Positions 1 to 64,000 of a DNA stretch of 64,000 nt are shown one piece after another (position 1 is the first letter of the stretch; each line of letters opens with the position of its first letter). The translations under genes and the position numbers were made by a program. Source of the DNA: Clostridiales bacterium (GTDB taxonomy: Bacteria; Bacillota; Clostridia; Saccharofermentanales; Saccharofermentanaceae); assembly GCA_017427465.1 (NCBI GenBank), contig JAFRST010000036.1:1-64000 (forward strand). Reading direction: 5' to 3'. Below the pieces are notes generated by a model. That model was not told the DNA's origin, searched no databases, and was given only the letters and a program-made list of their open reading frames with translations.

Positions 1-49
1 CGAGTGATGGAGGTTTACCAAGCAGTATAAGTATTTTCGACTAAAACAA

Positions 50-76
50 AGACCGGATTTGATTCCGGTCTGTTTG
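50..76 (+). terminator. Hairpin after an upstream gene tail (window edge)
   Basis: The arms GACCGGA and TCCGGTC form a short hairpin followed by a weak T-rich stretch. Two reading frames entering from the left end just before it (TAA at 28-30 and at 42-44), so an upstream gene may end here. That gene cannot be identified from so little sequence. Confidence 0.4.
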
Positions 77-101
77 CCATGCCTAAAATGCACCAAAGAA
101 A

Positions 102-143
102 AACCTGCCAACAAACTCTTGATTTTTGTTAGCAGGTTTTTTT
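102..143 (+). terminator. Intrinsic terminator
   Basis: A 13-bp stem, AACCTGCCAACAA paired with TTGTTAGCAGGTT (one mismatch), is followed directly by a run of T. It separates whatever lies upstream of the window from the gene at 244. Confidence 0.8.
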
Positions 144-243
144 GTCCGCATTAATACCCAAAATTTGAACCAATATCTGCTATACAAAACCCGGTTGTAC
201 GGATAATATAAGTGCGATTAATCGCTAACCTAAGGAAAACCAT

Positions 244-687
244 ATGGAATATAGATTTTTGGGACATGAGACAGCTGCGGAAGTAAAGCCGCTTAAAGAC
301 TGCAATCTGAGGCTGGAATCGCTTTTGGAACTCTACGATGTCTTATCTGACGGCATCTGGAGGGCTGAGACATGCGCGCCCAGGATGAGGGACGAGTGGA
401 GCGAAGATAATAAGACATGGGGCCAGTGCTCCATAACCGCATTTCTTATCCAGGATATTTTCGGCGGAGAAGTCTATGGGGTCTTAAGACCCGGCGGCAA
501 TTATCATTGCTATAACGTGATAGGCGGAAGGCAGTATGACCTGACGATCGAACAGTTCGGTGATGAGGCAAAAAGCCTCGTCTATGATGATATGAATCCG
601 CAGAGCAGAGAAGTTCATTTCGCGAAGGAAGAAAAATACCAAAGATACCTTCTGCTTAAGGGTCTGCTCAAGAAAGCACGCGGCTGA
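244..687 (+). CDS. YunG-like family protein
   Basis: A 147-residue soluble protein of unknown function resembling the Bacillus YunG family. The recognisable stretch is a WGQC motif near residue 60, a following FGGEVYG segment, then H-CYN and DLT--QF. This order (Trp-Gly-Gln-Cys, later His and Asp-Leu-Thr) is typical of that small family; the conserved Cys and His could suggest a papain-like fold, but this is inference. The start has a good ribosome site (AAGGA at 231-235). It stands alone between a terminator and the deacetylase gene. No partner suggests a role. Confidence 0.7.
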   Translation: MEYRFLGHETAAEVKPLKDCNLRLESLLELYDVLSDGIWRAETCAPRMRDEWSEDNKTWGQCSITAFLIQDIFGGEVYGVLRPGGNYHCYNVIGGRQYDLTIEQFGDEAKSLVYDDMNPQSREVHFAKEEKYQRYLLLKGLLKKARG

Positions 688-781
688 CAGCCATTAATTC
701 TGTAACACAATTGTTTCGCAAGGCTAATTTTGTCTGTGATACACTTATTTGGGGAAATAGGACAATAAAGAGGAGACGGAA

Positions 782-2053
782 ATGAGAACTAAAAAGGCTT
801 TAATCGCATGCCTTACGGTAGCGGTCTGCTTAAGCTCTTTGGTGTTCGCCGGATGCGGCAAAAAGGGCTGGGTCACCACTGATGAAGGCACGTTTTATTA
901 CGAACACGGCGAAGCATATGCCGGACTGAAGGTCATGCCTGACGGAACTGTCAGGTATTTTGACCCTGTCACTTTTGCCATGGCAACCGGAGAGCAGGAG
1001 ATCGACGGCAACAGGTATTATTTCGACGGTTCAGGCGTTATGCAGACCGGTTTCCAGACAACTGACGGAATAACCAAGTATTACAATCCTGAAAGCGGCA
1101 TCCTTATGACGGGATGGCTCGAGCTTGAAGAAGGAAAGAAGTATTATTCCGATCCTGCGACAGGTGCAGTCTCAATGGGACTTACGGTAATCGAAGGCAA
1201 ACAGTATTTCTTTGACCAGACCAGCGGCGTAATGCAGACAGGCTGGGTGGAACTTGGTGAAGACACTTATTATTTTGAAGAAGAGACCGGTGCGGGCAAA
1301 GACGGCATTTTCGAGATCGACGGTGCCAAGTACGGCTTTATGGGCGGACTTATGGTAAAGAACCACAGGGCGCTCGCTGACAAGCATCTTTATTATTTCG
1401 GAGGAGACGGCAAAGTTACACGTGAGATCGACGGCACGAAGCCCATGGTCGCTGTAACATACGATGACGGCCCTTCACAGTACACGGATTCTATCCTTGA
1501 TACATTCGAAGAATACGGACAGAAGTGCACATTCTTTATCGTCGGCGACAGGATCAATTGGAATGAGGATGTCACCAGACGTGAGGCTGAGCTCGGCATG
1601 GAGCAGGGAAGCCACACATATTCACATGACAGGCTTACCAGCTTAGGCTCTGAAGGACAGACAGAAACGCTCAACAAGATGGCAGCAGAGCTCGAGAGAG
1701 TTACAGGCAACGGCCCCACGTGTTTAAGACCGCCTGAAGGAAGATTCGACGATAATCTCAAAGAAGTATGCAAAACCCTGGAATATCCGATCGTCCTGTG
1801 GAGCATTGACTCGGAGGACTGGAAGAGCAGAAATGCAGATACTGTTTGCAGCCGTATCATCGGCAAGGTAAAGGACGGCGACATCATTCTCTGCCATGAC
1901 CTTTACGCGAGTACGGCAGAAGCTACAAAGAGATTCGTTCCCGCGCTCGTTGAAGCGGGATTCCAGCTCGTAACCGTAGAAGAACTGGGACTTTTAAAGA
2001 CCAGCGGAGGATTAGAGAACGGAGTTGTCTATTATTCCGTAGGCCAGACTTGA
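782..2053 (+). CDS. Lipoprotein polysaccharide deacetylase with wall-binding repeats
   Basis: 423 residues. A lipoprotein signal ends in the lipobox FAGC with Cys25 as the lipidation site. Residues ~35-215 are about eight repeats of the choline/glucan-binding type (YYFDGSGVMQTG, YYNPESGILMTGW). Residues ~220-400 form a NodB deacetylase domain with TYDDGP (catalytic Asp plus metal Asp), SHTYSH (metal His pair), RPPEG and LCHD motifs. The family removes acetyl groups from GlcNAc or MurNAc in peptidoglycan or from chitin-like chains, using a divalent metal. The likely site is the outer face of the membrane. GAGGAG at 771-776 supports the start. A lipid anchor together with wall-binding repeats is unusual. 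Confidence 0.88.
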   Translation: MRTKKALIACLTVAVCLSSLVFAGCGKKGWVTTDEGTFYYEHGEAYAGLKVMPDGTVRYFDPVTFAMATGEQEIDGNRYYFDGSGVMQTGFQTTDGITKYYNPESGILMTGWLELEEGKKYYSDPATGAVSMGLTVIEGKQYFFDQTSGVMQTGWVELGEDTYYFEEETGAGKDGIFEIDGAKYGFMGGLMVKNHRALADKHLYYFGGDGKVTREIDGTKPMVAVTYDDGPSQYTDSILDTFEEYGQKCTFFIVGDRINWNEDVTRREAELGMEQGSHTYSHDRLTSLGSEGQTETLNKMAAELERVTGNGPTCLRPPEGRFDDNLKEVCKTLEYPIVLWSIDSEDWKSRNADTVCSRIIGKVKDGDIILCHDLYASTAEATKRFVPALVEAGFQLVTVEELGLLKTSGGLENGVVYYSVGQT

Positions 2054-2068
2054 TCATGACTGATTAAA

Positions 2069-3709
2069 ATGGATAACATAACTGACTATGTCCGCTGGGT
2101 GGGCGGAACCGGCTTTGAAGGCAGGCCTTTCTCAAGAGTCGATAATATCGTGCTCAGTCAGTTATGCTATCTTGACCTTAAAGATATTCCGGAGATAAAT
2201 GAACCGGGCGGCGAGATGACGCTTAAAGACTGCGTCACGAGCCTTACTAATCTCGGTCTTTCCATCCGCAAGATGGCTCCTGATGACAGCGAGAGATTTA
2301 CCCGGCTCGTCAGGACCTGCGCAAGTTCCAAGAGATTCGGAAGCCTTTATATCTCATCATTTACGGATGTTCTTAACGAGGAAGACGCCATTCAGTTCTC
2401 GGCTATGACGTTCTCTCCAAACCCCGGCGCGAAGGGCTGGGGCTTTGTCGCATTCAGAGGCACGGACAGCACGATCGCCGGATGGAAAGAAGACTTCATG
2501 ACGAGCTTTACTCTGACGTCATCACAGAAGATGGCTGAAGAATATGTCCGCGCAAGACTTGAATCATTCGATACGCTTCTTGTCGGAGGCCACTCCAAAG
2601 GCGGTAACCTGGCTGTTTATTCGGCAGCGGTTTTGCCCGATGAACTCTTCGACAGAATTGAGCATGTCTATACCAATGACGGTCCCGGATTCTGTGATGA
2701 AGTGCTCGGAAAAGACCTGATCAAAAGAGTCAATCCCAAGGCGACGAGGATCATTCCGCAATTCACGGTTGTCGGAAGCGTTTTCGCGCCTGACATAGAC
2801 GACAGTTACGTCATTAAGACTGACAGGCAGATGATCGAACAACACGAGCTCTGTTCTTGGGGAATCGACCACGGCGATCTGCTTATAGCGCCTGAGGGTA
2901 TTGATCCTCTTGCGGCGAAGATAAACAGTGGAATAGACCACTGGGTATATTCCGTTGATATCGAAGAGAGAAAGAGATTCATCAACGCGTTCTTTGATTC
3001 AATGAGCGAGGGCGGAACGCAGACTTTGGAAGACTTTGCATCGCAGGGCACTAAAGGATGGGAAAGAATCCTTAAGGTCGTAATGGGCGATGATGAAGGA
3101 TTAAGGAATGCAGCCGCAGCTTTGCCTGACCAGCTGTTTCTTGACGGCGCAGGAAAGAAGGTCGCAAGGACCAGTATTTACAGGCAGTTCAGAAAATCTG
3201 ACATGGCAAAAGGACTCGGCATGATACTGGCAGGACTCTGCATTTTCCTTATCCCTGAAGGCTTCATGTTTCTGTTGGTCGGCATGCTTTTAGTAGTTGC
3301 CACGATAGTATCGATTTACCTCACTGTTAAAAAGATGAAGAAGAACAACTGGAATCTGCAAAAGCATGTTGTAGATGCGACTATATCTTCCGCGTTAGTA
3401 GCGACAACGGTAATTACTTTTGTTAAGGAAGGCGCGCTCTTCGTAATGGCGAGCGGCATTTTTGCAGCGCTGCTTTTCGCTTGCGCATACAATGGCATGG
3501 CGAGGGCGAAGAAGACATCTAACAGGACTTACGATGTCCTTTGCGTGATAATGGCAGCGCTCTATGCGATCAGCGGAATCTATATCCTGTTCGCACCTGA
3601 GAACACTCTTCTGATGTATATGCTGATCGTCGGAGGACTTGCTGTATGCGACGGAATCGTCAGGGTGATCAGAGCGTACAGCAACAGACGCCGCTGGTAC
3701 TCCAAATAG
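2069..3709 (+). CDS. Mbeg1-like (DUF2974) alpha/beta hydrolase with membrane tail
   Basis: 546 residues. The N-terminus (RWVGGTGFEGRPFS, followed by LSQLCYLDL) and the lipase-type nucleophile elbow GHSKGG near residue 175 match the DUF2974/Mbeg1-like family of putative lipases. After residue ~375 come about five or six hydrophobic segments, so the hydrolase is probably tethered to the membrane by its C-terminus. The substrate is unknown; lipid is an inference from the fold. The gene starts 15 bp after the deacetylase and lacks a clear ribosome site, so coupled translation is possible. Confidence 0.8.
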   Translation: MDNITDYVRWVGGTGFEGRPFSRVDNIVLSQLCYLDLKDIPEINEPGGEMTLKDCVTSLTNLGLSIRKMAPDDSERFTRLVRTCASSKRFGSLYISSFTDVLNEEDAIQFSAMTFSPNPGAKGWGFVAFRGTDSTIAGWKEDFMTSFTLTSSQKMAEEYVRARLESFDTLLVGGHSKGGNLAVYSAAVLPDELFDRIEHVYTNDGPGFCDEVLGKDLIKRVNPKATRIIPQFTVVGSVFAPDIDDSYVIKTDRQMIEQHELCSWGIDHGDLLIAPEGIDPLAAKINSGIDHWVYSVDIEERKRFINAFFDSMSEGGTQTLEDFASQGTKGWERILKVVMGDDEGLRNAAAALPDQLFLDGAGKKVARTSIYRQFRKSDMAKGLGMILAGLCIFLIPEGFMFLLVGMLLVVATIVSIYLTVKKMKKNNWNLQKHVVDATISSALVATTVITFVKEGALFVMASGIFAALLFACAYNGMARAKKTSNRTYDVLCVIMAALYAISGIYILFAPENTLLMYMLIVGGLAVCDGIVRVIRAYSNRRRWYSK

Positions 3710-3746
3710 CCTGATTTATTACTCTTTCTAGCGAAAACATATACAA

Positions 3747-3782
3747 GATGGTAAGCCCTCCGCTTCTTATCATCTAATTTAT
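3747..3782 (+). terminator. Possible weak terminator
   Basis: GATGGTAAG pairs with CTTATCATC (nine pairs, one G-T), followed by TAATTTATTT. The stem is AT-rich and the T tract is interrupted, so efficiency is doubtful. Confidence 0.35.
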
Positions 3783-3785
3783 TTA

Positions 3786-3794
3786 TGATATAAT
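3786..3794 (+). promoter_or_regulatory. Extended -10 promoter
   Basis: TGATATAAT is a perfect TATAAT with the extended TGn element. No good -35 lies 17 bp upstream. It would start transcription near 3801 and serve the coiled-coil gene at 3826. Confidence 0.6.
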
Positions 3795-3825
3795 AAATGC
3801 ATTCATAGTAAGGAGGGGCTCTCAT

Positions 3826-4557
3826 ATGGCAGACGAGATTAATAACAATATTGGACCTGAGACACCGGCAGTTGATGCCAACGTTGAAGCAGCCGCAGAA
3901 GCTGCAGCAAAGGCCAAGGCAGAAGCTGAAGCATTAGCAGAAAAGCAAAAAGCAGCACAGAAAGCCGCTGATGAAGCCGCTGCAGCAGCTAAGAAAGCTG
4001 AAGAGCAGGCAGCCAAGGATGCCGAGAAAGCCAGAATAGCTGCAGAGAAAGAAGCTGAGAAGCAGAAAGCCGAAGCTGAGAAAGAAGCAGAAAAGCAGAG
4101 AATAGCTGCAGAGAAGGAAGCTGAGAAGCAGAAGGCAGCAGCTGAGAAGGAAGCAGAAAAACAGAGATTAGCTGCCGAGAAGGAAGCCGAGAAGCAGAGA
4201 ATCGCTCAGGAGAAGGCAGAAGCCAAAGCTGAGAAGAAGAGACAGAAGCTCGAAGCAGAGCAGGCATTGATCAATGCATGCCCTCCTCAGTATAAGCCGG
4301 TATCCACATCCAAGTATTTCTGGTTCGGATTCTTAAGTTTCCTGCCTTGCGTAGGTCTTATCATCACGATCATCCTTTCATTTGCAGGACGCAACAGAAA
4401 CGTCAAGCGTTTTGAAAGAGCGATCCTCGCTTATTACATCATCGGCATTATCCTTTGCCTCTTAGGCGTAATCATCATCGGACTCATACTTCCTGCAGAT
4501 ATGAGAGAAGGCATCCTTTATGCACTCGATGAGATCCTTTATTCGATCGGACTGTAA
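3826..4557 (+). CDS. Hendecad-repeat coiled-coil membrane protein
   Basis: 243 residues, no family recognised with certainty. Residues ~20-145 are almost only Ala, Glu, Lys, Gln and Arg. They include five exact 11-residue units of the form EAEKQ-(K/R)-xAxEK (codons 4051-4215), predicting a long, nearly straight alpha-helical coil. Two hydrophobic segments follow (about 160-182 and 196-225) with a basic loop RNRNVKR between them. The protein is probably anchored by its C-terminus with the coil in the cytoplasm; orientation is inferred from the basic residues. It has a strong ribosome site (AAGGAGGGG). Low complexity makes homology naming unsafe. Confidence 0.75.
   Translation: MADEINNNIGPETPAVDANVEAAAEAAAKAKAEAEALAEKQKAAQKAADEAAAAAKKAEEQAAKDAEKARIAAEKEAEKQKAEAEKEAEKQRIAAEKEAEKQKAAAEKEAEKQRLAAEKEAEKQRIAQEKAEAKAEKKRQKLEAEQALINACPPQYKPVSTSKYFWFGFLSFLPCVGLIITIILSFAGRNRNVKRFERAILAYYIIGIILCLLGVIIIGLILPADMREGILYALDEILYSIGL
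4051..4215 (+). repeat. Five tandem 33-bp coding repeats
   Basis: Five contiguous units of exactly 33 bp start at 4051, 4084, 4117, 4150 and 4183. Each encodes one hendecad beginning EAEKQ. Differences are partly silent (GCT/GCA/GCC for Ala) and partly at the sixth to ninth residues. Confidence 0.9.
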
Positions 4558-4589
4558 TAAGTTATAAGGCAATTGATTGATACTTCAGG

Positions 4590-4620
4590 TCCCTGTCTTC
4601 CGAGGCAGGGATCTTTATTT
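4590..4620 (+). terminator. Intrinsic terminator
   Basis: TCCCTG and CAGGGA form the stem, followed by TCTTTATTTG. It closes the coiled-coil gene. Confidence 0.7.
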
Positions 4621-4711
4621 GTTGCCTTCTTTTTATCCTGATGTCTTATGACTGTAACATTGTTATCTTACAATCGTGGTATCAGTAAAAAAGAAAGTGG
4701 GTAATCAGCTT

Positions 4712-5338
4712 ATGGATGACAGACTTATTTCAAAAAAGGATCTGCTTACAAGGGAAGGTATCTCATACGGTACACTCTATCGTTGGAAGAGACAGGGCCT
4801 GATCCCCGAGAGCTGGTTCATTCATAAGGCAACAGAGATCGGCCAGGCTACTTTCTTCCCTGAGGAGAAGATCACCGCAAGGATCAGCCGCATCAAGGAT
4901 CTCAAGAGCGAATTATCCGTTGACCAGATGCAGGAGCTTTTCTCTGCTAACGTAGAAAGCTTCAAGATCCCCATGCAGGATTTCAAGGATCTTGAGATCG
5001 TCGGAAGGATGTCTCTTACCGCTTTCACATCCGTTTTCCCGACAAAGGATCTTTTGGACTTCAACGATGTTTTCGCAATGTATGTAATCGATCATCTTAT
5101 GAAGCTTTCCGGAATCTATCTTGAAGATGCAAAGCAGGTATTAAGACTCCTTTGCAAGTATCTTTCCGCAGAGGCTTCCAAGGAATACCAGCTTATCCTT
5201 CTCCGCAAGATGGGCGTACCTATGACGGTGCTCGTAAGAGGAGAAGACGAGATCTTGCTGGAAGATAATGCCGAGATCATCGCATGCGCTAACTTAGGCG
5301 AATTCGAAGAAGCATTGAAGGATCAGCTCATCGCCTGA
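4712..5338 (+). CDS. YhbD family protein (DUF4004), MerR-like helix-turn-helix
   Basis: 208 residues. The N-terminus (LISKKDLL, then GISYGTLYRWKRQGLIPE) is the MerR-like DNA-binding motif of the YhbD/DUF4004 family, which in Bacillus precedes the bactofilin genes yhbE and yhbF. The remainder is alpha-helical without a recognisable effector domain. An upstream GTG at 4676 is in frame, but a TACAAT -10-like box at 4669-4674 lies over it and family similarity begins at MDDRLISKK. The ATG at 4712 is therefore preferred, though its ribosome site is weak. An ArsR-type gene follows with no gap. No bactofilin gene is nearby. Function is unknown; a regulator is likely. Confidence 0.75.
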   Translation: MDDRLISKKDLLTREGISYGTLYRWKRQGLIPESWFIHKATEIGQATFFPEEKITARISRIKDLKSELSVDQMQELFSANVESFKIPMQDFKDLEIVGRMSLTAFTSVFPTKDLLDFNDVFAMYVIDHLMKLSGIYLEDAKQVLRLLCKYLSAEASKEYQLILLRKMGVPMTVLVRGEDEILLEDNAEIIACANLGEFEEALKDQLIA

Positions 5339-5341
5339 TAA

Positions 5342-5761
5342 GTGAACGATATGGCAGCAAAAGACGCGCAGTTTATTGAAGCATTAAGCGTCCTGTCTGA
5401 AGAAGTCAGATTCAGGATCTTATCTTTGATCGCTTCAAAAGGCGAGCTTGCTGCAAAGGACATTCTGGAAAAATTCGATTTCACGCAGCCGACGCTCTCG
5501 CACCACATGGCATGCCTTACTGGTGCAAGTCTCGTAAACGTTAAACGAAAGGGAAGGTTCGCATACTATTCTGTCAACAAGGATACGATAGATCTGATAG
5601 CTTCCGGGATCTCTTCTTTGAACACTCCTTCGAAAACAACCACTCCGGAAAAGAAGGTTAAGCGCAAGGCGGCACCTGCAGCCCAAGAGCCTTCCGAGAA
5701 GATCAAGAAGAGCAAGAAAAAGAAGAAGAAAGATAAGTCCAAGAAAAAGAAAAAAGATTAA
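5342..5761 (+). CDS. ArsR-type winged-helix regulator with lysine-rich tail
   Basis: 139 residues. Residues ~8-90 form an ArsR/SmtB-type winged helix (LSEEVRFRILSLI, then TQPTLSHHMACL as recognition helix). No CxC-type metal site is visible. Residues ~105-139 are very basic, with runs of Lys and a final KKKKKD, probably a nonspecific nucleic-acid contact. The GTG at 5342 follows the YhbD stop by three bases; ATG 5351 is an alternative. Neither has a clear ribosome site, so coupling to YhbD is probable. The ligand is unknown. Confidence 0.75.
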   Translation: MNDMAAKDAQFIEALSVLSEEVRFRILSLIASKGELAAKDILEKFDFTQPTLSHHMACLTGASLVNVKRKGRFAYYSVNKDTIDLIASGISSLNTPSKTTTPEKKVKRKAAPAAQEPSEKIKKSKKKKKKDKSKKKKKD

Positions 5762-5786
5762 TCCGTACTACTCGGAACCTTAAAAG

Positions 5787-5826
5787 CAAGCTGTCTCAAG
5801 TTGAGGTGAGACAGCTTGTGTTTTTG
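5787..5826 (+). terminator. Strong intrinsic terminator
   Basis: A perfect 12-bp stem, CAAGCTGTCTCA with TGAGACAGCTTG, is followed by TGTTTTTG. It ends the YhbD-ArsR unit. Confidence 0.9.
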
Positions 5827-5915
5827 TCTGCACGGTACATAGCTGAAAAGTGACACGTTTTATCGGATTTTGGTGTCGGTTTCCGTCTCTCATATTATCT
5901 GACGCAATTTCTCTC

Positions 5916-5945
5916 AAAAAAAGGCTGCCCCAAAAAGGACAGCCT
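5916..5945 (-). terminator. Terminator of mscL
   Basis: On the minus strand GGCTGTCC and GGGCAGCC form the stem and seven T follow. It lies about 30 bp past the mscL stop. Confidence 0.85.
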
Positions 5946-5972
5946 CTGTTGATCGTGAATTGAATTAAAAGA

Positions 5973-6443
5973 TTATTTTCCGTTCTGTGCCTTGAGGAGA
6001 TCCTTGATCTCTGTAAGGAGCTTAACTTCTTCAGAAGGTTCGGGTGCGGGAGCGGGTTCTTCCTTCTTGCCCTTCTTCTTAAGTTTGCCTGCACCGTTCT
6101 TAAGTGCATTGATGCCCTTGAGCATGAAGAAGAGGATCACAGCCATGATAAGGAAGTTGATGATCGATGTGATGAATGCGCCGTAATTGATCGAAACAGA
6201 AGCGATAGTTTCTGCAACATTCTCTTCAGGTACGCCTGCTAACAAAGCAGCCTTGTCGACCCAAGGAAGCATGAAGGATCCGCCGATCTCTGATCCGCCT
6301 ACGGATGTGATGATAGGTTTGATAAAGTTATCAGTAAAAGAAGTAACGATATCCTTGAATGCTGCACCGATGATGACACCGATAGCCATATCAACTACAC
6401 TGCCCTTTAATGCGAATTCCTTGAATTCTTTCATTAAACCCAT
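5973..6443 (-). CDS. mscL: Large-conductance mechanosensitive channel MscL
   Basis: 156 residues. MscL forms a homopentameric membrane pore that opens under membrane tension to release solutes during osmotic downshock. Family features are clear: an amphipathic N-terminus (MKEFKEFALKG), TM1 containing VVDMAIGVIIGAAF, a periplasmic-side loop, TM2 (about 85-112) and a cytoplasmic helix ending in LLTEIKDLLK. A charged Lys/Pro/Glu linker (KKKGKKEEPAPAPEP) sits between TM2 and the helix. Length is normal for the family. Ribosome site GGAGG. It is a single-gene unit with its own terminator. Confidence 0.95.
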   Translation of the reverse strand: MGLMKEFKEFALKGSVVDMAIGVIIGAAFKDIVTSFTDNFIKPIITSVGGSEIGGSFMLPWVDKAALLAGVPEENVAETIASVSINYGAFITSIINFLIMAVILFFMLKGINALKNGAGKLKKKGKKEEPAPAPEPSEEVKLLTEIKDLLKAQNGK

Positions 6444-6468
6444 ATTATTGTTCCTCCTGAATTTTGTT

Positions 6469-6500
6469 ATTAAAACCCCAGGCCAGAATAAGCCCGGGGA
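6469..6500 (-). terminator. Terminator after the P-loop gene
   Basis: On the minus strand CCCCGGGC and GCCTGGGG form a stem with one mismatch, followed by TTTTAATAAC. It lies between the P-loop gene and mscL. Confidence 0.65.
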
Positions 6501-6521
6501 GTTTTACGGATTGATATTAAA

Positions 6522-6929
6522 TTATGCGAACTTTCTTGCTTCTTCGGGAAGGCTGTTGATGTCGCCGCTGTAGAGGATAGTAGCTTCTACGGGTGTATCC
6601 TTCAAGAATGCATCAAGCTTCAAAAGGAATGCGCCGAGGCCTTCGGGATCGTAGTTGTTAGCAACTTTGCAGATTGCGTCAACGTAGATATGTGTTAAGT
6701 CGTAATCTTTTGAGCAGATGCCGCAGATGAATGCGAGAACCTGGTCAAAACCTTCGATGGGGTATTCCTTCATATTTACAAGACGTACTGTGGGTTTAAG
6801 AAGCTGGTCTAATCTGTTACCTCTTTCAAGGCATACGACGTTGCTGTCTGTAGCTGCAACTGCGTTGATGTCGTCGACGAGCTTAGCTGTCTTACCCGTA
6901 CCTTTAGGTCCTGCAATAACTTTGATCAT
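6522..6929 (-). CDS. Small P-loop ATP-binding protein
   Basis: 135 residues starting MIKVIAGPKGTGKT, a classical Walker A at residues 7-14. Further conserved-looking segments are VVCLERGNRL, FICGICSKDYDLTHIYVD and ATILYSGD. This is a small Clostridia/Bacilli family of P-loop NTPases of unknown function, sometimes mislabelled as twitching-motility PilT. A longer frame opens upstream to 7049, but AAAGGAGAC sits correctly before the ATG at 6929. It is divergent from the rimP operon. No partner gene suggests its role. Confidence 0.8.
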   Translation of the reverse strand: MIKVIAGPKGTGKTAKLVDDINAVAATDSNVVCLERGNRLDQLLKPTVRLVNMKEYPIEGFDQVLAFICGICSKDYDLTHIYVDAICKVANNYDPEGLGAFLLKLDAFLKDTPVEATILYSGDINSLPEEARKFA

Positions 6930-7043
6930 AGAATGTCTCCTTTGGGGATTATATTTCCATGTGATATTTGGATGTACATATTTTATTATATTTGGCGCCC
7001 GAAATGAATATAAATGTGTAAAAATTAAGGAACATTTTTCGGT

Positions 7044-7072
7044 TTGCACTATTTCTGCCTATATGGTAAAAT
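7044..7072 (+). promoter_or_regulatory. Promoter of the rimP-nusA-infB operon
   Basis: TTGCAC, 17-bp spacer, TAAAAT. This is a near-consensus vegetative (SigA-type) promoter; transcription would start near 7079. Confidence 0.75.
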
Positions 7073-7078
7073 TATCGC

Positions 7079-7131
7079 GTTCATAAAAGGGTTTTTACGA
7101 ACGGACAGCCGGTTGGCGTGTCCGTTTTTTG
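7079..7131 (+). promoter_or_regulatory. rimP operon leader with two hairpins and an intrinsic terminator
   Basis: Directly after the predicted start, GTTC-A-TAAAA and TTTTTACGAAC form hairpin 1 (7079-7102). ACGGACA (7101-7107) and TGTCCGT (7119-7125) form hairpin 2, followed by TTTTTT, which is a full intrinsic terminator before the rimP ribosome site. The arms overlap by two bases. The arrangement suggests attenuation of the operon, possibly by NusA itself, since NusA-dependent autoregulation of nusA operons is known in other bacteria; the link here is inferred. Confidence 0.65.
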
Positions 7132-7150
7132 TTGTAAAAGGAGATTGGTT

Positions 7151-7615
7151 TTGGCAAAAAGATCTAAAGTAGCACAGGAAGCCTTCGAACTGGCTGAGCC
7201 TGTCGTAACTGAGCTCGGATTCGATCTTGTCGACTGCTCTTACGTCAAAGAAGCGCGCGGTATGGTCCTCACGCTCTACATCGACAAGAGAGGCGGCATC
7301 GGTATCGACGATTGCGAGACTGTAAGCCGCGCTGTCGATCCGGTTATCGATGAGGCAGCGTCTATCGATCCTGACTTTTTTGAAGTGTCTTCGCCCGGAC
7401 TTACAAGACCTCTTGAGACGGACAAGGATTACAACAGATACGCAGGTGAGAAGGTTGATATTTCTCTTTATAAGCCTATGGAAGGCAAGAAGAGCTTTAC
7501 AGCAACGATCAAGGGCGCAGAGGAAGACAAGGCAACATTTGTATTTGATAACGGCGATGAGATCACTCTCGGTTTTGATGAGATCGCCAAAGCCGTTCGT
7601 CATATAGATTTCTAA
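7151..7615 (+). CDS. rimP: Ribosome maturation factor RimP
   Basis: 154 residues. RimP assists assembly of the 30S subunit. The family is recognised by ELGFDLVDCSYVKE, the segment LYIDKRGGIGIDDCE and the strongly conserved SPGLTRPL. The TTG at 7151 is chosen because AAAAGGAG lies 8-14 bases before it. An ATG at 7118 falls inside the leader terminator and is unlikely. It is the first gene of the nusA operon, in the standard order. Confidence 0.93.
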   Translation: MAKRSKVAQEAFELAEPVVTELGFDLVDCSYVKEARGMVLTLYIDKRGGIGIDDCETVSRAVDPVIDEAASIDPDFFEVSSPGLTRPLETDKDYNRYAGEKVDISLYKPMEGKKSFTATIKGAEEDKATFVFDNGDEITLGFDEIAKAVRHIDF

Positions 7616-7643
7616 AGTTTATTAATGTTAGGAGGAAATAAAA

Positions 7644-8819
7644 ATGCCCAGAAAGAAGAATGAAGAGGAACCCAAGGATACACTGGTAGGACTTGTTAAG
7701 CTCCTCGCTGAAGAAAGAGATATCGATGAGGAAGAAGTGTTCCAGGCGATCGAGAGCGGTCTTGTAGCTGCTTACAGACGTGAGTTCGGCGGCAACAAGC
7801 AGGACATCATCAAGTCCGTAAACGCTGAGATCGACAGAGAGACAGGCGAGATCTATGTTTATAAGCTTGTCGAGGTCGTTGACGATGTTGTTGACGAGGC
7901 AAACGAGATTTCAATCGAGCAGGCAAAAGAGATCGGTTATGAAGACGTAGAAGTCGGAGACGAGATCGAAGTAGGTATCGACGTTGAAGATCTGGGACGT
8001 CTTGCCGCAAGCGCTGCTAAGAACGCAATCAACCAGAAGTTAAGAGACGCAGAGAGCGCCAAGATCGAGCATGAGTTCTCCGGCAAGATCGGTGAGATCA
8101 CATCCGGTACTGTTGTTCGTAAGGACGCAAGAAACGTATATGTTAATATCGGCCGTGCAGAAGCAGTCGTAAGACACGAAGGCCAGATCAGAAATAACAG
8201 AAACGAGCATTACGATCAGGACAGGATCATGAAGTTCCTCGTAATGGGCGTTGAAGAAGCAAACGGCAGACCTTCCGTTGTTCTCTCCAGAACAGACGCA
8301 AGACTCGTAACAAAGCTTTTCGAGCTTGAGGTACCTGAGATCAAGGCAGGCGACGTTGTTATCAGATCTGTTGCAAGAGAAGCCGGTTCCAGAACAAAGA
8401 TCGCTGTTTATTCCAAAGATCCCGATATCGATGCAAAGGGTTCATGCGTTGGCCAGAGAGGCCAGAGAGTTCAGCAGATCATGAACGAGCTGGCTGAAGA
8501 GAAGATCGACATCGTTGACTGGAAGGAAGATCCGGCGCTCTTCATCAGTGAAGCTTTGCAGCCTGCAAAGGTATCAAGAGTTGATATCGAGATCACAACA
8601 AACGATAACGGCGAAGTCGAGAGAAAGGCTAAGGTAATCGTACCTGACCAGCAGTTCTCACTTGCTATCGGTAAGAGCGGTCAGAACGTCCGTCTCGCAG
8701 CAAGACTCACAGGCTTCAAGATCGATATCAAGAAGGAATCTGACGAGAGTGTAGAAGCATCCAAGGCGCTTATCGATGACTTTACCGTCGTTGATGACGA
8801 AGCCGGCAAAGAGGAATAA
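7644..8819 (+). CDS. nusA: Transcription termination/antitermination factor NusA
   Basis: 391 residues. NusA binds RNA polymerase near the RNA exit channel and modulates pausing, termination and antitermination. Domains in order: N-terminal polymerase-binding domain (1-125), S1 (about 135-200, GEITSGTVVRKDARNVYVNI), KH1 (GQRGQR) and KH2 (GKSGQN with VRLAARL). The C-terminal acidic repeats of enterobacterial NusA are absent, as usual in Bacillota. Ribosome site AGGAGG. It lies between rimP and ylxR. Confidence 0.96.
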   Translation: MPRKKNEEEPKDTLVGLVKLLAEERDIDEEEVFQAIESGLVAAYRREFGGNKQDIIKSVNAEIDRETGEIYVYKLVEVVDDVVDEANEISIEQAKEIGYEDVEVGDEIEVGIDVEDLGRLAASAAKNAINQKLRDAESAKIEHEFSGKIGEITSGTVVRKDARNVYVNIGRAEAVVRHEGQIRNNRNEHYDQDRIMKFLVMGVEEANGRPSVVLSRTDARLVTKLFELEVPEIKAGDVVIRSVAREAGSRTKIAVYSKDPDIDAKGSCVGQRGQRVQQIMNELAEEKIDIVDWKEDPALFISEALQPAKVSRVDIEITTNDNGEVERKAKVIVPDQQFSLAIGKSGQNVRLAARLTGFKIDIKKESDESVEASKALIDDFTVVDDEAGKEE

Positions 8820-8840
8820 TAAGCAGAGCGTTTTGAAGTT

Positions 8841-9116
8841 ATGAAGAAGAAGCCGCAAAGAAGTTGTGTAACCTGCAGAACCGTAAGAGACAAGAGTGAT
8901 CTTTTGCGCGTGGTAATGACACCCGATGGTGAAGTCGTTTACGATCCGACCGGAAAAATGGCCGGGAGAGGTGCATATCTTTGCCGCAACGAGGAATGCA
9001 TAACTCAGGAACTCAAGAAAGCAGCCAGGCTTTCCAAAGGCCTTAAGAAGCCTTTGACTGAGGAAGAGATAAAAGCTCTCGCTCAATCACTTATGGAGAG
9101 CATTAAGGAAAGCTGA
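8841..9116 (+). CDS. ylxR: YlxR (RnpM), RNA-binding protein
   Basis: 91 residues of the YlxR family, reported to bind RNase P RNA and modulate RNase P (RnpM). The signature is RSCVTCRTVRDKSDLLRVV followed by GRGAYLCRNEECI. The two Cys pairs are the usual positions, without zinc in known structures. The stop overlaps the next start by one base. It sits in the conserved nusA-ylxR-ylxQ-infB order. Confidence 0.92.
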   Translation: MKKKPQRSCVTCRTVRDKSDLLRVVMTPDGEVVYDPTGKMAGRGAYLCRNEECITQELKKAARLSKGLKKPLTEEEIKALAQSLMESIKES

Positions 9117-9445
9117 TGACAGATAAGGAAAGAGTATACGGATTGATCGGGCTTGCGGCCCGCGCGGGCAAAGTAGCATCGGGAAGCGATGCCGTTATCG
9201 GAACGATACGTTCTGGGAACGCCTTACTCCTGATAATTACCAAAGATATCTCGCGCAATTCTTTGGATAAGATCTTAAAAAACACCGGCTCGAAGGAGAT
9301 TACCTGTTACAGCTTCGGAACATCAGAAGAACTGGGTTATGCTCTGGGCAAACCTGACAGAACGGCAGCGGCTATTACGGATAAAAGCTTTGCGGAAGGC
9401 ATTTCCGCCATACTCGAGAAGATAAGCGAGGAGGAAGAGAATTAA
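9116..9445 (+). CDS. ylxQ: YlxQ, L7Ae-family RNA-binding protein
   Basis: 109 residues of the L7Ae/L30e/S12e fold that binds kink-turn [22 protein letters not shown] is the hallmark N-terminal helix, and [10 protein letters not shown] the central strand. The cellular target is not established here; linkage to translation genes suggests a ribosome or RNase P role. It overlaps ylxR and infB by one base on each side, so translation is coupled. Confidence 0.92.
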
Positions 9446-12267
9446 TGAGTGAAGATAATGAGAACAAGAAGAGCGGTCTGACCGTCGGAGGCGTATCCGG
9501 CAGCAAGAAGATGAGACTCGGCCGTGTACATAAGAAAAAGACGGAAGAGGCTCCCGAAGCTCCTGCAGCACCTGTTGCAGAAGTTGCTGCACCGGCTCCT
9601 GCACCTGCACCTGCTCCTGCTGCAGAAGCAGATGTCAAGCCTGTAAAGAAGCCTGCGGCAAAGAAGACAGCCGACGCGGAAGCTAAGGCTGAAGAAAAGC
9701 CTGCAGAAGAAAAGAAGACTGCAAAGAAGACAGCTGCCAAGACTGAGACCGCTGCAAAGAAGCCTGCGGCAAAGAAGACAGCTGAAAAGAAAGAGCCTGA
9801 AGCAAAGGCTGAAGAAGCAGCTGAAGTAAAGGAAGAGAAGAAGCCTGCGAAGAAGGCTGCTCCCAAGACAGCTAAGGCTGAGACAAAGACAGTAAAGACC
9901 GAAGAGCCCGAGAAGAAGGAGCCTGAGGTCAAGGAAGAAGTAAAAGAGGTTAAGCCTGAAGTTAAGGCCGAGCCCGTTAAGGAAGAGAAAAAGCCTGAGC
10001 CCAAGCCTGAAGTTAAGCCTGCGCCGAAGCCGAGACTCTCTTCTGCGGTAATCTCACTTCCTGATGTTCCCGCAAGAGGCGAGACCATCAGAAGTTCTAC
10101 TGTTATTACATATGCCGGCAGAGATAAGAAGAGCCCGATGAGATCCGGCGGCCAGGGCGGCTACAACAATAACAGAGGCGGCTTCCAGGGAGGCAAAGGT
10201 GGCGGCGGATTCGACAAGGATAAGGACGATGATAACCAGCGTCCGCAGTTCAAGAGAACTCCCAAGCCGAGAGCAGAAGCTCCCATCGAAGATGCAAAGA
10301 AGAGCAGATCTTCTTACGCAGAGAAGAGTGCTTTTGATAAGAAGCACAACAATAGCGACAGAAGAGACGGTGAGAAGAACGCCAATGTCGATAAGAGAAA
10401 GCAGTCACGTACATCGCAGTTCACAGGTCGCGTTAACAGTGACGGTGATTATGATGATTTCTCATTCAAGAAGAAGAAAAAGAAGCAGGAGACACAGCAG
10501 GCTGTAGTAGAGCAGGTCATCACAGAGATCAAGATCCCTGCATTCATTACAGTTAAAGAGTTTGCTGAAGGTATCGGCAAGAAGAGCTCTGACATCATCA
10601 TGGCTTTGATGAAGCTCGGAGTCATGGCTACGATCAACCAGGAGCTGGACTTCGATACTGCCTGCCTCGTTGCAGACAGCTTCGGCATCAATGCTGAGCT
10701 CTTAGAGGAGAAGACAGAGGAAGATATCCTCTTCGTTGATGAGGATAATCCGGAGAACCTCGAGACAAGACCTCCGGTTGTCGTTGTTATGGGTCATGTT
10801 GACCATGGTAAAACATCACTCCTCGATAAGATCAGATCATCTAACGTTACCGAAGGCGAGGCCGGCGGTATCACACAGAAGATCGGTGCTTACACAGTAA
10901 GACTCAAGGGCCGTCAGATCACATTCCTCGATACTCCGGGTCACGAAGCTTTCACTACGATGAGAGCAAGAGGCGCGCAGTTCACGGATATCGCTATTCT
11001 CGTTGTAGCTGCTGACGACGGTGTAATGCCTCAGACTATCGAAGCTATCAACCACGCCAAGGCTGCCAACACAGAGATCATCGTTGCCATCAACAAGATC
11101 GATAAGCCGGGCGCAAATCCTGACAGAGTTAAGCAGGAACTTACAAATTACGGACTTATCTGCGAAGAGTGGGGCGGTCAGACGATCATGGTACCGATCT
11201 CTGCTAAGCAGGGTACAGGTATCGATGACCTCTTAGAGAACGTTCTCCTCACGGCAGACGTTATGGAGCTCAAGGCCGATCCTAAGGGACAGGCTAAGGG
11301 TGCCGTTATCGAAGCTAAGCTCGATAAGAACAGAGGTCCTGTCGCATCAGTTCTCATCCAGAGAGGTACTTTGAGACAGGGCGATACAGTCGTATGCGGA
11401 CCTATCCTCGGTAATGTAAGAGCCATGTACGATGATAAGGGTGCTCCCATCAAGAAGGCAGGTCCTTCCATCCCTGTAGAGATCTTAGGTCTTCCTGAGG
11501 TTCCCCAGGCAGGTGAGATCCTTTACGCCGTATCAGATGATAAGACTGCAAGACAGCTCGTTGAGAAGCGTAAGATCAAGCAGAGAGAAGAGCAGCTCCA
11601 CAGATCATCCAAGATGAGCCTTGATACGCTCGCGGCACAGATGGCGGCAGGCGATGTCAAGGATCTCAATATCATCATCAAGGCCGACGTCCAGGGCTCT
11701 GTCGAAGCAGTTCAGCAGTCCTTGGAGAAGCTCACAAATGATGAAGTTAAGATCAACGTTATCCACGGCGGTGTCGGTGCGATCAATGAGTCAGATATCG
11801 TTCTTGCTGACGTATCGAATGCTATCATCATCGGCTTCAACGTAAGACCTTCACAGATGATCATCGATAAGGCAAAAGAGACAGGCGTTGACATCAGACT
11901 CTACAGCGTCATCTATAACGCTATCGAGGATGTCGAGAACGCCATGAAGGGTATGCTCGCTCCGAAGATCGAAGAAGTCGTCTGGGGCCATGCGGAAGTC
12001 AGACAGCTCTTCAAGGTCAGCGGTATCGGTACTATCGGCGGATGCTATGTTACAGACGGTAAGATCCAGAGATCTTCCAACGTAAGAGTAATCAGAGACG
12101 ATGTAGTTGTTTATACGGGTGTCCTGGGCTCCTTGCAGCACGAAAAAGATTCCGTAAGAGAAGTCTTATCCGGACACGAGTGCGGTCTTACAGTCGAGAA
12201 GTATAACGACATAAAGATCGGCGACATTATCGAAGCATTCGGTAACGTCGAAGTTAAGAGGGACTGA
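9445..12267 (+). CDS. infB: Translation initiation factor IF-2
   Basis: 940 residues, long for Bacillota. IF-2 is the GTPase that positions fMet-tRNA on the 30S subunit and promotes 50S joining. Residues ~30-350 are a low-complexity extension: Ala/Lys/Pro/Glu-rich to ~195, then Gly/Asn/Arg/Lys-rich ([19 protein letters not shown] near 235). The IF2-N domain ([17 protein letters not shown]) begins near 360. The G domain follows with GHVDHGKT (G1, ~451), DTPGHE (G3), NKIDKP (G4) and SAKQGTG (G5). Domains II, III and the C-terminal fMet-tRNA-binding domain complete the protein. rbfA starts two bases later. Confidence 0.96.
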
Positions 12268-12268
12268 T

Positions 12269-12682
12269 ATGAAGAGCAGAAGACCTGAGATAGTCGGAGA
12301 TGAGATGCAGAAGGTCATCTCGAACGTTATCGCGACGAAATTAAAGGATCCCAGAGTTCCTATTATGACGTCAGTAACGTCAGTTAAGATGAGCCGCGAC
12401 TTATCTCATGCGACAGTATTCATCTCCGTTTACGGCGATGAGAAAACGCAGAAGGAAGCTATGCAGGCCATTGAGCATGCGAAGGGATTCATCCGCTATG
12501 AGACAGTTCAGGAGATCAACTTAAGAGTTGCTCCCGAACTGAGCTTCAAGCTCGATAATACTCTTAACGAAGCTTTGAGAATGGAGTCTTTGATCGAAAA
12601 GACGATCAAGGAAGACGAAGCAAGAAGACTTGCCAGAGAAGAAAGAGAAGGCAAGAAGGAAGACGGTCAGAGCGAAGAATAA
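12269..12682 (+). CDS. rbfA: Ribosome-binding factor A
   Basis: 137 residues. RbfA is a KH-fold factor needed for late 30S maturation and cold growth. Family marks are DPRVP, the segment VKMSRDLSHATVFISVYG and the later LRVAPELSFKLDNTL. The C-terminal 25 residues are charged (AREEREGKKEDG). It is coupled to infB with a two-base gap; GAGGGA at the infB end serves as ribosome site. Confidence 0.95.
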   Translation: MKSRRPEIVGDEMQKVISNVIATKLKDPRVPIMTSVTSVKMSRDLSHATVFISVYGDEKTQKEAMQAIEHAKGFIRYETVQEINLRVAPELSFKLDNTLNEALRMESLIEKTIKEDEARRLAREEREGKKEDGQSEE

Positions 12683-12713
12683 TCGCCTCTGTCTTATTAG
12701 ATCGGAGTAATTA

Positions 12714-13778
12714 ATGAGAGAACGCTATAAGGAAGGGAGCGCCAGGAGCGCCCGTAATATCTTAAGCGTTATAGAGAAGGCCAAGGATAACAATGAGCTT
12801 ATCCTTGTCTTCCTCCACAGAAGTGTTGACGGAGACTGCGTCGGTTCAGCCTCCGGCATCGTCAGTATTGTCAGGTCTTTCGGCGTAGATGCATATGTAG
12901 CTATTCCGGAAGAATTGCCTGAGAATATGGAATTTTTGGGCATCGGCGATTATCTGTTCCGCCCTGACGGTGATACTAAAGAAGCCGAAGAGTTTAAAAC
13001 CCGGGGAACCATCAAAGGCAAGAAGGCAGGTGCTGCTATTGCGACAGATATTTCCGAGAGTTCCAGAATGGGTGTAAGCGGTGAGATATTTGATTCCATC
13101 GGGACTAATATCGTGATCGATCACCATGCTTCAGTAACTACAAGGTCTGACAACCACTGGATCGATCCCGACAGTTCATCTGCAAGTGAGATGGTTTACT
13201 ATGTCGCAGAGCAGGTATCGCAGATCACAGGCAGGGACATCAAAGAAGTTCTTGCGCCTAATGCAGCGAAGGCTGTGCTCGCCGGGATCGTTACAGATAC
13301 AGGAAGATTCACTTTCACAAATACACGTCCTGAGACGCTCGAGACAGCAGGCGCACTGATCGATCTGGGCGGCAACATCTCTGAAGTTTGTTATAACCTC
13401 TTTGACCGCAAGTCAAAGCCGAAGTTCCGCCTGTCAGCTAAGGCGAGATCTGAAGTAAGATTTTTCTGCGATGACAAGTTCGCGATAACTGTAGTTCCTT
13501 ACGACCAGTTCGTTTATTACGGTGCCGGTCCTGACGGTGTTGACGATGTAGTATCCGCCATGCGTGATATTGACGGTGTCGAGCTCGCTATCGTCTTGAG
13601 AGAATTGGCTAACGGCGAGATCAGAGGCAACATCAGATCCCAGGAATATTTTGACTGCAGCAAGTTCGCATCTGAATTCGGCGGCGGCGGACACTTAAGA
13701 GCTGCAGGTTTTAACGCGAGCGGAGACATTAACGAGCTTGCTGAAGACATAATCAAGAGGGTTCAGGCAGCTTTATGA
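12714..13778 (+). CDS. nrnA: DHH-DHHA1 phosphoesterase NrnA (nanoRNase / pAp phosphatase)
   Basis: 354 residues. NrnA degrades short RNA oligonucleotides and dephosphorylates 3'-phosphoadenosine 5'-phosphate using Mn. DHH-domain motifs are visible: HRSVDGDCVGS, ATDISESSR, VIDHHAS (the DHH motif) and TDTGRFTFTNT. The DHHA1 substrate-binding domain ends in GGGGHLRAAGF. Its place after rbfA and before truB is the usual one in Bacillota. The GGAG ribosome site lies seven bases before ATG. Its stop overlaps truB by four bases. Confidence 0.92.
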   Translation: MRERYKEGSARSARNILSVIEKAKDNNELILVFLHRSVDGDCVGSASGIVSIVRSFGVDAYVAIPEELPENMEFLGIGDYLFRPDGDTKEAEEFKTRGTIKGKKAGAAIATDISESSRMGVSGEIFDSIGTNIVIDHHASVTTRSDNHWIDPDSSSASEMVYYVAEQVSQITGRDIKEVLAPNAAKAVLAGIVTDTGRFTFTNTRPETLETAGALIDLGGNISEVCYNLFDRKSKPKFRLSAKARSEVRFFCDDKFAITVVPYDQFVYYGAGPDGVDDVVSAMRDIDGVELAIVLRELANGEIRGNIRSQEYFDCSKFASEFGGGGHLRAAGFNASGDINELAEDIIKRVQAAL

Positions 13779-14716
13779 TTCAAGACGGATTCATCCTTGT
13801 AGATAAGCCTGAAGGATGGACGTCCTTTAAGACTGACCGCTTCGTCGGCAAACTCCTCGGCACAAGAAAAGTAGGGCACTTGGGAACATTAGATCCGTTT
13901 GCAACGGGTCTTCTTCCTGTGTTTGCCGGCAAGGGTTTAAAGTTCTTAAGATTCTGTGAAGGCTTTGATAAGGGCTATTCCTGCAAGTGCATTTTCGGTG
14001 CGACAACAGATACCATGGATAAGACAGGTGAGATCACATCTGAGAATTATCCTTCATCTGATGAGTTAGATAAGCTCGAAAAGTCCGGCTACGAACTTAT
14101 CCGCAATGCGGTATTAAGAGTAAAGGAAACCAAAGAGCAGCTCCCGCCTGCATACTCGGCAAAAAAGATAGACGGCGTAAAGGCGTATGAGCTTGCGAGA
14201 AAAGGCGAGATGCCTGATCTTAAGCCAGCACCGGTCAAGATCTATTCGCTTGATATAACCAACATCACAAAACGTGAAAAAGGTCTTGCTGTTGACTTTG
14301 ACTGTCTGTGTTCCAAAGGCACATATATCAGGACTATCTGCTCTGACTTAGGTGAGATCACGGGCTACGGAGCATATGCCGAGACATTGAGAAGAACCGT
14401 TAACGGGCAGTTCAGTGTTAAGGATGCATACACACCGGAAGAACTTGAGAAGATGGCTGAGGCAGGTGATTTCTCGTTTGTAAGAGATGCTGCCGAGACC
14501 ATCAGTTTCCTGCCTGAGATAAAGCTTGATCCCAAACAGGCGAAGGATATCAGGTTCGGAAGAAAGATAGCTTTCCCCATTGATGTAACCCCTGAAGGTG
14601 AAGAGCGCATTTATTACAGGGCAACATCTGAAGATAAGCTTATCGCCGTTGTTTTCCCTGCGATGGAGAACGATGCGTTAACTATGAGGATCGAGAGGCT
14701 TTACGCTCATGATTAA
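13775..14716 (+). CDS. truB: tRNA pseudouridine-55 synthase TruB
   Basis: 313 residues. TruB makes pseudouridine 55 in the T-loop of tRNAs. It begins DGFILVDKPEGWTSF; HLGTLDPFATG carries the catalytic Asp40. YSAKKIDG, YELARKG and CSKGTYIRTICSDLG are further family motifs. The C-terminal part is a PUA-like region. ATGA overlap with nrnA upstream and an eight-base overlap with ribF downstream indicate coupled translation. Confidence 0.96.
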   Translation: MIQDGFILVDKPEGWTSFKTDRFVGKLLGTRKVGHLGTLDPFATGLLPVFAGKGLKFLRFCEGFDKGYSCKCIFGATTDTMDKTGEITSENYPSSDELDKLEKSGYELIRNAVLRVKETKEQLPPAYSAKKIDGVKAYELARKGEMPDLKPAPVKIYSLDITNITKREKGLAVDFDCLCSKGTYIRTICSDLGEITGYGAYAETLRRTVNGQFSVKDAYTPEELEKMAEAGDFSFVRDAAETISFLPEIKLDPKQAKDIRFGRKIAFPIDVTPEGEERIYYRATSEDKLIAVVFPAMENDALTMRIERLYAHD

Positions 14717-15641
14717 AGTTTGCAACACATACACGCTAAATGACCTGCCTCTGGGTACAAAAGGCAGAGTGATCGCTTTGGGCCTTTTTGACGGGCTTCA
14801 CATGGGACACATGGACATCATTAAGAAGGCTGTTGCGATAGCGGAAAGGGACGGGCTTACGTCGACTGTCCAGACTTTTAAGCATCTCAACAAATATGAC
14901 ACCAAATCGCTTTACACATCCGAAGAGAGAACAAAGATCATCGAAGAGATAGGCGCGGACGAGATACTTGTGCTGGACTTCGATGAATTAAAGGATACGG
15001 AGCCCGAGCTGTTCCTGTCGAATATTATTTCCGCGCGCTGCATCGCCGATACGGTCATCGTAGGAGAGGATTACCGCTTCGGACGCAATGCAAGAGGCAA
15101 CGTTACCATGATCGAGGAGTTCTGTGATACGAATGAGATCAGGCTCATCGTGGTAAAAGACCGCATGCTCGAAGGCACGGATAAGAAGATATCCACGATG
15201 TGGCTGCGTAAGACTCTTGCTGACGGCGATGTTGATCTTGCAAGGGACCTTTGCGGCGGAAGAAATTATGTTTATTCCGGCCGCGTCGTTCAGGGCAAGA
15301 TGCTCGGCAGAGAAATGGGTTTCCCCACTGTCAATATCATTGTGCCTGAAGGAAAATTTGTTGTCAGAAGAGGTGTTTATGTGTCGCGTGTTCATCTGGG
15401 ACCGAGAGTCCTTTACGGCGTTACCAATATCGGCAGAAGACCTACGGTGGAAGATGCGGTAAATGATGTTGTTGAGACTTATATTTTCGACTTCGACGAA
15501 GACATTTACGGCGCTCAAATATCGGTCGAACTGATGCATTTTTTGAGAGCCGAGACGCAGTATCCGTCAAAAGAAGAGCTTATCGGTGCTGTAAACCGCA
15601 ATAAAGAGCAGGCTCTGGAATATATCAAAAACCTCATTTAG
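14709..15641 (+). CDS. ribF: Bifunctional riboflavin kinase / FAD synthetase
   Basis: 310 residues. RibF phosphorylates riboflavin to FMN and adenylylates FMN to FAD. The N-terminal nucleotidyltransferase has GLFDGLHMGH and RFGRNARGN. The C-terminal kinase domain has GREMGFPTVNI, RRGVYVS and GVTNIGRRPTV. It is the last gene of the long nusA operon; about 95 bases without a gene follow before lgt. Confidence 0.95.
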   Translation: MIKVCNTYTLNDLPLGTKGRVIALGLFDGLHMGHMDIIKKAVAIAERDGLTSTVQTFKHLNKYDTKSLYTSEERTKIIEEIGADEILVLDFDELKDTEPELFLSNIISARCIADTVIVGEDYRFGRNARGNVTMIEEFCDTNEIRLIVVKDRMLEGTDKKISTMWLRKTLADGDVDLARDLCGGRNYVYSGRVVQGKMLGREMGFPTVNIIVPEGKFVVRRGVYVSRVHLGPRVLYGVTNIGRRPTVEDAVNDVVETYIFDFDEDIYGAQISVELMHFLRAETQYPSKEELIGAVNRNKEQALEYIKNLI

Positions 15642-15737
15642 ACCGCGAAATGATACCTTAAAAGCCATATACTTTATTTTGTGGTAATATATCAAGGATT
15701 TGAACGGCCCATCGAGGGGCATGGAGGATAAGGACAA

Positions 15738-16622
15738 ATGATAAGTGCAGTTGAAGTTAAGTTTCCGGGATGGGGGATCAACATTGATGTTAACCCGGTA
15801 GCGTTTCACCTCGGCAAGATCGAGGTTTATTGGTACGGGCTCCTGATCGCGGTCGCGATCGTTCTGGCCGTAGTGCTCGCTGTAAAGCAGGCCAAGAGCC
15901 TGAATTTTCCCGAGAGCCTCGTATACGATACGATCCTCATGATCATTCCGTGCGCGATAATCGGCGCGAGGGCATATTATGTCATATTCAACTGGGATGA
16001 GTTTAAGGGTGACTTCAAGAGCGTATTCGATGTCAGGTCAGGCGGACTTGCTATTTATGGAGGAGTAATCCTCGTATTCATCGGCGGACTTGTCATGTGC
16101 CGCATCAGAAAGATCCCTTTCAGGGAGCTTGCTGACTATTGTGTCGTTTACCTTCCCTTGGGACAGGCTATCGGCAGATGGGGCAACTTCTTTAACCAGG
16201 AAGCATTCGGTACGACAACAAATCTTCCGTGGGGTATGACCAGCAGCACGGTAGAGGCATATCTGAACCGTTTCTGTCCGACACTTGTTGCTACACAGCC
16301 GGTTCATCCCACTTTCCTTTATGAGTCAATTGCAGATCTTGCGATCTTCTTTATCCTGCTCTACATCAGAAAGCGTTCCAAGATCTCTTTCGAGACATCA
16401 TGCGCTTATTTCGTACTTTACGGAATAGTAAGGTTCTTCATTGAAGGGCTCAGAACCGATTCGCTTTATGTCGGTCATACAAGCATCAGAGTATCGCAGC
16501 TCTTATCTCTCGTTTTAGTCGTTGCAGCGCTCATTTATATCGCTGTAGCAAGAAGCAAGAGATGGGAGAAGAGACCGTTCCCTGCAAAACTCTATGCTGA
16601 AGCAGGAGAAGGAAAGAAATAA
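15738..16622 (+). CDS. lgt: Prolipoprotein diacylglyceryl transferase
   Basis: 294 residues, about seven transmembrane segments. Lgt transfers diacylglycerol from phosphatidylglycerol to the lipobox cysteine of prolipoproteins at the membrane. The Lgt signature GRWGNFFNQEAFG is intact, as are WYGLLIA near the start and HPTFLYES. At least three lipobox proteins elsewhere in the window would be substrates. Ribosome site GGAGGA. rodA follows two bases after the stop. Confidence 0.95.
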   Translation: MISAVEVKFPGWGINIDVNPVAFHLGKIEVYWYGLLIAVAIVLAVVLAVKQAKSLNFPESLVYDTILMIIPCAIIGARAYYVIFNWDEFKGDFKSVFDVRSGGLAIYGGVILVFIGGLVMCRIRKIPFRELADYCVVYLPLGQAIGRWGNFFNQEAFGTTTNLPWGMTSSTVEAYLNRFCPTLVATQPVHPTFLYESIADLAIFFILLYIRKRSKISFETSCAYFVLYGIVRFFIEGLRTDSLYVGHTSIRVSQLLSLVLVVAALIYIAVARSKRWEKRPFPAKLYAEAGEGKK

Positions 16623-16624
16623 TA

Positions 16625-17752
16625 ATGGGCAATGCAGGTTCCGGCGTAGTCAGACTCCGCGGGAAAGACGGTCTTAAAGCCGTCGACTATTATCTTGTCG
16701 TGCCGATCCTGGCAATGACGATAATAGGCCTCTTTGTTCTTCAGAAAGTTTTATCCAAAGGATATGCTGCTTACCCGGGCAACTATTACAGACAGATAGC
16801 TGCTACTGTCGGCGGCATTCTTGGAGCATTGATACTCAGTCTTCTCGATTCTCACTTCATGAAGATCGTCGGACGTATCATTTATATCGTGTCGCTCCTT
16901 CTTTTGATCCTTGTCCCGATCGACGGTTATTCACTGGTCGCCACTTGGGGTGCGGATTCATGGCTCAAGCTTCCCGTTATTGGCAACTTCCAGCCGTCAG
17001 AGCTTGCAAAGCTCGGCCTTATCATGGTTGCTGCCGATATATTCGAGCGAATGGGCAACAAGGAATACACGATCCTAAAAGGTTTTGGCGTAATGGCGGC
17101 CTTCTATGCGCCTCCGATGCTCCTTATCCTTTTGCAGCCTGACTTCGGTACCGCGATGGTTATCGCGTTCACCTTCGTCTGCATGCTGTTCGCCTGGGGA
17201 GTAAGATACAGATACTTCCTTCTGGCGTTCTCATTCTTTGTCGTTGTAGTTATTCCTGCAGTGTGGACCTTTTATCTTAAGCCTTATCAGAAGGACAGGA
17301 TCCTGTCGCTTGCGTTCCAGGGATCTGACCCTAGATCGGAGTATAACCTCATGCAGTCCAAAGCGGCTATCGCTTCCGGCGGACTTACGGGCAACCATAC
17401 GGGAATCCTGACTACAGTTCCGGTTAAGGAGAGTGACTTTATTTTCGCTGCCATATCGGAACACATGGGATTCATCGGAACGACTGTGGTAATAATCCTT
17501 GCATTTTTCTTTCTGTGCAGATGTCTTTATGTTGCGGCCAAGACACCGTCGAAGACTGCGGCTTACACTATCACGGGATTTACGGGATACTTCGCATTCC
17601 ACTTTATCGAGAACATGGGCATGGCAGTAGGACTTCTTCCGATAACCGGTATTCCGCTGCCTTTTATCAGCCTGGGAGGTACGTCGATGCTGATCAATTT
17701 CCTTGCGTTCGGCGTCATCCTGAACTATTCGATGTCGCGCAACATAACATAG
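16625..17752 (+). CDS. rodA: RodA-type SEDS peptidoglycan polymerase
   Basis: 375 residues, about ten transmembrane segments. SEDS proteins polymerise lipid II into glycan strands together with a class B PBP; RodA does so during elongation. Motifs: SWLKLPVIGNFQPSELAK, DFGTAMV, and the C-terminal GIPLPFISLGGTSML. It is assigned as RodA rather than FtsW because a second paralogue lies inside the division cluster at 28.2 kb. It is tightly linked to lgt and to the GH32-PfkB gene. Confidence 0.9.
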   Translation: MGNAGSGVVRLRGKDGLKAVDYYLVVPILAMTIIGLFVLQKVLSKGYAAYPGNYYRQIAATVGGILGALILSLLDSHFMKIVGRIIYIVSLLLLILVPIDGYSLVATWGADSWLKLPVIGNFQPSELAKLGLIMVAADIFERMGNKEYTILKGFGVMAAFYAPPMLLILLQPDFGTAMVIAFTFVCMLFAWGVRYRYFLLAFSFFVVVVIPAVWTFYLKPYQKDRILSLAFQGSDPRSEYNLMQSKAAIASGGLTGNHTGILTTVPVKESDFIFAAISEHMGFIGTTVVIILAFFFLCRCLYVAAKTPSKTAAYTITGFTGYFAFHFIENMGMAVGLLPITGIPLPFISLGGTSMLINFLAFGVILNYSMSRNIT

Positions 17753-17761
17753 GAGTGATCC

Positions 17762-20023
17762 GTGGACCGCAAATGGAGACAGAATCTTCATATCGAGGCG
17801 CCGGAAGGCTGGCTCAACGACCCGAACGGTCTGTGTTATTTTGACGGCTTCTATCACGTATATTTTCAATATTCGCCGGGTACTCCCAAGGGCGAAGCAA
17901 CCAGATGCTGGGGTCATTATGTGAGCACGGATCTTCTCTCTTGGAAATACAAGGGCATCGTTCTTTATCCGGATATTCCGGAAGACCGTAACGGTGTGTT
18001 CTCCGGTTCTGCGGTTGCATTTAACGATCACATCGAATTCTTCTACACGGGCAACGTGGAAGAGGAAGGCCCGTATGATTATGTGCTCGAGGGCAGGGGC
18101 GCCAACGTAATAACTGTCACTTCTTCTGACGGTGATAAGATGTCTGCCAAAAAAGTCCTTCTTAAGAATTCTGATTATCCTGATTTTTGTTCATGCCACG
18201 TAAGAGATCCAAAGGTATGGATCGAAAACGGGATTTACAAGATGGTGCTTGGCGCACGGACTGTCGATGACAAAGGATCAGTTCTGCTCTATGAAGGAGC
18301 TTCTCCTGATTCGTTCAGATACGCCGGAAGTCTCACTATTCCCGACATGGGATATATGTGGGAGTGTCCTGATATGTTTACGCTTGAAGGAAAGACATTC
18401 CTTGCTTTATGTCCTCAAGGTACTAAGCGCGGAGAGTTCTCTTTCCAGAATATCTTCCACAGCGGATATTTTAATTTGGACGGCGAAAAGCTCTCAGGCT
18501 TCGAAGAGTTCGATTACGGTTTTGATTTCTATGCGCCTCAGACGTTTATAGCTCCAGACGGAAGGAGACTTCTGATCGGATGGATGGGCATAGGCGATGA
18601 TGCATATACTAATCCGACTATCGGGCTCGGCTGGCAGCATTGCCTGACATTGCCCCGTGAACTGACTGTCTCACCTGAAGGCAAGCTCCTGCAAAATCCC
18701 ATCCGCGAATTAGAAAGCCTTAAGCGTTCATCAAGGAAGATAGAAGGTGAAGCATGGGAAAGCCTGCCGTTTGAGGTCAGTGCTGCCGGATTTGCCGACA
18801 GGGCAACTGTCACGATATCGGGCGCGTCTGTCTCGTGGGACAAAGAAAGCGGCATCTTAAGTCTCAGGCTTAATGAAGAAGGTTACGGAAGAAAAGTCCG
18901 CAATCTGAAGCTTTCTTCACTTGAGAATGTCCTAATCATTGCAGACAGATCTTCATTGGAAATTTATATAAATAACGGTCTATATGTCATGAGCACCAGA
19001 TTCTATCCTGAGTACCGCCAGGTAAGAGTCGCAACAGAAGGCGCTTCGGCTGAAGTAGCCCGGCTGAGATTAAACGATACCCTTATTGCGATCGGCGAGG
19101 CGCTGATCGATTTTATACCTGACAAGAAGGGCTGCGAGTTTTATGAAGTAGGATCATTCTCTCCTGCAACGGGCGGCGCTCCGGCAAATGTCTGCGGAGC
19201 ATTCTCCAAGCTCGGCGGCAAGGCCCGCATGATCACTCAGCTCGGCAATGACCCTTTTGGTGATGTGATAACGAGAACTCTTAATGATGCCGGTGTGGAT
19301 ACTTCATGCATACGCTATACGTCAGCAGCTAATACGGCGCTCGCTTTTGTAAGCCATACGGTTGAAGGTAAGAGCACGTATTCTTTCTACAGGAATCCGT
19401 CTGCTGATATGCTTTTCGAGGCGTCTGACGTGACAAGCGAGATGCTTGACGACTGTTATGCCCTGCATTTCTGCAGTGTGTCTCTGGGTGATTTCCCGAT
19501 GAAGGATGCTCACCGTGCCGCAATAACCATCGCGAGAAGACAAGGCGCTATCGTGAGCTTCGATCCCAATCTGAGGTTTATGCTCTGGGATGACAAGGAA
19601 GAATTAAAGCATGTGATACAGGAATTTATCCCTGACTGCGACATATTGAAGATCTCCGATGAGGAGTTGGAGTTCATTACGGGTACATCTGTGATAGAAG
19701 AGGCGTTGCCTTCATTGTTCACAGGCAACGTCAAGCTCGTGATCCTCACCAAAGGCAAGGACGGCGCAGATGCCTATACCGCATCGGTTAAAGTAGCTTC
19801 CGCGGGTCGTGCTGTTAATGTCGTGGATACCACCGGTGCAGGCGACGGCTTCATCGGCTCGTTTCTTTGGAAGCTCAAGTCTTCGGGCATCGGCAGGGAA
19901 GAAGTTTCCTCGTGCCCTGTTAGCATTCTTAAAGAATGCCTGGATTTTGCCAACCGTTTCAGCGCCATCAGCGTCCAAAGGAAGGGCGCAATCCCGTCAT
20001 ATCCTGAACTTAAAGAGATGTAA
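17762..20023 (+). CDS. Fused GH32 sucrose(-6-phosphate) hydrolase and PfkB fructokinase
   Basis: 753 residues in one unbroken frame. Residues 1-435 are a complete GH32 enzyme: WLNDPNG with nucleophile Asp20, RDPKVW (stabilising Asp ~149), WECPDMF with acid/base Glu201, then the beta-sandwich containing DRSSLEIYINNG. Residues ~440-753 are a PfkB sugar kinase: GEALIDFIP, GGAPANVCGAFSKLGG and DTTGAGDGF with catalytic Asp ~696. The inferred pathway is hydrolysis of sucrose or sucrose-6-phosphate, then phosphorylation of released fructose to fructose-6-phosphate, in the cytoplasm since no signal peptide exists. GTG start with AGGAG five bases before. No sugar transporter or regulator lies nearby; it follows rodA by nine bases. 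Confidence 0.93.
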   Translation: MDRKWRQNLHIEAPEGWLNDPNGLCYFDGFYHVYFQYSPGTPKGEATRCWGHYVSTDLLSWKYKGIVLYPDIPEDRNGVFSGSAVAFNDHIEFFYTGNVEEEGPYDYVLEGRGANVITVTSSDGDKMSAKKVLLKNSDYPDFCSCHVRDPKVWIENGIYKMVLGARTVDDKGSVLLYEGASPDSFRYAGSLTIPDMGYMWECPDMFTLEGKTFLALCPQGTKRGEFSFQNIFHSGYFNLDGEKLSGFEEFDYGFDFYAPQTFIAPDGRRLLIGWMGIGDDAYTNPTIGLGWQHCLTLPRELTVSPEGKLLQNPIRELESLKRSSRKIEGEAWESLPFEVSAAGFADRATVTISGASVSWDKESGILSLRLNEEGYGRKVRNLKLSSLENVLIIADRSSLEIYINNGLYVMSTRFYPEYRQVRVATEGASAEVARLRLNDTLIAIGEALIDFIPDKKGCEFYEVGSFSPATGGAPANVCGAFSKLGGKARMITQLGNDPFGDVITRTLNDAGVDTSCIRYTSAANTALAFVSHTVEGKSTYSFYRNPSADMLFEASDVTSEMLDDCYALHFCSVSLGDFPMKDAHRAAITIARRQGAIVSFDPNLRFMLWDDKEELKHVIQEFIPDCDILKISDEELEFITGTSVIEEALPSLFTGNVKLVILTKGKDGADAYTASVKVASAGRAVNVVDTTGAGDGFIGSFLWKLKSSGIGREEVSSCPVSILKECLDFANRFSAISVQRKGAIPSYPELKEM

Positions 20024-20296
20024 GTGCCTGCTTGCGATAAAAGCACAGGTGTCTGAGTATGATCTGCGGCTAAAAGCTGATTGCAGAGCATGATTTGAGG
20101 CGAAATTTGCGGCCGCAGCCTCAAAAAACCCCTCGTTTTTATTCCGACAGCTGTAAATTGAGGCAAAATTCGCGGTTACAGCCTCAAAAGACACCTCATT
20201 TTTGCCCTGAAACCTGTGATCCGGCGCGGTTTTTCGTGCCTTTTTGGCACCTGGAAAAAATATTTAACAAATTTCCAAAAAATGACAAAAAACCCC
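20024..20296. other. Non-coding stretch between GH32-PfkB and mraZ promoter
   Basis: No credible gene. It holds two imperfect 63-bp repeats (separate entry), a small GTGCC-T5-GGCAC hairpin at 20236-20250, and an A-rich tract before the mraZ promoter. No classical terminator is obvious for the lgt-rodA-GH32 unit, though the repeat hairpins could act as one. Confidence 0.6.
20097..20222 (+). repeat. Two imperfect 63-bp tandem repeats with internal hairpins
   Basis: Copies at 20097-20159 and 20160-20222 match at about 45 of 63 positions, best in the first 30. Each contains an inverted repeat in which TTGAGGC or TTTGAGGC pairs with GCCTCAA about 15 bases later. A weaker trace of the same pattern precedes the first copy. 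Confidence 0.7.
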
Positions 20297-20325
20297 TTGC
20301 GTTAAAAAAAGATTACGAATAGAAT
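20297..20325 (+). promoter_or_regulatory. mraZ promoter
   Basis: TTGCGT, 17-bp spacer, TAGAAT. The start would lie near 20332, about 108 bases before mraZ. Confidence 0.7.
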
Positions 20326-20333
20326 ACAGATGT

Positions 20334-20378
20334 GTGGTGATTAGGGGAGATATTTCCCATTCTGGTGGAGGAAAGTGG
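20334..20378 (+). promoter_or_regulatory. Candidate MraZ operator boxes
   Basis: GTGG or GGGG appears at 20334, 20344, 20365 and 20375, giving ten-base steps within each pair. MraZ is known to bind several short GTGG-type direct repeats with about ten-base spacing upstream of its own gene. The boxes lie just after the predicted transcription start. Confidence 0.45.
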
Positions 20379-20439
20379 CTCAAATGAGACCGCAATCCTC
20401 GCTTAACCGCATAATCAAGCAAAAAACGAAAGATTCAGG

Positions 20440-20871
20440 ATGAGAGACATTAAGAAAGTAGACGCTAAGGGAAGATTTTTTATCCCTTCAAAGCAGAAAG
20501 AACTGCTTGGCTCTGAGGTTGTTGTAACTAATAGCCTTGATGTCGGCTATCTTTGCGTTTACTCCAAGGATCATTTTGAGAACGTCGTAAAAACACAGCT
20601 TGCAAAACTCAACACCATGGATGCCAATGCCCGTAAGATCAAGAGGGCGATCATTGGTGAAGCCTGCGAAGTGAGCGTTGATTCACAGGGCAGGATCTCA
20701 GTTAACAGCGAGCTCTGGGACAGGATCGGTGCCAAGCCCGGTGACGAGATCTGCGTATTTAATGATGACGGCAAATTAGACATCTGCACGAAGAATTTCT
20801 ATGACAACGAGGATCACGACTTGAGCAGCATAGAAGGATTGGAGACAAAGTATTATGTTGAAGGTCTCTGA
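20440..20871 (+). CDS. mraZ: MraZ, transcriptional regulator of the division cluster
   Basis: 143 residues. MraZ is a ring-forming DNA-binding protein that represses its own operon in studied species. Two SpoVT/AbrB-like halves are visible, each with a DxxGR motif (KVDAKGRFFIPSK and SVDSQGRISVNSE). The ribosome site is weak. The gene overlaps rsmH by 17 bases, the standard arrangement. Confidence 0.94.
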   Translation: MRDIKKVDAKGRFFIPSKQKELLGSEVVVTNSLDVGYLCVYSKDHFENVVKTQLAKLNTMDANARKIKRAIIGEACEVSVDSQGRISVNSELWDRIGAKPGDEICVFNDDGKLDICTKNFYDNEDHDLSSIEGLETKYYVEGL

Positions 20872-21823
20872 TTTTGACCACATCCCGGTGCTTCTTTATC
20901 AGACGGTTGACGCGCTTAACGTCAAACCCGGCGGAATCTATGTCGACTGCACGGCCGGCGGCGGTTCGCACAGCGCTGAGATCGCAAGAAGAATGAAGGG
21001 CAACGGTATCCTTATCTCTATCGATAAAGATGATGCTGCTCTCGCTGCATGCATGGAGAGAAGAGAGAGCTTTGAAGGTATCGACTGGATGCCTGTTAAG
21101 TCTGATTACAAAGATATCGATGACATCATCAGAAGCCTCAAGGTGGGCAAGGTCGACGGCATCATGGCTGACCTCGGCGTATCGTCATATCAGCTCGATA
21201 CGGCAGAGAGAGGCTTCTCATATATGAAAAACGGTCCTTTGGACATGAGAATGGATCCTGATGAATGGCTTACTGCAGCAGAAGTCGTAAACAAGTATTC
21301 AAGAGATGATCTCGAGAGGATCTTCAGAGAGTACGGCGAAGAACATCATGCGGGCAGGATCGCTGACGGTATCTGTGAAAGAAGAAAAACAAGACCTTTC
21401 ACAAGGACCACAGAACTTGCGAACGCTATCAAGGAATACATGCCGGGCCACGGAAGAGGCGAAGACCAGCATCCCGCAAAGAGATGCTTCCAGGCCATAA
21501 GAATAGAAGTTAACCACGAGCTTGACGGTCTCCAGTCACTGCTCCAGGACGGAATAAGGAAGCTTAAACCGGGCGGAAGATTCGCGGTGATCTCATTCCA
21601 TTCACTGGAAGACCGTCTCGTAAAAGAAGCATTCAGAACGGCAGAAAGCCCCTGCACATGCCCCAGAGATTTTCCTGTATGTGTTTGCGGTAAGAAATCA
21701 CTTGGTACGGTCATAACAAAGAAACCGATCGAGCCGACTGAAGAAGAGATCGAGATCAATCCGAGATCCAGAAGTTCAAAGCTCAGGGTGTTTGAGAGGA
21801 ACGATAACGAACAGTACAACTGA
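20855..21823 (+). CDS. rsmH: 16S rRNA (cytosine-1402-N4)-methyltransferase RsmH
   Basis: 322 residues, formerly MraW. It methylates N4 of C1402 in the decoding centre using S-adenosylmethionine. Motifs: PVLLYQTVDAL at the start, DCTAGGGSHSAEI (SAM binding), MADLGVSSYQLD, GFSY, and the C-terminal RSRSSKLRVFER. Length is normal. Confidence 0.96.
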   Translation: MLKVSDFDHIPVLLYQTVDALNVKPGGIYVDCTAGGGSHSAEIARRMKGNGILISIDKDDAALAACMERRESFEGIDWMPVKSDYKDIDDIIRSLKVGKVDGIMADLGVSSYQLDTAERGFSYMKNGPLDMRMDPDEWLTAAEVVNKYSRDDLERIFREYGEEHHAGRIADGICERRKTRPFTRTTELANAIKEYMPGHGRGEDQHPAKRCFQAIRIEVNHELDGLQSLLQDGIRKLKPGGRFAVISFHSLEDRLVKEAFRTAESPCTCPRDFPVCVCGKKSLGTVITKKPIEPTEEEIEINPRSRSSKLRVFERNDNEQYN

Positions 21824-21845
21824 CAAGTAAAGGAAGTAGTAAGCA

Positions 21846-22532
21846 ATGGCAGTAACAACAAAGAAAAAAGCTAATAGCTTTGTCGTAGGAGTGAACGACG
21901 AGACACTCCGCGAAGTGCTGTCTGCCGGCAAGTCCGACTTCGTTTACAAGAACGACAGTATCATTCCCGAAGAAACATTGATCATTGAGGACGAGCCTTA
22001 CGTGCCCGGGCCTGAGGAAGAAGATGTCAGTGACAAGACCGTATCCTATGAAGCAGTACACGACAGGACTGTTAAATATGCTATGGAACATGAGAATCCC
22101 CAGGCAAGACTCGAACAAAAGAGAAAGAATGCAAAGCTCACAAGAAGAAAGCTTTTCGAGACGATCATTTCGATCGGACTCATTATCGCGATCGGCGTTT
22201 TCGTAATGCTGCTCCTGTATCCGCAGACAGAGATCTCCGAACTTGCAAGAGACAATTCGAATCTCAAGGACCAGATCAACACCGCGAAAAGAGAGATCGT
22301 AAACGCTGAAGAGAATGCAAACGGAATTGCAGACATGGATGTCATCCGTGCCCAGGCACTCGCGCTCGGTATGCAGGATCCTAACCAGAACCAGGTTATC
22401 AATCTGCCTATTCCGAACACCGATTCTCTCCGCACAAAAGTAAACTACACCACCGACGGAATCAGCGAAGAAGCATTCAAAGATTCCAAGGATGCGCTGG
22501 CTGATTATTATGCAGCACACCCCGATAAGTAA
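21846..22532 (+). CDS. FtsL/DivIC-like septum protein
   Basis: 228 residues. The topology is that of FtsL: a cytoplasmic N-terminus (long here, ~103 residues), one transmembrane helix (about 104-127, IISIGLIIAIGVFVMLLL), then a coiled coil (SELARDNSNLKDQINTAKRE) outside. FtsL with DivIB and DivIC activates FtsW and its partner PBP. Sequence alone cannot separate FtsL from DivIC, but its position between rsmH and the class B PBP is that of FtsL. The cytoplasmic part is rich in Asp/Glu. The next gene begins inside its end. Confidence 0.8.
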   Translation: MAVTTKKKANSFVVGVNDETLREVLSAGKSDFVYKNDSIIPEETLIIEDEPYVPGPEEEDVSDKTVSYEAVHDRTVKYAMEHENPQARLEQKRKNAKLTRRKLFETIISIGLIIAIGVFVMLLLYPQTEISELARDNSNLKDQINTAKREIVNAEENANGIADMDVIRAQALALGMQDPNQNQVINLPIPNTDSLRTKVNYTTDGISEEAFKDSKDALADYYAAHPDK

Positions 22533-25104
22533 TAATAACGGGCCGCAAAACGGCCGCAACGGACATCGCAAAGAAGCTCTTCTAAGGAGCAATAATCCAA
22601 AAGGACCTCAGGTTAAAGGCCCTTATTCGAACGTCTCTCCTGCAAAAGATCGGATTATCAGTGACCGCAAGATAAAAGAGCGTCCGGCCGAAGAAGAAAA
22701 GGCACAGGATACTTCCCAAAAAGAGAACAATCCTGCAAAGAGAAGAAGGATCAAGTCCGTTGTCTTTGCAAAGGCATGGATCGTAATCGTCGCTCTGTTT
22801 GTTGTTTTCTACACCTTCTATCTGATGTATAACCTCTATCAGACAACGGTAAAGGATTATGACAAGTATGCAAGGGCGGCCGCTAATGAGCAGTGGACAC
22901 TGATGACTTATTCTGCCAACAGAGGAATGATTTACGATTCCAACGGTGTAGCTCTCGCTTCCAATTCTTATGACTTTACGGTTATCTGCTCGCCTAAGAT
23001 GGTTACTTCCACGATGCTGACGAGAGAGCAGATCATCCAGGCTGTTGTTGATTATCTCGGCGTTACATATGAGAAGATGGATTCCATCATTCCTGTGGAT
23101 GCATCAGATAAGAACGATCCGCGAAATAACGTTGAAGGCTGCGATATCACTAAGAATGTTCCGATCGAGACCAAAGAAGCATTCGAATCTTATCTCAAGG
23201 AAAACAAGGTCAAGGGCTTCGGTTTTGTTGCCGTTCCGCAGAGATATTACAACTACGGAAGCCTTGCTTCACAGGTTATCGGTTACGCCAAAAATGACGG
23301 TGTAAGCCTTAACGGTCTTTACGGACTTGAAGCATATTACAATGATGTTCTTTCAGGAACAGACGGATACAGATATTCCGAGACGGATGAGATCACAGGC
23401 GGTGTTCTCCCGTACTCGGATGCTACATCCATTCCTGTTACAGACGGCAATAACATAGTCACTAACATCGATATAAGTATTCAGAGAATCGCCGAGCAGG
23501 CTGCCAAGGAAGCATACGATAAGTATGAACCTATCGACGGCGTATGTGCGATAGTAATGAATCCTTATACCGGTGCTATTTATGCAATGGTATCTCTGCC
23601 GAACTACGACTTGAATAATCCTTACGGTGCACCTTACGGAGTAAGTGCCGATGCATGGGACGCTCTTAATTCGGACCAGCAGGTCCAGTACGTTATGGCA
23701 AATGCCTGGCGTAACAGATGCGTATCAGATACTTACGAGCCCGGTTCAACATTCAAGTCGCTTACGACATGCATGGCATTCGAAGAGAACCTTGCAAAAG
23801 AAGACGACACTTTCAGTGATGATCCTATCCAGCTCTCGTCACAGCATACTATCTCATGCTGGCTCCAGAAGTCAGGCGGTTACAGCCACGGCATTGAGAC
23901 ACTTGAGAAAGCGTTCCAGAATTCATGCAACCCTGTCTTCACACAGCTTGCCCAGAAGATAGGCCTTACAAAGTATTATTCATACGTCAGAATGCTCGGT
24001 TTCTATGATAAGACCGGTATCGATCTTCCTGCAGAAGGTAAGGGAATCTTCCACCAGAATCCGTCCGTTGTCGATATGTCGGTTCTTGCATACGGCGAGT
24101 CTTCGACGGTTACGCCTATCCAGCTGATCACAGCGTACTGCGCCATCATCAACGGCGGAGACCTGCTTGTTCCTCACGTTGTAAAATACATCACCGATTC
24201 CAACGGCAATATCGTCGATGAGATCGAGCCTGAAGTCGTACGTACGGTGTTCTCTGAAGATACATGTAAGAGAGTAAGGACCCTGATGGAAGGCGTTGTA
24301 TCCGACGGTACGGGTTCTGCAGGTAAGGTAGCCGGATATTCAGTAGCAGGTAAGACGTCAACATCAACGGTCGACGTAGGTGACCTCAAGGGCGCGCACG
24401 TGCTCTCATTCTCCTGCTATGCTCCTTCATACGATCCTAAGATCGCGGTTCTCGTAGTAATCAATAAACCTAAGGATCATTCGGTAGGCTCATCCTCGGC
24501 TGCATCAACGGCTGCAAAGATCGTTGAAGGCACACTGTCATACATGGGCGTAGAGAGAAGATTCTCTCCCGAAGAATATGAACAGCTCCTTAAGCAGTGG
24601 TACGTTCAGGAAGTAGAAGGAATGCCTGCTTCACAGGCTTCTTCAAGGATCGCAGTCAACGGCCTTTCAACGCTTTACGGCACACTGGATATGACTCCTG
24701 ATACGATCATTAAGACAACACATCCGGATTACACATACACGCTGTATAAGACGGGTATTGTTGTCCTCTATCCTGAAGGCGTTTCGAAAGATGAATGGCT
24801 TACGACAAGGGTTCCCAATATGACCGGAATGTCGGCGATCGAATGTATTGAAGCATGCCTTAAGGTCAACCTTAACTGTAAGATCGATAAGGAAAGCGAT
24901 ATCGAAGGAATCTGTATAGCGCAGAGCGTTCCGGCGGGATCAACGGTCTATGCCGGAGACATAATCTATGTCACACTCTCAAGCACGGTAAGCCCGACAT
25001 ATACCAATCCGGATGAGACGGTTGCCAATAACAACAGCAATTCCGGAGGCGAGGACGGAAGAGTCGATGCCCTTCCTCCGGACAACGATGACGAAGACGA
25101 CTAG
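22492..25104 (+). CDS. Class B penicillin-binding protein with PASTA domains (FtsI/SpoVD type)
   Basis: 870 residues. It cross-links septal peptidoglycan as transpeptidase partner of FtsW. A basic cytoplasmic tail (~90 residues) precedes one membrane anchor (AWIVIVALFVVFYTFYLMY). A PBP dimerisation domain follows, then the transpeptidase with STFK (nucleophile Ser ~420), SCN and KTSTS (~621; the usual KTGT has Ser for Gly). About two PASTA repeats end the protein (VPNMTGMSAIECIEACL is clear), followed by an acidic tail. The start is uncertain: ATG 22492 overlaps the FtsL-like gene by 41 bases; ATG 22510 is possible. Confidence 0.92.
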   Translation: MRWLIIMQHTPISNNNGPQNGRNGHRKEALLRSNNPKGPQVKGPYSNVSPAKDRIISDRKIKERPAEEEKAQDTSQKENNPAKRRRIKSVVFAKAWIVIVALFVVFYTFYLMYNLYQTTVKDYDKYARAAANEQWTLMTYSANRGMIYDSNGVALASNSYDFTVICSPKMVTSTMLTREQIIQAVVDYLGVTYEKMDSIIPVDASDKNDPRNNVEGCDITKNVPIETKEAFESYLKENKVKGFGFVAVPQRYYNYGSLASQVIGYAKNDGVSLNGLYGLEAYYNDVLSGTDGYRYSETDEITGGVLPYSDATSIPVTDGNNIVTNIDISIQRIAEQAAKEAYDKYEPIDGVCAIVMNPYTGAIYAMVSLPNYDLNNPYGAPYGVSADAWDALNSDQQVQYVMANAWRNRCVSDTYEPGSTFKSLTTCMAFEENLAKEDDTFSDDPIQLSSQHTISCWLQKSGGYSHGIETLEKAFQNSCNPVFTQLAQKIGLTKYYSYVRMLGFYDKTGIDLPAEGKGIFHQNPSVVDMSVLAYGESSTVTPIQLITAYCAIINGGDLLVPHVVKYITDSNGNIVDEIEPEVVRTVFSEDTCKRVRTLMEGVVSDGTGSAGKVAGYSVAGKTSTSTVDVGDLKGAHVLSFSCYAPSYDPKIAVLVVINKPKDHSVGSSSAASTAAKIVEGTLSYMGVERRFSPEEYEQLLKQWYVQEVEGMPASQASSRIAVNGLSTLYGTLDMTPDTIIKTTHPDYTYTLYKTGIVVLYPEGVSKDEWLTTRVPNMTGMSAIECIEACLKVNLNCKIDKESDIEGICIAQSVPAGSTVYAGDIIYVTLSSTVSPTYTNPDETVANNNSNSGGEDGRVDALPPDNDDEDD

Positions 25105-25252
25105 TAGATTGACGCACAAACATAGTTGATGTGACCGGGATAAATTCATCCTTTTTGCCACATTAGAGTTAGGACTTTTTGTTTTAATATATTTGACGGC
25201 GCACCGGCAGGATCATTGCAGGTGACAGAAAAATAAAAAGAGGAAGTAAGAA

Positions 25253-26764
25253 ATGCTGCTCTCGAATGTTCTGGACAACATAGACTACAAGCTTATTTCC
25301 GGTGATCCTAACAAAGAGATCACTTCTGTTGAGTATGATTCACGCAAGGTAGCCGTCGGATCGCTCTTCGTATGCGTTCAGGGCTTTACGGTAGACGGTC
25401 ATACTTTTGCTTCCAAAGCTTGTGAGAAAGATGCTTCAGCTATCGTTGTCGACAGTACCAGGGCAGGCTTCTCGGAAGAAGAATTAGAAGCACTGACAGA
25501 GCAGTACGGTGTTTGCATAGTTGAGATCGAAGATACTCATAAGCATTTGGCTGATTTATGCGCTAATTTCTACGAGCATCCCGAGAACAGACTGGCCGTA
25601 TTCGGCATAACCGGAACAAAGGGCAAGACCACTACTGCTTTTATGTTAAGAGCGATACTTGAGCAAAGCGGCAGGGACACAGGACTTATCGGTACTGTCT
25701 GCAACATCATCGCAGGAAAGAAAACTCACGCTGCGCATACGACGCCTGAGTCAAGAGACTTGTTTGAGATGATGGATACGCTAACCAGATTCGGTTCTCA
25801 GGATCTTGTTATGGAGGTCTCTTCGCAGGCTCTTAAGCTCGACAGGGTAAGAGGCATCACATACCGCACCGCTGCTTTTACGAATCTTTATGAGGACCAT
25901 ATCGCGCCTAATGAGCATCCTGATATGGAAGACTATATCTCCTGCAAGCTCAGGATCTTCGACAGCTGTGAGACCGGCATTCTTAACAGCGACTGCGCGG
26001 CTTCTGACAGAGTAACTGATTATTGCAAAGGAAAGGTCAACCTCATCACATATGGTATCGATCACGACGCTGACTTCGTTGCAAGGAATTTAAGACCTGA
26101 GAGAAGAGGTCATGTTACAGGTACTGTTTTCGAGCTGGATTCGAAATATTATAAGTGCGATATCTTTGTGGCGCTTCCCGGAAAATTCAATGTTTATAAT
26201 GCTCTCTGTGCGATCTGTTCGGCAGTAAATGAAGGCATTGACATTGAAGTGATCAAGACGGCGCTCGCTAACATCAGCGTACCCGGAAGAATGCAGCCGG
26301 TAGAAAATGACTTCGGCGTGAATATTCTCGTCGATTATGCTCATAATGCTGCAGCTCTTGAGAACGTTCTTGATACGCTAAAGGAATATACAACAGGCAG
26401 GATAATCACTGTGTTCGGATGCGGCGGTAACCGCGCTAAAACAAGACGTTTTGAGATGGGCGAAGTGTCAGGTAACATGTCTGATTACACAGTCATCACA
26501 TCAGATAATCCGAGAAATGAAGAGCCTGATGCGATAATTCAGGATATCATCACGGGCATCTCCAAGACAGAAGGCAGATACGAGATCGAACCTGACAGAA
26601 GCAAAGCAATTAAGATTGCGATAGACATGGCAGAAGAAGGCGATACCGTACTTATTGCCGGCAAGGGCCACGAGGACTATCAGATCTTCGCGGATAAGAC
26701 GATACATTTCGATGATTGCGAACACGCAAGAACAGCGGTAATTGAGCGAGAAGGCAAGGCATGA
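25253..26764 (+). CDS. murE: UDP-MurNAc-L-Ala-D-Glu:meso-diaminopimelate ligase MurE
   Basis: 503 residues. MurE adds the third residue of the stem peptide in the cytoplasm using ATP. Walker-like GITGTKGKTTTAF is intact, and HTTPES and NLYEDH follow. DNPR (~418-421) is the motif associated with meso-diaminopimelate rather than lysine, so the wall is predicted to contain meso-DAP. AGAGGAAG precedes the start. A TAATAT -10-like box lies at 25185-25190. Overlaps murF by four bases. Confidence 0.95.
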   Translation: MLLSNVLDNIDYKLISGDPNKEITSVEYDSRKVAVGSLFVCVQGFTVDGHTFASKACEKDASAIVVDSTRAGFSEEELEALTEQYGVCIVEIEDTHKHLADLCANFYEHPENRLAVFGITGTKGKTTTAFMLRAILEQSGRDTGLIGTVCNIIAGKKTHAAHTTPESRDLFEMMDTLTRFGSQDLVMEVSSQALKLDRVRGITYRTAAFTNLYEDHIAPNEHPDMEDYISCKLRIFDSCETGILNSDCAASDRVTDYCKGKVNLITYGIDHDADFVARNLRPERRGHVTGTVFELDSKYYKCDIFVALPGKFNVYNALCAICSAVNEGIDIEVIKTALANISVPGRMQPVENDFGVNILVDYAHNAAALENVLDTLKEYTTGRIITVFGCGGNRAKTRRFEMGEVSGNMSDYTVITSDNPRNEEPDAIIQDIITGISKTEGRYEIEPDRSKAIKIAIDMAEEGDTVLIAGKGHEDYQIFADKTIHFDDCEHARTAVIEREGKA

Positions 26765-28215
26765 TGTTTACACTTGAAGAAGTGAAAAAGGCGGTAGGCG
26801 GCAAACTGGTATCAAAGTCTGATGCCATTGTTTTCGCAACGTCTATAGAGATAAGCGGAGTATCGACCGATACCAGAACGATCAAAGAGGGCGAACTCTT
26901 CATCGCTTTGCAGGGCGAGAATTTCGATGGCAACAAGTTCCTTTCAAATGCAATGGAGCTCGGTGCTTCCGCGCTTATCACCAACGATGAAAATGCCATC
27001 CCTGAAGGCGCTGTCGCAATAGTCGTTAATGATACTGTCCAGGCGCTGGGACTTCTTGCCAACCACTACAGATTTAAGCTCGGCTGCAAGGTCATCGCGG
27101 TAACGGGTTCGGTCGGCAAGACATCCACGAGATCGCTTATTGCAGAGGTGCTTCAGACAGGTCTTAAAGTTCATTCGACATCAAGGAATGAGAATAATGA
27201 GATCGGCATGAGCAAGACTATTCTCTCAGCTCCCGAAGACTCGGATGTCATCGTAGTCGAGATGGGAATGAGAGGCTTGGGACAGATTTCTTATCTTACA
27301 AAGATCGCAAGACCTGACATCGCGATCATCACCAACATCGGATATTCACACATCGAGATACTCGAGACAAAAGACAATATCATGAAGGCCAAGATGGAGA
27401 TTTGCGAAGGTCTTACAGACGGCGGTATCGTTGCGGTAAACAGCGATGACAGAAAACTCTTTGATACCTGCGTTAAGGAATTGCCGATCAATAATTTTAT
27501 TGCCGGTATCCAGGTAAGGGACGATGATGATCTGCTTTGTCCTCTTGTCATTTCCGCTTACGACGTTAAGGAGACAGATACAGGAATGTCTTTTGGTGTC
27601 AGCCTTAACAGAATGGGTGTCAGATCCGAGTTCGCGGTTCCACTCTCGATCAGCATGTATGGTGAGAGCTACATAAGGAACGCTCTCTTCGCTATATTCT
27701 GCGCCTACATGACAGGTATCACCGAGACACCTGAGATGCAGCAGAAAATCGCCGATACCATCAGGAACAGAAGCGCCATGGACGGCAGAGGCGCGATCAC
27801 AAAGACCAACAGATATCTCATTATGAATGATGCGTATAATGCATCTCCGGAATCGATGGAAAACGCATTCTTAAATTTCTCGAGAAAGGCTAAAGGACAC
27901 CGCAAGGTGCTTGCTTTGGGAGGAATGTTAGAACTCGGCAAACAGGCCCCGGGACTCCATGAGATAACCGGCAAGGCATGCGCTTCATATGACTTCGACA
28001 GAGTATTCGTTACAGGCGATAATGCCGACGAATTTATCAAGGGCGCGCATATGATGAATATGAACCTCGAAATAGTAAAATGTAAGGACACTGAAGACGT
28101 CAGAAGACGTCTTGAGGAATATGTCAGAGACGACGATGCCATACTCTTTAAAGCATCGCACAGTTTTGGTTTTGAATCGGTTGCAAGGCACTTTATCGAG
28201 AAGGGAAACGCCTGA
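26761..28215 (+). CDS. murF: UDP-MurNAc-tripeptide:D-Ala-D-Ala ligase MurF
   Basis: 484 residues. MurF completes the UDP-MurNAc-pentapeptide. VTGSVGKTSTRS is the ATP-binding loop; SRNENNEIGM, EMGMRGLGQI and NDAYNASPESM are family motifs. The start ATG lies in the murE stop (ATGATG). In many Bacillota mraY and murD come next; here ftsW follows after three bases. Confidence 0.95.
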   Translation: MMFTLEEVKKAVGGKLVSKSDAIVFATSIEISGVSTDTRTIKEGELFIALQGENFDGNKFLSNAMELGASALITNDENAIPEGAVAIVVNDTVQALGLLANHYRFKLGCKVIAVTGSVGKTSTRSLIAEVLQTGLKVHSTSRNENNEIGMSKTILSAPEDSDVIVVEMGMRGLGQISYLTKIARPDIAIITNIGYSHIEILETKDNIMKAKMEICEGLTDGGIVAVNSDDRKLFDTCVKELPINNFIAGIQVRDDDDLLCPLVISAYDVKETDTGMSFGVSLNRMGVRSEFAVPLSISMYGESYIRNALFAIFCAYMTGITETPEMQQKIADTIRNRSAMDGRGAITKTNRYLIMNDAYNASPESMENAFLNFSRKAKGHRKVLALGGMLELGKQAPGLHEITGKACASYDFDRVFVTGDNADEFIKGAHMMNMNLEIVKCKDTEDVRRRLEEYVRDDDAILFKASHSFGFESVARHFIEKGNA

Positions 28216-28218
28216 TAT

Positions 28219-29646
28219 ATGGCTGAGAAGTATAAAAAGATCATTCCTGATATGGATGTGAATCCGAAGAAAGATTCACATGAGGATGACCGCGCTGTAG
28301 TAACCGATATCGAAAAACTTATCGAACCACCTGAAAAGCCGGCAAAAGACAACGCAATAACTGTCGCAAAGATCGAGAAGGCCGTAAGATCAACTGACAT
28401 CGCGATGGTATTGATGATCTTCGCGATCATTGTCTTTGGTCTTGTAGTTCTTTATTCGGTATCAGGTCCTGACGCTTACGGACAGTTCCAGGATTCTTCA
28501 TGGTTCCTTACAAGACAGATCAGATTTACAGTTGTCGGCCTTATCATGATGCTCATCGTGGCATTTATTCCGATCGAATTCTTCGCCCAAAAATGGGTCG
28601 CCATATCGGCTTTTGTATTAAGCTTCGGCCTTGCGTTCGTGACGCTCGCGATGGGCGTAGGACGTGAGCACGGTGCAAGCCGCTGGATCAACATCGGACC
28701 TATCCAGCTTCAGAGCTCGGAGATCATCAAAGTTGCTTTGATTGTTGCGTTTGCGGGCTATCGTGCAACTGTTGCGAGAATGCGCGCTGACGGCAAGATA
28801 AGAGAACCAAAATCAGATCTTATGAAGTTCATCAAGAGTGCTATGATCGACTTTATCATTCCTGTCGGAATGTGCGTAGTTGTCGACATCGTAATCGTTC
28901 TCCAGCCGCACGTTTCGTGCTTCATCATCATCGCTGCTGTCATCTTCATGTGTACGCTCGTTTCAGAGATCCCGCTCAAGTCATGGCTTACAGGATCATT
29001 TATCCTGATCCTTTTGGGCGGTGCTTTAGGTGCCGTTATGCTCGCCATGTCTCCTGCCGATACTCGTGACAGATTCATGAAAAACTACGCGCACGTTTTC
29101 AAGAGACTTCAGATCTTCAATGCCGATGAAGAGGAGGAAGACGAGGAAAGCACACTTACAAAAGACGATACGCGTCAGGTTGATAACGCTCACAACGCTT
29201 TAGGTTCCGGTGGTATGTGGGGCGTCGGTCTGGGCAATTCCAGATCTAAATACAATTACGTTTCTGAGGCCCAGAACGACTACATATTCTCCATCTATAT
29301 CGAGGAAACAGGCTTTGTAGGAGGTGTCATACTGATGCTGATGTATCTGGTGATGTTTTTCCTGTGCCTGAGGGTATGCTGGCGGGCCAAAGACGTGTTC
29401 TCGAGGACGATTGCCACGGGATGTACGGCGCTGATATTTGTCGAAGTGCTGATGAACATCTCGGTTGAGTTGCAGGTCATTCCTGCTACAGGTGTTACGC
29501 TTCCGTTCATCAGTTACGGCGGTACCGCACAGATCAGTCTTCTTATTGCCTATGGTCTCATCATGTCGGTATCAAGAAGCGGAACCGTGCGTCCTTCGAA
29601 GAAGCCTAATACATCTGATGAAAAAGCCTTGAAGCCGGGAGTCTGA
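28219..29646 (+). CDS. ftsW: FtsW, division SEDS peptidoglycan polymerase
   Basis: 475 residues, about ten transmembrane segments after a ~60-residue charged cytoplasmic tail. FtsW polymerises septal glycan from lipid II with the PASTA PBP encoded upstream. Motifs: GASRWINIGPIQLQSSEI, the ALGSGG---G-GLG-S--K segment, IEETGF and GVTLPFISYGGT. The loop before ALGSGG carries an acidic run (NADEEEEDEES) not usual for the family. Assigned by position between murF and murG. Confidence 0.93.
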   Translation: MAEKYKKIIPDMDVNPKKDSHEDDRAVVTDIEKLIEPPEKPAKDNAITVAKIEKAVRSTDIAMVLMIFAIIVFGLVVLYSVSGPDAYGQFQDSSWFLTRQIRFTVVGLIMMLIVAFIPIEFFAQKWVAISAFVLSFGLAFVTLAMGVGREHGASRWINIGPIQLQSSEIIKVALIVAFAGYRATVARMRADGKIREPKSDLMKFIKSAMIDFIIPVGMCVVVDIVIVLQPHVSCFIIIAAVIFMCTLVSEIPLKSWLTGSFILILLGGALGAVMLAMSPADTRDRFMKNYAHVFKRLQIFNADEEEEDEESTLTKDDTRQVDNAHNALGSGGMWGVGLGNSRSKYNYVSEAQNDYIFSIYIEETGFVGGVILMLMYLVMFFLCLRVCWRAKDVFSRTIATGCTALIFVEVLMNISVELQVIPATGVTLPFISYGGTAQISLLIAYGLIMSVSRSGTVRPSKKPNTSDEKALKPGV

Positions 29647-29650
29647 TTCA

Positions 29651-30751
29651 ATGGAAAGACGTTACATGATCACAGGAGGAGGAACGTCGGGACATATCAA
29701 CCCGGCTCTTGCGATCGCAGGCCTTTTACAGGAAGATGCCGCCGCTTCAGGCGATACATGCAAGATCAAATTCACCGGAAGAAAGACAGGCCTTGAAGGC
29801 GAACTGGTTCCCAAAGCCGGATACGAATTCATCGATGTGGAAGCCCTTCCCATGCCGTCAAAGCCTTCACCCCAAATCATAAAAGCTTTGCGTGCAATGC
29901 AGCGCGGCAAGAAGCAGTGCCTTGAGCTCATTAAAGAGTTTAAGCCTGACTGTGTTATCAGCACCGGCGGTTATGTCAGCGGACCTCTTTTATCGGCAGC
30001 CCGCAAAGCAGGCGTCCCCATAATGATCCACGAAGCAAATGCTTTCCCCGGCAGAGCCAATAAATATCTGTCAAAAGGCGCGGCACTTGTAATGACCGGA
30101 TTCCCGGGACAGGAAAAGATCTTCTCGAAGGCAAAAAAGGTGGTTTATACAGGTAATCCCGTCAGGGACATGATGTTTGGCAGGACCAAAGAGGGTTCGA
30201 GAAAAGAACTCGGCATAGATCCTGACCGCAAGATGGTATTCATCATGGGCGGTTCACTGGGTTCTGCTACACTTACGAATTTTGTTTTCGACATCGCCAA
30301 AAAACCCGAATACAAGGATGTCTGTTTTTTCATCTCAGTCGGAAAACATAACTCGGTCGAGATCACTCCTGAGATAAAGGCGATCCCGAATCTTGAGATA
30401 AAAGAATACATCGACAGGCCTGATCTTTATATGTCTTCAGCTGATTGTTCGATCCTTCGCGCGGGTGCCGTAACGTGCGCCGAGATAACGGCAACGGGAG
30501 CTTGCGCCATCATGGTGCCTTATCCTTATGCCGCTCACGACCACCAGACTTATAATGCGAATTCACTTGCTTCAAAAGGTGCAGGAATAGTAGTTAGCGA
30601 TGATGACGTAAAAGCAGGCAAATTAGAATCTGTACTTATTGGTCTCATCAATGATCCTGCAAGGCAGGAATCAATCAGAAAAGCAGCTTTAAGCCTTGCT
30701 GTTAAGGATACCGGAAAGAGAATAACCGATGCCATCAAATCTGCCCTCTGA
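29651..30751 (+). CDS. murG: MurG, lipid II-forming GlcNAc transferase
   Basis: 366 residues. MurG transfers GlcNAc from UDP-GlcNAc to lipid I on the inner membrane face. GGGTSGHINPALAIA, STGGYVSGP, HEANAFPGRANK, IMGGSLGS and RAGAVTCAEI are all typical. Ribosome site GGGAG. mraY, which makes its substrate, is not in the window. Confidence 0.96.
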   Translation: MERRYMITGGGTSGHINPALAIAGLLQEDAAASGDTCKIKFTGRKTGLEGELVPKAGYEFIDVEALPMPSKPSPQIIKALRAMQRGKKQCLELIKEFKPDCVISTGGYVSGPLLSAARKAGVPIMIHEANAFPGRANKYLSKGAALVMTGFPGQEKIFSKAKKVVYTGNPVRDMMFGRTKEGSRKELGIDPDRKMVFIMGGSLGSATLTNFVFDIAKKPEYKDVCFFISVGKHNSVEITPEIKAIPNLEIKEYIDRPDLYMSSADCSILRAGAVTCAEITATGACAIMVPYPYAAHDHQTYNANSLASKGAGIVVSDDDVKAGKLESVLIGLINDPARQESIRKAALSLAVKDTGKRITDAIKSAL

Positions 30752-30782
30752 GATTTAAGGGTAAACTGTTAAAATAGTAGTT

Positions 30783-32009
30783 ATGGATGACAACGAATTA
30801 GACAGATTATTCGGAAATGAGCCGGAAGATACAGCCTCTGATACCGAAGCAGAAGACGTAAAGACTCCAGAGAGTGAGTCTTCAGATGAGGCTGCCGAAG
30901 CTAACGGATTCGTTGTAAGTCAGTACGAAGGCCCCGAAGATGATTCCGATGAGGAAGAAGACGGGGAGGCTGTCGAAGACACTGAGCCTGAAGAAGACGA
31001 AGAGACTGAGGAAGAATCAGAAGAGTCCGAAGAAGAGATTGAAGATTCCGAAGATGAAGATACAGAAGATAGCGAAGAGTCTTCCGAAGAAGCTGAAACT
31101 GATGAAAAACCGATAAAGAAAACTGCACCTGCAGCTCAAGGCCCGCGCGGCAATGAAGCAAGACGCAGGCAGATTCTTTCTGCGAAGAAATCCGATAAAC
31201 CTAAGGTGCGCCTCTCGGGCAGAGGCATATTTGCGATTTGCCTGGTAGCCGCCATTATCGTTATGGTAATTCTCGTGCTTTTCCTTCCGGCATTCAGAGT
31301 CAGAAATGCTCATATCGAAGGCAATATTGCGTTAAGCGATGAGGAGATCTTAAATGAGATCGGTCTCGAATACGATGCCCACCTGATGAGCGGAGTAAGC
31401 GGAAACATCTTCGATATCCTGTGCCTTAATTACGGCAAGACCGAAGAACGCATCAAGAAGGAGAATCCTTATATCGAGGACATCAGGATCTCCGTAAAAC
31501 TCCCGTCAACTGTAAATGTCCAGGTCAAAGAACGCAGCAAGGTATGCTATATCAGGACTCCGGACGGCTATGCCGCTCTGGATAGAGACGGAATAGTCTT
31601 AGAGCTGTCTTCTTTTGACTCTTCCAAGAGCGTAAGACCTGTTATCTGCGGACTTAATGTCACATCCGCCGAACTGGGCAAAAAGGTCCAAATCGGCAAC
31701 ATGAACGATTACAAGAAGGCTGTTATCGTTCTTGGAGCTATCCTTGCGGCCGATAATGCAAGTGTAGGCGGTGATTATTCGATGTTTGAGAACACCTCAG
31801 AAGTAAGAATACTGCCGAGCGGATATATCTTCCTTACGATCTACTCTCCGTCAGGGCATCTCATCCAGATAAAACTCAACAGTACTGAGACGATAAGTGA
31901 CGATATGGCGTGGCTTTTGTATCTGTTTAATGCTGATGCTTTTGACAAGATCACCGTTAACGGCGCGCTCGATATGACCGATGAAGACACTATTTTCAAA
32001 GAATATTAA
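30783..32009 (+). CDS. FtsQ/DivIB-type division protein with acidic cytoplasmic tail
   Basis: 408 residues. Residues 1-115 are extremely acidic with runs of Glu and Asp and almost no basic residues. Residues ~120-145 are basic, one transmembrane helix lies at about 148-172, and a POTRA domain follows (FRVRNAHIEGN, then IRISVKLPSTVNVQVKERSK). DivIB/FtsQ helps control the septal synthase complex from outside the membrane. Position between murG and ftsZ fits. Start at 30783 with weak ribosome site. Confidence 0.88.
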   Translation: MDDNELDRLFGNEPEDTASDTEAEDVKTPESESSDEAAEANGFVVSQYEGPEDDSDEEEDGEAVEDTEPEEDEETEEESEESEEEIEDSEDEDTEDSEESSEEAETDEKPIKKTAPAAQGPRGNEARRRQILSAKKSDKPKVRLSGRGIFAICLVAAIIVMVILVLFLPAFRVRNAHIEGNIALSDEEILNEIGLEYDAHLMSGVSGNIFDILCLNYGKTEERIKKENPYIEDIRISVKLPSTVNVQVKERSKVCYIRTPDGYAALDRDGIVLELSSFDSSKSVRPVICGLNVTSAELGKKVQIGNMNDYKKAVIVLGAILAADNASVGGDYSMFENTSEVRILPSGYIFLTIYSPSGHLIQIKLNSTETISDDMAWLLYLFNADAFDKITVNGALDMTDEDTIFKEY

Positions 32010-32093
32010 TAAATTCACTTGATTTCGCGCATTTAATGCTAATATAAATATGAAAGTTTCTTTACATTCGGACGGCAAATCCCGCTGTCCGTA

Positions 32094-32122
32094 TTGATTG
32101 AAACTTCTCTTTGGGTTAAAAT
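32094..32122 (+). promoter_or_regulatory. ftsZ promoter
   Basis: TTGATT, 17-bp spacer, TAAAAT, with transcription expected from about 32129. This would give ftsZ-nrdR its own transcript besides the cluster transcript. A hairpin (CGGACGGC with GCTGTCCG) lies just upstream at 32069-32091 and may partly terminate the preceding transcript, but it has no T run. Confidence 0.6.
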
Positions 32123-32214
32123 TTTGAATGGTTAATAATATTTATTTAATCAAGAATTATTTTAATTGTTCGGTTTGAAACTACAAAAGTCTATAGGTAC
32201 GGAGGAACAAAAGG

Positions 32215-33594
32215 ATGTCTGAGAGCAAGCACAGCTATTCAATGGACGAATCTAATGTTGCAAGCATTAAGGTAATCGGCGTAGGCGGCGGCGGAAGCAA
32301 TGCCGTAAACCGCATGGTCGAGAGTGGTGTTCAGGGCGTCACGTTCATCGCGATCAATACTGACAATCAGGCTCTTGCCCGCAATAAGGCAGAGATCAAG
32401 ATACAGATCGGTGAGAAGGTCACCAGAGGTTTGGGATGCGGAGCTGACCCGAGTGTAGGTGAGAAGTCCGCTGAAGAGTCCAGAGACGAGATTGCTGAAG
32501 CAATCGCCAACACAGACATGCTCTTCATCACAGCAGGCATGGGCGGCGGAACAGGAACAGGTGCTGCTCCCGTTGTTGCTCAGATTGCTAAGGACCTCGG
32601 AATCCTCACAGTTGCTGTAGTTACCAGCCCGTTCACTTTCGAGGGCGCTAAGAGAGCTGCTAACGCTGAGCGCGGAATCAGAGAACTTCAGAAGTCCGTT
32701 GACTCCCTCATCGTTGTTTCCAACGATAAGCTCCTTGACGTAGTAGACGACAATACAAGCTTCGAAGAAGCATTCAATATGGCAGACCAGGTCCTCAAGT
32801 TCGGTGTCGCAGGTATTTCTGACCTCGTAGCTATCCCCGGACTCATCAACCTCGACTTGGCAGACGTTACTCGTGTCATGAAGGATGCAGGTATCTGCCA
32901 CATGGGTATCGGCCGTGCTTCCGGCGAAGACAGAGCTACTGTTGCTATTAAGCAGGCTATCAATTCACCTCTCCTCGACACAACGATCGATGGAGCTACA
33001 GGTGTTATCCTTAACTTCACAGGCGGAAGAGGAATGCGTCTTTCCGAGATCGATGCAGCTTCATCCATCGTCCGTCAGGCAGCTGCTCCTGAAGCAGAGA
33101 TCATCGTTGGTGCAGTCGTTGACGATTCACTTGAAGATGAGCTCATGATCACAGTTATCGCTTCCGGCTTTGACGGAACGATCAATGCTTCCGCAGGCCA
33201 CAGAGCAAGCACATCCGTTCTCTCCAGAGAGAACCCCACTATTATCACATCCAGACAGCCTGTTGCTCCTCAGCCGAGAACAGACTATACACCCAGACAG
33301 CCTGAGCCCGCTCCGGCACCTGTACCTGTACAGAGAGCACAGCCCGGCTTCAGATTCGGTGATGATTCCGTTAATCAGCCCGCACCTGCACCCGCACCTG
33401 CTCCTGTAGCACCCGTACAGCCTCAGCCGGCACCTGTCCAGCAGGTTCCCATTCAGCCCCAGCCCGTACAGGCACCTGTTCAGCAGCCTGTCCAGATGGG
33501 CGGAAGACCGCAGGCTAACGTAGCTCCTCAGGCAGAAGAGAAGGCTCAGAAGTCTGCTAAGCCTTGGTTCATGTTCGGTAAGGACGGACAGTAA
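32215..33594 (+). CDS. ftsZ: Cell division GTPase FtsZ
   Basis: 459 residues. FtsZ is the tubulin homologue that forms the division ring. [15 protein letters not shown] and the tubulin signature [10 protein letters not shown] (~110) are intact, as are the T7-loop residues (NLDLADV). Residues ~320-440 form a Pro/Ala/Gln-rich linker ([14 protein letters not shown]). The last residues, [12 protein letters not shown], do not resemble the usual D-I-P-x-F-L-R tail that binds FtsA, SepF or ZipA. Ribosome site GGAGGA. Confidence 0.96.
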
Positions 33595-33609
33595 TTAAGG
33601 AGTCAGTCC

Positions 33610-34083
33610 GTGATCTGTCCCAAATGCGGCGCGAACGATGATAAGGTCCTGGATTCAAGACCGACTGACGATGGCTTTGCAGTAAGAAGAAGACGTGTTT
33701 GTCTGGTTTGCGGCGCAAGATTCTCTACAATTGAGAAGATCGAGGGCTTGAAGCCGATGGTCGTCAAGAAGGACGGCTCCAAGCAGCCCTATGATCCGGA
33801 CAAGATCTTGAGAAGTCTCGACGTCGCTTGCCAAAAGCGTGGAGTATCACAACAGGTCAAAGAGAATATCTGTTCAGATATTACGCATATAGTCGACGAG
33901 AGATTTAATAAAGAGATAACCTCGTCAGAGATAGGCGAGTTTATCATGTCGAAGCTTATGGATATTGACCGCGTGTCCTATGTCCGCTTCGCATCGGTAT
34001 ATAAGAACTTCACAGATCTGGATTCTTATACTGCCGAGATCAATAATTTCGATGTCGGAAGCGCTAATTCCGTCGGAGAATAG
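33610..34083 (+). CDS. nrdR: Transcriptional repressor NrdR
   Basis: 157 residues. NrdR senses ATP/dATP and represses ribonucleotide reductase genes. Zinc ribbon CPKCG with CLVCG, the conserved DSRPTDDGFAVRRRR, then an ATP-cone domain (VVKKDGSKQPYDPDKI). GTG start with AAGGAG in the ftsZ-nrdR gap. No nrd gene is within the window, as is common. Confidence 0.95.
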   Translation: MICPKCGANDDKVLDSRPTDDGFAVRRRRVCLVCGARFSTIEKIEGLKPMVVKKDGSKQPYDPDKILRSLDVACQKRGVSQQVKENICSDITHIVDERFNKEITSSEIGEFIMSKLMDIDRVSYVRFASVYKNFTDLDSYTAEINNFDVGSANSVGE

Positions 34084-34086
34084 AGG

Positions 34087-34105
34087 TTTGTAACACTGTT
34101 ACAAA
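34087..34105. promoter_or_regulatory. Perfect palindrome before the two-component genes
   Basis: TTTGTAACACTGTTACAAA has 8-bp perfect arms around three bases. It lies between nrdR and the response regulator. It is poor in G+C and lacks a T run, so it is more like an operator than a terminator. A similar TGTAACATTGTTAT occurs before the YhbD gene at 4653. Confidence 0.45.
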
Positions 34106-34145
34106 AAGGCAATTAACCTAAGAAGTTGTTATCAGGGGTGATCAA

Positions 34146-34865
34146 ATGGCTGCTAATAAGGTTTTGCTCGTAGATGACGATCAGGGCATCATTGAAGTAC
34201 TCAAGCTCTATTTCGAGAAAGAGGGATACCAGGTCTCAACATGCATGCAGGGTGATAAAGCGGTAGGCGCTTTCCAGGCATTCGCACCTGATATCGTTAT
34301 TCTGGATCTCATGCTTCCCGGCATGGACGGCAATGATATCTGCCGTGAGATCAGAAAAACATCTGATGTACCGATCATTATGCTTACGGCAAGAACCGAT
34401 ACACTGGATAAGATCGTCGGCCTCGAATTAGGAGCAGATGACTATATTCCGAAGCCGTTTGAGCCTAAGGAAGTTCTTGCGAGAGTCAAGGCCGTATTAA
34501 GACGTACAGATAAGCGTGACAGCGGCGCTGCAGCTACAGAGAGCAAGGACGTTGCAACTGATGTTATTACATATCCCGGCTTTTCAGTTGATAAGATCCG
34601 TTATGTCGTATGCGTTGACGGTAATGAGATCTATATGCCGCCCAAGGAACTTGAACTTCTGTTCTTCCTTGCATCCAATCCCAACAGAGTATTCACCAGA
34701 GAGCAGCTCCTGGAGAATGTATGGGGTTATGATTTCTACGGAGAATCCCGTACGGTTGACGTTCATATCAAGCGTATCAGAGAGAAGATCGAGAATCCCG
34801 ACAGGGAGCAGAATTGGAGCATAAAGACTGTCTGGAGCAAGGGCTATAAGTTCGAGACGAGGTAA
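34146..34865 (+). CDS. OmpR/PhoP-type response regulator
   Basis: 239 residues. Receiver domain (1-120) with DDD at the start, phosphorylated Asp54 (VILDLMLPG), conserved Thr (MLTAR) and Lys (PKPFEP). The C-terminal winged helix (about 140-235) has PPKELELLFFLASNP and SRTVDVHIKRIREKI. Its partner kinase is encoded five bases downstream. The regulon is not evident; placement next to wall genes suggests envelope control, but that is inference. Confidence 0.93.
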   Translation: MAANKVLLVDDDQGIIEVLKLYFEKEGYQVSTCMQGDKAVGAFQAFAPDIVILDLMLPGMDGNDICREIRKTSDVPIIMLTARTDTLDKIVGLELGADDYIPKPFEPKEVLARVKAVLRRTDKRDSGAAATESKDVATDVITYPGFSVDKIRYVVCVDGNEIYMPPKELELLFFLASNPNRVFTREQLLENVWGYDFYGESRTVDVHIKRIREKIENPDREQNWSIKTVWSKGYKFETR

Positions 34866-34870
34866 GTTTT

Positions 34871-36421
34871 ATGACGCCGAGAGCCGACGGTAAGCAGGTA
34901 TCGGCGGGCTTTGCCGTTTTTCTGATCACATTTCTTGTACTTACAACTTTGATTGTATTTGCAGTCTTGTTGTTCCTTTCCTATGAGAATATGTACAACA
35001 ACCTCATAATGAGGGTAGAGAGCGGCACGGAGACAGCTGCTTCGGATCTGGCTTCGGATATTACTTCAATTACGTCTCTTCAGAGTGTTCCGTTCGAATA
35101 TACGATCAATGACGACGGAACGGATAATTTCAAAAATTCGAGAATAATCGACAGATTCGTAAACTCACAGACGTACCGTTCAAACGGCTCCGTCTATATC
35201 ACCGACAAGAACGGCAAGATCTACAGCCGTAATTCCTATGTGTACGAGATAGATGATAACCTTCTTACTACAGAAGAAGGCCCTTCTTCGATTGCGCAGC
35301 AGGATGCATTAGATCTCATTGCCAGTGCGGACGAATTCGGTTTTGCCAACATGGGTTCGCATAATACAGGAAGGGTTATCTCGGTCAGCTGCGTAAAGAT
35401 CTCCGGAACACCTTATTTTGTTGTCATCAGTAACAGTGAAGGCACTGAGCAGACGAAGAGCGAATACATAAACGTTATCTTTATTCCTGCCATGATCGCC
35501 ATGATCATCGCAATAATCCTCTATGCGGTATTCGTGTACTTCAGCCTAATGCCTGTAAAAGATATCTCACATGCGATCTCCAAGGTTGCTGAAGGCGATT
35601 ACTCGGTAAGAGTCAGTCCTAAATACTCAGAGTCAAATAACTTCACGACGTTATCCGTGTCTTCGGAGTTTACCGAGATGGGACAGACGGTCAATAAGAT
35701 GATCGAATCATTAGAGAATCAGGAGCACGACAGAGAGATGTTCATCTCGTCTATCGCTCACGATATCAGGACTCCGCTTACTTCGATCAACGGTTTCGTT
35801 ACGGCTATGTTAGACGGAACTATTCCCGAAGAGAAGCAGCCGCATTATCTCGAGCTCATCAAGCAGCAGACGGACCGTATCAGGACCCTCGTAACACAGA
35901 TGACGGAAGCATCGTCGCTGTCACATCCCGATCCTGAGATGATGGAAGAATTCAACATCAATGATATGATCAACGACATCATTGATAACCTTGAAGCGCA
36001 GCTTACGGATAAGCAGATCAGGGTTATCAAGTCACTGGATCCCGGCCCGGGAATCATCGTTTACGGTGAGGCCCAGCAGCTCTGCAGGGTCATCATCAAC
36101 ATCATTACTAACGCTATAAAGTTCACGCCTCAGAACGGCGAGATCAAGGTCTCCACTGAGACTAATCCCAAAGCGCGAAAAGTTATCATCTCCGTCGAAG
36201 ACTCCGGCGCAGGCGTTGAAGAATCCAAGCGGCAGAGGATTTTCGAGAGCTTCTATCAGGCAGATCCTTCGAGAAAAGCTGAAGGATTCGGTTTGGGATT
36301 ATATATCTGCAAGCAGATACTTGCAGGCCACGGTCAGACGATCGTGTGTGAAGAAGGCAGAGAATTAGGCGGCGCAAGATTTGTTTTCTCGTTCCCTTAT
36401 CCGCCGGAAGATCAGGGGTAA
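34871..36421 (+). CDS. Sensor histidine kinase
   Basis: 516 residues. TM1 (about 18-40), an extracellular sensor region (~41-200, PDC-like by arrangement), TM2 (about 205-228), HAMP (~230-285), HisKA with phosphoacceptor His297 in SSIAHDIRTPLTS, and HATPase_c with N box (IITNAIKFT), DSGAGV and GFGLGLYI. The signal is unknown. It is co-transcribed with the regulator upstream. The family autophosphorylates on His and passes phosphate to the regulator's Asp. Confidence 0.93.
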   Translation: MTPRADGKQVSAGFAVFLITFLVLTTLIVFAVLLFLSYENMYNNLIMRVESGTETAASDLASDITSITSLQSVPFEYTINDDGTDNFKNSRIIDRFVNSQTYRSNGSVYITDKNGKIYSRNSYVYEIDDNLLTTEEGPSSIAQQDALDLIASADEFGFANMGSHNTGRVISVSCVKISGTPYFVVISNSEGTEQTKSEYINVIFIPAMIAMIIAIILYAVFVYFSLMPVKDISHAISKVAEGDYSVRVSPKYSESNNFTTLSVSSEFTEMGQTVNKMIESLENQEHDREMFISSIAHDIRTPLTSINGFVTAMLDGTIPEEKQPHYLELIKQQTDRIRTLVTQMTEASSLSHPDPEMMEEFNINDMINDIIDNLEAQLTDKQIRVIKSLDPGPGIIVYGEAQQLCRVIINIITNAIKFTPQNGEIKVSTETNPKARKVIISVEDSGAGVEESKRQRIFESFYQADPSRKAEGFGLGLYICKQILAGHGQTIVCEEGRELGGARFVFSFPYPPEDQG

Positions 36422-36427
36422 AAGGAA

Positions 36428-37069
36428 TTGGCGGCGAGAAATACAAAAGGCAAGGCGCTGGCCTTAAAGATGTACGATGTTCTGTCAACGGAATTCCCTG
36501 ACAGCACTTGTTCTCTTGAGACAGATCGTCCGGAAAACCTGGCGATCAGAGGTATATTGTCCGCACAATGTACCGACAAAAGGGTTAATATTACTGCAAG
36601 GGAGCTTTTTGAGAAGTTCCCTGATATGAGCGCGATCGCTTCGCAGAATCCGGAGACAATTGCAGCTGTAATTAAGCCGTGCGGCCTTACGGGTTCCAAG
36701 ACTAAGTCTGTCATGGCTTTTGCAAAGAAGATGACGGAAGAATGGGGCGGAGTAGTACCGAATGATACAGAGCTCCTCATGGAAGTTCCCGGCATCGGCA
36801 GGAAGATCGCGAACCTTATTGTAGGTGAGATCTACGGCACGCCGGCAGTTGTTGTAGATACGCACTGCAAGCGCGTGATGAAGAGAGTAGGAATAACAGA
36901 GAGCAGTGACCCCGGCAAAGTCGAGAAGGACATAATGAAGGTATTTCCTGAAAATACATGGATTAAGATCGGACATCTTTCGGTCGATCTCGGAAGAAAG
37001 TATTGTACGGCCCAGTCGCCTAAGTGCGATATGTGTCCTCTTAATTCTTTCTGCGCAAGGAGGATCTGA
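36428..37069 (+). CDS. nth: Endonuclease III
   Basis: 213 residues. Nth removes oxidised pyrimidines and nicks abasic sites. LSAQCTDKRVN, the helix-hairpin-helix MEVPGIGRKIAN with catalytic Lys, and VVDTHCKRV with catalytic Asp are present. Four cysteines with spacing C-x6-C-x2-C-x5-C at the end bind the [4Fe-4S] cluster. The TTG start fits the family N-terminus but its ribosome site (AAAGGA) is only one base away; ATG 36470 is a shorter alternative. Confidence 0.94.
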   Translation: MAARNTKGKALALKMYDVLSTEFPDSTCSLETDRPENLAIRGILSAQCTDKRVNITARELFEKFPDMSAIASQNPETIAAVIKPCGLTGSKTKSVMAFAKKMTEEWGGVVPNDTELLMEVPGIGRKIANLIVGEIYGTPAVVVDTHCKRVMKRVGITESSDPGKVEKDIMKVFPENTWIKIGHLSVDLGRKYCTAQSPKCDMCPLNSFCARRI

Positions 37070-37074
37070 GGCAT

Positions 37075-39252
37075 ATGAGTAATATTCATTTGTCCAATCC
37101 TGTTACCGATCTTTACGGCATCGGCCCTGCGGCAGAAGAAAAGCTCGCCAAGCTCGATATCTATACGATCTATGACCTGATAGCTTTTATTCCTTGGCGT
37201 TACGATGACTGGTCACAGGTAGGTACTATCGCGTCATTTGATATGGGTGATCGTTATGACGATAACCAGGGTTACGATCTGTCATTCAGAGGAACGATAT
37301 CGACCAATCCTTCAGTTAATATTACGAGCCGTAAGAAGCCTCTGTCATTCTTCGTAAGTGACGGCACAGGAAGGATCAAGCTGACCTTCTTTAACTCTCA
37401 ATACCTGGCAGGAAAGTTCTCACTTGGTGATGACTGTTTTGTACATGGCACGGTAACTCTGTTTAATGGCCAGATGCAGATGGTCAATCCATATATCGAG
37501 AAGGCTGAGAAGATCGAAGACGACGCTCTCGTGAGACCCGTATATCACTTAACTGCCGGTGTCACTTCCAATAATATTTCCAAATGGGTAAAGACCGCAC
37601 TTAAGCTCTGCGGCCATGAGCTTTTATCCTGCATTCCCGAGAGGATAGCAAAGGAAAAAGGCTTTGTTTCTCCTCTTGAAGTTTATGAGAAAGCGCATTT
37701 CCCAAGTTCGTTGGAGGAAGCGCGCAAAGCCCGTGAACAATTGGCTTATGAGGAATTGATCCTCTTAGGCATCGGTATGAAGCTTTATAGTGCGGGACAC
37801 GGAGTTAAAGAAGTTGCAGAGCAGGTTATACCCTCCGGTCCTAACGGCATCGACCGCAATATGCTTGCCAGATGGAATCAGATAAAAGGCAATCTGGGAT
37901 TTACTCTGACCGCCGATCAGGCAGCAGCTTTCAGGGAAGTCCAGACTGATCTTATGTCTACTGTTCCTATGAACAGACTCATCCAGGGTGACGTAGGTTC
38001 CGGCAAGACCATGGTCGCGGCTTTGTCGATGATAATTACCGCGCTGATGGGCAAGCAGGCAGTGCTCCTCGCACCTACGTCTGTCCTTGCTTCGCAGCAT
38101 TATAAAACTATCTCAAAGCTCATGGAAAACAGTAGTATGGAGCCCGTGCTTCTCCTTGGCAAGACTAAGCCTTCCGAGAAGCAGGAGATAAAGGCAAAGA
38201 TCGCAGACGGCAGCGCGAGAGTCATTATAGGAACTCATGCGCTCCTCACTGATGACATTGTATTTAAGGATCTTGCGCTGGTCATAGCTGATGAGCAGCA
38301 CCGCTTCGGAGTTAAGCAGCGAGAGAAACTCCTTTTCAAGGATACCGCCAAGGACGGAACAGTTAAGAGCGTCCACAATCTCATAATGACTGCTACGCCT
38401 ATTCCGAGAACTCTTGCTATGGTCATCTATGGAGATATGGCCACATCCGTTATCAGGCAGAAGCCTGCCGGCCGCCGTGAGATCACCACGTGGTTTGTTA
38501 ATTCCAAGAAGAGCAAGGCCATAGAAGAGATGATGAGCGTCAAGCTAGCTGCGGGCGAACAGGTATATATCGTATGTGCCAAGATCGATAAGGATGAGAC
38601 TGAGACAGGCCTTGATGATATGGTCGGCGAGCCTGTCGGAGGAGACGAGTCCGTAACCAGTGTATTTGAGATGAAGAAGCAGATAGATGCTATGAGCAAT
38701 ATCTCGCAGTATAACAGTGCTGTTTTGTACGGATCCATGAAGGAAAAAGATAAGCTTGAGACTATGGAAAGATTCATCTCGGGCGATATTAAGATCCTTA
38801 TATCTACAACAGTCATCGAAGTCGGCGTGGATAACCCGAATGCCAATGTAATGATAATCATGGATGCGGACAGATTCGGACTGTCGACACTCCACCAGTT
38901 AAGAGGCCGTATCGGAAGAGGCGATAAGAAGTCCTTCTGTCTGCTCGTATCTGAATCGAGGTCAGAATTAGCTCTCTCGAGAATGAAGATGATGTGCGAA
39001 TCATCAGACGGCTTTGCTCTCGCAGAAAAAGACCTTGAATTAAGAGGTCCGGGCGACTTCTACGGCACGAGACAGCACGGCATCCCCACGCTCCGCGCGG
39101 CTAACCTTTATACTGATATGAAGATAGCTACAGAGGCGTGTGAAGCCGTCAACAGGATAATCGAAGAAGGCGGGGAAGAAGCCGAGAGACTTAATGATTC
39201 GATCAGGAAGATGTTCGAATTAAGATTTGCAAGAAAGATGGAGCAGATGTAA
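37075..39252 (+). CDS. recG: ATP-dependent DNA helicase RecG
   Basis: 725 residues. RecG reverses stalled replication forks and processes Holliday-like junctions. An N-terminal wedge/OB domain (to ~190) contains SFFVSDGTGRIKLTFFN. Helicase motifs follow: GDVGSGKTMVA (I), ADEQHRFGV (II), MTATPIPRT (III), VIEVGVDNPNA and QLRGRIGRG (VI). The length is a little over the usual. Ribosome site GGAGG. The stop shares a base with the rsmD start. Confidence 0.96.
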   Translation: MSNIHLSNPVTDLYGIGPAAEEKLAKLDIYTIYDLIAFIPWRYDDWSQVGTIASFDMGDRYDDNQGYDLSFRGTISTNPSVNITSRKKPLSFFVSDGTGRIKLTFFNSQYLAGKFSLGDDCFVHGTVTLFNGQMQMVNPYIEKAEKIEDDALVRPVYHLTAGVTSNNISKWVKTALKLCGHELLSCIPERIAKEKGFVSPLEVYEKAHFPSSLEEARKAREQLAYEELILLGIGMKLYSAGHGVKEVAEQVIPSGPNGIDRNMLARWNQIKGNLGFTLTADQAAAFREVQTDLMSTVPMNRLIQGDVGSGKTMVAALSMIITALMGKQAVLLAPTSVLASQHYKTISKLMENSSMEPVLLLGKTKPSEKQEIKAKIADGSARVIIGTHALLTDDIVFKDLALVIADEQHRFGVKQREKLLFKDTAKDGTVKSVHNLIMTATPIPRTLAMVIYGDMATSVIRQKPAGRREITTWFVNSKKSKAIEEMMSVKLAAGEQVYIVCAKIDKDETETGLDDMVGEPVGGDESVTSVFEMKKQIDAMSNISQYNSAVLYGSMKEKDKLETMERFISGDIKILISTTVIEVGVDNPNANVMIIMDADRFGLSTLHQLRGRIGRGDKKSFCLLVSESRSELALSRMKMMCESSDGFALAEKDLELRGPGDFYGTRQHGIPTLRAANLYTDMKIATEACEAVNRIIEEGGEEAERLNDSIRKMFELRFARKMEQM

Positions 39253-39830
39253 TGCCCAGAGTAGTAACCGGAAGATTCAGAGGCGCGATACTGCAGGCGC
39301 CGGAAGGCGATAAGACAAGACCTACGACCGATAAGGTCAAGGAGGCTTTGTTCTCCATTATTCAGGCTTATGTTCCCGGTTCGGAATTCCTGGATCTTTT
39401 TGCAGGATCGGGTCAGATCGGCATTGAGGCTTTGAGCCGCGGCGCCAAGCGTGTCACGCTGGTCGAGAGAAGCGGCCAGGCTGCTGCAGTTATATCCAGA
39501 AATATCACCAAGATCAGGCTCGATGGCTCCGATGAGATAAGGCTCCATAAGAAAAGCGTAGCCCAGGCATTAGAACTCTTAGGGCAGGCGGGCGAGAAAT
39601 TTGATATTATATTCATGGATCCGCCCTACAGGGACGTGCCGGTGAGGCTTGAAGAAGCTGCGAAGCTGATATCTGAATTCGATATGCTCGCTTCAGGCGG
39701 AATGCTCATCGTAGAGCACGACAAAGACTGTGAGATTCCTGAGGAACTTAACGGTCTGAAGCGTGTTCGTTCTTGTAGTTACGGGATTACAGTGATAACA
39801 TTTTTTAAGGACAAAAACGTTGGAGGATAG
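39252..39830 (+). CDS. rsmD: 16S rRNA (guanine-966-N2)-methyltransferase RsmD
   Basis: 192 residues. RsmD methylates G966 of 16S rRNA. It begins MPRVVTGRFRG and shows RPTTDKVKEALF, DLFAGSGQIGIEALSRGA (SAM binding) and the catalytic DPPY. The recG-rsmD-coaD order is common in Bacillota. Confidence 0.95.
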   Translation: MPRVVTGRFRGAILQAPEGDKTRPTTDKVKEALFSIIQAYVPGSEFLDLFAGSGQIGIEALSRGAKRVTLVERSGQAAAVISRNITKIRLDGSDEIRLHKKSVAQALELLGQAGEKFDIIFMDPPYRDVPVRLEEAAKLISEFDMLASGGMLIVEHDKDCEIPEELNGLKRVRSCSYGITVITFFKDKNVGG

Positions 39831-39834
39831 TCGT

Positions 39835-40332
39835 TTGAAGGTAATGCTCTTTCCGGGGACATTCGATCCCTTCACAAGAGGACACAGAGACATAGCAAGA
39901 AGAGCTTCCAGGCTCTGTGATAAGCTTGTCATCGCTGTTATGGAGAACGCTGCCAAGAAGCCGATATTTACTCCTGAAGAACGGGTTGAGCTTATTAAGC
40001 TGTCGCTTAAGAACGATAACCTGGACAATGTTGAAGTCATGGCCTGGGGCGGTCTTTTGGTCGATCTGTACCAGAAGCTCGGCTGCTGTGCTTCCGTAAG
40101 AGGCATCAGATCAGAGTCTGACTTCAGATATGAGTCAGAGCACGCGCTCGCCAACCGCCTGCTTTTCGCAGGATACGACGCAGTGCTCCTGCCTTGCAGA
40201 GACGACCTGTCACTCATCAGTTCTTCGATGGTTAAGGAAGTAGGTTCATACGGCGGAGACATCTCGAAGATGGTTCCTGCTGAGATAATAGATCAAGTTA
40301 AGGAAAAACTTTTGAAAGGAAGGAATTTATAA
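39835..40332 (+). CDS. coaD: Phosphopantetheine adenylyltransferase CoaD
   Basis: 165 residues. CoaD makes dephospho-CoA from 4'-phosphopantetheine and ATP. It begins MKVMLFPGTFDPFTRGH, with the T-x-GH nucleotide motif. RGIRSESDFRYE and ISSSMVKE are further family motifs. TTG 39835 is chosen because GGAGG lies eight bases upstream; a TTG at 39820 would overlap that site. The stop overlaps the next start by one base. Confidence 0.95.
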   Translation: MKVMLFPGTFDPFTRGHRDIARRASRLCDKLVIAVMENAAKKPIFTPEERVELIKLSLKNDNLDNVEVMAWGGLLVDLYQKLGCCASVRGIRSESDFRYESEHALANRLLFAGYDAVLLPCRDDLSLISSSMVKEVGSYGGDISKMVPAEIIDQVKEKLLKGRNL

Positions 40333-40826
40333 TGGAGAACAGCAATTTCAATCAGGGTGGTCAGCGTTATGACGCTATCAAGCATATCGACTATCTTATC
40401 GATATGGTCAGGGATGCATCCAGCGTTCCCTTCTCCGATAAGTGCTCTATCGAGAGAACAGAGACTATCAATTCACTCCAGATCCTTAAAAATAATCTTC
40501 CCGCTGCAGTAGCCCAGTCCAATGATATCGTCGCAAGAGCCCAGGATATCATCAGCACAGCAAGAGAAAAGAATAAGAAGATCATCGACGATGCTAACCG
40601 CATGTATGCCATGAAGGTTAACGATCACGAGATCACAAGAGGCGCTCGTGAAGAAGCTGCCCAGATCATCGCTAATGCTGAGGCTCAGGCTGAAGAACTC
40701 AGAAGAAACGCTCACATCTACGTTAAGTCCTTGCTCGAGAATGTTAATGAGACGCTCTCAGAGAACATGGCTAAGATCCAGACAAACCTTACTGAGATCA
40801 ATACAACTCTTTCTGATTCAGAGTGA
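40332..40826 (+). CDS. Coiled-coil protein (F-type ATPase b subunit-like)
   Basis: 164 residues, no membrane segment. Residues ~50-150 are a long alpha-helical coil (AREKNKKIIDDANRMYAM, AREEAAQIIANAEAQAEELR), the pattern that leads such proteins to be called ATPase- or DivIVA-like. It recurs next to coaD in Clostridia by general knowledge. Function is unknown. Good ribosome site (GGAAGG). A strong terminator follows. Confidence 0.8.
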   Translation: MENSNFNQGGQRYDAIKHIDYLIDMVRDASSVPFSDKCSIERTETINSLQILKNNLPAAVAQSNDIVARAQDIISTAREKNKKIIDDANRMYAMKVNDHEITRGAREEAAQIIANAEAQAEELRRNAHIYVKSLLENVNETLSENMAKIQTNLTEINTTLSDSE

Positions 40827-40869
40827 CGCCAAAAGGTTAACGTTTAAGAACTTTTTTGAAGAAAGCACC

Positions 40870-40903
40870 AGCGGCCGCCTAATGATCAACGCGGCCGCTT
40901 TTT
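40870..40903 (+). terminator. Strong intrinsic terminator
   Basis: AGCGGCCGC and GCGGCCGCT form a perfect 9-bp GC-rich stem followed by TTTTC. It separates the coaD unit from the ATPase-DUF4276-hemW unit, though the next ribosome site begins only five bases later. Confidence 0.85.
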
Positions 40904-40921
40904 CATAGGAGGTATCCTTCC

Positions 40922-42124
40922 ATGATCCTTGGTATTGAGATAGACAACTTCGATGTTTTCGATAAGGACAAAGCCGGAATACTGATAGATGATTTCTTAG
41001 CTGATAAGGAAGCGGGATCGGGTCTTAATGCCCTCCGCGGACTCAACGCGCTGATCGGCCGTAACAGCACCGGTAAGACCTCTTTTATGGGCTGCATGGC
41101 ATTTCTCAAAGATACGATCACTCAAGGGTGCGCCGTCGCTTCCATCACTTACGGCAGACCGGGCTTTGCCAACATGACTATTGATATTACACGTCCTTCC
41201 GAATTCAAAGTCTTCTTCAAGCTCGAAGATGTTAAGACAGGCAAGCCGAAGTATATCCAGTATGAACTCGCCATTACTTCCAACAGATTTAAGAGCCCTG
41301 TGATAGACAGCGAGAAGGTCATCCTCGTGAACTATAACGGCAGTACCCGCGAAGCTCTTACGATACTGGATGTTAAGCAGGGCAACGGCTCGATAATCAA
41401 TCTTGAAGACAGTGATAAGGCGACAGATATCGGTGTGGAAGATGAGCATCTTACCGCGTTGAGTCTTTACGGCAAGATAACCGGATACAGGGATTTTGTT
41501 CTGCTTTATAAAGAGATCTCGCAGTGGTTCTTCTGCAGCTTCTCATCTGAAGAGCAGAGCTCTTACTACTACGAAGGCGGAGCTCCGGGCGGACATAAGC
41601 ATTTGAACAGCACAGGTTCCAACGTAGGTAATGTTCTCGAATATATCAGGATGGAGAATGAGGAAGAATACGAGCGTATCGTAAATGAGATCCAGGATAA
41701 GATCCCAACGATGAAGCGCAAAAAGAATCTTCCGCAGGCACTTAAGGAGAGCCCGGATAAGCTCTTTTTGTATCTGCTCCTTCTGCGCGATAACCATCCG
41801 CGTTCGACTATCTTCATTGAGACTCCCGACAAGGATCTCTATCACGATATGGTCGACGTATTAAGCGATGAGATGCGCGAATACACGATGCATAACCACT
41901 ATTGCCAGATCATGTTCTCAACGCACAATCCGTACATTATTGAGACACTGTCTCCTAAGGAAATTTGGATCTTTGAGCGCACATTCGAAAAGGATGAAGG
42001 TGACATTACGATCCGCTGCGCAGGTGCCGATCCGCTGGTTATGGAGATGTTCCGCCAGGGTGTCGGAATGGGTGCCATCTGGTATGGCGGCCACTTGGAT
42101 TCTAAGACAGAGGATAACGATTGA
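40922..42124 (+). CDS. AAA/OLD-type ATPase of a putative two-gene system
   Basis: 400 residues. It starts at the nucleotide-binding core (ILGIEIDNFDVFD), with Walker A GRNSTGKTS near residue 46. An ABC-like signature region around GGAPGG--HLNSTGSNVGNVL lies near 222-240. The Walker B region is IFIETPDKDLYHDM near 300, and FSTHNPYIIE gives the switch His. In related OLD/AAA_15/AAA_21 proteins the Walker B reads IEEPE; here the catalytic Glu position is Thr. It is followed after 12 bases by a DUF4276-type protein. Such pairs resemble abortive-infection and other ATPase-plus-TOPRIM defence modules; a repair role cannot be excluded. Ribosome site AGGAGG. Confidence 0.8.
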   Translation: MILGIEIDNFDVFDKDKAGILIDDFLADKEAGSGLNALRGLNALIGRNSTGKTSFMGCMAFLKDTITQGCAVASITYGRPGFANMTIDITRPSEFKVFFKLEDVKTGKPKYIQYELAITSNRFKSPVIDSEKVILVNYNGSTREALTILDVKQGNGSIINLEDSDKATDIGVEDEHLTALSLYGKITGYRDFVLLYKEISQWFFCSFSSEEQSSYYYEGGAPGGHKHLNSTGSNVGNVLEYIRMENEEEYERIVNEIQDKIPTMKRKKNLPQALKESPDKLFLYLLLLRDNHPRSTIFIETPDKDLYHDMVDVLSDEMREYTMHNHYCQIMFSTHNPYIIETLSPKEIWIFERTFEKDEGDITIRCAGADPLVMEMFRQGVGMGAIWYGGHLDSKTEDND

Positions 42125-42136
42125 TCAGGTAAGTTT

Positions 42137-42817
42137 ATGCTGATAGAGATACTTTCAGAAGATAAATCCGGAGCAGTCGTTGTAGAACGTCTCGCAGAAC
42201 GGATAGTAGAAAACGAAGGATTGGATGTTGAAGTAAATGTCCATCCCCACAGGGGCTGCGGAAGCCTTCCCAAAGATATGACGGCTAAGCCGCCGAAGTT
42301 CGCAAGTTCGCTCCTGGACCTTTTGCCGTCGGAGCTCCGCGCATATAACAAAGTATATGCCGGCAAGGATCTTATCCTTATAATCGCCATGGACTCAGAT
42401 GACAAGGATCCGCAGGCTTTAAGGCAGGAGATATACAGTGTGGCTTCCAAGTTTGCGCCTGACATAAGAAGCGTTGTGGGTATCAGCACTGAGGAGATCG
42501 AAGCGTGGGTCCTGGGTGACAGGAATGCGATATTAGATGCATATCCTGACTGTAAGAAAGACATCCTCGATTCGTATGAGCAGGATTCAGTCTGCGGCAC
42601 CTGGGAGATCTTATGCAAAGCCATTAGTGAGAACGCTGACGACCTGATCGAGATCGGTTATCCTGCCATAGGCCATTATAAGGCTTTATGGACTGAGACG
42701 ATATCCAGATACATGCTCCCGCAGCATAATGTTTCCCCGAGTTTTAACACATTTAAGATGGCTCTCATTACGGCACTCAAGAACCCTGTCCCAATCTACC
42801 GCAGGCGTGAGTTCTGA
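42137..42817 (+). CDS. DUF4276/TOPRIM-like protein, partner of the ATPase
   Basis: 226 residues. The pattern is DUF4276-like: an N-terminal strand with acidic residue (IEILSEDKSG, where the family has EGxTE), central LIIAMDSDDKD (TOPRIM-like DxD), and the hallmark EEIEAWVLGDRNAI. DUF4276 proteins are thought to be metal-dependent nucleases related to TOPRIM and usually sit beside an ATPase, as here. The assignment rests on motif order and is tentative. The stop TGA overlaps the hemW ATG by one base, so three genes share a transcript. Confidence 0.7.
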   Translation: MLIEILSEDKSGAVVVERLAERIVENEGLDVEVNVHPHRGCGSLPKDMTAKPPKFASSLLDLLPSELRAYNKVYAGKDLILIIAMDSDDKDPQALRQEIYSVASKFAPDIRSVVGISTEEIEAWVLGDRNAILDAYPDCKKDILDSYEQDSVCGTWEILCKAISENADDLIEIGYPAIGHYKALWTETISRYMLPQHNVSPSFNTFKMALITALKNPVPIYRRREF

Positions 42818-44019
42818 TGGCAAGACATATATACGTCCACAACCCTTTTTGCGTGCGCAAATGTCCATACTGTGATTTCTATTCGGTCACGGATTGTTCA
42901 TGCGCAGAGGCATTCTATAAAGCTGCTGTAAGAGAAGTTAAACTGATAGGCTCGGTAACAGATGAGAATACCGGGACTAATCTTTTGACTGATATCGACA
43001 ATAAGGATACAGTCTATTTCGGAGGCGGTACTCCTACTGTTCCTGACAGCAGATTTGTATGTGAATTGCTCGGCGAGATCAAGAAGGCCTTTAACATCGC
43101 TCCTGACGCCGAGATAACGATAGAGGCAAATCCGTCTTCAGTAACATCAGAAAAGCTCACAGAATACCTTCAGGCGGGTTTTAACCGCATATCTCTTGGT
43201 GTGCAGTCTTTAGACGATGAAGTACTTAAGGTTTTGGGAAGACTTCACGATTCTAAGGGTGCTATTGATGCTCTTAAAAAGATCTCTGACGCGGGCTTTA
43301 CGAATATCTCAGCAGACCTTATCACAGGTGTTCCGGGCGAGACTCTTGACGGGATAAAAAGAGACATCGGGACCTTCCGCGATCTCGGAGTCAAACACAT
43401 AAGCACATATTCTCTGATGCTCGAAGAAGACACACCCTTTTACGACAGATATAACAAAACGATAGAAGAATATATCTCACCTGAATTGGAGCGCGAGATG
43501 TACCACGGAACGCGCGCGTTCCTGAATGAATCAGGCTATGAGACATATGAGATATCCAATAGCTGCATGCCGGGATTTAGGAGCATACATAATTCGTCTT
43601 ACTGGAACTCATGTGAGTACTTCGCAATTGGTGCGGGCGCACATGGCTTTTTGGGTGATATGAGATACGGCCACAGAGACGATGTAAGGGCTTACATTGA
43701 AGAAATGAATACGATTACGTCTGATACATACAAAGCCTTTTTAGAGGGCAATGTGAGCGGTCTGAAGTTGCTTTACATCGAAGAGGAACTTAGCAGGGAA
43801 GATAAGATGCGCGAAGTGGCATTCTTAAGGCTCAGGACGTCGGACGGAATACTTCTGGATGAATTCAAAAAAGTGTTCGGCGTAGAGTTCGAAGATGTTT
43901 TCGCTGATGAGGTAAAGACCAACATTGAAAAGGGTTTATTGGAGCGCAAAGAAAGAACGCTCCGTTTAACACGGAGCGGTCTTGATCTTGCTAATGTTGT
44001 AATCAAAGATTTTCTTTAA
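42817..44019 (+). CDS. hemW: Radical SAM heme chaperone HemW
   Basis: 400 residues. HemW (formerly HemN-like) binds heme and a [4Fe-4S] cluster; it is not a coproporphyrinogen oxidase. The cluster motif is Cys12-x3-Cys16-x2-Cys19 (PFCVRKCPYCDFYS). FGGGTPT, EANPSS, RISLGVQS and the C-terminal HemN domain (FLRLRTSDGI) are present. It overlaps the convergent acyl-CoA synthetase gene by four bases. Confidence 0.94.
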   Translation: MARHIYVHNPFCVRKCPYCDFYSVTDCSCAEAFYKAAVREVKLIGSVTDENTGTNLLTDIDNKDTVYFGGGTPTVPDSRFVCELLGEIKKAFNIAPDAEITIEANPSSVTSEKLTEYLQAGFNRISLGVQSLDDEVLKVLGRLHDSKGAIDALKKISDAGFTNISADLITGVPGETLDGIKRDIGTFRDLGVKHISTYSLMLEEDTPFYDRYNKTIEEYISPELEREMYHGTRAFLNESGYETYEISNSCMPGFRSIHNSSYWNSCEYFAIGAGAHGFLGDMRYGHRDDVRAYIEEMNTITSDTYKAFLEGNVSGLKLLYIEEELSREDKMREVAFLRLRTSDGILLDEFKKVFGVEFEDVFADEVKTNIEKGLLERKERTLRLTRSGLDLANVVIKDFL

Positions 44020-45725
44020 AGACTTGTTTTTGCAGCAGCTTCCTGCGCTTCTCTGTACTTGGCTTCGTCAGCCTTTCTGATAGCGGTACGCATGATCTTG
44101 CCGCTTGTAGTCTTAGGAAGTTCATCAACGAACTCGATAACTCTCGGATACTTGTAAGGTGCTGTAGCGTTCTTTACGTGATTCTGGAGTTCCTTTACGA
44201 GCTCGGGTGAAGCCTTCTCCTTGTAAGCCTTTGTAAGGACGATAGTAGCCTTAACTACCTGGCCTCTCATAGGATCAGGAACAGCCGTAACTGCGCACTC
44301 GAGAACTGCATCGTGTGTCATAAGGGCGCTCTCAACCTCGAAAGGTCCGATACGGTAGCCGGAGCACTTGATAACGTCATCGTTTCTTCCTACGAACCAG
44401 ATATAACCTTCAGGATCTCTCCATGCTGTATCGCCTGTGCTGTAGTCTGCGCCGGGCCACTGGTCAGCCATTGCTTCAGGATTCTTGTAGTACTCACGGA
44501 AAAGTCCGATAGGCTTGGAAGATGCGTTCTTGATAACGATATTTCCTACGATACCGTCTTCTACCGGAACACCGCTGTCGTCAAGAAGCTGGATGTCGTA
44601 GATAGGTGTGGGCATGCCTGTAGAACCGGGCTTTACGTCGATCCAGGGGAAGTTTGCGAAAAGAACGCTTCCTTCTGTCTGGCCGAATCCTTCACGGATC
44701 TCAAGACCTGTATATTTCTGCCACTTGTAGAATACTTCAGGATTCAGGGGCTCGCCTGCCATTGAACAGTGCTTGATGGAAGAGAAGTCATATTTAGTGA
44801 GGTCTTCCTGAATGAGATATCTGTAGATCGTGGAAGGTCCGCAGAAAGAGTTGAGCTTGAGTTTTTCCATGATCTCGAGCATTCTTGCTGCCTTGAACTT
44901 CTGTGTATCGTAAGTAACGTTGACTGCACCGCAGATCCACTGTCCGTAGATCTTGCCCCATGCGAACTTTGCCCAGCCGGAGTCAGCCTGTGTTAAGTGC
45001 CTGCAGCCGTCGTAAACCTGCTGCCAGTACTTGGCTGTTACGATGTGGCCTAAAGGCAGTGTGTAATCGTGCAGGATCATCTTAGGCTCGCCTGTTGTGC
45101 CGGATGAGAAGTAGATCAGCATCGGATCGTATGCATGTGTAGCCTCGTCGCCTGTGGGGCGATCGAAAACAGGAGATGCATTATCTATATCATCTGTCAG
45201 AGATCTCCAGCCTTCAGGTGCCTCTCCGATAACGCTGCAGTACTGAACAGTCTTACAGTCGGGGCGTGCCTTGTTAACGTGCTCAATGATCTGCGGATCA
45301 TCAGCGCAAACGATCATCTTAACGTCTGCAGCGTTGCAACGGTATACGATGTCGTGATAAAGGAGCTGGAACGTAGCAGGGATAACCAGAGCACCCAGCT
45401 TGTGAAGACCTACCATCGTGAACCATACTTCAGGACGCTGACGGAGCATCATTAAGACTCTGTCGCCCTTTTTGATTCCTAAGTTCTTGAACATGTTTGC
45501 AACACGGTTGCTCTTCTCGCTTATATCCTTAAATGTGAAATGCTTCTCGTTGCCGTCATCATCGCACCAGATAAGAGCTTCCTGATCAGGAACCTCCTTG
45601 GCATATACATCGACAACGTCAAAACCGAAGTTGAAATCCTCCGGAACATTTATCTTGAAATTCTCTTTAAAATCCTCGTAACTGTCAAAATCAATTCTGT
45701 TTACAAATCTGTTTAATAAGTCCAT
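44016..45725 (-). CDS. AMP-forming acyl-CoA synthetase
   Basis: 569 residues of the acetyl-CoA synthetase/medium-chain acyl-CoA ligase group. It activates a carboxylic acid with ATP and CoA. YFSSGTTGEPKM is the P-loop motif, FGQTEGS the adenine-binding motif, STGDTAWRD and GRNDDVIKCSGYRIGP follow, and PKTTSGKIMR carries the catalytic Lys. The acid chain length cannot be told. Ribosome site AAGGAAA. An XRE-cupin regulator gene lies upstream in the same direction, a common pairing in Clostridia. Confidence 0.92.
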   Translation of the reverse strand: MDLLNRFVNRIDFDSYEDFKENFKINVPEDFNFGFDVVDVYAKEVPDQEALIWCDDDGNEKHFTFKDISEKSNRVANMFKNLGIKKGDRVLMMLRQRPEVWFTMVGLHKLGALVIPATFQLLYHDIVYRCNAADVKMIVCADDPQIIEHVNKARPDCKTVQYCSVIGEAPEGWRSLTDDIDNASPVFDRPTGDEATHAYDPMLIYFSSGTTGEPKMILHDYTLPLGHIVTAKYWQQVYDGCRHLTQADSGWAKFAWGKIYGQWICGAVNVTYDTQKFKAARMLEIMEKLKLNSFCGPSTIYRYLIQEDLTKYDFSSIKHCSMAGEPLNPEVFYKWQKYTGLEIREGFGQTEGSVLFANFPWIDVKPGSTGMPTPIYDIQLLDDSGVPVEDGIVGNIVIKNASSKPIGLFREYYKNPEAMADQWPGADYSTGDTAWRDPEGYIWFVGRNDDVIKCSGYRIGPFEVESALMTHDAVLECAVTAVPDPMRGQVVKATIVLTKAYKEKASPELVKELQNHVKNATAPYKYPRVIEFVDELPKTTSGKIMRTAIRKADEAKYREAQEAAAKTSL

Positions 45726-45781
45726 GGGTATATATTTCCTTTTCTACTTCAATTTTTTGACCTTGGGGTAGAACTGCTAAA

Positions 45782-46327
45782 TCACTCGTTGATAATTGTG
45801 AGGAACTTAGCAGTCTCCGTCACGGCACGCTGTCCGTGAGGCTTCTCAGGATTGAAGTAAATGGAATCTCCTGCCTCAAGAGTAAATTCTCTGTCTCCGA
45901 CGACAACCTTGATCGCACCCTCGATCACATAGTTGAACTCCTGGCCGCCGTGGCGTACGAGCTCAGCTGTCTCTGACTTGGAGAGAGTAACGATCATAGG
46001 ATCCATCTGTCTGTTCTTGTAGTTGAAAGCAAGGGCGCTGAAAGAATAGCCGGGATAACGCTCGACCTTGATTCCGTTGCCGCCTCTTACCACTGTATAA
46101 TCGTCCATCCTCGGAACGTCGCCTGTCATAAGGACAGTCGGATCGACCTTGAAAACACCGGCCACCTTGTAAAGAAGGCTGATCGGGATCTCCTTCTCGC
46201 CGTTCTCATATGCTAAATACTCTTCCGTGCTCACGCCGATCTGCTGTGCCACTTCTTCGGCTGTCAAGTCAAGGATGTCTCTAAGCTCTCTGATCCTGTC
46301 GGATATCTGCTTAATGTATTCGTTCAT
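45782..46327 (-). CDS. XRE-family regulator with cupin domain
   Basis: 181 residues. Residues ~7-62 form a helix-turn-helix of XRE type (LTAEEVAQQIGVSTEEYLAYENGE). Residues ~105-180 form a cupin barrel (GQEFNYVIEGAIKVVVGDREFTLEAGDSIYFNPEKPH) that may bind a small ligand. Probably controls itself and the downstream acyl-CoA synthetase gene. ATG 46327 is preferred to 46375 because AGG-containing CTGGAGG precedes it and similarity starts there. Confidence 0.88.
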   Translation of the reverse strand: MNEYIKQISDRIRELRDILDLTAEEVAQQIGVSTEEYLAYENGEKEIPISLLYKVAGVFKVDPTVLMTGDVPRMDDYTVVRGGNGIKVERYPGYSFSALAFNYKNRQMDPMIVTLSKSETAELVRHGGQEFNYVIEGAIKVVVGDREFTLEAGDSIYFNPEKPHGQRAVTETAKFLTIINE

Positions 46328-46347
46328 ATTGGCCTCCAGATGATAAT

Positions 46348-46364
46348 TAATCAGCGATTGATTA
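46348..46364. promoter_or_regulatory. Candidate operator/promoter of the XRE-cupin gene
   Basis: TAATCA-5-TGATTA is a perfect short palindrome 20-36 bases before the start codon. On the minus strand a TACAAT -10-like box (plus 46364-46369) adjoins it, so the palindrome would lie over the transcription start. Confidence 0.45.
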
Positions 46365-46369
46365 TTGTA

Positions 46370-46582
46370 CAACATTATTTTCGCGCGTGCGAGTTATATA
46401 ATATTACGCTACTTTAATCCTATTTGTGAATCAACGAATTGTCCATCTTATGTTGCCCCTGAGAGTCCGTTTTTAGTTGGTTTGGGGCTAAAATCTCGAA
46501 AATTTTGCCTCTGAACAGCGAAAAATGCCCTTCCGGAGGCAAAATGCCGGCAGGTAACGCGCTGTGCCCCGAAATGTTAGTG
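46370..46582. other. Non-coding stretch with a long inverted repeat
   Basis: No gene is visible. At 46503-46544 a 9-bp perfect inverted repeat TTTTGCCTC / GAGGCAAAA encloses 24 bases, and an outer pair GGGGC (46484-46488) / GCCCC (46566-46570) encloses it. This could be a structured RNA or an interspersed repeat; it shares the GAGGC-AAA and GGCTAAAA words with the 20.1 kb repeats. Confidence 0.5.
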
Positions 46583-46612
46583 TTGACTAACCTCGCCCCT
46601 GATTGTTAGTAT
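46583..46612 (+). promoter_or_regulatory. mntP promoter
   Basis: TTGACT, 18-bp spacer, TAGTAT. Transcription would start near 46618, exactly where the riboswitch begins. Confidence 0.6.
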
Positions 46613-46618
46613 TTGCTC

Positions 46619-46732
46619 CATTGAGGGAGTAGCAGACGCTTTCCGCGTTGTTTAAGTCAACATACTGGTCAATACCTGGCTTAATCTTCCATTGCGAGAC
46701 TCAAGGCATTAAGGGCCTTGGGTTATTTTTTT
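46619..46732 (+). promoter_or_regulatory. yybP-ykoY manganese riboswitch with expression-platform terminator
   Basis: P1 is TTGAG (46621-46625) with CTCAA (46700-46704). Conserved pieces GGGAGTAGC, GTCAACATAC and GCGAGAC appear in the right order for the yybP-ykoY class, which senses Mn2+. CAAGGC and GCCTTG with following T7 (46702-46732) form a terminator that shares bases with the P1 3' arm. Mn2+ binding should therefore stabilise P1, disrupt the terminator and switch mntP on. Confidence 0.9.
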
Positions 46733-46755
46733 GCTTGGGGCAGGAAGGAAGATAA

Positions 46756-47352
46756 ATGATCCAACTCATAATCAACAGTTTACTTCTGGGTGTAGGCCTT
46801 GCGATGGATGCTTTCTCGGTCTCTATAGCCAACGGTATAGTTGAGTTCGGCATGAGAAAGCTCAGGATGTTCCTTATAGCCGGAGTCTACGCGGTATTTC
46901 AGCTCCTGATGCCGATGTTAGGCTGGCTCCTGGTAACTACCCTTGAAGAGATCTTCACTAAATTCAGTGTTCTTATCCCGTGGATCGCATTGATATTGCT
47001 CCTTTTTATCGGCGGCAAGATGATCGTCGAGGCAATCCTCGAAAAGAAGAACGGCAAAAAGCCGGAGGCAGAGCAGGTCTCTAAGCTTGCATTCAGGACA
47101 TTGATCATTCAGGGAATAGCGACTTCTATCGATGCGCTGTCAGTAGGTTTTACCATTGCAGATTATTCTCTCAAGAGGGCATTTGCCGCATCTTTGATAA
47201 TCGGCATTGTCACGCTTGTGATATGCTTAATAGGGCTGATCTTCGGCAGGAAGATCGGAAAGAAGATATCGGGGACCGCCACTATTATCGGAGGTATCAT
47301 CCTGATAGTTATCGGAATAGAGATATTTGTAAAGGGCATATTCGGCCTTTAA
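46756..47352 (+). CDS. mntP: Manganese efflux pump MntP
   Basis: 198 residues, six transmembrane segments in two related halves. MntP exports Mn2+. Conserved acidic motifs GLAMDAFSVSIANG and TSIDALSVGFTIA are intact. Ribosome site GGAAGGA. Controlled by the riboswitch directly upstream, matching the known regulation of this family. The DJ-1-like gene follows after 10 bases and is likely co-regulated. Confidence 0.95.
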   Translation: MIQLIINSLLLGVGLAMDAFSVSIANGIVEFGMRKLRMFLIAGVYAVFQLLMPMLGWLLVTTLEEIFTKFSVLIPWIALILLLFIGGKMIVEAILEKKNGKKPEAEQVSKLAFRTLIIQGIATSIDALSVGFTIADYSLKRAFAASLIIGIVTLVICLIGLIFGRKIGKKISGTATIIGGIILIVIGIEIFVKGIFGL

Positions 47353-47362
47353 GGAGGAAGCT

Positions 47363-47926
47363 ATGGCAAAGGTTGCAGTGTTTATCGCAGACGGCAGTGA
47401 AGAGGTTGAGGCTATTACGCCGGTTGATCTTTTAAGAAGAGCCAAGGTGGATGTTGATGTCGTATCGGTCATGGATACGCTTGAGATAACAGCATCCAGA
47501 AATGTGAAGATCACAGCTGACAAGCTTATCGGCGACATAGATTTCGATGAATACGATCTCCTGATGCTTCCGGGCGGCGTTAAGGGCACAAACAATCTTA
47601 ATGCTTGCGAAGAACTCAAGAAGCAGCTTGTAAAATTCAGCGACCAGGGCAAGGGTATTGCCGCTATCTGCGCAGCACCTACAGTCTTTGCAGGTTTGGG
47701 ACTTCTGAGCGGCAAGGACTCCACATGCAATCCCGGTTTCTGGAAAGAGCTCCGCGCTAACGGCGCAAATGTCATCGAAGACTCCAAGGTCGTTGTTAAC
47801 GGCAACATCATCACCAGCCAGGCAATGGGCACCTCTGTTGATTTCGGTCTCGAACTCGTAGGTTACCTCTGCGGTGATGAAGAGAAGGAATCATTGCGCA
47901 AAAACATAAGATTCGGCGATATTTGA
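47363..47926 (+). CDS. DJ-1/PfpI family protein
   Basis: 187 residues of the DJ-1/ThiJ/PfpI fold, close to the DJ-1 (YajL) type. FIADGSEEVEAITPVDLLRRA begins it, and the nucleophile-elbow Cys lies in AAICAAPTVFA. Members act as protein or nucleotide deglycases, chaperones or redox sensors; the activity here is not known. Possible co-expression with mntP would place it under Mn2+ control. Confidence 0.9.
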   Translation: MAKVAVFIADGSEEVEAITPVDLLRRAKVDVDVVSVMDTLEITASRNVKITADKLIGDIDFDEYDLLMLPGGVKGTNNLNACEELKKQLVKFSDQGKGIAAICAAPTVFAGLGLLSGKDSTCNPGFWKELRANGANVIEDSKVVVNGNIITSQAMGTSVDFGLELVGYLCGDEEKESLRKNIRFGDI

Positions 47927-47948
47927 TTTTGAAGCACAGCGTTTGAAG

Positions 47949-47977
47949 TTGAATATTTACAGCTAATCATTTACAAT
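47949..47977 (+). promoter_or_regulatory. tRNA-Ser promoter
   Basis: TTGAAT, 17-bp spacer, TACAAT; start expected near 47984, five bases before the mature tRNA. Confidence 0.75.
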
Positions 47978-47988
47978 AAGGCGCGCAC

Positions 47989-48079
47989 GGAGACGTATCG
48001 AAGTGGTCATAACGGGGCGCACTCGAAATGCGTTTGTCGGGCAACCGGCACGAGAGTTCGAATCTCTCCGTCTCCGCCA
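47989..48079 (+). tRNA. tRNA-Ser (anticodon CGA)
   Basis: Acceptor arms GGAGACG / CGTCTCC pair perfectly with discriminator G and encoded CCA (48077-48079). The anticodon stem GCGCA / TGCGT flanks the loop CTCGAAA, giving anticodon CGA, reading UCG. A long variable arm (about 17 bases, CGGG / CCGG type) and T-arm GAGAG-TTCGAAT-CTCTC identify a class II tRNA. Confidence 0.96.
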
Positions 48080-48084
48080 GCAAT

Positions 48085-48118
48085 AACCTCTCAGGCATAA
48101 TGTTTGAGAGGTTTTTTA
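48085..48118 (+). terminator. tRNA-Ser terminator
   Basis: AACCTCTCA and TGAGAGGTT pair perfectly and a T6 run follows. Confidence 0.9.
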
Positions 48119-48255
48119 TTGGTGTTTTAAGAATAATCTTTGAGTTTGTAATATTCTTGATGCCGTTTTGATTTTCAGGGGGTGTAGGCTCAAATTACAT
48201 AATAGGAGACAATATCGGGAATAACAAAACCATATTCTTGTGGGGAGGTGTGGTT

Positions 48256-50670
48256 ATGGGAGTTTCAAAAAGGATCTTATCGTGTGCTTTGGCCACGGTA
48301 ATGTTGGTATCATTTTGTCTTTCATCGGCTTCTTGTAAGATGAAATCTTCTGCGGCAAAGAAAGTATCAGATACGGAACCATGGTATACAGCTGCGAGAG
48401 TAGAGCTGGATCCGGGGTTTGAACAGGACCGTTATAACGTGGTATGGCCTGAGGGACCTTACATGTGTCATGACAAATATGTAATGCGTTATTTCGTGTT
48501 GGAGAAGGATGTATTCGAAGGAATGGATATTGATATCGCACGCGATCTTATGGGCATATATGATCAAAGCGGCAACCTGCTAAGTATGATCGATCTTTAT
48601 GACTACATGGATGAAGAGAAATCTGAGATTCCTGTTGCATATCAGGTAATCGGATTCGCTGAATGCGAGAAGGGCATTCGTTTATATTATTCTGATCCGT
48701 ATTTCGTAAGTGCATATTATTGTGATATCGATACTGAGACCGGGCGCAAGGTTTGTGACAGGCAGAAGATCGATATCAGTGCAGCCCAGGATACGGAGCG
48801 GACCGGAACTGACAAACAGTATTTTTCACTTCGCAGAGTCAATTTGATTGAAGGTTATGAAGTGTTTGAGTTTGATAATTCAGACTTTACACGCACCAAG
48901 CTTGCCGTTGCAAAAGACTCTGAAATAATAACCTGCATTGACCTGGAAAAAGAGTTCGGAAAAGGTGAGGGAACAATGATTTTTAACTTGACCGGCATCG
49001 GCAATGGCAAGGCCATGTTCGGCTGCTTCGGGAAATCAGATATTTGGGCAGAGCTTGATCTTTCTACGGGAGAAGTAAGCGAGATCCCTGAAGGGAGACC
49101 GCTTCCTTATGACTACCAGTTTTCTTCTACTCCGGATGGAAAAGGATACCTGACTAAGGCTACAGGCATATATGAATACGATCCGGAAAGCGGAGAAGAA
49201 AAACAAATAATCAATTTCGATAATTGTGATGTAAACCGGTATGAGAGCCAGGATGCATCAGTTCTAAGCCTTGATGATGACAAAGTAATAATCGCAAGCC
49301 AAAATAAAATTACGTCAACATTTCTGCTTCCTTCTCCTCAGGTTATTTACACTCTTGAGAAAGCAGATAAGAATCCGAATGCGGGTAAAACAGTTATTAC
49401 TGTTGCCAGCTTGAACGACGGGCTTTCATATGCTGAAGCCGAGGCGCTGAAGATATTTAATGAACAAAGCGGGGATTATTTCGCGCGATTGATCCTGTAC
49501 GGACAAAGTGAGTATTCTTCAGACAGTAAAAAGACTGACGTTGATAATGTGGATCGTCAGAGATACAGCGCTATGGCTATGGTAAGCGGCAACCTGATCC
49601 TGGATATACGTTCCGGAACCGGACCTGATGTTATTCTCGGAGCTTCCCAGTCGGTCGATCTCTTGAATGACTCATATCTTATGGATCTTACTCCGTATCT
49701 GGAAAGCAAGAGATTTGACTCTTCGGTCTATTATTCGAAAATAATCGAAGCAGCTAAGATCGAGGGGAAGACGTACTATATTCCGACCGCCTTTACGGTC
49801 ACGGGCATTGCCACTGACGGTTCAAGGATTGACAATGACCAAAATGGTTTTACATATGATCAGTATGTTTCGTTCGTGAAGCAAAACCTTAACGGAGTCG
49901 AACCAGTAACACAAAAATCCACCCGCTTACATTTCCTGAATCTTTGTGTTCAGAATAACTATTCTCAGTGGCTCACAGACGGGAAAATTGATTTTAACCG
50001 GGAAGAATTCCGTGAGATAGCAAGTTTTTTCCGGGATAATATACCGGAGGGCAAAATCGAAGAACAGAATATGTGGATCTATGGAGACGATAAGCAGGAA
50101 TATGCCGGTGCTACGTTTATAGAAGATCTATATAATGTATCGATTCTTGCCGGCGCCGATTATTACGGTGATAAGATCAGGTTTATGGGTCTTCCCTCGG
50201 CTGATGGAAGAGGACCTTCTGCAAAGGTTTATGATTCCTTCTCGATTACGGAAGGCTCACCGGTAGAAGACGGTGCATATGCTTTCCTTGATATCCTGCT
50301 TAGTGAAGATGTTCAGAATAACTGGATCGGAGTAATACCGGTTAACCGTGCTGCGGCTGTTTACAGATGTGAATTGATGAAGGCAAACAACCTGATCGGA
50401 TATAAGAGAACTACAAGTTTTACTCCGGATCTTATAGAGGTCTCTTATCAGGAAGATCTGCGCAGGCAAGGACTTTTTGATCCTGCTACAAAACTCGATG
50501 AGATATATCTTGAGATGCTTGACAATGTCGACTCGATCATGATCCCGGATAATTCAGTGCTGATGATCGTGTCAGAAGAGATGCCGCCATACTTTATCGA
50601 TCAGAAAAATATCGACGATGTGATTTCTACGATAAACAGCAGAACGCAGGTAGTATTCTCCGAGAGATAG
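48256..50670 (+). CDS. Large lipoprotein: repeat-sensor region plus solute-binding-like domain
   Basis: 804 residues. The signal peptide ends in the lipobox SASC with Cys27. Residues ~40-360 show recurring WAELDLSTGEVSEI- and GIYEYDPESGEEKQI-like units, suggestive of a beta-propeller. Residues ~375-795 resemble family 1 extracellular solute-binding proteins (KTVITVASLNDGLSYAEAE, GPDVILG, YLMDLTPYLE, GKTYYIPTAFTV, AYAFLDILLSEDVQNNW). No permease or ATPase gene is near, so transport is uncertain; a surface sensor is an alternative. ATG 48256 is chosen because GGGGAGGTG precedes it. Confidence 0.8.
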   Translation: MGVSKRILSCALATVMLVSFCLSSASCKMKSSAAKKVSDTEPWYTAARVELDPGFEQDRYNVVWPEGPYMCHDKYVMRYFVLEKDVFEGMDIDIARDLMGIYDQSGNLLSMIDLYDYMDEEKSEIPVAYQVIGFAECEKGIRLYYSDPYFVSAYYCDIDTETGRKVCDRQKIDISAAQDTERTGTDKQYFSLRRVNLIEGYEVFEFDNSDFTRTKLAVAKDSEIITCIDLEKEFGKGEGTMIFNLTGIGNGKAMFGCFGKSDIWAELDLSTGEVSEIPEGRPLPYDYQFSSTPDGKGYLTKATGIYEYDPESGEEKQIINFDNCDVNRYESQDASVLSLDDDKVIIASQNKITSTFLLPSPQVIYTLEKADKNPNAGKTVITVASLNDGLSYAEAEALKIFNEQSGDYFARLILYGQSEYSSDSKKTDVDNVDRQRYSAMAMVSGNLILDIRSGTGPDVILGASQSVDLLNDSYLMDLTPYLESKRFDSSVYYSKIIEAAKIEGKTYYIPTAFTVTGIATDGSRIDNDQNGFTYDQYVSFVKQNLNGVEPVTQKSTRLHFLNLCVQNNYSQWLTDGKIDFNREEFREIASFFRDNIPEGKIEEQNMWIYGDDKQEYAGATFIEDLYNVSILAGADYYGDKIRFMGLPSADGRGPSAKVYDSFSITEGSPVEDGAYAFLDILLSEDVQNNWIGVIPVNRAAAVYRCELMKANNLIGYKRTTSFTPDLIEVSYQEDLRRQGLFDPATKLDEIYLEMLDNVDSIMIPDNSVLMIVSEEMPPYFIDQKNIDDVISTINSRTQVVFSER

Positions 50671-50781
50671 CTTTTATGCTGATAAGGCACCGCGCGATAT
50701 GTTTTCCCTGCGTGCGATATAATAGGAATGTCACGGATATTTTTCGTGAGAAGACCGACGGGGAGGAATACGGGCGAAGCT

Positions 50782-51465
50782 ATGACATTTGATACTGCTA
50801 ATACGGGAAAGTATATTTTTGACGGCAGGCAGAATCTTACTGCTGACGAGTATTTGGCACTTGAGAAGGAGTACTATGCCAGGCTTAAGAGCAATCCTTC
50901 GAGTGCATATAAAAATATGTCTTTAACCAATATCGCAGATATTACAAATCAGGTGGCGACGTATATAATTATCGGTCTGGCAGTCATCCTTCCGCTTTTG
51001 TCATGGCTTTTATTCTTCAAGGATCTCCCGGGTTACTTTAAGCTGTTTGCGACTATCGGTGTTACTCTGACCGGAATCGGAATAATGCTTTTTGTGAAGC
51101 TGGTTTTAAGACTTACCGTAAGACAGAGGGTATATTCGGAAGCGGTTGACGCTGAGTGTATCGGGTATGCCAGATACTTTGAATCAGACAGCGGCGAGAA
51201 CGCATTCCCCGATAGCGGCACACCTATGGTTTCGCCTGTTTTTACATACAGGTATGGGGGCGTCGTTTATACAGGCTGCTATGACGGCTTTGAGATTTCA
51301 AAAGAATGCTCTGTTGCACTTGGTCCTGTAAAGATCAACATCTCTCCTGAGCATCCGGAAGCTATTTATAATCAGCGTGCTCAGCAAAAGGACCTGTTCA
51401 TACTGTTTGCAGTAACGTTTGTTGTGATCGGAATTATATTAACGGTTTTAGGAAACAGTTTTTAA
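50782..51465 (+). CDS. Membrane protein with DUF3592-like domain
   Basis: 227 residues. Two adjoining membrane helices (about 50-72, 80-100), an exposed beta-rich region (PVFTYRYGGVVYTGCYDGFEIS) resembling DUF3592, and a final helix (about 203-225). Function unknown. An ATG at 50728 opens the same frame, but a TATAAT at 50718-50723 would put transcription start on it, so 50782 is preferred; GGGAGG lies 16 bases before, rather far. The SUKH-like gene follows directly. Confidence 0.65.
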   Translation: MTFDTANTGKYIFDGRQNLTADEYLALEKEYYARLKSNPSSAYKNMSLTNIADITNQVATYIIIGLAVILPLLSWLLFFKDLPGYFKLFATIGVTLTGIGIMLFVKLVLRLTVRQRVYSEAVDAECIGYARYFESDSGENAFPDSGTPMVSPVFTYRYGGVVYTGCYDGFEISKECSVALGPVKINISPEHPEAIYNQRAQQKDLFILFAVTFVVIGIILTVLGNSF

Positions 51466-51474
51466 GGAGTGATC

Positions 51475-51855
51475 ATGGGCAATTGGAACGAATTCGAGTT
51501 TAACGAACCGTACGAGGGAGATGCTGTTGCTGAGATCAACGGTATAGCCCTGCCTCAACAGTACATTGACTTTATGCTTCAGCACAATGGCGGAGAGGGC
51601 GATATAGGTGAGACCTGGTTTGTCTTGTATCCTTTGGAAGAATTGGAAGAGATAAATCAGGATTACGAAGTGTCAGAGTATCTGCCGGGAATGATTATAA
51701 TCGGATCCAATGGCGGCGGTGAATTCTATGGAATAGATTCTGACGGAAGCTATTTTAATGTCCCGGAAACGATGGAAGAAGATTGCATCACTTATTTCGG
51801 AACGGATCTTGATATGTTGCCGGATAAGATAAATGAATTCTGGAAAGAACAGTAA
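51475..51855 (+). CDS. SMI1/KNR4 (SUKH) family protein
   Basis: 126 residues. The pattern LPQQYIDFMLQHNGGEGDIG followed by LYPLEELEEIN and IIIGSNGGGEFYGID is typical of the SMI1/KNR4 (SUKH) superfamily, many of which are immunity proteins against polymorphic nuclease toxins. No toxin gene is seen nearby. AAGGAG lies five bases before ATG 51475. An orphan immunity or housekeeping role is possible. Confidence 0.82.
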   Translation: MGNWNEFEFNEPYEGDAVAEINGIALPQQYIDFMLQHNGGEGDIGETWFVLYPLEELEEINQDYEVSEYLPGMIIIGSNGGGEFYGIDSDGSYFNVPETMEEDCITYFGTDLDMLPDKINEFWKEQ

Positions 51856-51871
51856 ATAACCGGGAGAAAAC

Positions 51872-52570
51872 ATGATCATCCTCTTTGATTATTTCGAGAC
51901 TCTTCTTAACAGCAGGAGCATAGATTTTAACCGCGGACTAAAAGTTTTCTGGGAAAACAATTACCGGGACAAATGCACGTTTGAAGACATGAAAACATAT
52001 GGAGAGGAATTATTCCAAGTGCTCCTGTCCAAGCATGCTGAAGGCATTGAGTTTCCTTTTGTAAAAGAAGAACTGCCGCTTTATGCAGATAAGTTCGGCG
52101 GCGATAAGATTTCCATGAGCGTTGAGGAAGAAGCTGATTTCCTGATGCTCTGTAATGACTTTGAACCGGATCCGGGCATAGAGGATTTTGTTAAGGTCTG
52201 CAGCGAAAAGAATATCCCCATGTATGTCTTATCCAACAGCGGGTTCAGAGGTGAAGCACTCATGGATATACTTAACAGGTTCGGAATGGGCAAGTTCTTT
52301 AATGCTCTCTGGTCCAGCGCGGACTACGGAAAAATAAAACCATGTAAAGAGTTTTTTGAACTTGCGGTAAGAAAAGCTTTGGAAGACAATCCTTCGGAAA
52401 GACGTGAGGATATTGTCTTTATCGGTGATATCTATGAGACTGATGTGATCGGCGCCTGTAATGCAGGCATAAAGTCTGCATGGTTCAATAAAAAGAATGA
52501 GATAGATGACAAAGGTCTTGCCACATATATCTGCACATCACCTGACCAGCTGTCCGTGATTATCAGATAA
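51872..52570 (+). CDS. HAD-superfamily hydrolase
   Basis: 232 residues. HAD motif I is FDYFETLL, with nucleophile Asp but Glu at the second acidic place, as in dehalogenase-like branches with D-x-Y-G-T. Motif II VLSNSG, motif III Lys in KIKPCKEFF, and motif IV FIGDIYETDVIGA complete the fold. Probably a small-molecule phosphatase or related; substrate unknown. The ribosome site is GGGAG. Confidence 0.85.
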   Translation: MIILFDYFETLLNSRSIDFNRGLKVFWENNYRDKCTFEDMKTYGEELFQVLLSKHAEGIEFPFVKEELPLYADKFGGDKISMSVEEEADFLMLCNDFEPDPGIEDFVKVCSEKNIPMYVLSNSGFRGEALMDILNRFGMGKFFNALWSSADYGKIKPCKEFFELAVRKALEDNPSERREDIVFIGDIYETDVIGACNAGIKSAWFNKKNEIDDKGLATYICTSPDQLSVIIR

Positions 52571-52635
52571 GACGCTTGTTTTTGGGACAATCTTTTCATC
52601 AGGTGTCCGGTTTAAAAATCCGCTTATTGAATTTG

Positions 52636-52644
52636 TGCTAAAAT
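52636..52644 (+). promoter_or_regulatory. Extended -10 promoter for the NUDIX gene
   Basis: TGCTAAAAT has the TGn extension with TAAAAT; start near 52651. It lies over the first ATG of the longer frame and supports the later start. Confidence 0.5.
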
Positions 52645-52700
52645 GGCTCTGTCTGCGGGCAGGGCCTTCAGATAAATGTGTGATCGAGTGGGATTTTTAT

Positions 52701-53225
52701 ATGGAACTTTGGGATCTTTACGACAGAGAAGGCAATAAAACAGACGGGACATGGGAAAGAAAGCACGGGAATAATAATGATCTTCCCGAAGGAAGATATC
52801 ATCTGGTCTGCGATATCCTGGTCAAGCACACTGACGGTTCATATCTTCTGACCAAGAGGCATCCTGATAAGGATATTTGCCCCGGTTTCTGGGAGCTCGG
52901 TGCAGGCGGTGCGGCACAGCAGGGTGAAGGTCCTGAAGAGTGTGCGTTAAGAGAGCTTTTCGAAGAGACAGGACTTAAGGCAGACTGCCTTGAATTCGTC
53001 AGCAGATCAGTAAGCGATTTTAGTCACAGCATATATTTCTCTTATCTTGCTATAGTAAGCTCAGATAAGGATTCTGTAGTCCTGCAGGAAGGCGAGACTA
53101 CAGATTACAAGTGGGTTGATGCTAAAGGCCTCCTGGAATATGCGGATTCCGATCTTGCCATGAAGCACCATGTGGAAAGATACCGCGATTATCTTAATGA
53201 ACTGGGCAGGGAAATCACCTCATAA
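52701..53225 (+). CDS. NUDIX hydrolase
   Basis: 174 residues. A complete NUDIX box spans G-x5-E-x7-RELFEETGL. The N-terminus ELWDLYDREGNKTDGTWER is like NUDIX proteins related to isopentenyl-diphosphate isomerase and YfcD. It hydrolyses some nucleoside diphosphate-linked compound; the substrate is unknown. ATG 52701 is chosen over 52635 because of the promoter position and family N-terminus. The stop shares a base with the MATE start. Confidence 0.88.
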   Translation: MELWDLYDREGNKTDGTWERKHGNNNDLPEGRYHLVCDILVKHTDGSYLLTKRHPDKDICPGFWELGAGGAAQQGEGPEECALRELFEETGLKADCLEFVSRSVSDFSHSIYFSYLAIVSSDKDSVVLQEGETTDYKWVDAKGLLEYADSDLAMKHHVERYRDYLNELGREITS

Positions 53226-54568
53226 TGAACAAGTACAATTCGCAATATGAGAAGATGACTCAGGAGCCGGTACCGCGCCTGATCGTTAAGCTCGGCATAC
53301 CGACCATGATCAGCATGTTCGTCACCACGATATACAATATGGCGGACTCCTATTTTGTCGGTCAGATCAACACATCTGCGAGTGGCGCTACGGGTGTTGT
53401 TCTGGGACTTATGGCTATCCTTCAGGCTGTCGGATTCATGTTCGGCCACGGAAGCGGCAGCATCATAAGCAGAAAGCTTGGACAAAAGGACGTCGAGAAC
53501 GCGAGAACGTTCGCGGCTACAGGCTTTTATTCGGCTTTGATAGCCGGATTTGTTTTCCTCATAGCAGGCAGTTTTTTCTTAACTCCGCTTATGAAGCTTT
53601 TGGGAAGCACGCCGACCATTCTTCCTTATGCCCGTACTTATGCCATCTGCATTCTCTGCGCTGCTCCGGCGTTAGTGTCGAGCTGCGTAATGAATAACAT
53701 CTTAAGATATGAAGGTCGTGCGTTCTTTGCCATGATAGGCCTTACTTCAGGCGGAATATTAAATATATTCCTGGATATGCTTTTCATGCAGAAGATGGGA
53801 ATGGGCATATTCGGTGCTGGTCTTGCTACAGCGATCTCACAGTACGTTTCATGGGCTTTGCTCCTTACGATGTTTATACTCAAAAAGACGCAAACTTCGC
53901 TGTCAGTCAAGTATGTGAAGTTCAATGCGTCAACGCTCGGCAATATCGTGACTACGGGTCTTCCAAGCCTTGCGCGTCAGGGTCTTGCAAGTTTGTCTAC
54001 TATGTTCCTTAACAATGCGGCAGGTGTATACGGAGATGCCGCGATCGCCGCAATGGCTATTACTAACAGGATCAGCATGTTTATCTTCAGCGCGGTGCTC
54101 GGTATCGGACAGGGCTTCCAGCCGGTCTGCGGATTTAATTTCGGAGCGAAAAAATATTCGCGTGTCCGCCGGGGCTTCTTCTTTACATTGAACTTCGGCA
54201 CGTTGCTGCTCGGTATTGCTTCTATGGCTGTCTTTTTTAATGCCGGTTCATGCATTCAGCTTTTCAGGGATGATCCGGAAGTTATACTTATCGGCACACC
54301 TGCTCTCTGCGCGCAGTGTTTAGCGCTCGTTATCGTGCCTTTTCAGGTATGCAATAACATGATGTTCCAGAGCATCGGTTATAAATTCAATGCGACATTC
54401 CTGTCTTCGTTAAGGAACGGATTGGTATTCATACCGATCCTTCTGGTCTTCAGCCGGGTCTTCGGCCTTACGGGGATTCAGATCGCGCAGGCTGTAGCTG
54501 ATGTAATAACAAGCATCGTGTGCATACCGTTTACAGTAAGGTTTTTCAAGAACATCCCAAAAGATTAA
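53225..54568 (+). CDS. MATE family efflux transporter
   Basis: 447 residues with about twelve transmembrane segments. It begins PVPRLIVKLGIPTMISMFVTTIYNMADSYFVGQ, the MATE N-terminal pattern, and repeats the pattern at the second half (GNIVTTGLPSLARQGL). MATE proteins export drugs or metabolites driven by Na+ or H+. The substrate is unknown. It overlaps the convergent sdpI gene by four bases. Confidence 0.92.
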   Translation: MNKYNSQYEKMTQEPVPRLIVKLGIPTMISMFVTTIYNMADSYFVGQINTSASGATGVVLGLMAILQAVGFMFGHGSGSIISRKLGQKDVENARTFAATGFYSALIAGFVFLIAGSFFLTPLMKLLGSTPTILPYARTYAICILCAAPALVSSCVMNNILRYEGRAFFAMIGLTSGGILNIFLDMLFMQKMGMGIFGAGLATAISQYVSWALLLTMFILKKTQTSLSVKYVKFNASTLGNIVTTGLPSLARQGLASLSTMFLNNAAGVYGDAAIAAMAITNRISMFIFSAVLGIGQGFQPVCGFNFGAKKYSRVRRGFFFTLNFGTLLLGIASMAVFFNAGSCIQLFRDDPEVILIGTPALCAQCLALVIVPFQVCNNMMFQSIGYKFNATFLSSLRNGLVFIPILLVFSRVFGLTGIQIAQAVADVITSIVCIPFTVRFFKNIPKD

Positions 54569-55203
54569 CGGGATACAGCATATGAGTATATTCCGGCGAC
54601 TACGACCAGAATGACCGTTCCCCACAGCAATAGAGCGACCGCTCCGCTTGTTCCGCCGATCATGGCGAATGCTTCGATGAGGAACAGAATACCAAGTAAG
54701 ACCATGAGCATGCCTGTGAAACGCTGGGTCTTGTTCCAGGCGTCTTCATCATCCATGATCCACGGGAATCTTACGCCTATCCAGCCGTTGGGCCTTACAG
54801 TCGGAATGACATTTCCTAAACCTGCGAAAATGATCCCGATCAATATCATTGTTATTGTCATGTCATTGATAGGGTACCCGAACGCTTCGATCAGCATCAT
54901 TCCCTGTAATGAACAGGATAATAGAGGCCAGATGAATAGTATGCTCGCAAATACCTTGGGCGATTTCTCCATAAAAGAATGAAGCGCAACCGCAAGGATC
55001 AGTGCAAGTCCCGCACAAATGCCCGGAAGCAATGAAATACTCAGCATTTTGTTTGCGTATGCATCAGCTTCACCTGCAATGCTGTAATGGATCGGAAGCT
55101 GGTCCGGAAGCTTGTCATAAAGGATCAAACCTATAGCAAACGGCAGCAAACTGATCACGATACATAAGACAGATACTAATATCCCTTTATTCCTGTTTGT
55201 CAT
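54565..55203 (-). CDS. sdpI: SdpI-like membrane protein
   Basis: 212 residues, about six transmembrane segments. The DUF1648 N-terminal part has LPDQLPIHYSIAGEADAY, and the SdpI domain has PTVRPNGWIGVRFPW and WNKTQRFTG. In Bacillus subtilis SdpI gives immunity to the SDP killing peptide and also sequesters SdpR. No sdpABC toxin genes are in the window, so here it may be an orphan. Overlaps sdpR by 17 bases. Confidence 0.9.
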   Translation of the reverse strand: MTNRNKGILVSVLCIVISLLPFAIGLILYDKLPDQLPIHYSIAGEADAYANKMLSISLLPGICAGLALILAVALHSFMEKSPKVFASILFIWPLLSCSLQGMMLIEAFGYPINDMTITMILIGIIFAGLGNVIPTVRPNGWIGVRFPWIMDDEDAWNKTQRFTGMLMVLLGILFLIEAFAMIGGTSGAVALLLWGTVILVVVAGIYSYAVSR

Positions 55204-55471
55204 CTGAACTATCCCCCTTCAGATCACTAAGCCAAAGCATCATTTCTTCCACGACGGTCATGTTAAGTCCGTAGTAGATGAAGTTCTTTTCCTTCTTCTC
55301 ATAAATGAGGTCTGCTTTTTTAAGTACCGACAGGTGGTATGACACCGTTGCCCCGGTCATATCGAAATTAGATGCGATATCACCGGCCGACATCATGCCG
55401 CCCTTAAGCATAGTCAGTATCCGCCTTCTTACCGGATCTGATAAAGCTTTAAATGTATCTTCAAAAGCCAT
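55187..55471 (-). CDS. sdpR: SdpR-like ArsR-family repressor
   Basis: 94 residues. Winged helix of the SdpR group: FKALSDPVRRRILTMLKGG, then TGATVSYHLSVLKKADLI as recognition helix and KNFIYYGLN as wing. No metal-binding cysteines. It likely represses its own operon through the palindrome just upstream. ATG 55471 is preferred, with AGGTG before it; the frame is open to 55519 but that would include the operator. Confidence 0.9.
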   Translation of the reverse strand: MAFEDTFKALSDPVRRRILTMLKGGMMSAGDIASNFDMTGATVSYHLSVLKKADLIYEKKEKNFIYYGLNMTVVEEMMLWLSDLKGDSSDDKQE

Positions 55472-55478
55472 AAGACAC

Positions 55479-55502
55479 CTATTTAGAAATCTATCTAAAT
55501 AG
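55479..55502. promoter_or_regulatory. Operator of the sdpRI pair
   Basis: CTATTTAGA and TCTAAATAG form a perfect 9-bp inverted repeat around six bases, eight bases before the sdpR start codon. Placement and symmetry fit an ArsR-family binding site. Confidence 0.75.
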
Positions 55503-55553
55503 TATTGCCGCCGGTTCAATTTGTCAATGATTTTTGGTATTAACCGGATTGCG

Positions 55554-55581
55554 ATTACAATTCTATAGTGAATGGTATAAT
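55554..55581 (+). promoter_or_regulatory. Promoter of the lipoprotein gene
   Basis: ATTACA, 16-bp spacer, TATAAT; start near 55588, 46 bases before the chosen start codon. Confidence 0.65.
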
Positions 55582-55633
55582 TACCGTGTCCGAAGGTAAC
55601 TTCAGACGAAAAAACTTTTATATGGGGAAAAAT

Positions 55634-56530
55634 ATGAAAAGAGTAAAAATCTGTGCATTGGCACTAAGCGCATGCATGGCTGCCGGAGCCATGGCAGGCT
55701 GCAAGAAGACAGAAGAAACTTCTGTACCATCCGGAAGCATCTTGGATACTGTAACATCTGAGAGCAGTTCTGAAGCTGAGACTTCAGGTACTATCTCTGA
55801 ATCGGTAACACCTGAGAGCAGCTCGGAAGCTACATCTGAAGACACCCAATCTACTTCAGAATCTAAAGCTACATCTGCGCCGAGCGACACTAAGGCAACA
55901 AGCGGTGATGATTCAAATATCTCTTTGGATGCGGAAAGCCAGGAGTATGCCAATACTTTTGTAACTAACTTTGTTGAGCAGTATTTCTGGGATTTTGACA
56001 GTTCTTCAGCTGAGCTTGACCGTTACCTTGATTTTGTTCATATCCATCTCAAGATCAATTCAAGAGATTCTGTTACCGATGTTAAGAATGGTGAACTTAC
56101 CTTTGAGACATTTACGGTTGAGAAGGCCCAGACGGTCGTCGGCAGATATTTCGGTAAAGGTCTGAAGGAAGAAGACTGCAAGAATCTTTCTGCTCCTCCG
56201 GATGCCTATGGAGATTTTGCTGCAGGACCTTACTACAAAGACGGTAAGATCTGGTATCAGGCAGGCGCAGGTGAGAGTTACAACCGTATCGGTATTGTAG
56301 ATACCATTAAGAATAACGGTAACGGAACTCTGACAATAAAGTTCACTGTATATGAGATCGATCTTGACACATTCTCTTCGCTCGACAGCAACGGCCTTAA
56401 GGCTTACTACAAGCTCAGTCCCGGAAAGGCATCAATGGACAAGACGCTCAAAAAAGTCTCTTACGGATCGGCAGTTGTTGATGTAGGACAATCAGGATCA
56501 TATCTTCTGAAGTCTTATGATATTGCCTGA
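55634..56530 (+). CDS. Lipoprotein with Ser/Thr-rich linker
   Basis: 298 residues. Signal peptide with lipobox MAGC, Cys23. Residues ~25-105 are rich in Ser, Thr and Glu (SESSSEAETSGT repeats), likely a spacer through the wall. Residues ~110-298 form an alpha/beta domain not recognised with confidence (EYANTFVTNFVEQYFWDF, AAGPYYKDGKIWYQAGAGES). GGGGA precedes ATG 55634; an upstream ATG at 55568 lies before the predicted transcription start. A cell-surface role is likely, nothing more specific. Confidence 0.8.
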   Translation: MKRVKICALALSACMAAGAMAGCKKTEETSVPSGSILDTVTSESSSEAETSGTISESVTPESSSEATSEDTQSTSESKATSAPSDTKATSGDDSNISLDAESQEYANTFVTNFVEQYFWDFDSSSAELDRYLDFVHIHLKINSRDSVTDVKNGELTFETFTVEKAQTVVGRYFGKGLKEEDCKNLSAPPDAYGDFAAGPYYKDGKIWYQAGAGESYNRIGIVDTIKNNGNGTLTIKFTVYEIDLDTFSSLDSNGLKAYYKLSPGKASMDKTLKKVSYGSAVVDVGQSGSYLLKSYDIA

Positions 56531-56589
56531 TAAGTAATATAAAGATTTGTAAAAAGAGAAATAACCTGTCCATATAGGGTGACAGTATT

Positions 56590-56787
56590 ATGAATAAAAG
56601 GAAGATCGCAATTATGGCCGCGGGAGCGTTGTCCATGATTACGGTCTTCTTTTTAGTGGAAATGTTAAAGCATGGCAAAAAGCATAAGCTGCCTTTAGAC
56701 AAAACTTATTCCGCAGTTCTTTTATCAGTCAGTATATCGATAATAAGAGCCCAGCGAGCGACCTGGACAGGGTTTTCCTTGGGATAG
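56590..56787 (+). CDS. Possible small membrane protein
   Basis: 65 residues, beginning with a basic MNKRK and one hydrophobic helix (about 6-25). The last third lies over the 3' end of the opposite VTT-PlsC gene, which weakens the case. An AGGGTG eight bases upstream is a modest ribosome site. No family recognised; it may not be a gene. Confidence 0.25.
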   Translation: MNKRKIAIMAAGALSMITVFFLVEMLKHGKKHKLPLDKTYSAVLLSVSISIIRAQRATWTGFSLG

Positions 56788-58565
56788 AAGAAGTGCAGTT
56801 TGCTATTGTGATAAAGCTCGATCCTCTTTCCGCATTTGTATTCCAGCGCAGGTATCTTTTCAGTCGGAATAGTGAATTCATAAGAAACGGATCTGTATGT
56901 CAGTTTGTCCTTATCAAGCGTTAAGATGCCTTCTTCACTCTTAAGAGTCTTTCCTTTGCCTGAGAATACTTTGACCTTTACATTTGATGTAAGTGTTAAT
57001 GTGTCAGTCTCTTTTTCTTCTAAAGCCCTGATTGCATCGTAGTAGGCCGGAATGGTCTTGACCGGATCAGTGAAGTGATATCTCTCATCAAGCGTGTGGA
57101 CGGCGCCGCAGGAACGGCAAATGAGCGTGTTGCCTTTGCCTGCTGTCTTATAGAGATCGCCGCAGTCTGCACAGCGGTACAAGAGCCTCTCAAGACCTGC
57201 AGCCTTATCTCTCTGACGGTATCTGTGATTCGTAAGTAGAGATGCATCGGTATATAGAGTCTCTGCAATGATGCGGTCTAATTCTTCGCCGTTCATGGAA
57301 GATATCTCGCTTCTCTTAAGGACTCTTTTTACCGTAACGTACACATCGGTATTATAAGTTCTCTTGCGCCATTTGGGCTTGACATAATAACCGCCTTCGA
57401 TCTTTGCGAGGACGATATCGACATTCAGTTTTTTATAGAACTCTCCGCCTTTTTCGACGATCTTATTTGTGCGTCCGTCAGGGGAGATGCGGCCCTCAGG
57501 GTAGATTAATACCGGGTGCCCTCTTTTAATCAGCGTTTTAAGCTTCATCGCTGCTCTGAAGTCTGTCGTAAAGAGCTTTTTTGGGATGAAGCCGCAATGC
57601 TTTACGATTGTTTTGAAAAGAGGTTTGTTGCAATAGCTTTCTTTTATCAGGCATGACGGATTTTTTGCGTTGGCCAGATAGTGAAGATAAGAGTAATCCT
57701 CTGAATTCTCGTGATTGGCTAGCAGGATGTACGGCGCTTCGGCTTCATTAAGTAGCACGTCGTCGATTACGGGCTTCTTCCTGCCGATGTGGAGGATCTT
57801 AATAACAGCGAAGAAGATGTCGTAGTAGAGCGAAGCAGGTGTCTTGTCTGTGTCCTTAAGGACGAACTTATGCATAAACCAATATATCAGCGCGAAAAGA
57901 AGCACTGACAGGATGATTACTATAACCACCAGGAGCCAGAGCGGAATGTTGCTCGACAGGAATGCCATTCCGGCCTGTCCGATAAGGACTGAGACGACGA
58001 CGGACGGAATAGCGCTGGTGGCAACTGTAAGCATGTATTTGCCGTATGAGAGCTTGGTGCTGCTTCCGTAATAACAGATGGCACCGAAAGGTATGAACGG
58101 CATAAAGAAAAGAAGATACAACAACAAGACTGTGTTACGGTCCTGAGCTGCTGAAGCGATCTTATCTATTGCGCCTCTCTGTCTCTCGTATGTGGAGCTC
58201 TTGTAATTAAAGACACGGACGAGAAGGAATATGATGGTGGCGCCAAGGCAGATGCCGATATCACACAAGGGAAGAGACAGGTAGATCGGATAACTCAAAC
58301 CGCTGGAGATTTGAATAAACTCCGCTGAAATGAAGATTACTACCATCTGCAGAGCTTCGATAAGGATTACGCTGATTCCGCCTGCCACACCATTGTTCAT
58401 GAGGATCTCGCTGGCGCCTGCAGTATCGCCGTTCATCTGCATTTTAAACAGAGGGACCATTATATCCTTAGCAAAGTAAACGAATAACAGAACAATGATC
58501 ACCAGGATTATTGCCATAGCGATCCTTTCTGCAGTAAAGAATTTGTTCTTTTTGCGGTCAGCCAT
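56706..58565 (-). CDS. Fused VTT (DedA-like) - PlsC acyltransferase - zinc ribbon protein
   Basis: 619 residues. Residues ~10-255 are a VTT/SNARE-associated membrane domain (EFIQISSGLSYPIYLSLPL, FFMPFIPFGAICYYGSSTKL). Residues ~265-420 are a PlsC acyltransferase with the H-x4-D motif NHENSED (His ~285) and PEGRIS. A Cys4 zinc ribbon follows (CADC - CRSC, ~465-482), then a C-terminal beta-rich domain to the end. VTT proteins are linked to lipid scrambling, PlsC to acylation of lysophosphatidate; one protein may scramble and acylate lipid. The start at 58565 has GGAG 13 bases away; 58601 has none. Confidence 0.85.
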   Translation of the reverse strand: MADRKKNKFFTAERIAMAIILVIIVLLFVYFAKDIMVPLFKMQMNGDTAGASEILMNNGVAGGISVILIEALQMVVIFISAEFIQISSGLSYPIYLSLPLCDIGICLGATIIFLLVRVFNYKSSTYERQRGAIDKIASAAQDRNTVLLLYLLFFMPFIPFGAICYYGSSTKLSYGKYMLTVATSAIPSVVVSVLIGQAGMAFLSSNIPLWLLVVIVIILSVLLFALIYWFMHKFVLKDTDKTPASLYYDIFFAVIKILHIGRKKPVIDDVLLNEAEAPYILLANHENSEDYSYLHYLANAKNPSCLIKESYCNKPLFKTIVKHCGFIPKKLFTTDFRAAMKLKTLIKRGHPVLIYPEGRISPDGRTNKIVEKGGEFYKKLNVDIVLAKIEGGYYVKPKWRKRTYNTDVYVTVKRVLKRSEISSMNGEELDRIIAETLYTDASLLTNHRYRQRDKAAGLERLLYRCADCGDLYKTAGKGNTLICRSCGAVHTLDERYHFTDPVKTIPAYYDAIRALEEKETDTLTLTSNVKVKVFSGKGKTLKSEEGILTLDKDKLTYRSVSYEFTIPTEKIPALEYKCGKRIELYHNSKLHFFYPKENPVQVARWALIIDILTDKRTAE

Positions 58566-58702
58566 ATATTTATTATAACTCCAATAAGGATTAACAAGCA
58601 TTTTATAAATTTACACGCAAGCGTAACAGGGCGTGTGATATTATCAGGTTATGAAAAATACTATGTGCAGATACGGCTTCAAAAGATCAGAGGTGTTGCT
58701 AC

Positions 58703-60613
58703 ATGGCCTCTCATAATGCAACTGCTCCTGCAAGCAGAAAAAGCCTGTTCTCTTTGGTCCGGACTAAGATAAATAAGTTCTTTCAGGACTTCTGGGAGTT
58801 CTTAAAGAGCGTCCTGTCGTTGTTCAGGCTGGATTTCTGTGAAGCGATGCTCTTTATCCTGTTCTGCACGATATTTACCGCGTTTGCTACATCTATCCTG
58901 AAAAAACTGCTGTTCGGTGCGATGATGTGGGTCAGCGGAGAGACGTACATCGCGCCGGCTAATGCCAAGCATGTATTCTTCCATCCGGTATCGATAGTGC
59001 TGATGATCATATTTGCGGTCATCATTACGTTGTTCTCTTTATTTGAGATAGCAGGACTGCTTCATACTTTTTCTGTTGCCAAGGCAGGTTACGAGACTAA
59101 TCTCACATGCATGTTCCTGGCAGGATTCCGGGCATGCAGGAAGGCGCTTAATCCCAGGAACTGGCCTTTGATCCTGTTTGTCCTTGTACTGTTCCCGCTG
59201 ACGAAGGTCCTGCCGCTGTCCAGTTCTACTTTCAAGCTGATCCTGCCGGGCTTTGTCAATCAGACGATCGATTACACCAGATGGCTGAATCTTCTTTACA
59301 ACGCCGCTTATCTGACGCTTATCATTTTCCTGACCGTTTATGTTTTCTCGATCAACAGTTTTATCCTGCAGAAGGAGTCATTTTTTAAGAGCTGTTCAAA
59401 GTCGCGAAAACTCGTAAAGGGGCATTTTGTCGAGATCTTGCTCACGATGTTTCTGCTTACTATCATACTGAATTTCCTGATAAACTCCATCTCATCGGTC
59501 ATTGTTGTCAACGGCAAAGAAGCGATATCTTTCTTAAAAGGTGACAGCAGCATCGTTTCCAAAACGGAAGATGTCGGAACATACACTTATGTTTTGCGTC
59601 AGATATTAAGGAGCATTATCTCGCCCGCTATCAATAATGCTGCGCTGACGGCACTGTTTTATAAGTATCTGGACGAGAAGAACGAACACCATACACTGTC
59701 CGAAGATATTTTTAAGGTAAAGCATTATACAAAACGCAGAACGGTATTGGTTTTGGCCGCACTCGGAGTAATGTCTTTCGGAATATTTGTAGCTATGACG
59801 TACAGATATTCTTTCCTAATGGAAGATGTGGACAGACCGCTCGTATGCGCCCACAGGGGAGATAACGTAAATGCACCCGAGAACACGATGCCTGCATTTG
59901 AACTGGCGGCAAGTGAGAACCTGAAATGGATAGAGCTCGATGTTCACCAGACTTCTGATGGTGTCATCGTCTGCAATCACGATCAGACTCTAAAGAGAGT
60001 GACAGGGCAGAATCTCACCATACATGACCACATTTACAAGGAATTATCCGAATGTGAGTTGGGTGAGTGGATGCCGGGAGATTATGACGATGTTTATATA
60101 GCGACTCTTGAAGAAGCGCTCATTCTGGCAAAAGAAAATGACATGAATGTCCAGGTAGAGCTGAAAGGTCATCCGGCTGATGTAAACTTTGAAGAAAATG
60201 TCCTGAAGATCATAAATGAGACTGACATGAGGGACAATGTCATGATCATATCCCAGGATGCTTCCAGACTGGAGCGCGTTGCCGAACTCGATCCTGAGAT
60301 AACCAAGGGCTACTGCATGTTCCTTGCAATGGGCGAGCTCGATGATATTGAATACACTGATAACATTACCATTGAAGAGACATATGTCACACCTGAACTT
60401 GTCCGCGACATGCACGAGAAAGGCATAATGGTCTTCTGCTGGACTGTTGACCGCGATGAGACGGTACAGTACCTTGTAAGCTGTGATGTTGATGTTATCG
60501 GTACTGATGATCCTATGCTGATAACCGATGCTCTCGATAAGGCTGACTATTCCGGAGGCTTTTCAAGAGCATTCCACATAGTAATGCACATGATCGCACA
60601 TATGGATAAATAA
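58703..60613 (+). CDS. Membrane-anchored glycerophosphodiester phosphodiesterase
   Basis: 636 residues. The first ~370 form a membrane domain with about seven or eight hydrophobic segments (glycerophosphodiesterase membrane domain type). Residues ~378-625 are a GDPD domain: CAHRGDNVNAPENT with catalytic His ~382, ELDVHQTSDGVIVCNHD, VQVELKG and CWTVDRDETVQYL. It releases glycerol-3-phosphate from lipid head-group products or teichoic-type polymers; the active site likely faces outward. AGAGGTG precedes the start. It is divergent from the VTT-PlsC gene. Confidence 0.92.
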   Translation: MASHNATAPASRKSLFSLVRTKINKFFQDFWEFLKSVLSLFRLDFCEAMLFILFCTIFTAFATSILKKLLFGAMMWVSGETYIAPANAKHVFFHPVSIVLMIIFAVIITLFSLFEIAGLLHTFSVAKAGYETNLTCMFLAGFRACRKALNPRNWPLILFVLVLFPLTKVLPLSSSTFKLILPGFVNQTIDYTRWLNLLYNAAYLTLIIFLTVYVFSINSFILQKESFFKSCSKSRKLVKGHFVEILLTMFLLTIILNFLINSISSVIVVNGKEAISFLKGDSSIVSKTEDVGTYTYVLRQILRSIISPAINNAALTALFYKYLDEKNEHHTLSEDIFKVKHYTKRRTVLVLAALGVMSFGIFVAMTYRYSFLMEDVDRPLVCAHRGDNVNAPENTMPAFELAASENLKWIELDVHQTSDGVIVCNHDQTLKRVTGQNLTIHDHIYKELSECELGEWMPGDYDDVYIATLEEALILAKENDMNVQVELKGHPADVNFEENVLKIINETDMRDNVMIISQDASRLERVAELDPEITKGYCMFLAMGELDDIEYTDNITIEETYVTPELVRDMHEKGIMVFCWTVDRDETVQYLVSCDVDVIGTDDPMLITDALDKADYSGGFSRAFHIVMHMIAHMDK

Positions 60614-60651
60614 CCGCGAAAAACGGTTAAGATGAATGATAAGGAGTTGCC

Positions 60652-61440
60652 ATGAATAAGATCTTCGCGCAGGTTCAAGAGTATATGCACAAGGCGTTGG
60701 ATGAGAAACACCCTTCGCTTAAGAAATCCGATCTGGAGAAGGACGGAGCCGTCTTTTATATGAACGGCAAGAACGGCACCGAGTTTGACTGGTATGTCAA
60801 TGATCATCTGCCGTGTTTCTTCATTTTTTATAATGACAAAGAGAACCTGGGTGCCGTTAAGGCTACGCTCTATACCGACGGCGGCCTGAGCGTCTATGTC
60901 TATGGCGACAGGGGCCACGCGGATCCTGTGGAAATGAATTATATGATTGAAGCTGATGAGAAGGAGATCCTTTATCTGGCTGTTCTTCTTGCGAAGAATG
61001 CAGACGGCAATAAAGTCTGGGATGATGATATCAGTAAGCTTGATTGTGAAGGCGTTCCTGATGAAGAAGAATTAAAAGTATTCCTTTCTCTTAAAGATGC
61101 CTTTGAGCCTATGGTAGAGCGTAAGAACATGATGGGTCAGATCGTTATGGTCTCCAAGAAGGTCCGCGAAGGAGGGTTTAAGATCGGCTACGGAGTCCGT
61201 GACGAGCCTGTGGATGAGAACGACAGCGGTTGGTTTTTCAGCGTTGGAGATGAGACTGACGAGTATATAAACGATACCGGTAATATTGAGATATGGTCAG
61301 TTAATTCCGCTCTGATGTATGAACCTGCTCTCATGGAGTTTATTACTGAGCCTTATGGCACGGGCATTGTGCGCGTCTCGTCTGATAAGTTCGAACCGGA
61401 TGAGCCCGGCAAAGAGGTTTTTATAGAGAAGAAAAAATAA
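60652..61440 (+). CDS. DUF2185 (Imm33-type) protein
   Basis: 262 residues. The first ~150 residues are not recognised. Residues ~160-245 match the DUF2185/immunity protein Imm33 pattern: VMVSKKVREGGFKIGYGVRDE, DSGWFFSVGDETDEY and ALMEFI. Related proteins neutralise polymorphic toxins, but no toxin is nearby. Ribosome site AAGGAG. The DUF4026-DUF2314 gene follows after 45 bases. Confidence 0.8.
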   Translation: MNKIFAQVQEYMHKALDEKHPSLKKSDLEKDGAVFYMNGKNGTEFDWYVNDHLPCFFIFYNDKENLGAVKATLYTDGGLSVYVYGDRGHADPVEMNYMIEADEKEILYLAVLLAKNADGNKVWDDDISKLDCEGVPDEEELKVFLSLKDAFEPMVERKNMMGQIVMVSKKVREGGFKIGYGVRDEPVDENDSGWFFSVGDETDEYINDTGNIEIWSVNSALMYEPALMEFITEPYGTGIVRVSSDKFEPDEPGKEVFIEKKK

Positions 61441-61485
61441 AACTGCCGGGAGATTTATCCCGGTCTGAACAAAGGGGGTAATAGT

Positions 61486-62718
61486 ATGAGAGAACAGTCG
61501 TTTATGATCGTGATCCCGAAGAACCGGTCAGTCATGGATGATCCCAAAGGCTTTCTTGATAACCTGGCTGCTAATGAGCATATCAATATCAAAAATGTTG
61601 ATATGGAAGAAGAGCGGGGCCTGGTGATCAATCTGGAAGTTGACGGCAAGCCTCATCAGATAAATGTCTTTCCTACGGATGTTGAGGTCCCGCCGATTGT
61701 CCGTCCCGAGCATGTCTTTTCCGAAGAAGAATATCAGCTGATCGATGAGGCCAGATCCGGCATTGTAGTCAACATGGACTTTGACGAAGAAAATGCAAGG
61801 TGCTTCCACGACCAGCTTCGTATCATTGATGCTATGTTCCCTGATATACTGGCAGTTCTTGATTGTCCTGCTGAAAAGCTCCTGTCAGGCGTATGGGTAT
61901 CGTTGGCAGCTCAGTCTGATACACCTCCTTCACCCAGGTATCTTTTTACGGTTCAGGCGATCTCTGGGGATAACGATGAAGTCTGGCTGCATTCTCACGG
62001 CCTTAAGAGATGCGGAATGTATGAGCTTGAGATATTGTGCTCTGACAGCGAGATGTGCAATGAGCACTATAAGATAATCGAATCCTTTGCTTTCCAGATG
62101 ATCGAGAATGAGGAAGCTTTTGAGCCGGGTGAAGCGGTTTTTGTAGCGCAGATCAGCAGATCTTACGTGGTGTGTACGGCTGTAGACTGGAAGGAAGCAC
62201 TTAAGTTCTATCCTGAGGCCACGCTCGGCACCGAAGAAGACAGAGACGATGAGGTCCACAGCGAAGATACATATGTGCTCATGATGTACAACAACCCCGA
62301 TGCGGAGAAAGCAAAGCAGTACAGCAAGATTCAGCTTATTAACCCGCATCTTAAGAATAATCCCATGTTCCTGTTCTCCAATTCCGAGACAGAGAGGATG
62401 AGAAGCCTTGCCGTTGAGCGTATCCCTTACATGAAGATGGGATTCGAGAATAAGGATAACAAGGTCATCGTGAAGATCGGCCTTTTGACAGATAAGGAGT
62501 ATTGGAAGGACGACAAGCCCCAGAGGGAACACATCTGGTTCGAGCTTAAGGAAGTCAAAGAAGACTCGGTTGTGGCTGAACTGACCCAGGAACCTTACTA
62601 TGTGTCAGGAATCAAGCCTGGAGATACCGGAACATATCCGTTCTCTGATATTACAGACTGGCTTATTTACACGAAGGACGGCAACATAACGCCCGACGAC
62701 GCTTACAGGCTTATCTGA
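61486..62718 (+). CDS. DUF4026-DUF2314 protein
   Basis: 410 residues. The N-terminal ~290 match the general look of DUF4026 (IVIPKNRSVMDDPKGF, then VVCTAVDWKEALKFYPEATLGTE). The C-terminal ~75 match DUF2314 (EHIWFELKEVKEDSVVAELTQ, GDTGTYPFSDITDW). Function unknown for both. Probably cotranscribed with the DUF2185 gene. No signal peptide or membrane segment. Ribosome site AAGGGGG. Confidence 0.8.
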   Translation: MREQSFMIVIPKNRSVMDDPKGFLDNLAANEHINIKNVDMEEERGLVINLEVDGKPHQINVFPTDVEVPPIVRPEHVFSEEEYQLIDEARSGIVVNMDFDEENARCFHDQLRIIDAMFPDILAVLDCPAEKLLSGVWVSLAAQSDTPPSPRYLFTVQAISGDNDEVWLHSHGLKRCGMYELEILCSDSEMCNEHYKIIESFAFQMIENEEAFEPGEAVFVAQISRSYVVCTAVDWKEALKFYPEATLGTEEDRDDEVHSEDTYVLMMYNNPDAEKAKQYSKIQLINPHLKNNPMFLFSNSETERMRSLAVERIPYMKMGFENKDNKVIVKIGLLTDKEYWKDDKPQREHIWFELKEVKEDSVVAELTQEPYYVSGIKPGDTGTYPFSDITDWLIYTKDGNITPDDAYRLI

Positions 62719-62811
62719 ATTACATAAAAGATAACAATTTTCTTTTAGAGAGTTTATAATATTAGAAGGCCCGCTCCGGACCTTTAGAAATAGTTAGCAG
62801 GAGGCTTCACA

Positions 62812-64000
62812 TGACGATTGAACAACTTTATGCAGGAATGGACCCTCAGGAATTCTACATTGGAAAGGTTACCCAGGTTTACAGAAGTTCCTGTATTGCC
62901 CAGATCGATAACTTTAACCTTATGTCAGACAGGAGCAGATTTAATAAGTCTTTCCTTCCTAACACCATCAATTACTTTGTAATCATTGACTCAGTTGTTG
63001 GTTTGTTCCTTGGAGAAGTATTCGAGAATAAGGCTTCAAGAAAGAGTATCTACGAGATGTCATCAGGAACGACAAAGTCCAATGACTATCAGGAAATCTG
63101 CATCGATACAATTTCCCTTATGCCTACAGAAGCTACTAAGTTCCAGCTCGCAGGTTTTAATACTCTCGGTATCACCGATAAGGTTTACCTCGCTACTGAT
63201 GAAGTTTACAGGCTGTTCCTCCAGTCTCTTGAGTTCACAGGAGAAGATGAAGAACCGCTTCCTCCTTTTGCTACGTATCTCAACAAGTCACAGGCTGAAG
63301 TATCACTCAAGCCCAGCACGCTCTTTAACCGTCACCTCATGTGCATCGGCGCTACGAACAGCGGTAAGTCCACAACGGCTCTCGCTATCCTTGATAAGGT
63401 CGTTTCCACAAGACGCAAGGCTCTTATCATTGACCCTACAGGCGAGTACAGAAACGCTTTCTCCAGCGATGAGATCACAAAGCTTACACTTGGTGTAGAT
63501 ACGACAGTATCTCCGGGTAAGATCTCCATGGAGCAGTGGGAAAAGCTTTTCGAGACTGAAAACAGCGCTCAGGGTGCTGTTCTTTCGGAGGCTATTACAT
63601 CTCTCCGTTATATGAAGAAGATCGGCGAGTCTACATACTACAACAAGGTAGGTGAGGACATCGAAGAGGTTCAGGAGAATATCGCATCCGTAGGCAAGGA
63701 TGATGTTGATTTCAACATTGAGCTCCTTCCTGAGCAGATCCAGGCTGAGTCAGTATGCGAACCTGACAGAGACAACAACTACAACTTCAAGTACCGTTAC
63801 GATACATTGAGAGCTAACCTCAACTCTTCACTCGTTCAGAAGATCCAGTATCAGATGACGAATACGAAGTTCCTGTCATTCTTCTCCAATGACCCGAGTA
63901 TGTATAACCTCCTAGATGTAATCGAAGAATTCATTCATCTCCCGGAAGAGAGCCTTTATATCGATACATCACAACTTGGTGCTTCTGAAGGTATCGGCGG
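62812..64000 (+). CDS. HerA-like ATPase, 5' part (runs past the window end)
   Basis: At least 396 codons, no stop before the window end. The N-terminal ~165 residues are a beta-rich HAS-barrel-like region. Walker A GATNSGKST lies near 184 in LMCIGATNSGKSTTALAIL, and LIIDPTGEYRN follows, both typical of HerA/DUF87 hexameric DNA translocases. HerA works with NurA nuclease in repair; bacterial relatives pair with SIR2, DUF4297 or other nucleases in phage defence. The partner would lie outside this window. AGGAGG precedes ATG; a TATAAT box lies at 62755-62760 and a hairpin at 62765-62783 in the leader. Confidence 0.85.

Follow-up and report, generated by a model that had tools for sequence, protein, structure and literature searches.

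The 64,000-nucleotide stretch of DNA analyzed here (contig JAFRST010000036.1 of the Clostridiales bacterium assembly GCA_017427465.1; referred to as the window) contains a single gene for a GH32 sucrose hydrolase and a PfkB fructokinase. The evidence as a whole is probably best explained by a fusion of scrB and scrK, carried by a lineage without a sucrose PTS and expressed with lgt and rodA, whose product would hydrolyze free sucrose and phosphorylate fructose. The locus is a clear example from nature of neighboring genes in an operon having merged into one enzyme.

The fused scrB-scrK gene occupies positions 17762 to 20023 of the forward strand as a single intact open reading frame of 753 amino acids, from a GTG start at 17762 to a TAA stop at 20021 to 20023. 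The N-terminal propeller domain of its GH32 half (amino acids 10 to 313; 17789 to 18700, forward strand; Pfam PF00251, Glyco_hydro_32N, E = 4e-77) carries the catalytic residues D20, D149, and E201 within the motifs NDPNG (D20), RDP (148 to 150), and EC (E201). It is followed by the C-terminal beta-sandwich (amino acids 327 to 436; 18740 to 19069, forward strand; PF08244, Glyco_hydro_32C, E = 7e-8), by a junction of four residues (amino acids 437 to 440; 19070 to 19081, forward strand) flanked by modeled strands at 429 to 435 and 440 to 444, and by the PfkB fructokinase domain (amino acids 441 to 749; 19082 to 20008, forward strand; PF00294, E = 8e-55), with the motifs GGAPAN (471) and DTTGAGD (689 to 695). 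In alignments, the motifs of both halves are almost invariant among relatives, and the linker between the halves amounts to about 4 residues. The Pfam domain scan found no binding module in the protein. These observations agree with the initial annotation, which had described both catalytic sets as intact in one frame with practically no linker. An AlphaFold model of the fusion was confident over its whole length (pLDDT 92.5, pTM 0.88), and Foldseek matched it to GH32 enzymes (7vco, 6nu7, and 1uyp) and to a fructokinase. The N-terminal half thus combines a GH32N domain with the NDPNG, RDP, and EC motifs that mark the family, while the kinase half combines the PfkB domain and its two motifs with fructokinases as the nearest solved structures (best PDB match, 5ey7; E = 6e-51). 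Against the NCBIfam fructokinase equivalog NF006957, the kinase half scored 212.9 bits, below the cut-off of 450, and this was still its top-scoring NCBIfam model. By homology, we predict a bifunctional sucrose hydrolase and fructokinase.

Relatives carry scrB and scrK side by side, so an assembly error that merged two neighboring genes could produce such a frame, a caveat that the initial annotation had itself raised. The probability of this is practically nil: the same fusion is present in one frame in 39 of 85 genomes sampled from the genus (labeled Saccharofermentans in public records), with one of the 39 copies truncated where its contig ends, and purifying selection acts on the junction. 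Across 61 pairs of fused genes found behind rodA (80 to 97% amino acid identity), pN/pS was 0.16 for GH32, 0.16 for the junction, and 0.13 for PfkB. Because the value at the junction matches those of the domains, the junction must be translated and constrained in the way the remainder of the protein is.

The origin of the fusion can be traced through the outgroups. In Ruminococcus albus (L063 and L070) and other outgroups, scrB and scrK are separate genes inside an scrA-scrB-scrK-ptsH-ptsI operon, consistent with the earlier remark that the two are normally separate and next to a transporter. A junction alignment showed that unfused ScrB proteins have several additional C-terminal residues and that unfused kinases have their own start methionine. 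The ScrB tail is gone in the fusions, so that the beta-sandwich of the window protein ends without the final residues of its unfused relatives. The kinase methionine is replaced in the window protein, is still visible in one relative (L026, RLMNKDTLVAIGEA), and is retained at the junction in a group of PTS-linked fusions. Since the outgroups hold separate scrB and scrK genes in one operon, and since the ScrB tail is absent while the kinase methionine persists in L026 and the PTS-linked group, sequence comparison indicates that the fusion joined neighboring genes of the PTS sucrose operon when the first of them lost its terminal part. The proposed ancestral event would have turned these neighbors into one cytoplasmic bifunctional enzyme. 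As to whether this happened once or twice, the gene tree requires two changes and does not reject one fused clade (approximately unbiased [AU] test, P = 0.34); the junctions of the rodA-linked and PTS-linked fused groups differ in the alignment, whereas a location downstream of rodA is common to the first group and most of the second.

Fused genes in the genus fall into these two groups. The first, which includes the window, comprises 33 genomes with the fusion directly behind rodA; in a tree of lgt and rodA, it is found in 33 of the 43 genomes of one clade. The second comprises 6 genomes in which, wherever the surroundings are readable, the fusion lies between scrA and ptsH-ptsI (scrA-scrBK-ptsH-ptsI), and this operon is also downstream of rodA in 5 of the 6. 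Several sister genomes carry separate scrB and scrK genes elsewhere, and in most of these mraZ directly follows rodA. No genome in the genus set had both a rodA-linked fusion and a separate pair, which fits functional replacement. The nearest public records are rumen or gut metagenome genomes labeled Saccharofermentans or Clostridiales. The search for the same domain order elsewhere, proposed with the initial annotation, was productive within the genus only: among 391 genomes of the class and 398 of the phylum (slightly overlapping samples, about 780 genomes), no GH32-PfkB fusion free of an internal stop was found under strict E-value limits that very distant fusions could escape. Two candidates from outside the genus, G294 and G860, were rejected because the frame reads through a stop. 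A different unusual fusion was observed within the genus, a NUDIX domain joined in frame to the N terminus of a GH32 sucrose hydrolase (L104:7352-9079, genome G006).

In the window, the fused gene follows lgt (prolipoprotein diacylglyceryl transferase; 15738 to 16622, forward strand; PF01790) and rodA (FtsW/RodA/SpoVE family; 16625 to 17752, forward strand; PF01098) with gaps of 2 bases between lgt and rodA and 9 bases between rodA and the fusion, in line with the spacing within nine bases noted from the sequence at the outset. The rodA stop and a Shine-Dalgarno-like GGAG ahead of the GTG start lie at 17750 to 17761 (forward strand). This spacing is conserved: among the 22 relatives (window included) with a measurable distance between the end of rodA and the start of the fusion, 21 have 5 to 23 nt, mostly with a Shine-Dalgarno sequence, and one has 52 nt. 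Consensus scans of the stretch separating rodA from GH32 gave no terminator-like site, and those of 15000 to 20900 gave no promoter-like site on the forward strand; a promoter and a terminator ahead of the fusion had been named beforehand as evidence that would separate it from rodA. The short conserved gaps, the Shine-Dalgarno sequence, and the lack of a terminator-like site lend support to the suggestion that the enzyme is made with envelope genes, and cotranscription with lgt-rodA is probably the simplest reading. Because the gene stands behind lgt-rodA in a PTS-less lineage, it would probably be expressed together with them as a housekeeping gene. Downstream, a terminator-like hairpin with a T-run (20223 to 20240, forward strand; a consensus match only) precedes mraZ (20440 to 20871, forward strand), an open reading frame that adjoins rodA directly in relatives without the fusion and forms the right border of a site that varies behind rodA. 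Across the genus, this rodA-mraZ interval is either empty or holds the fusion, a sucrose PTS operon, or a PadR regulator together with a small membrane protein (L116-L119 and L183-L209).

We then considered the substrate of the GH32 half. A search for enzyme I (PF05524) gave hits in 14 of the 85 genomes, namely, all 6 with PTS-linked fusions, 4 of the 11 with separate adjacent genes, and 4 others. It gave no hit in the 33 genomes with a rodA-linked fusion, many of which are 97 to 99% complete, and the search for sucrose EIIBCA in these 33 yielded only weak EIIC-like matches (28 to 30%), from G041 and G253. The rodA-linked loci showed no remnants of a PTS. A PTS sucrose system elsewhere in the genome of the window (G000), for which the initial annotation had suggested looking, likewise did not emerge, neither enzyme I nor sucrose EIIBCA being found; this genome is 85% complete, and it is mainly the related genomes that support the absence. 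The associated sucrose PTS that characterizes the ScrB family was thus found neither in G000 (85% complete) nor in the 32 other rodA-linked genomes. Because enzyme I and sucrose EIIBCA were not found in these 33 genomes, the most likely substrate of the window enzyme is unphosphorylated sucrose, with glucose and fructose-6-phosphate as products. Of the two substrates originally put forward, sucrose is favored, and sucrose-6-phosphate has become less likely.

Family scores and one residue point in the same direction. Against the ScrB model TIGR01322, the whole window protein scored 349.1 and its GH32 half scored 351.7, just below the cut-off of 356.4, while the two PTS-linked relatives tested scored 361.1 and 385.0, both above it. 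In the tree set, all 10 scr-bearing genomes that have enzyme I share a Lys at position 48, and most of those without it have Arg there; this position aligns with Lys74 of the Lactobacillus gasseri sucrose-6-phosphate hydrolase (PMC7833758). These patterns agree with the PTS-less reading and are suggestive only, related genomes not being independent.

The same data bear on the alternative that the enzyme still cleaves sucrose-6-phosphate, supplied by an unrecognized PTS or a sucrose kinase, to glucose-6-phosphate and fructose-6-phosphate. The ancestral operon was PTS linked, the TIGR01322 score lies near the cut-off, and the Arg or Lys at position 48 resembles Lys74 of sucrose-6-phosphate hydrolases (PMC7833758), so that use of this substrate may persist through the retained basic residue. 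Gut Bacillota also have sucrose kinases (AgaSK; PMC7688924), and such a kinase could, by analogy, supply sucrose-6-phosphate without a PTS. A hydrolase of Fusobacterium mortiferum is reported to have a Km in the tens of millimolar for sucrose and below 1 mM for sucrose-6-phosphate (cited in PMC7833758), values that illustrate the preference expected under this alternative. However, enzyme I was detected in 0 of 33 rodA-linked genomes, many of them nearly complete as given above, and the GH36 protein of G000 is without a kinase domain, and we regard this alternative as unlikely.

It is very improbable that the enzyme serves chiefly to cleave some other fructoside, such as kestose, short fructans, or raffinose itself, with sucrose secondary. 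Sugars of this type are present in plant feed. Specificities overlap among GH32 enzymes (PMC7833758), but ScrB is the closest curated family, relatives are located in sucrose-type PTS operons, and, because the domain scan found no binding module, only imported oligosaccharides are relevant. A second GH32-like gene lies just after a serA-like gene in the same genome (L136:6919-7968, G000:C16); it encodes 349 amino acids, and most genomes of the genus have a counterpart. Its motifs are altered (WLGNPCGL for W.NDPNG and REP for RDP), it resembles in type the inactive "cluster 4" proteins (PMC7833758), and it is possibly not a sucrose hydrolase. Given the changed NDPNG and RDP motifs, it is unlikely to substitute for the fusion in G000.

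With free sucrose as the preferred substrate, the proposed pathway would begin with entry through a non-PTS carrier or with the intracellular release of sucrose from sugars of the raffinose type. The window's genome encodes several ABC sugar-binding proteins, but a carrier dedicated to sucrose was not identified. A galactoside cluster (L234:541-12001, G000:C18) contains galT and galK (both named from reading the sequence), a MelB-like GPH symporter, a GH36 alpha-galactosidase, and a beta-galactosidase-like gene; raffinose might be taken up and cleaved by GH36 to give free intracellular sucrose. The GH32 half would then split unphosphorylated sucrose into glucose and fructose, the PfkB half would use ATP to convert fructose to fructose-6-phosphate, and glucose would pass to a ROK-type glucokinase, two ROK kinases being encoded in G000.

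In addition to this reading, and not as an alternative to it, the fusion might truly channel fructose between its active sites. The near-zero linker, the confident overall arrangement of the model (its pTM is given above), and maintenance of the fusion across a clade are in line with channeling, which nonetheless seems doubtful: AgaSK showed similar kinetics whether whole or as separated domains, with no kinetic benefit from the union (PMC7688924), and the fusion is evidently not essential, because several sister genomes have separate scrB and scrK genes in its place. Any benefit beyond fixed 1:1 expression is something we infer. A fuller scenario, in which the lineage lost its sucrose PTS, kept a single constitutive protein tied to cell wall genes, shifted the GH32 half from sucrose-6-phosphate to sucrose, and channels fructose through the fusion, is quite unlikely to hold in every part. 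One genus holds versions with separate genes, with a PTS-linked fusion, and with a fusion lacking a PTS, which makes channeling testable against fixed stoichiometry, and likewise how a sucrose-6-phosphate hydrolase adapts after transporter loss. For genomes without a PTS, the automated label "sucrose-6-phosphate hydrolase" can mislead.

Compared with the scrA-scrB-scrK-ptsH-ptsI operons of R. albus, the window has both enzymes in equal order at 52 to 61% identity per domain. The R. albus operons have separate genes and a PTS transporter, whereas in the window the genes are fused behind lgt-rodA and no PTS was found. The L. gasseri sucrose-6-phosphate hydrolase (6nu7) and the Frischella perrara enzyme (7vco) share the GH32 fold and catalytic residues but are single-function proteins of about 490 amino acids, in contrast to the kinase fusion here. 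No published GH32-PfkB fusion was found in the literature searched, which mostly lay outside subscription journals. The nearest parallel in design is AgaSK of Ruminococcus gnavus E1, which unites a GH36 alpha-galactosidase and a sucrose kinase in one protein of a sucrose/raffinose locus (PMC7688924). Both are gut Bacillota proteins that combine a glycosidase with an ATP-dependent sugar kinase, a role that is predicted for the kinase here. Their domains are unrelated (GH32 and PfkB versus GH36 and sucrose kinase), and the window protein, which does not have the GH36 and sucrose-kinase domains of the AgaSK type, is an analogue of design only. In the IolC kinase-aldolase (NF047869) and KDPG aldolase-kinase (NF041633) fusions, PfkB is similarly joined to a partner from its own pathway, this partner being an aldolase there and a glycosidase in the window. 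Glycosidase-kinase and PfkB-partner fusions are already known, and the union of GH32 with PfkB is a variant of a well-known pathway rather than a new type of system.
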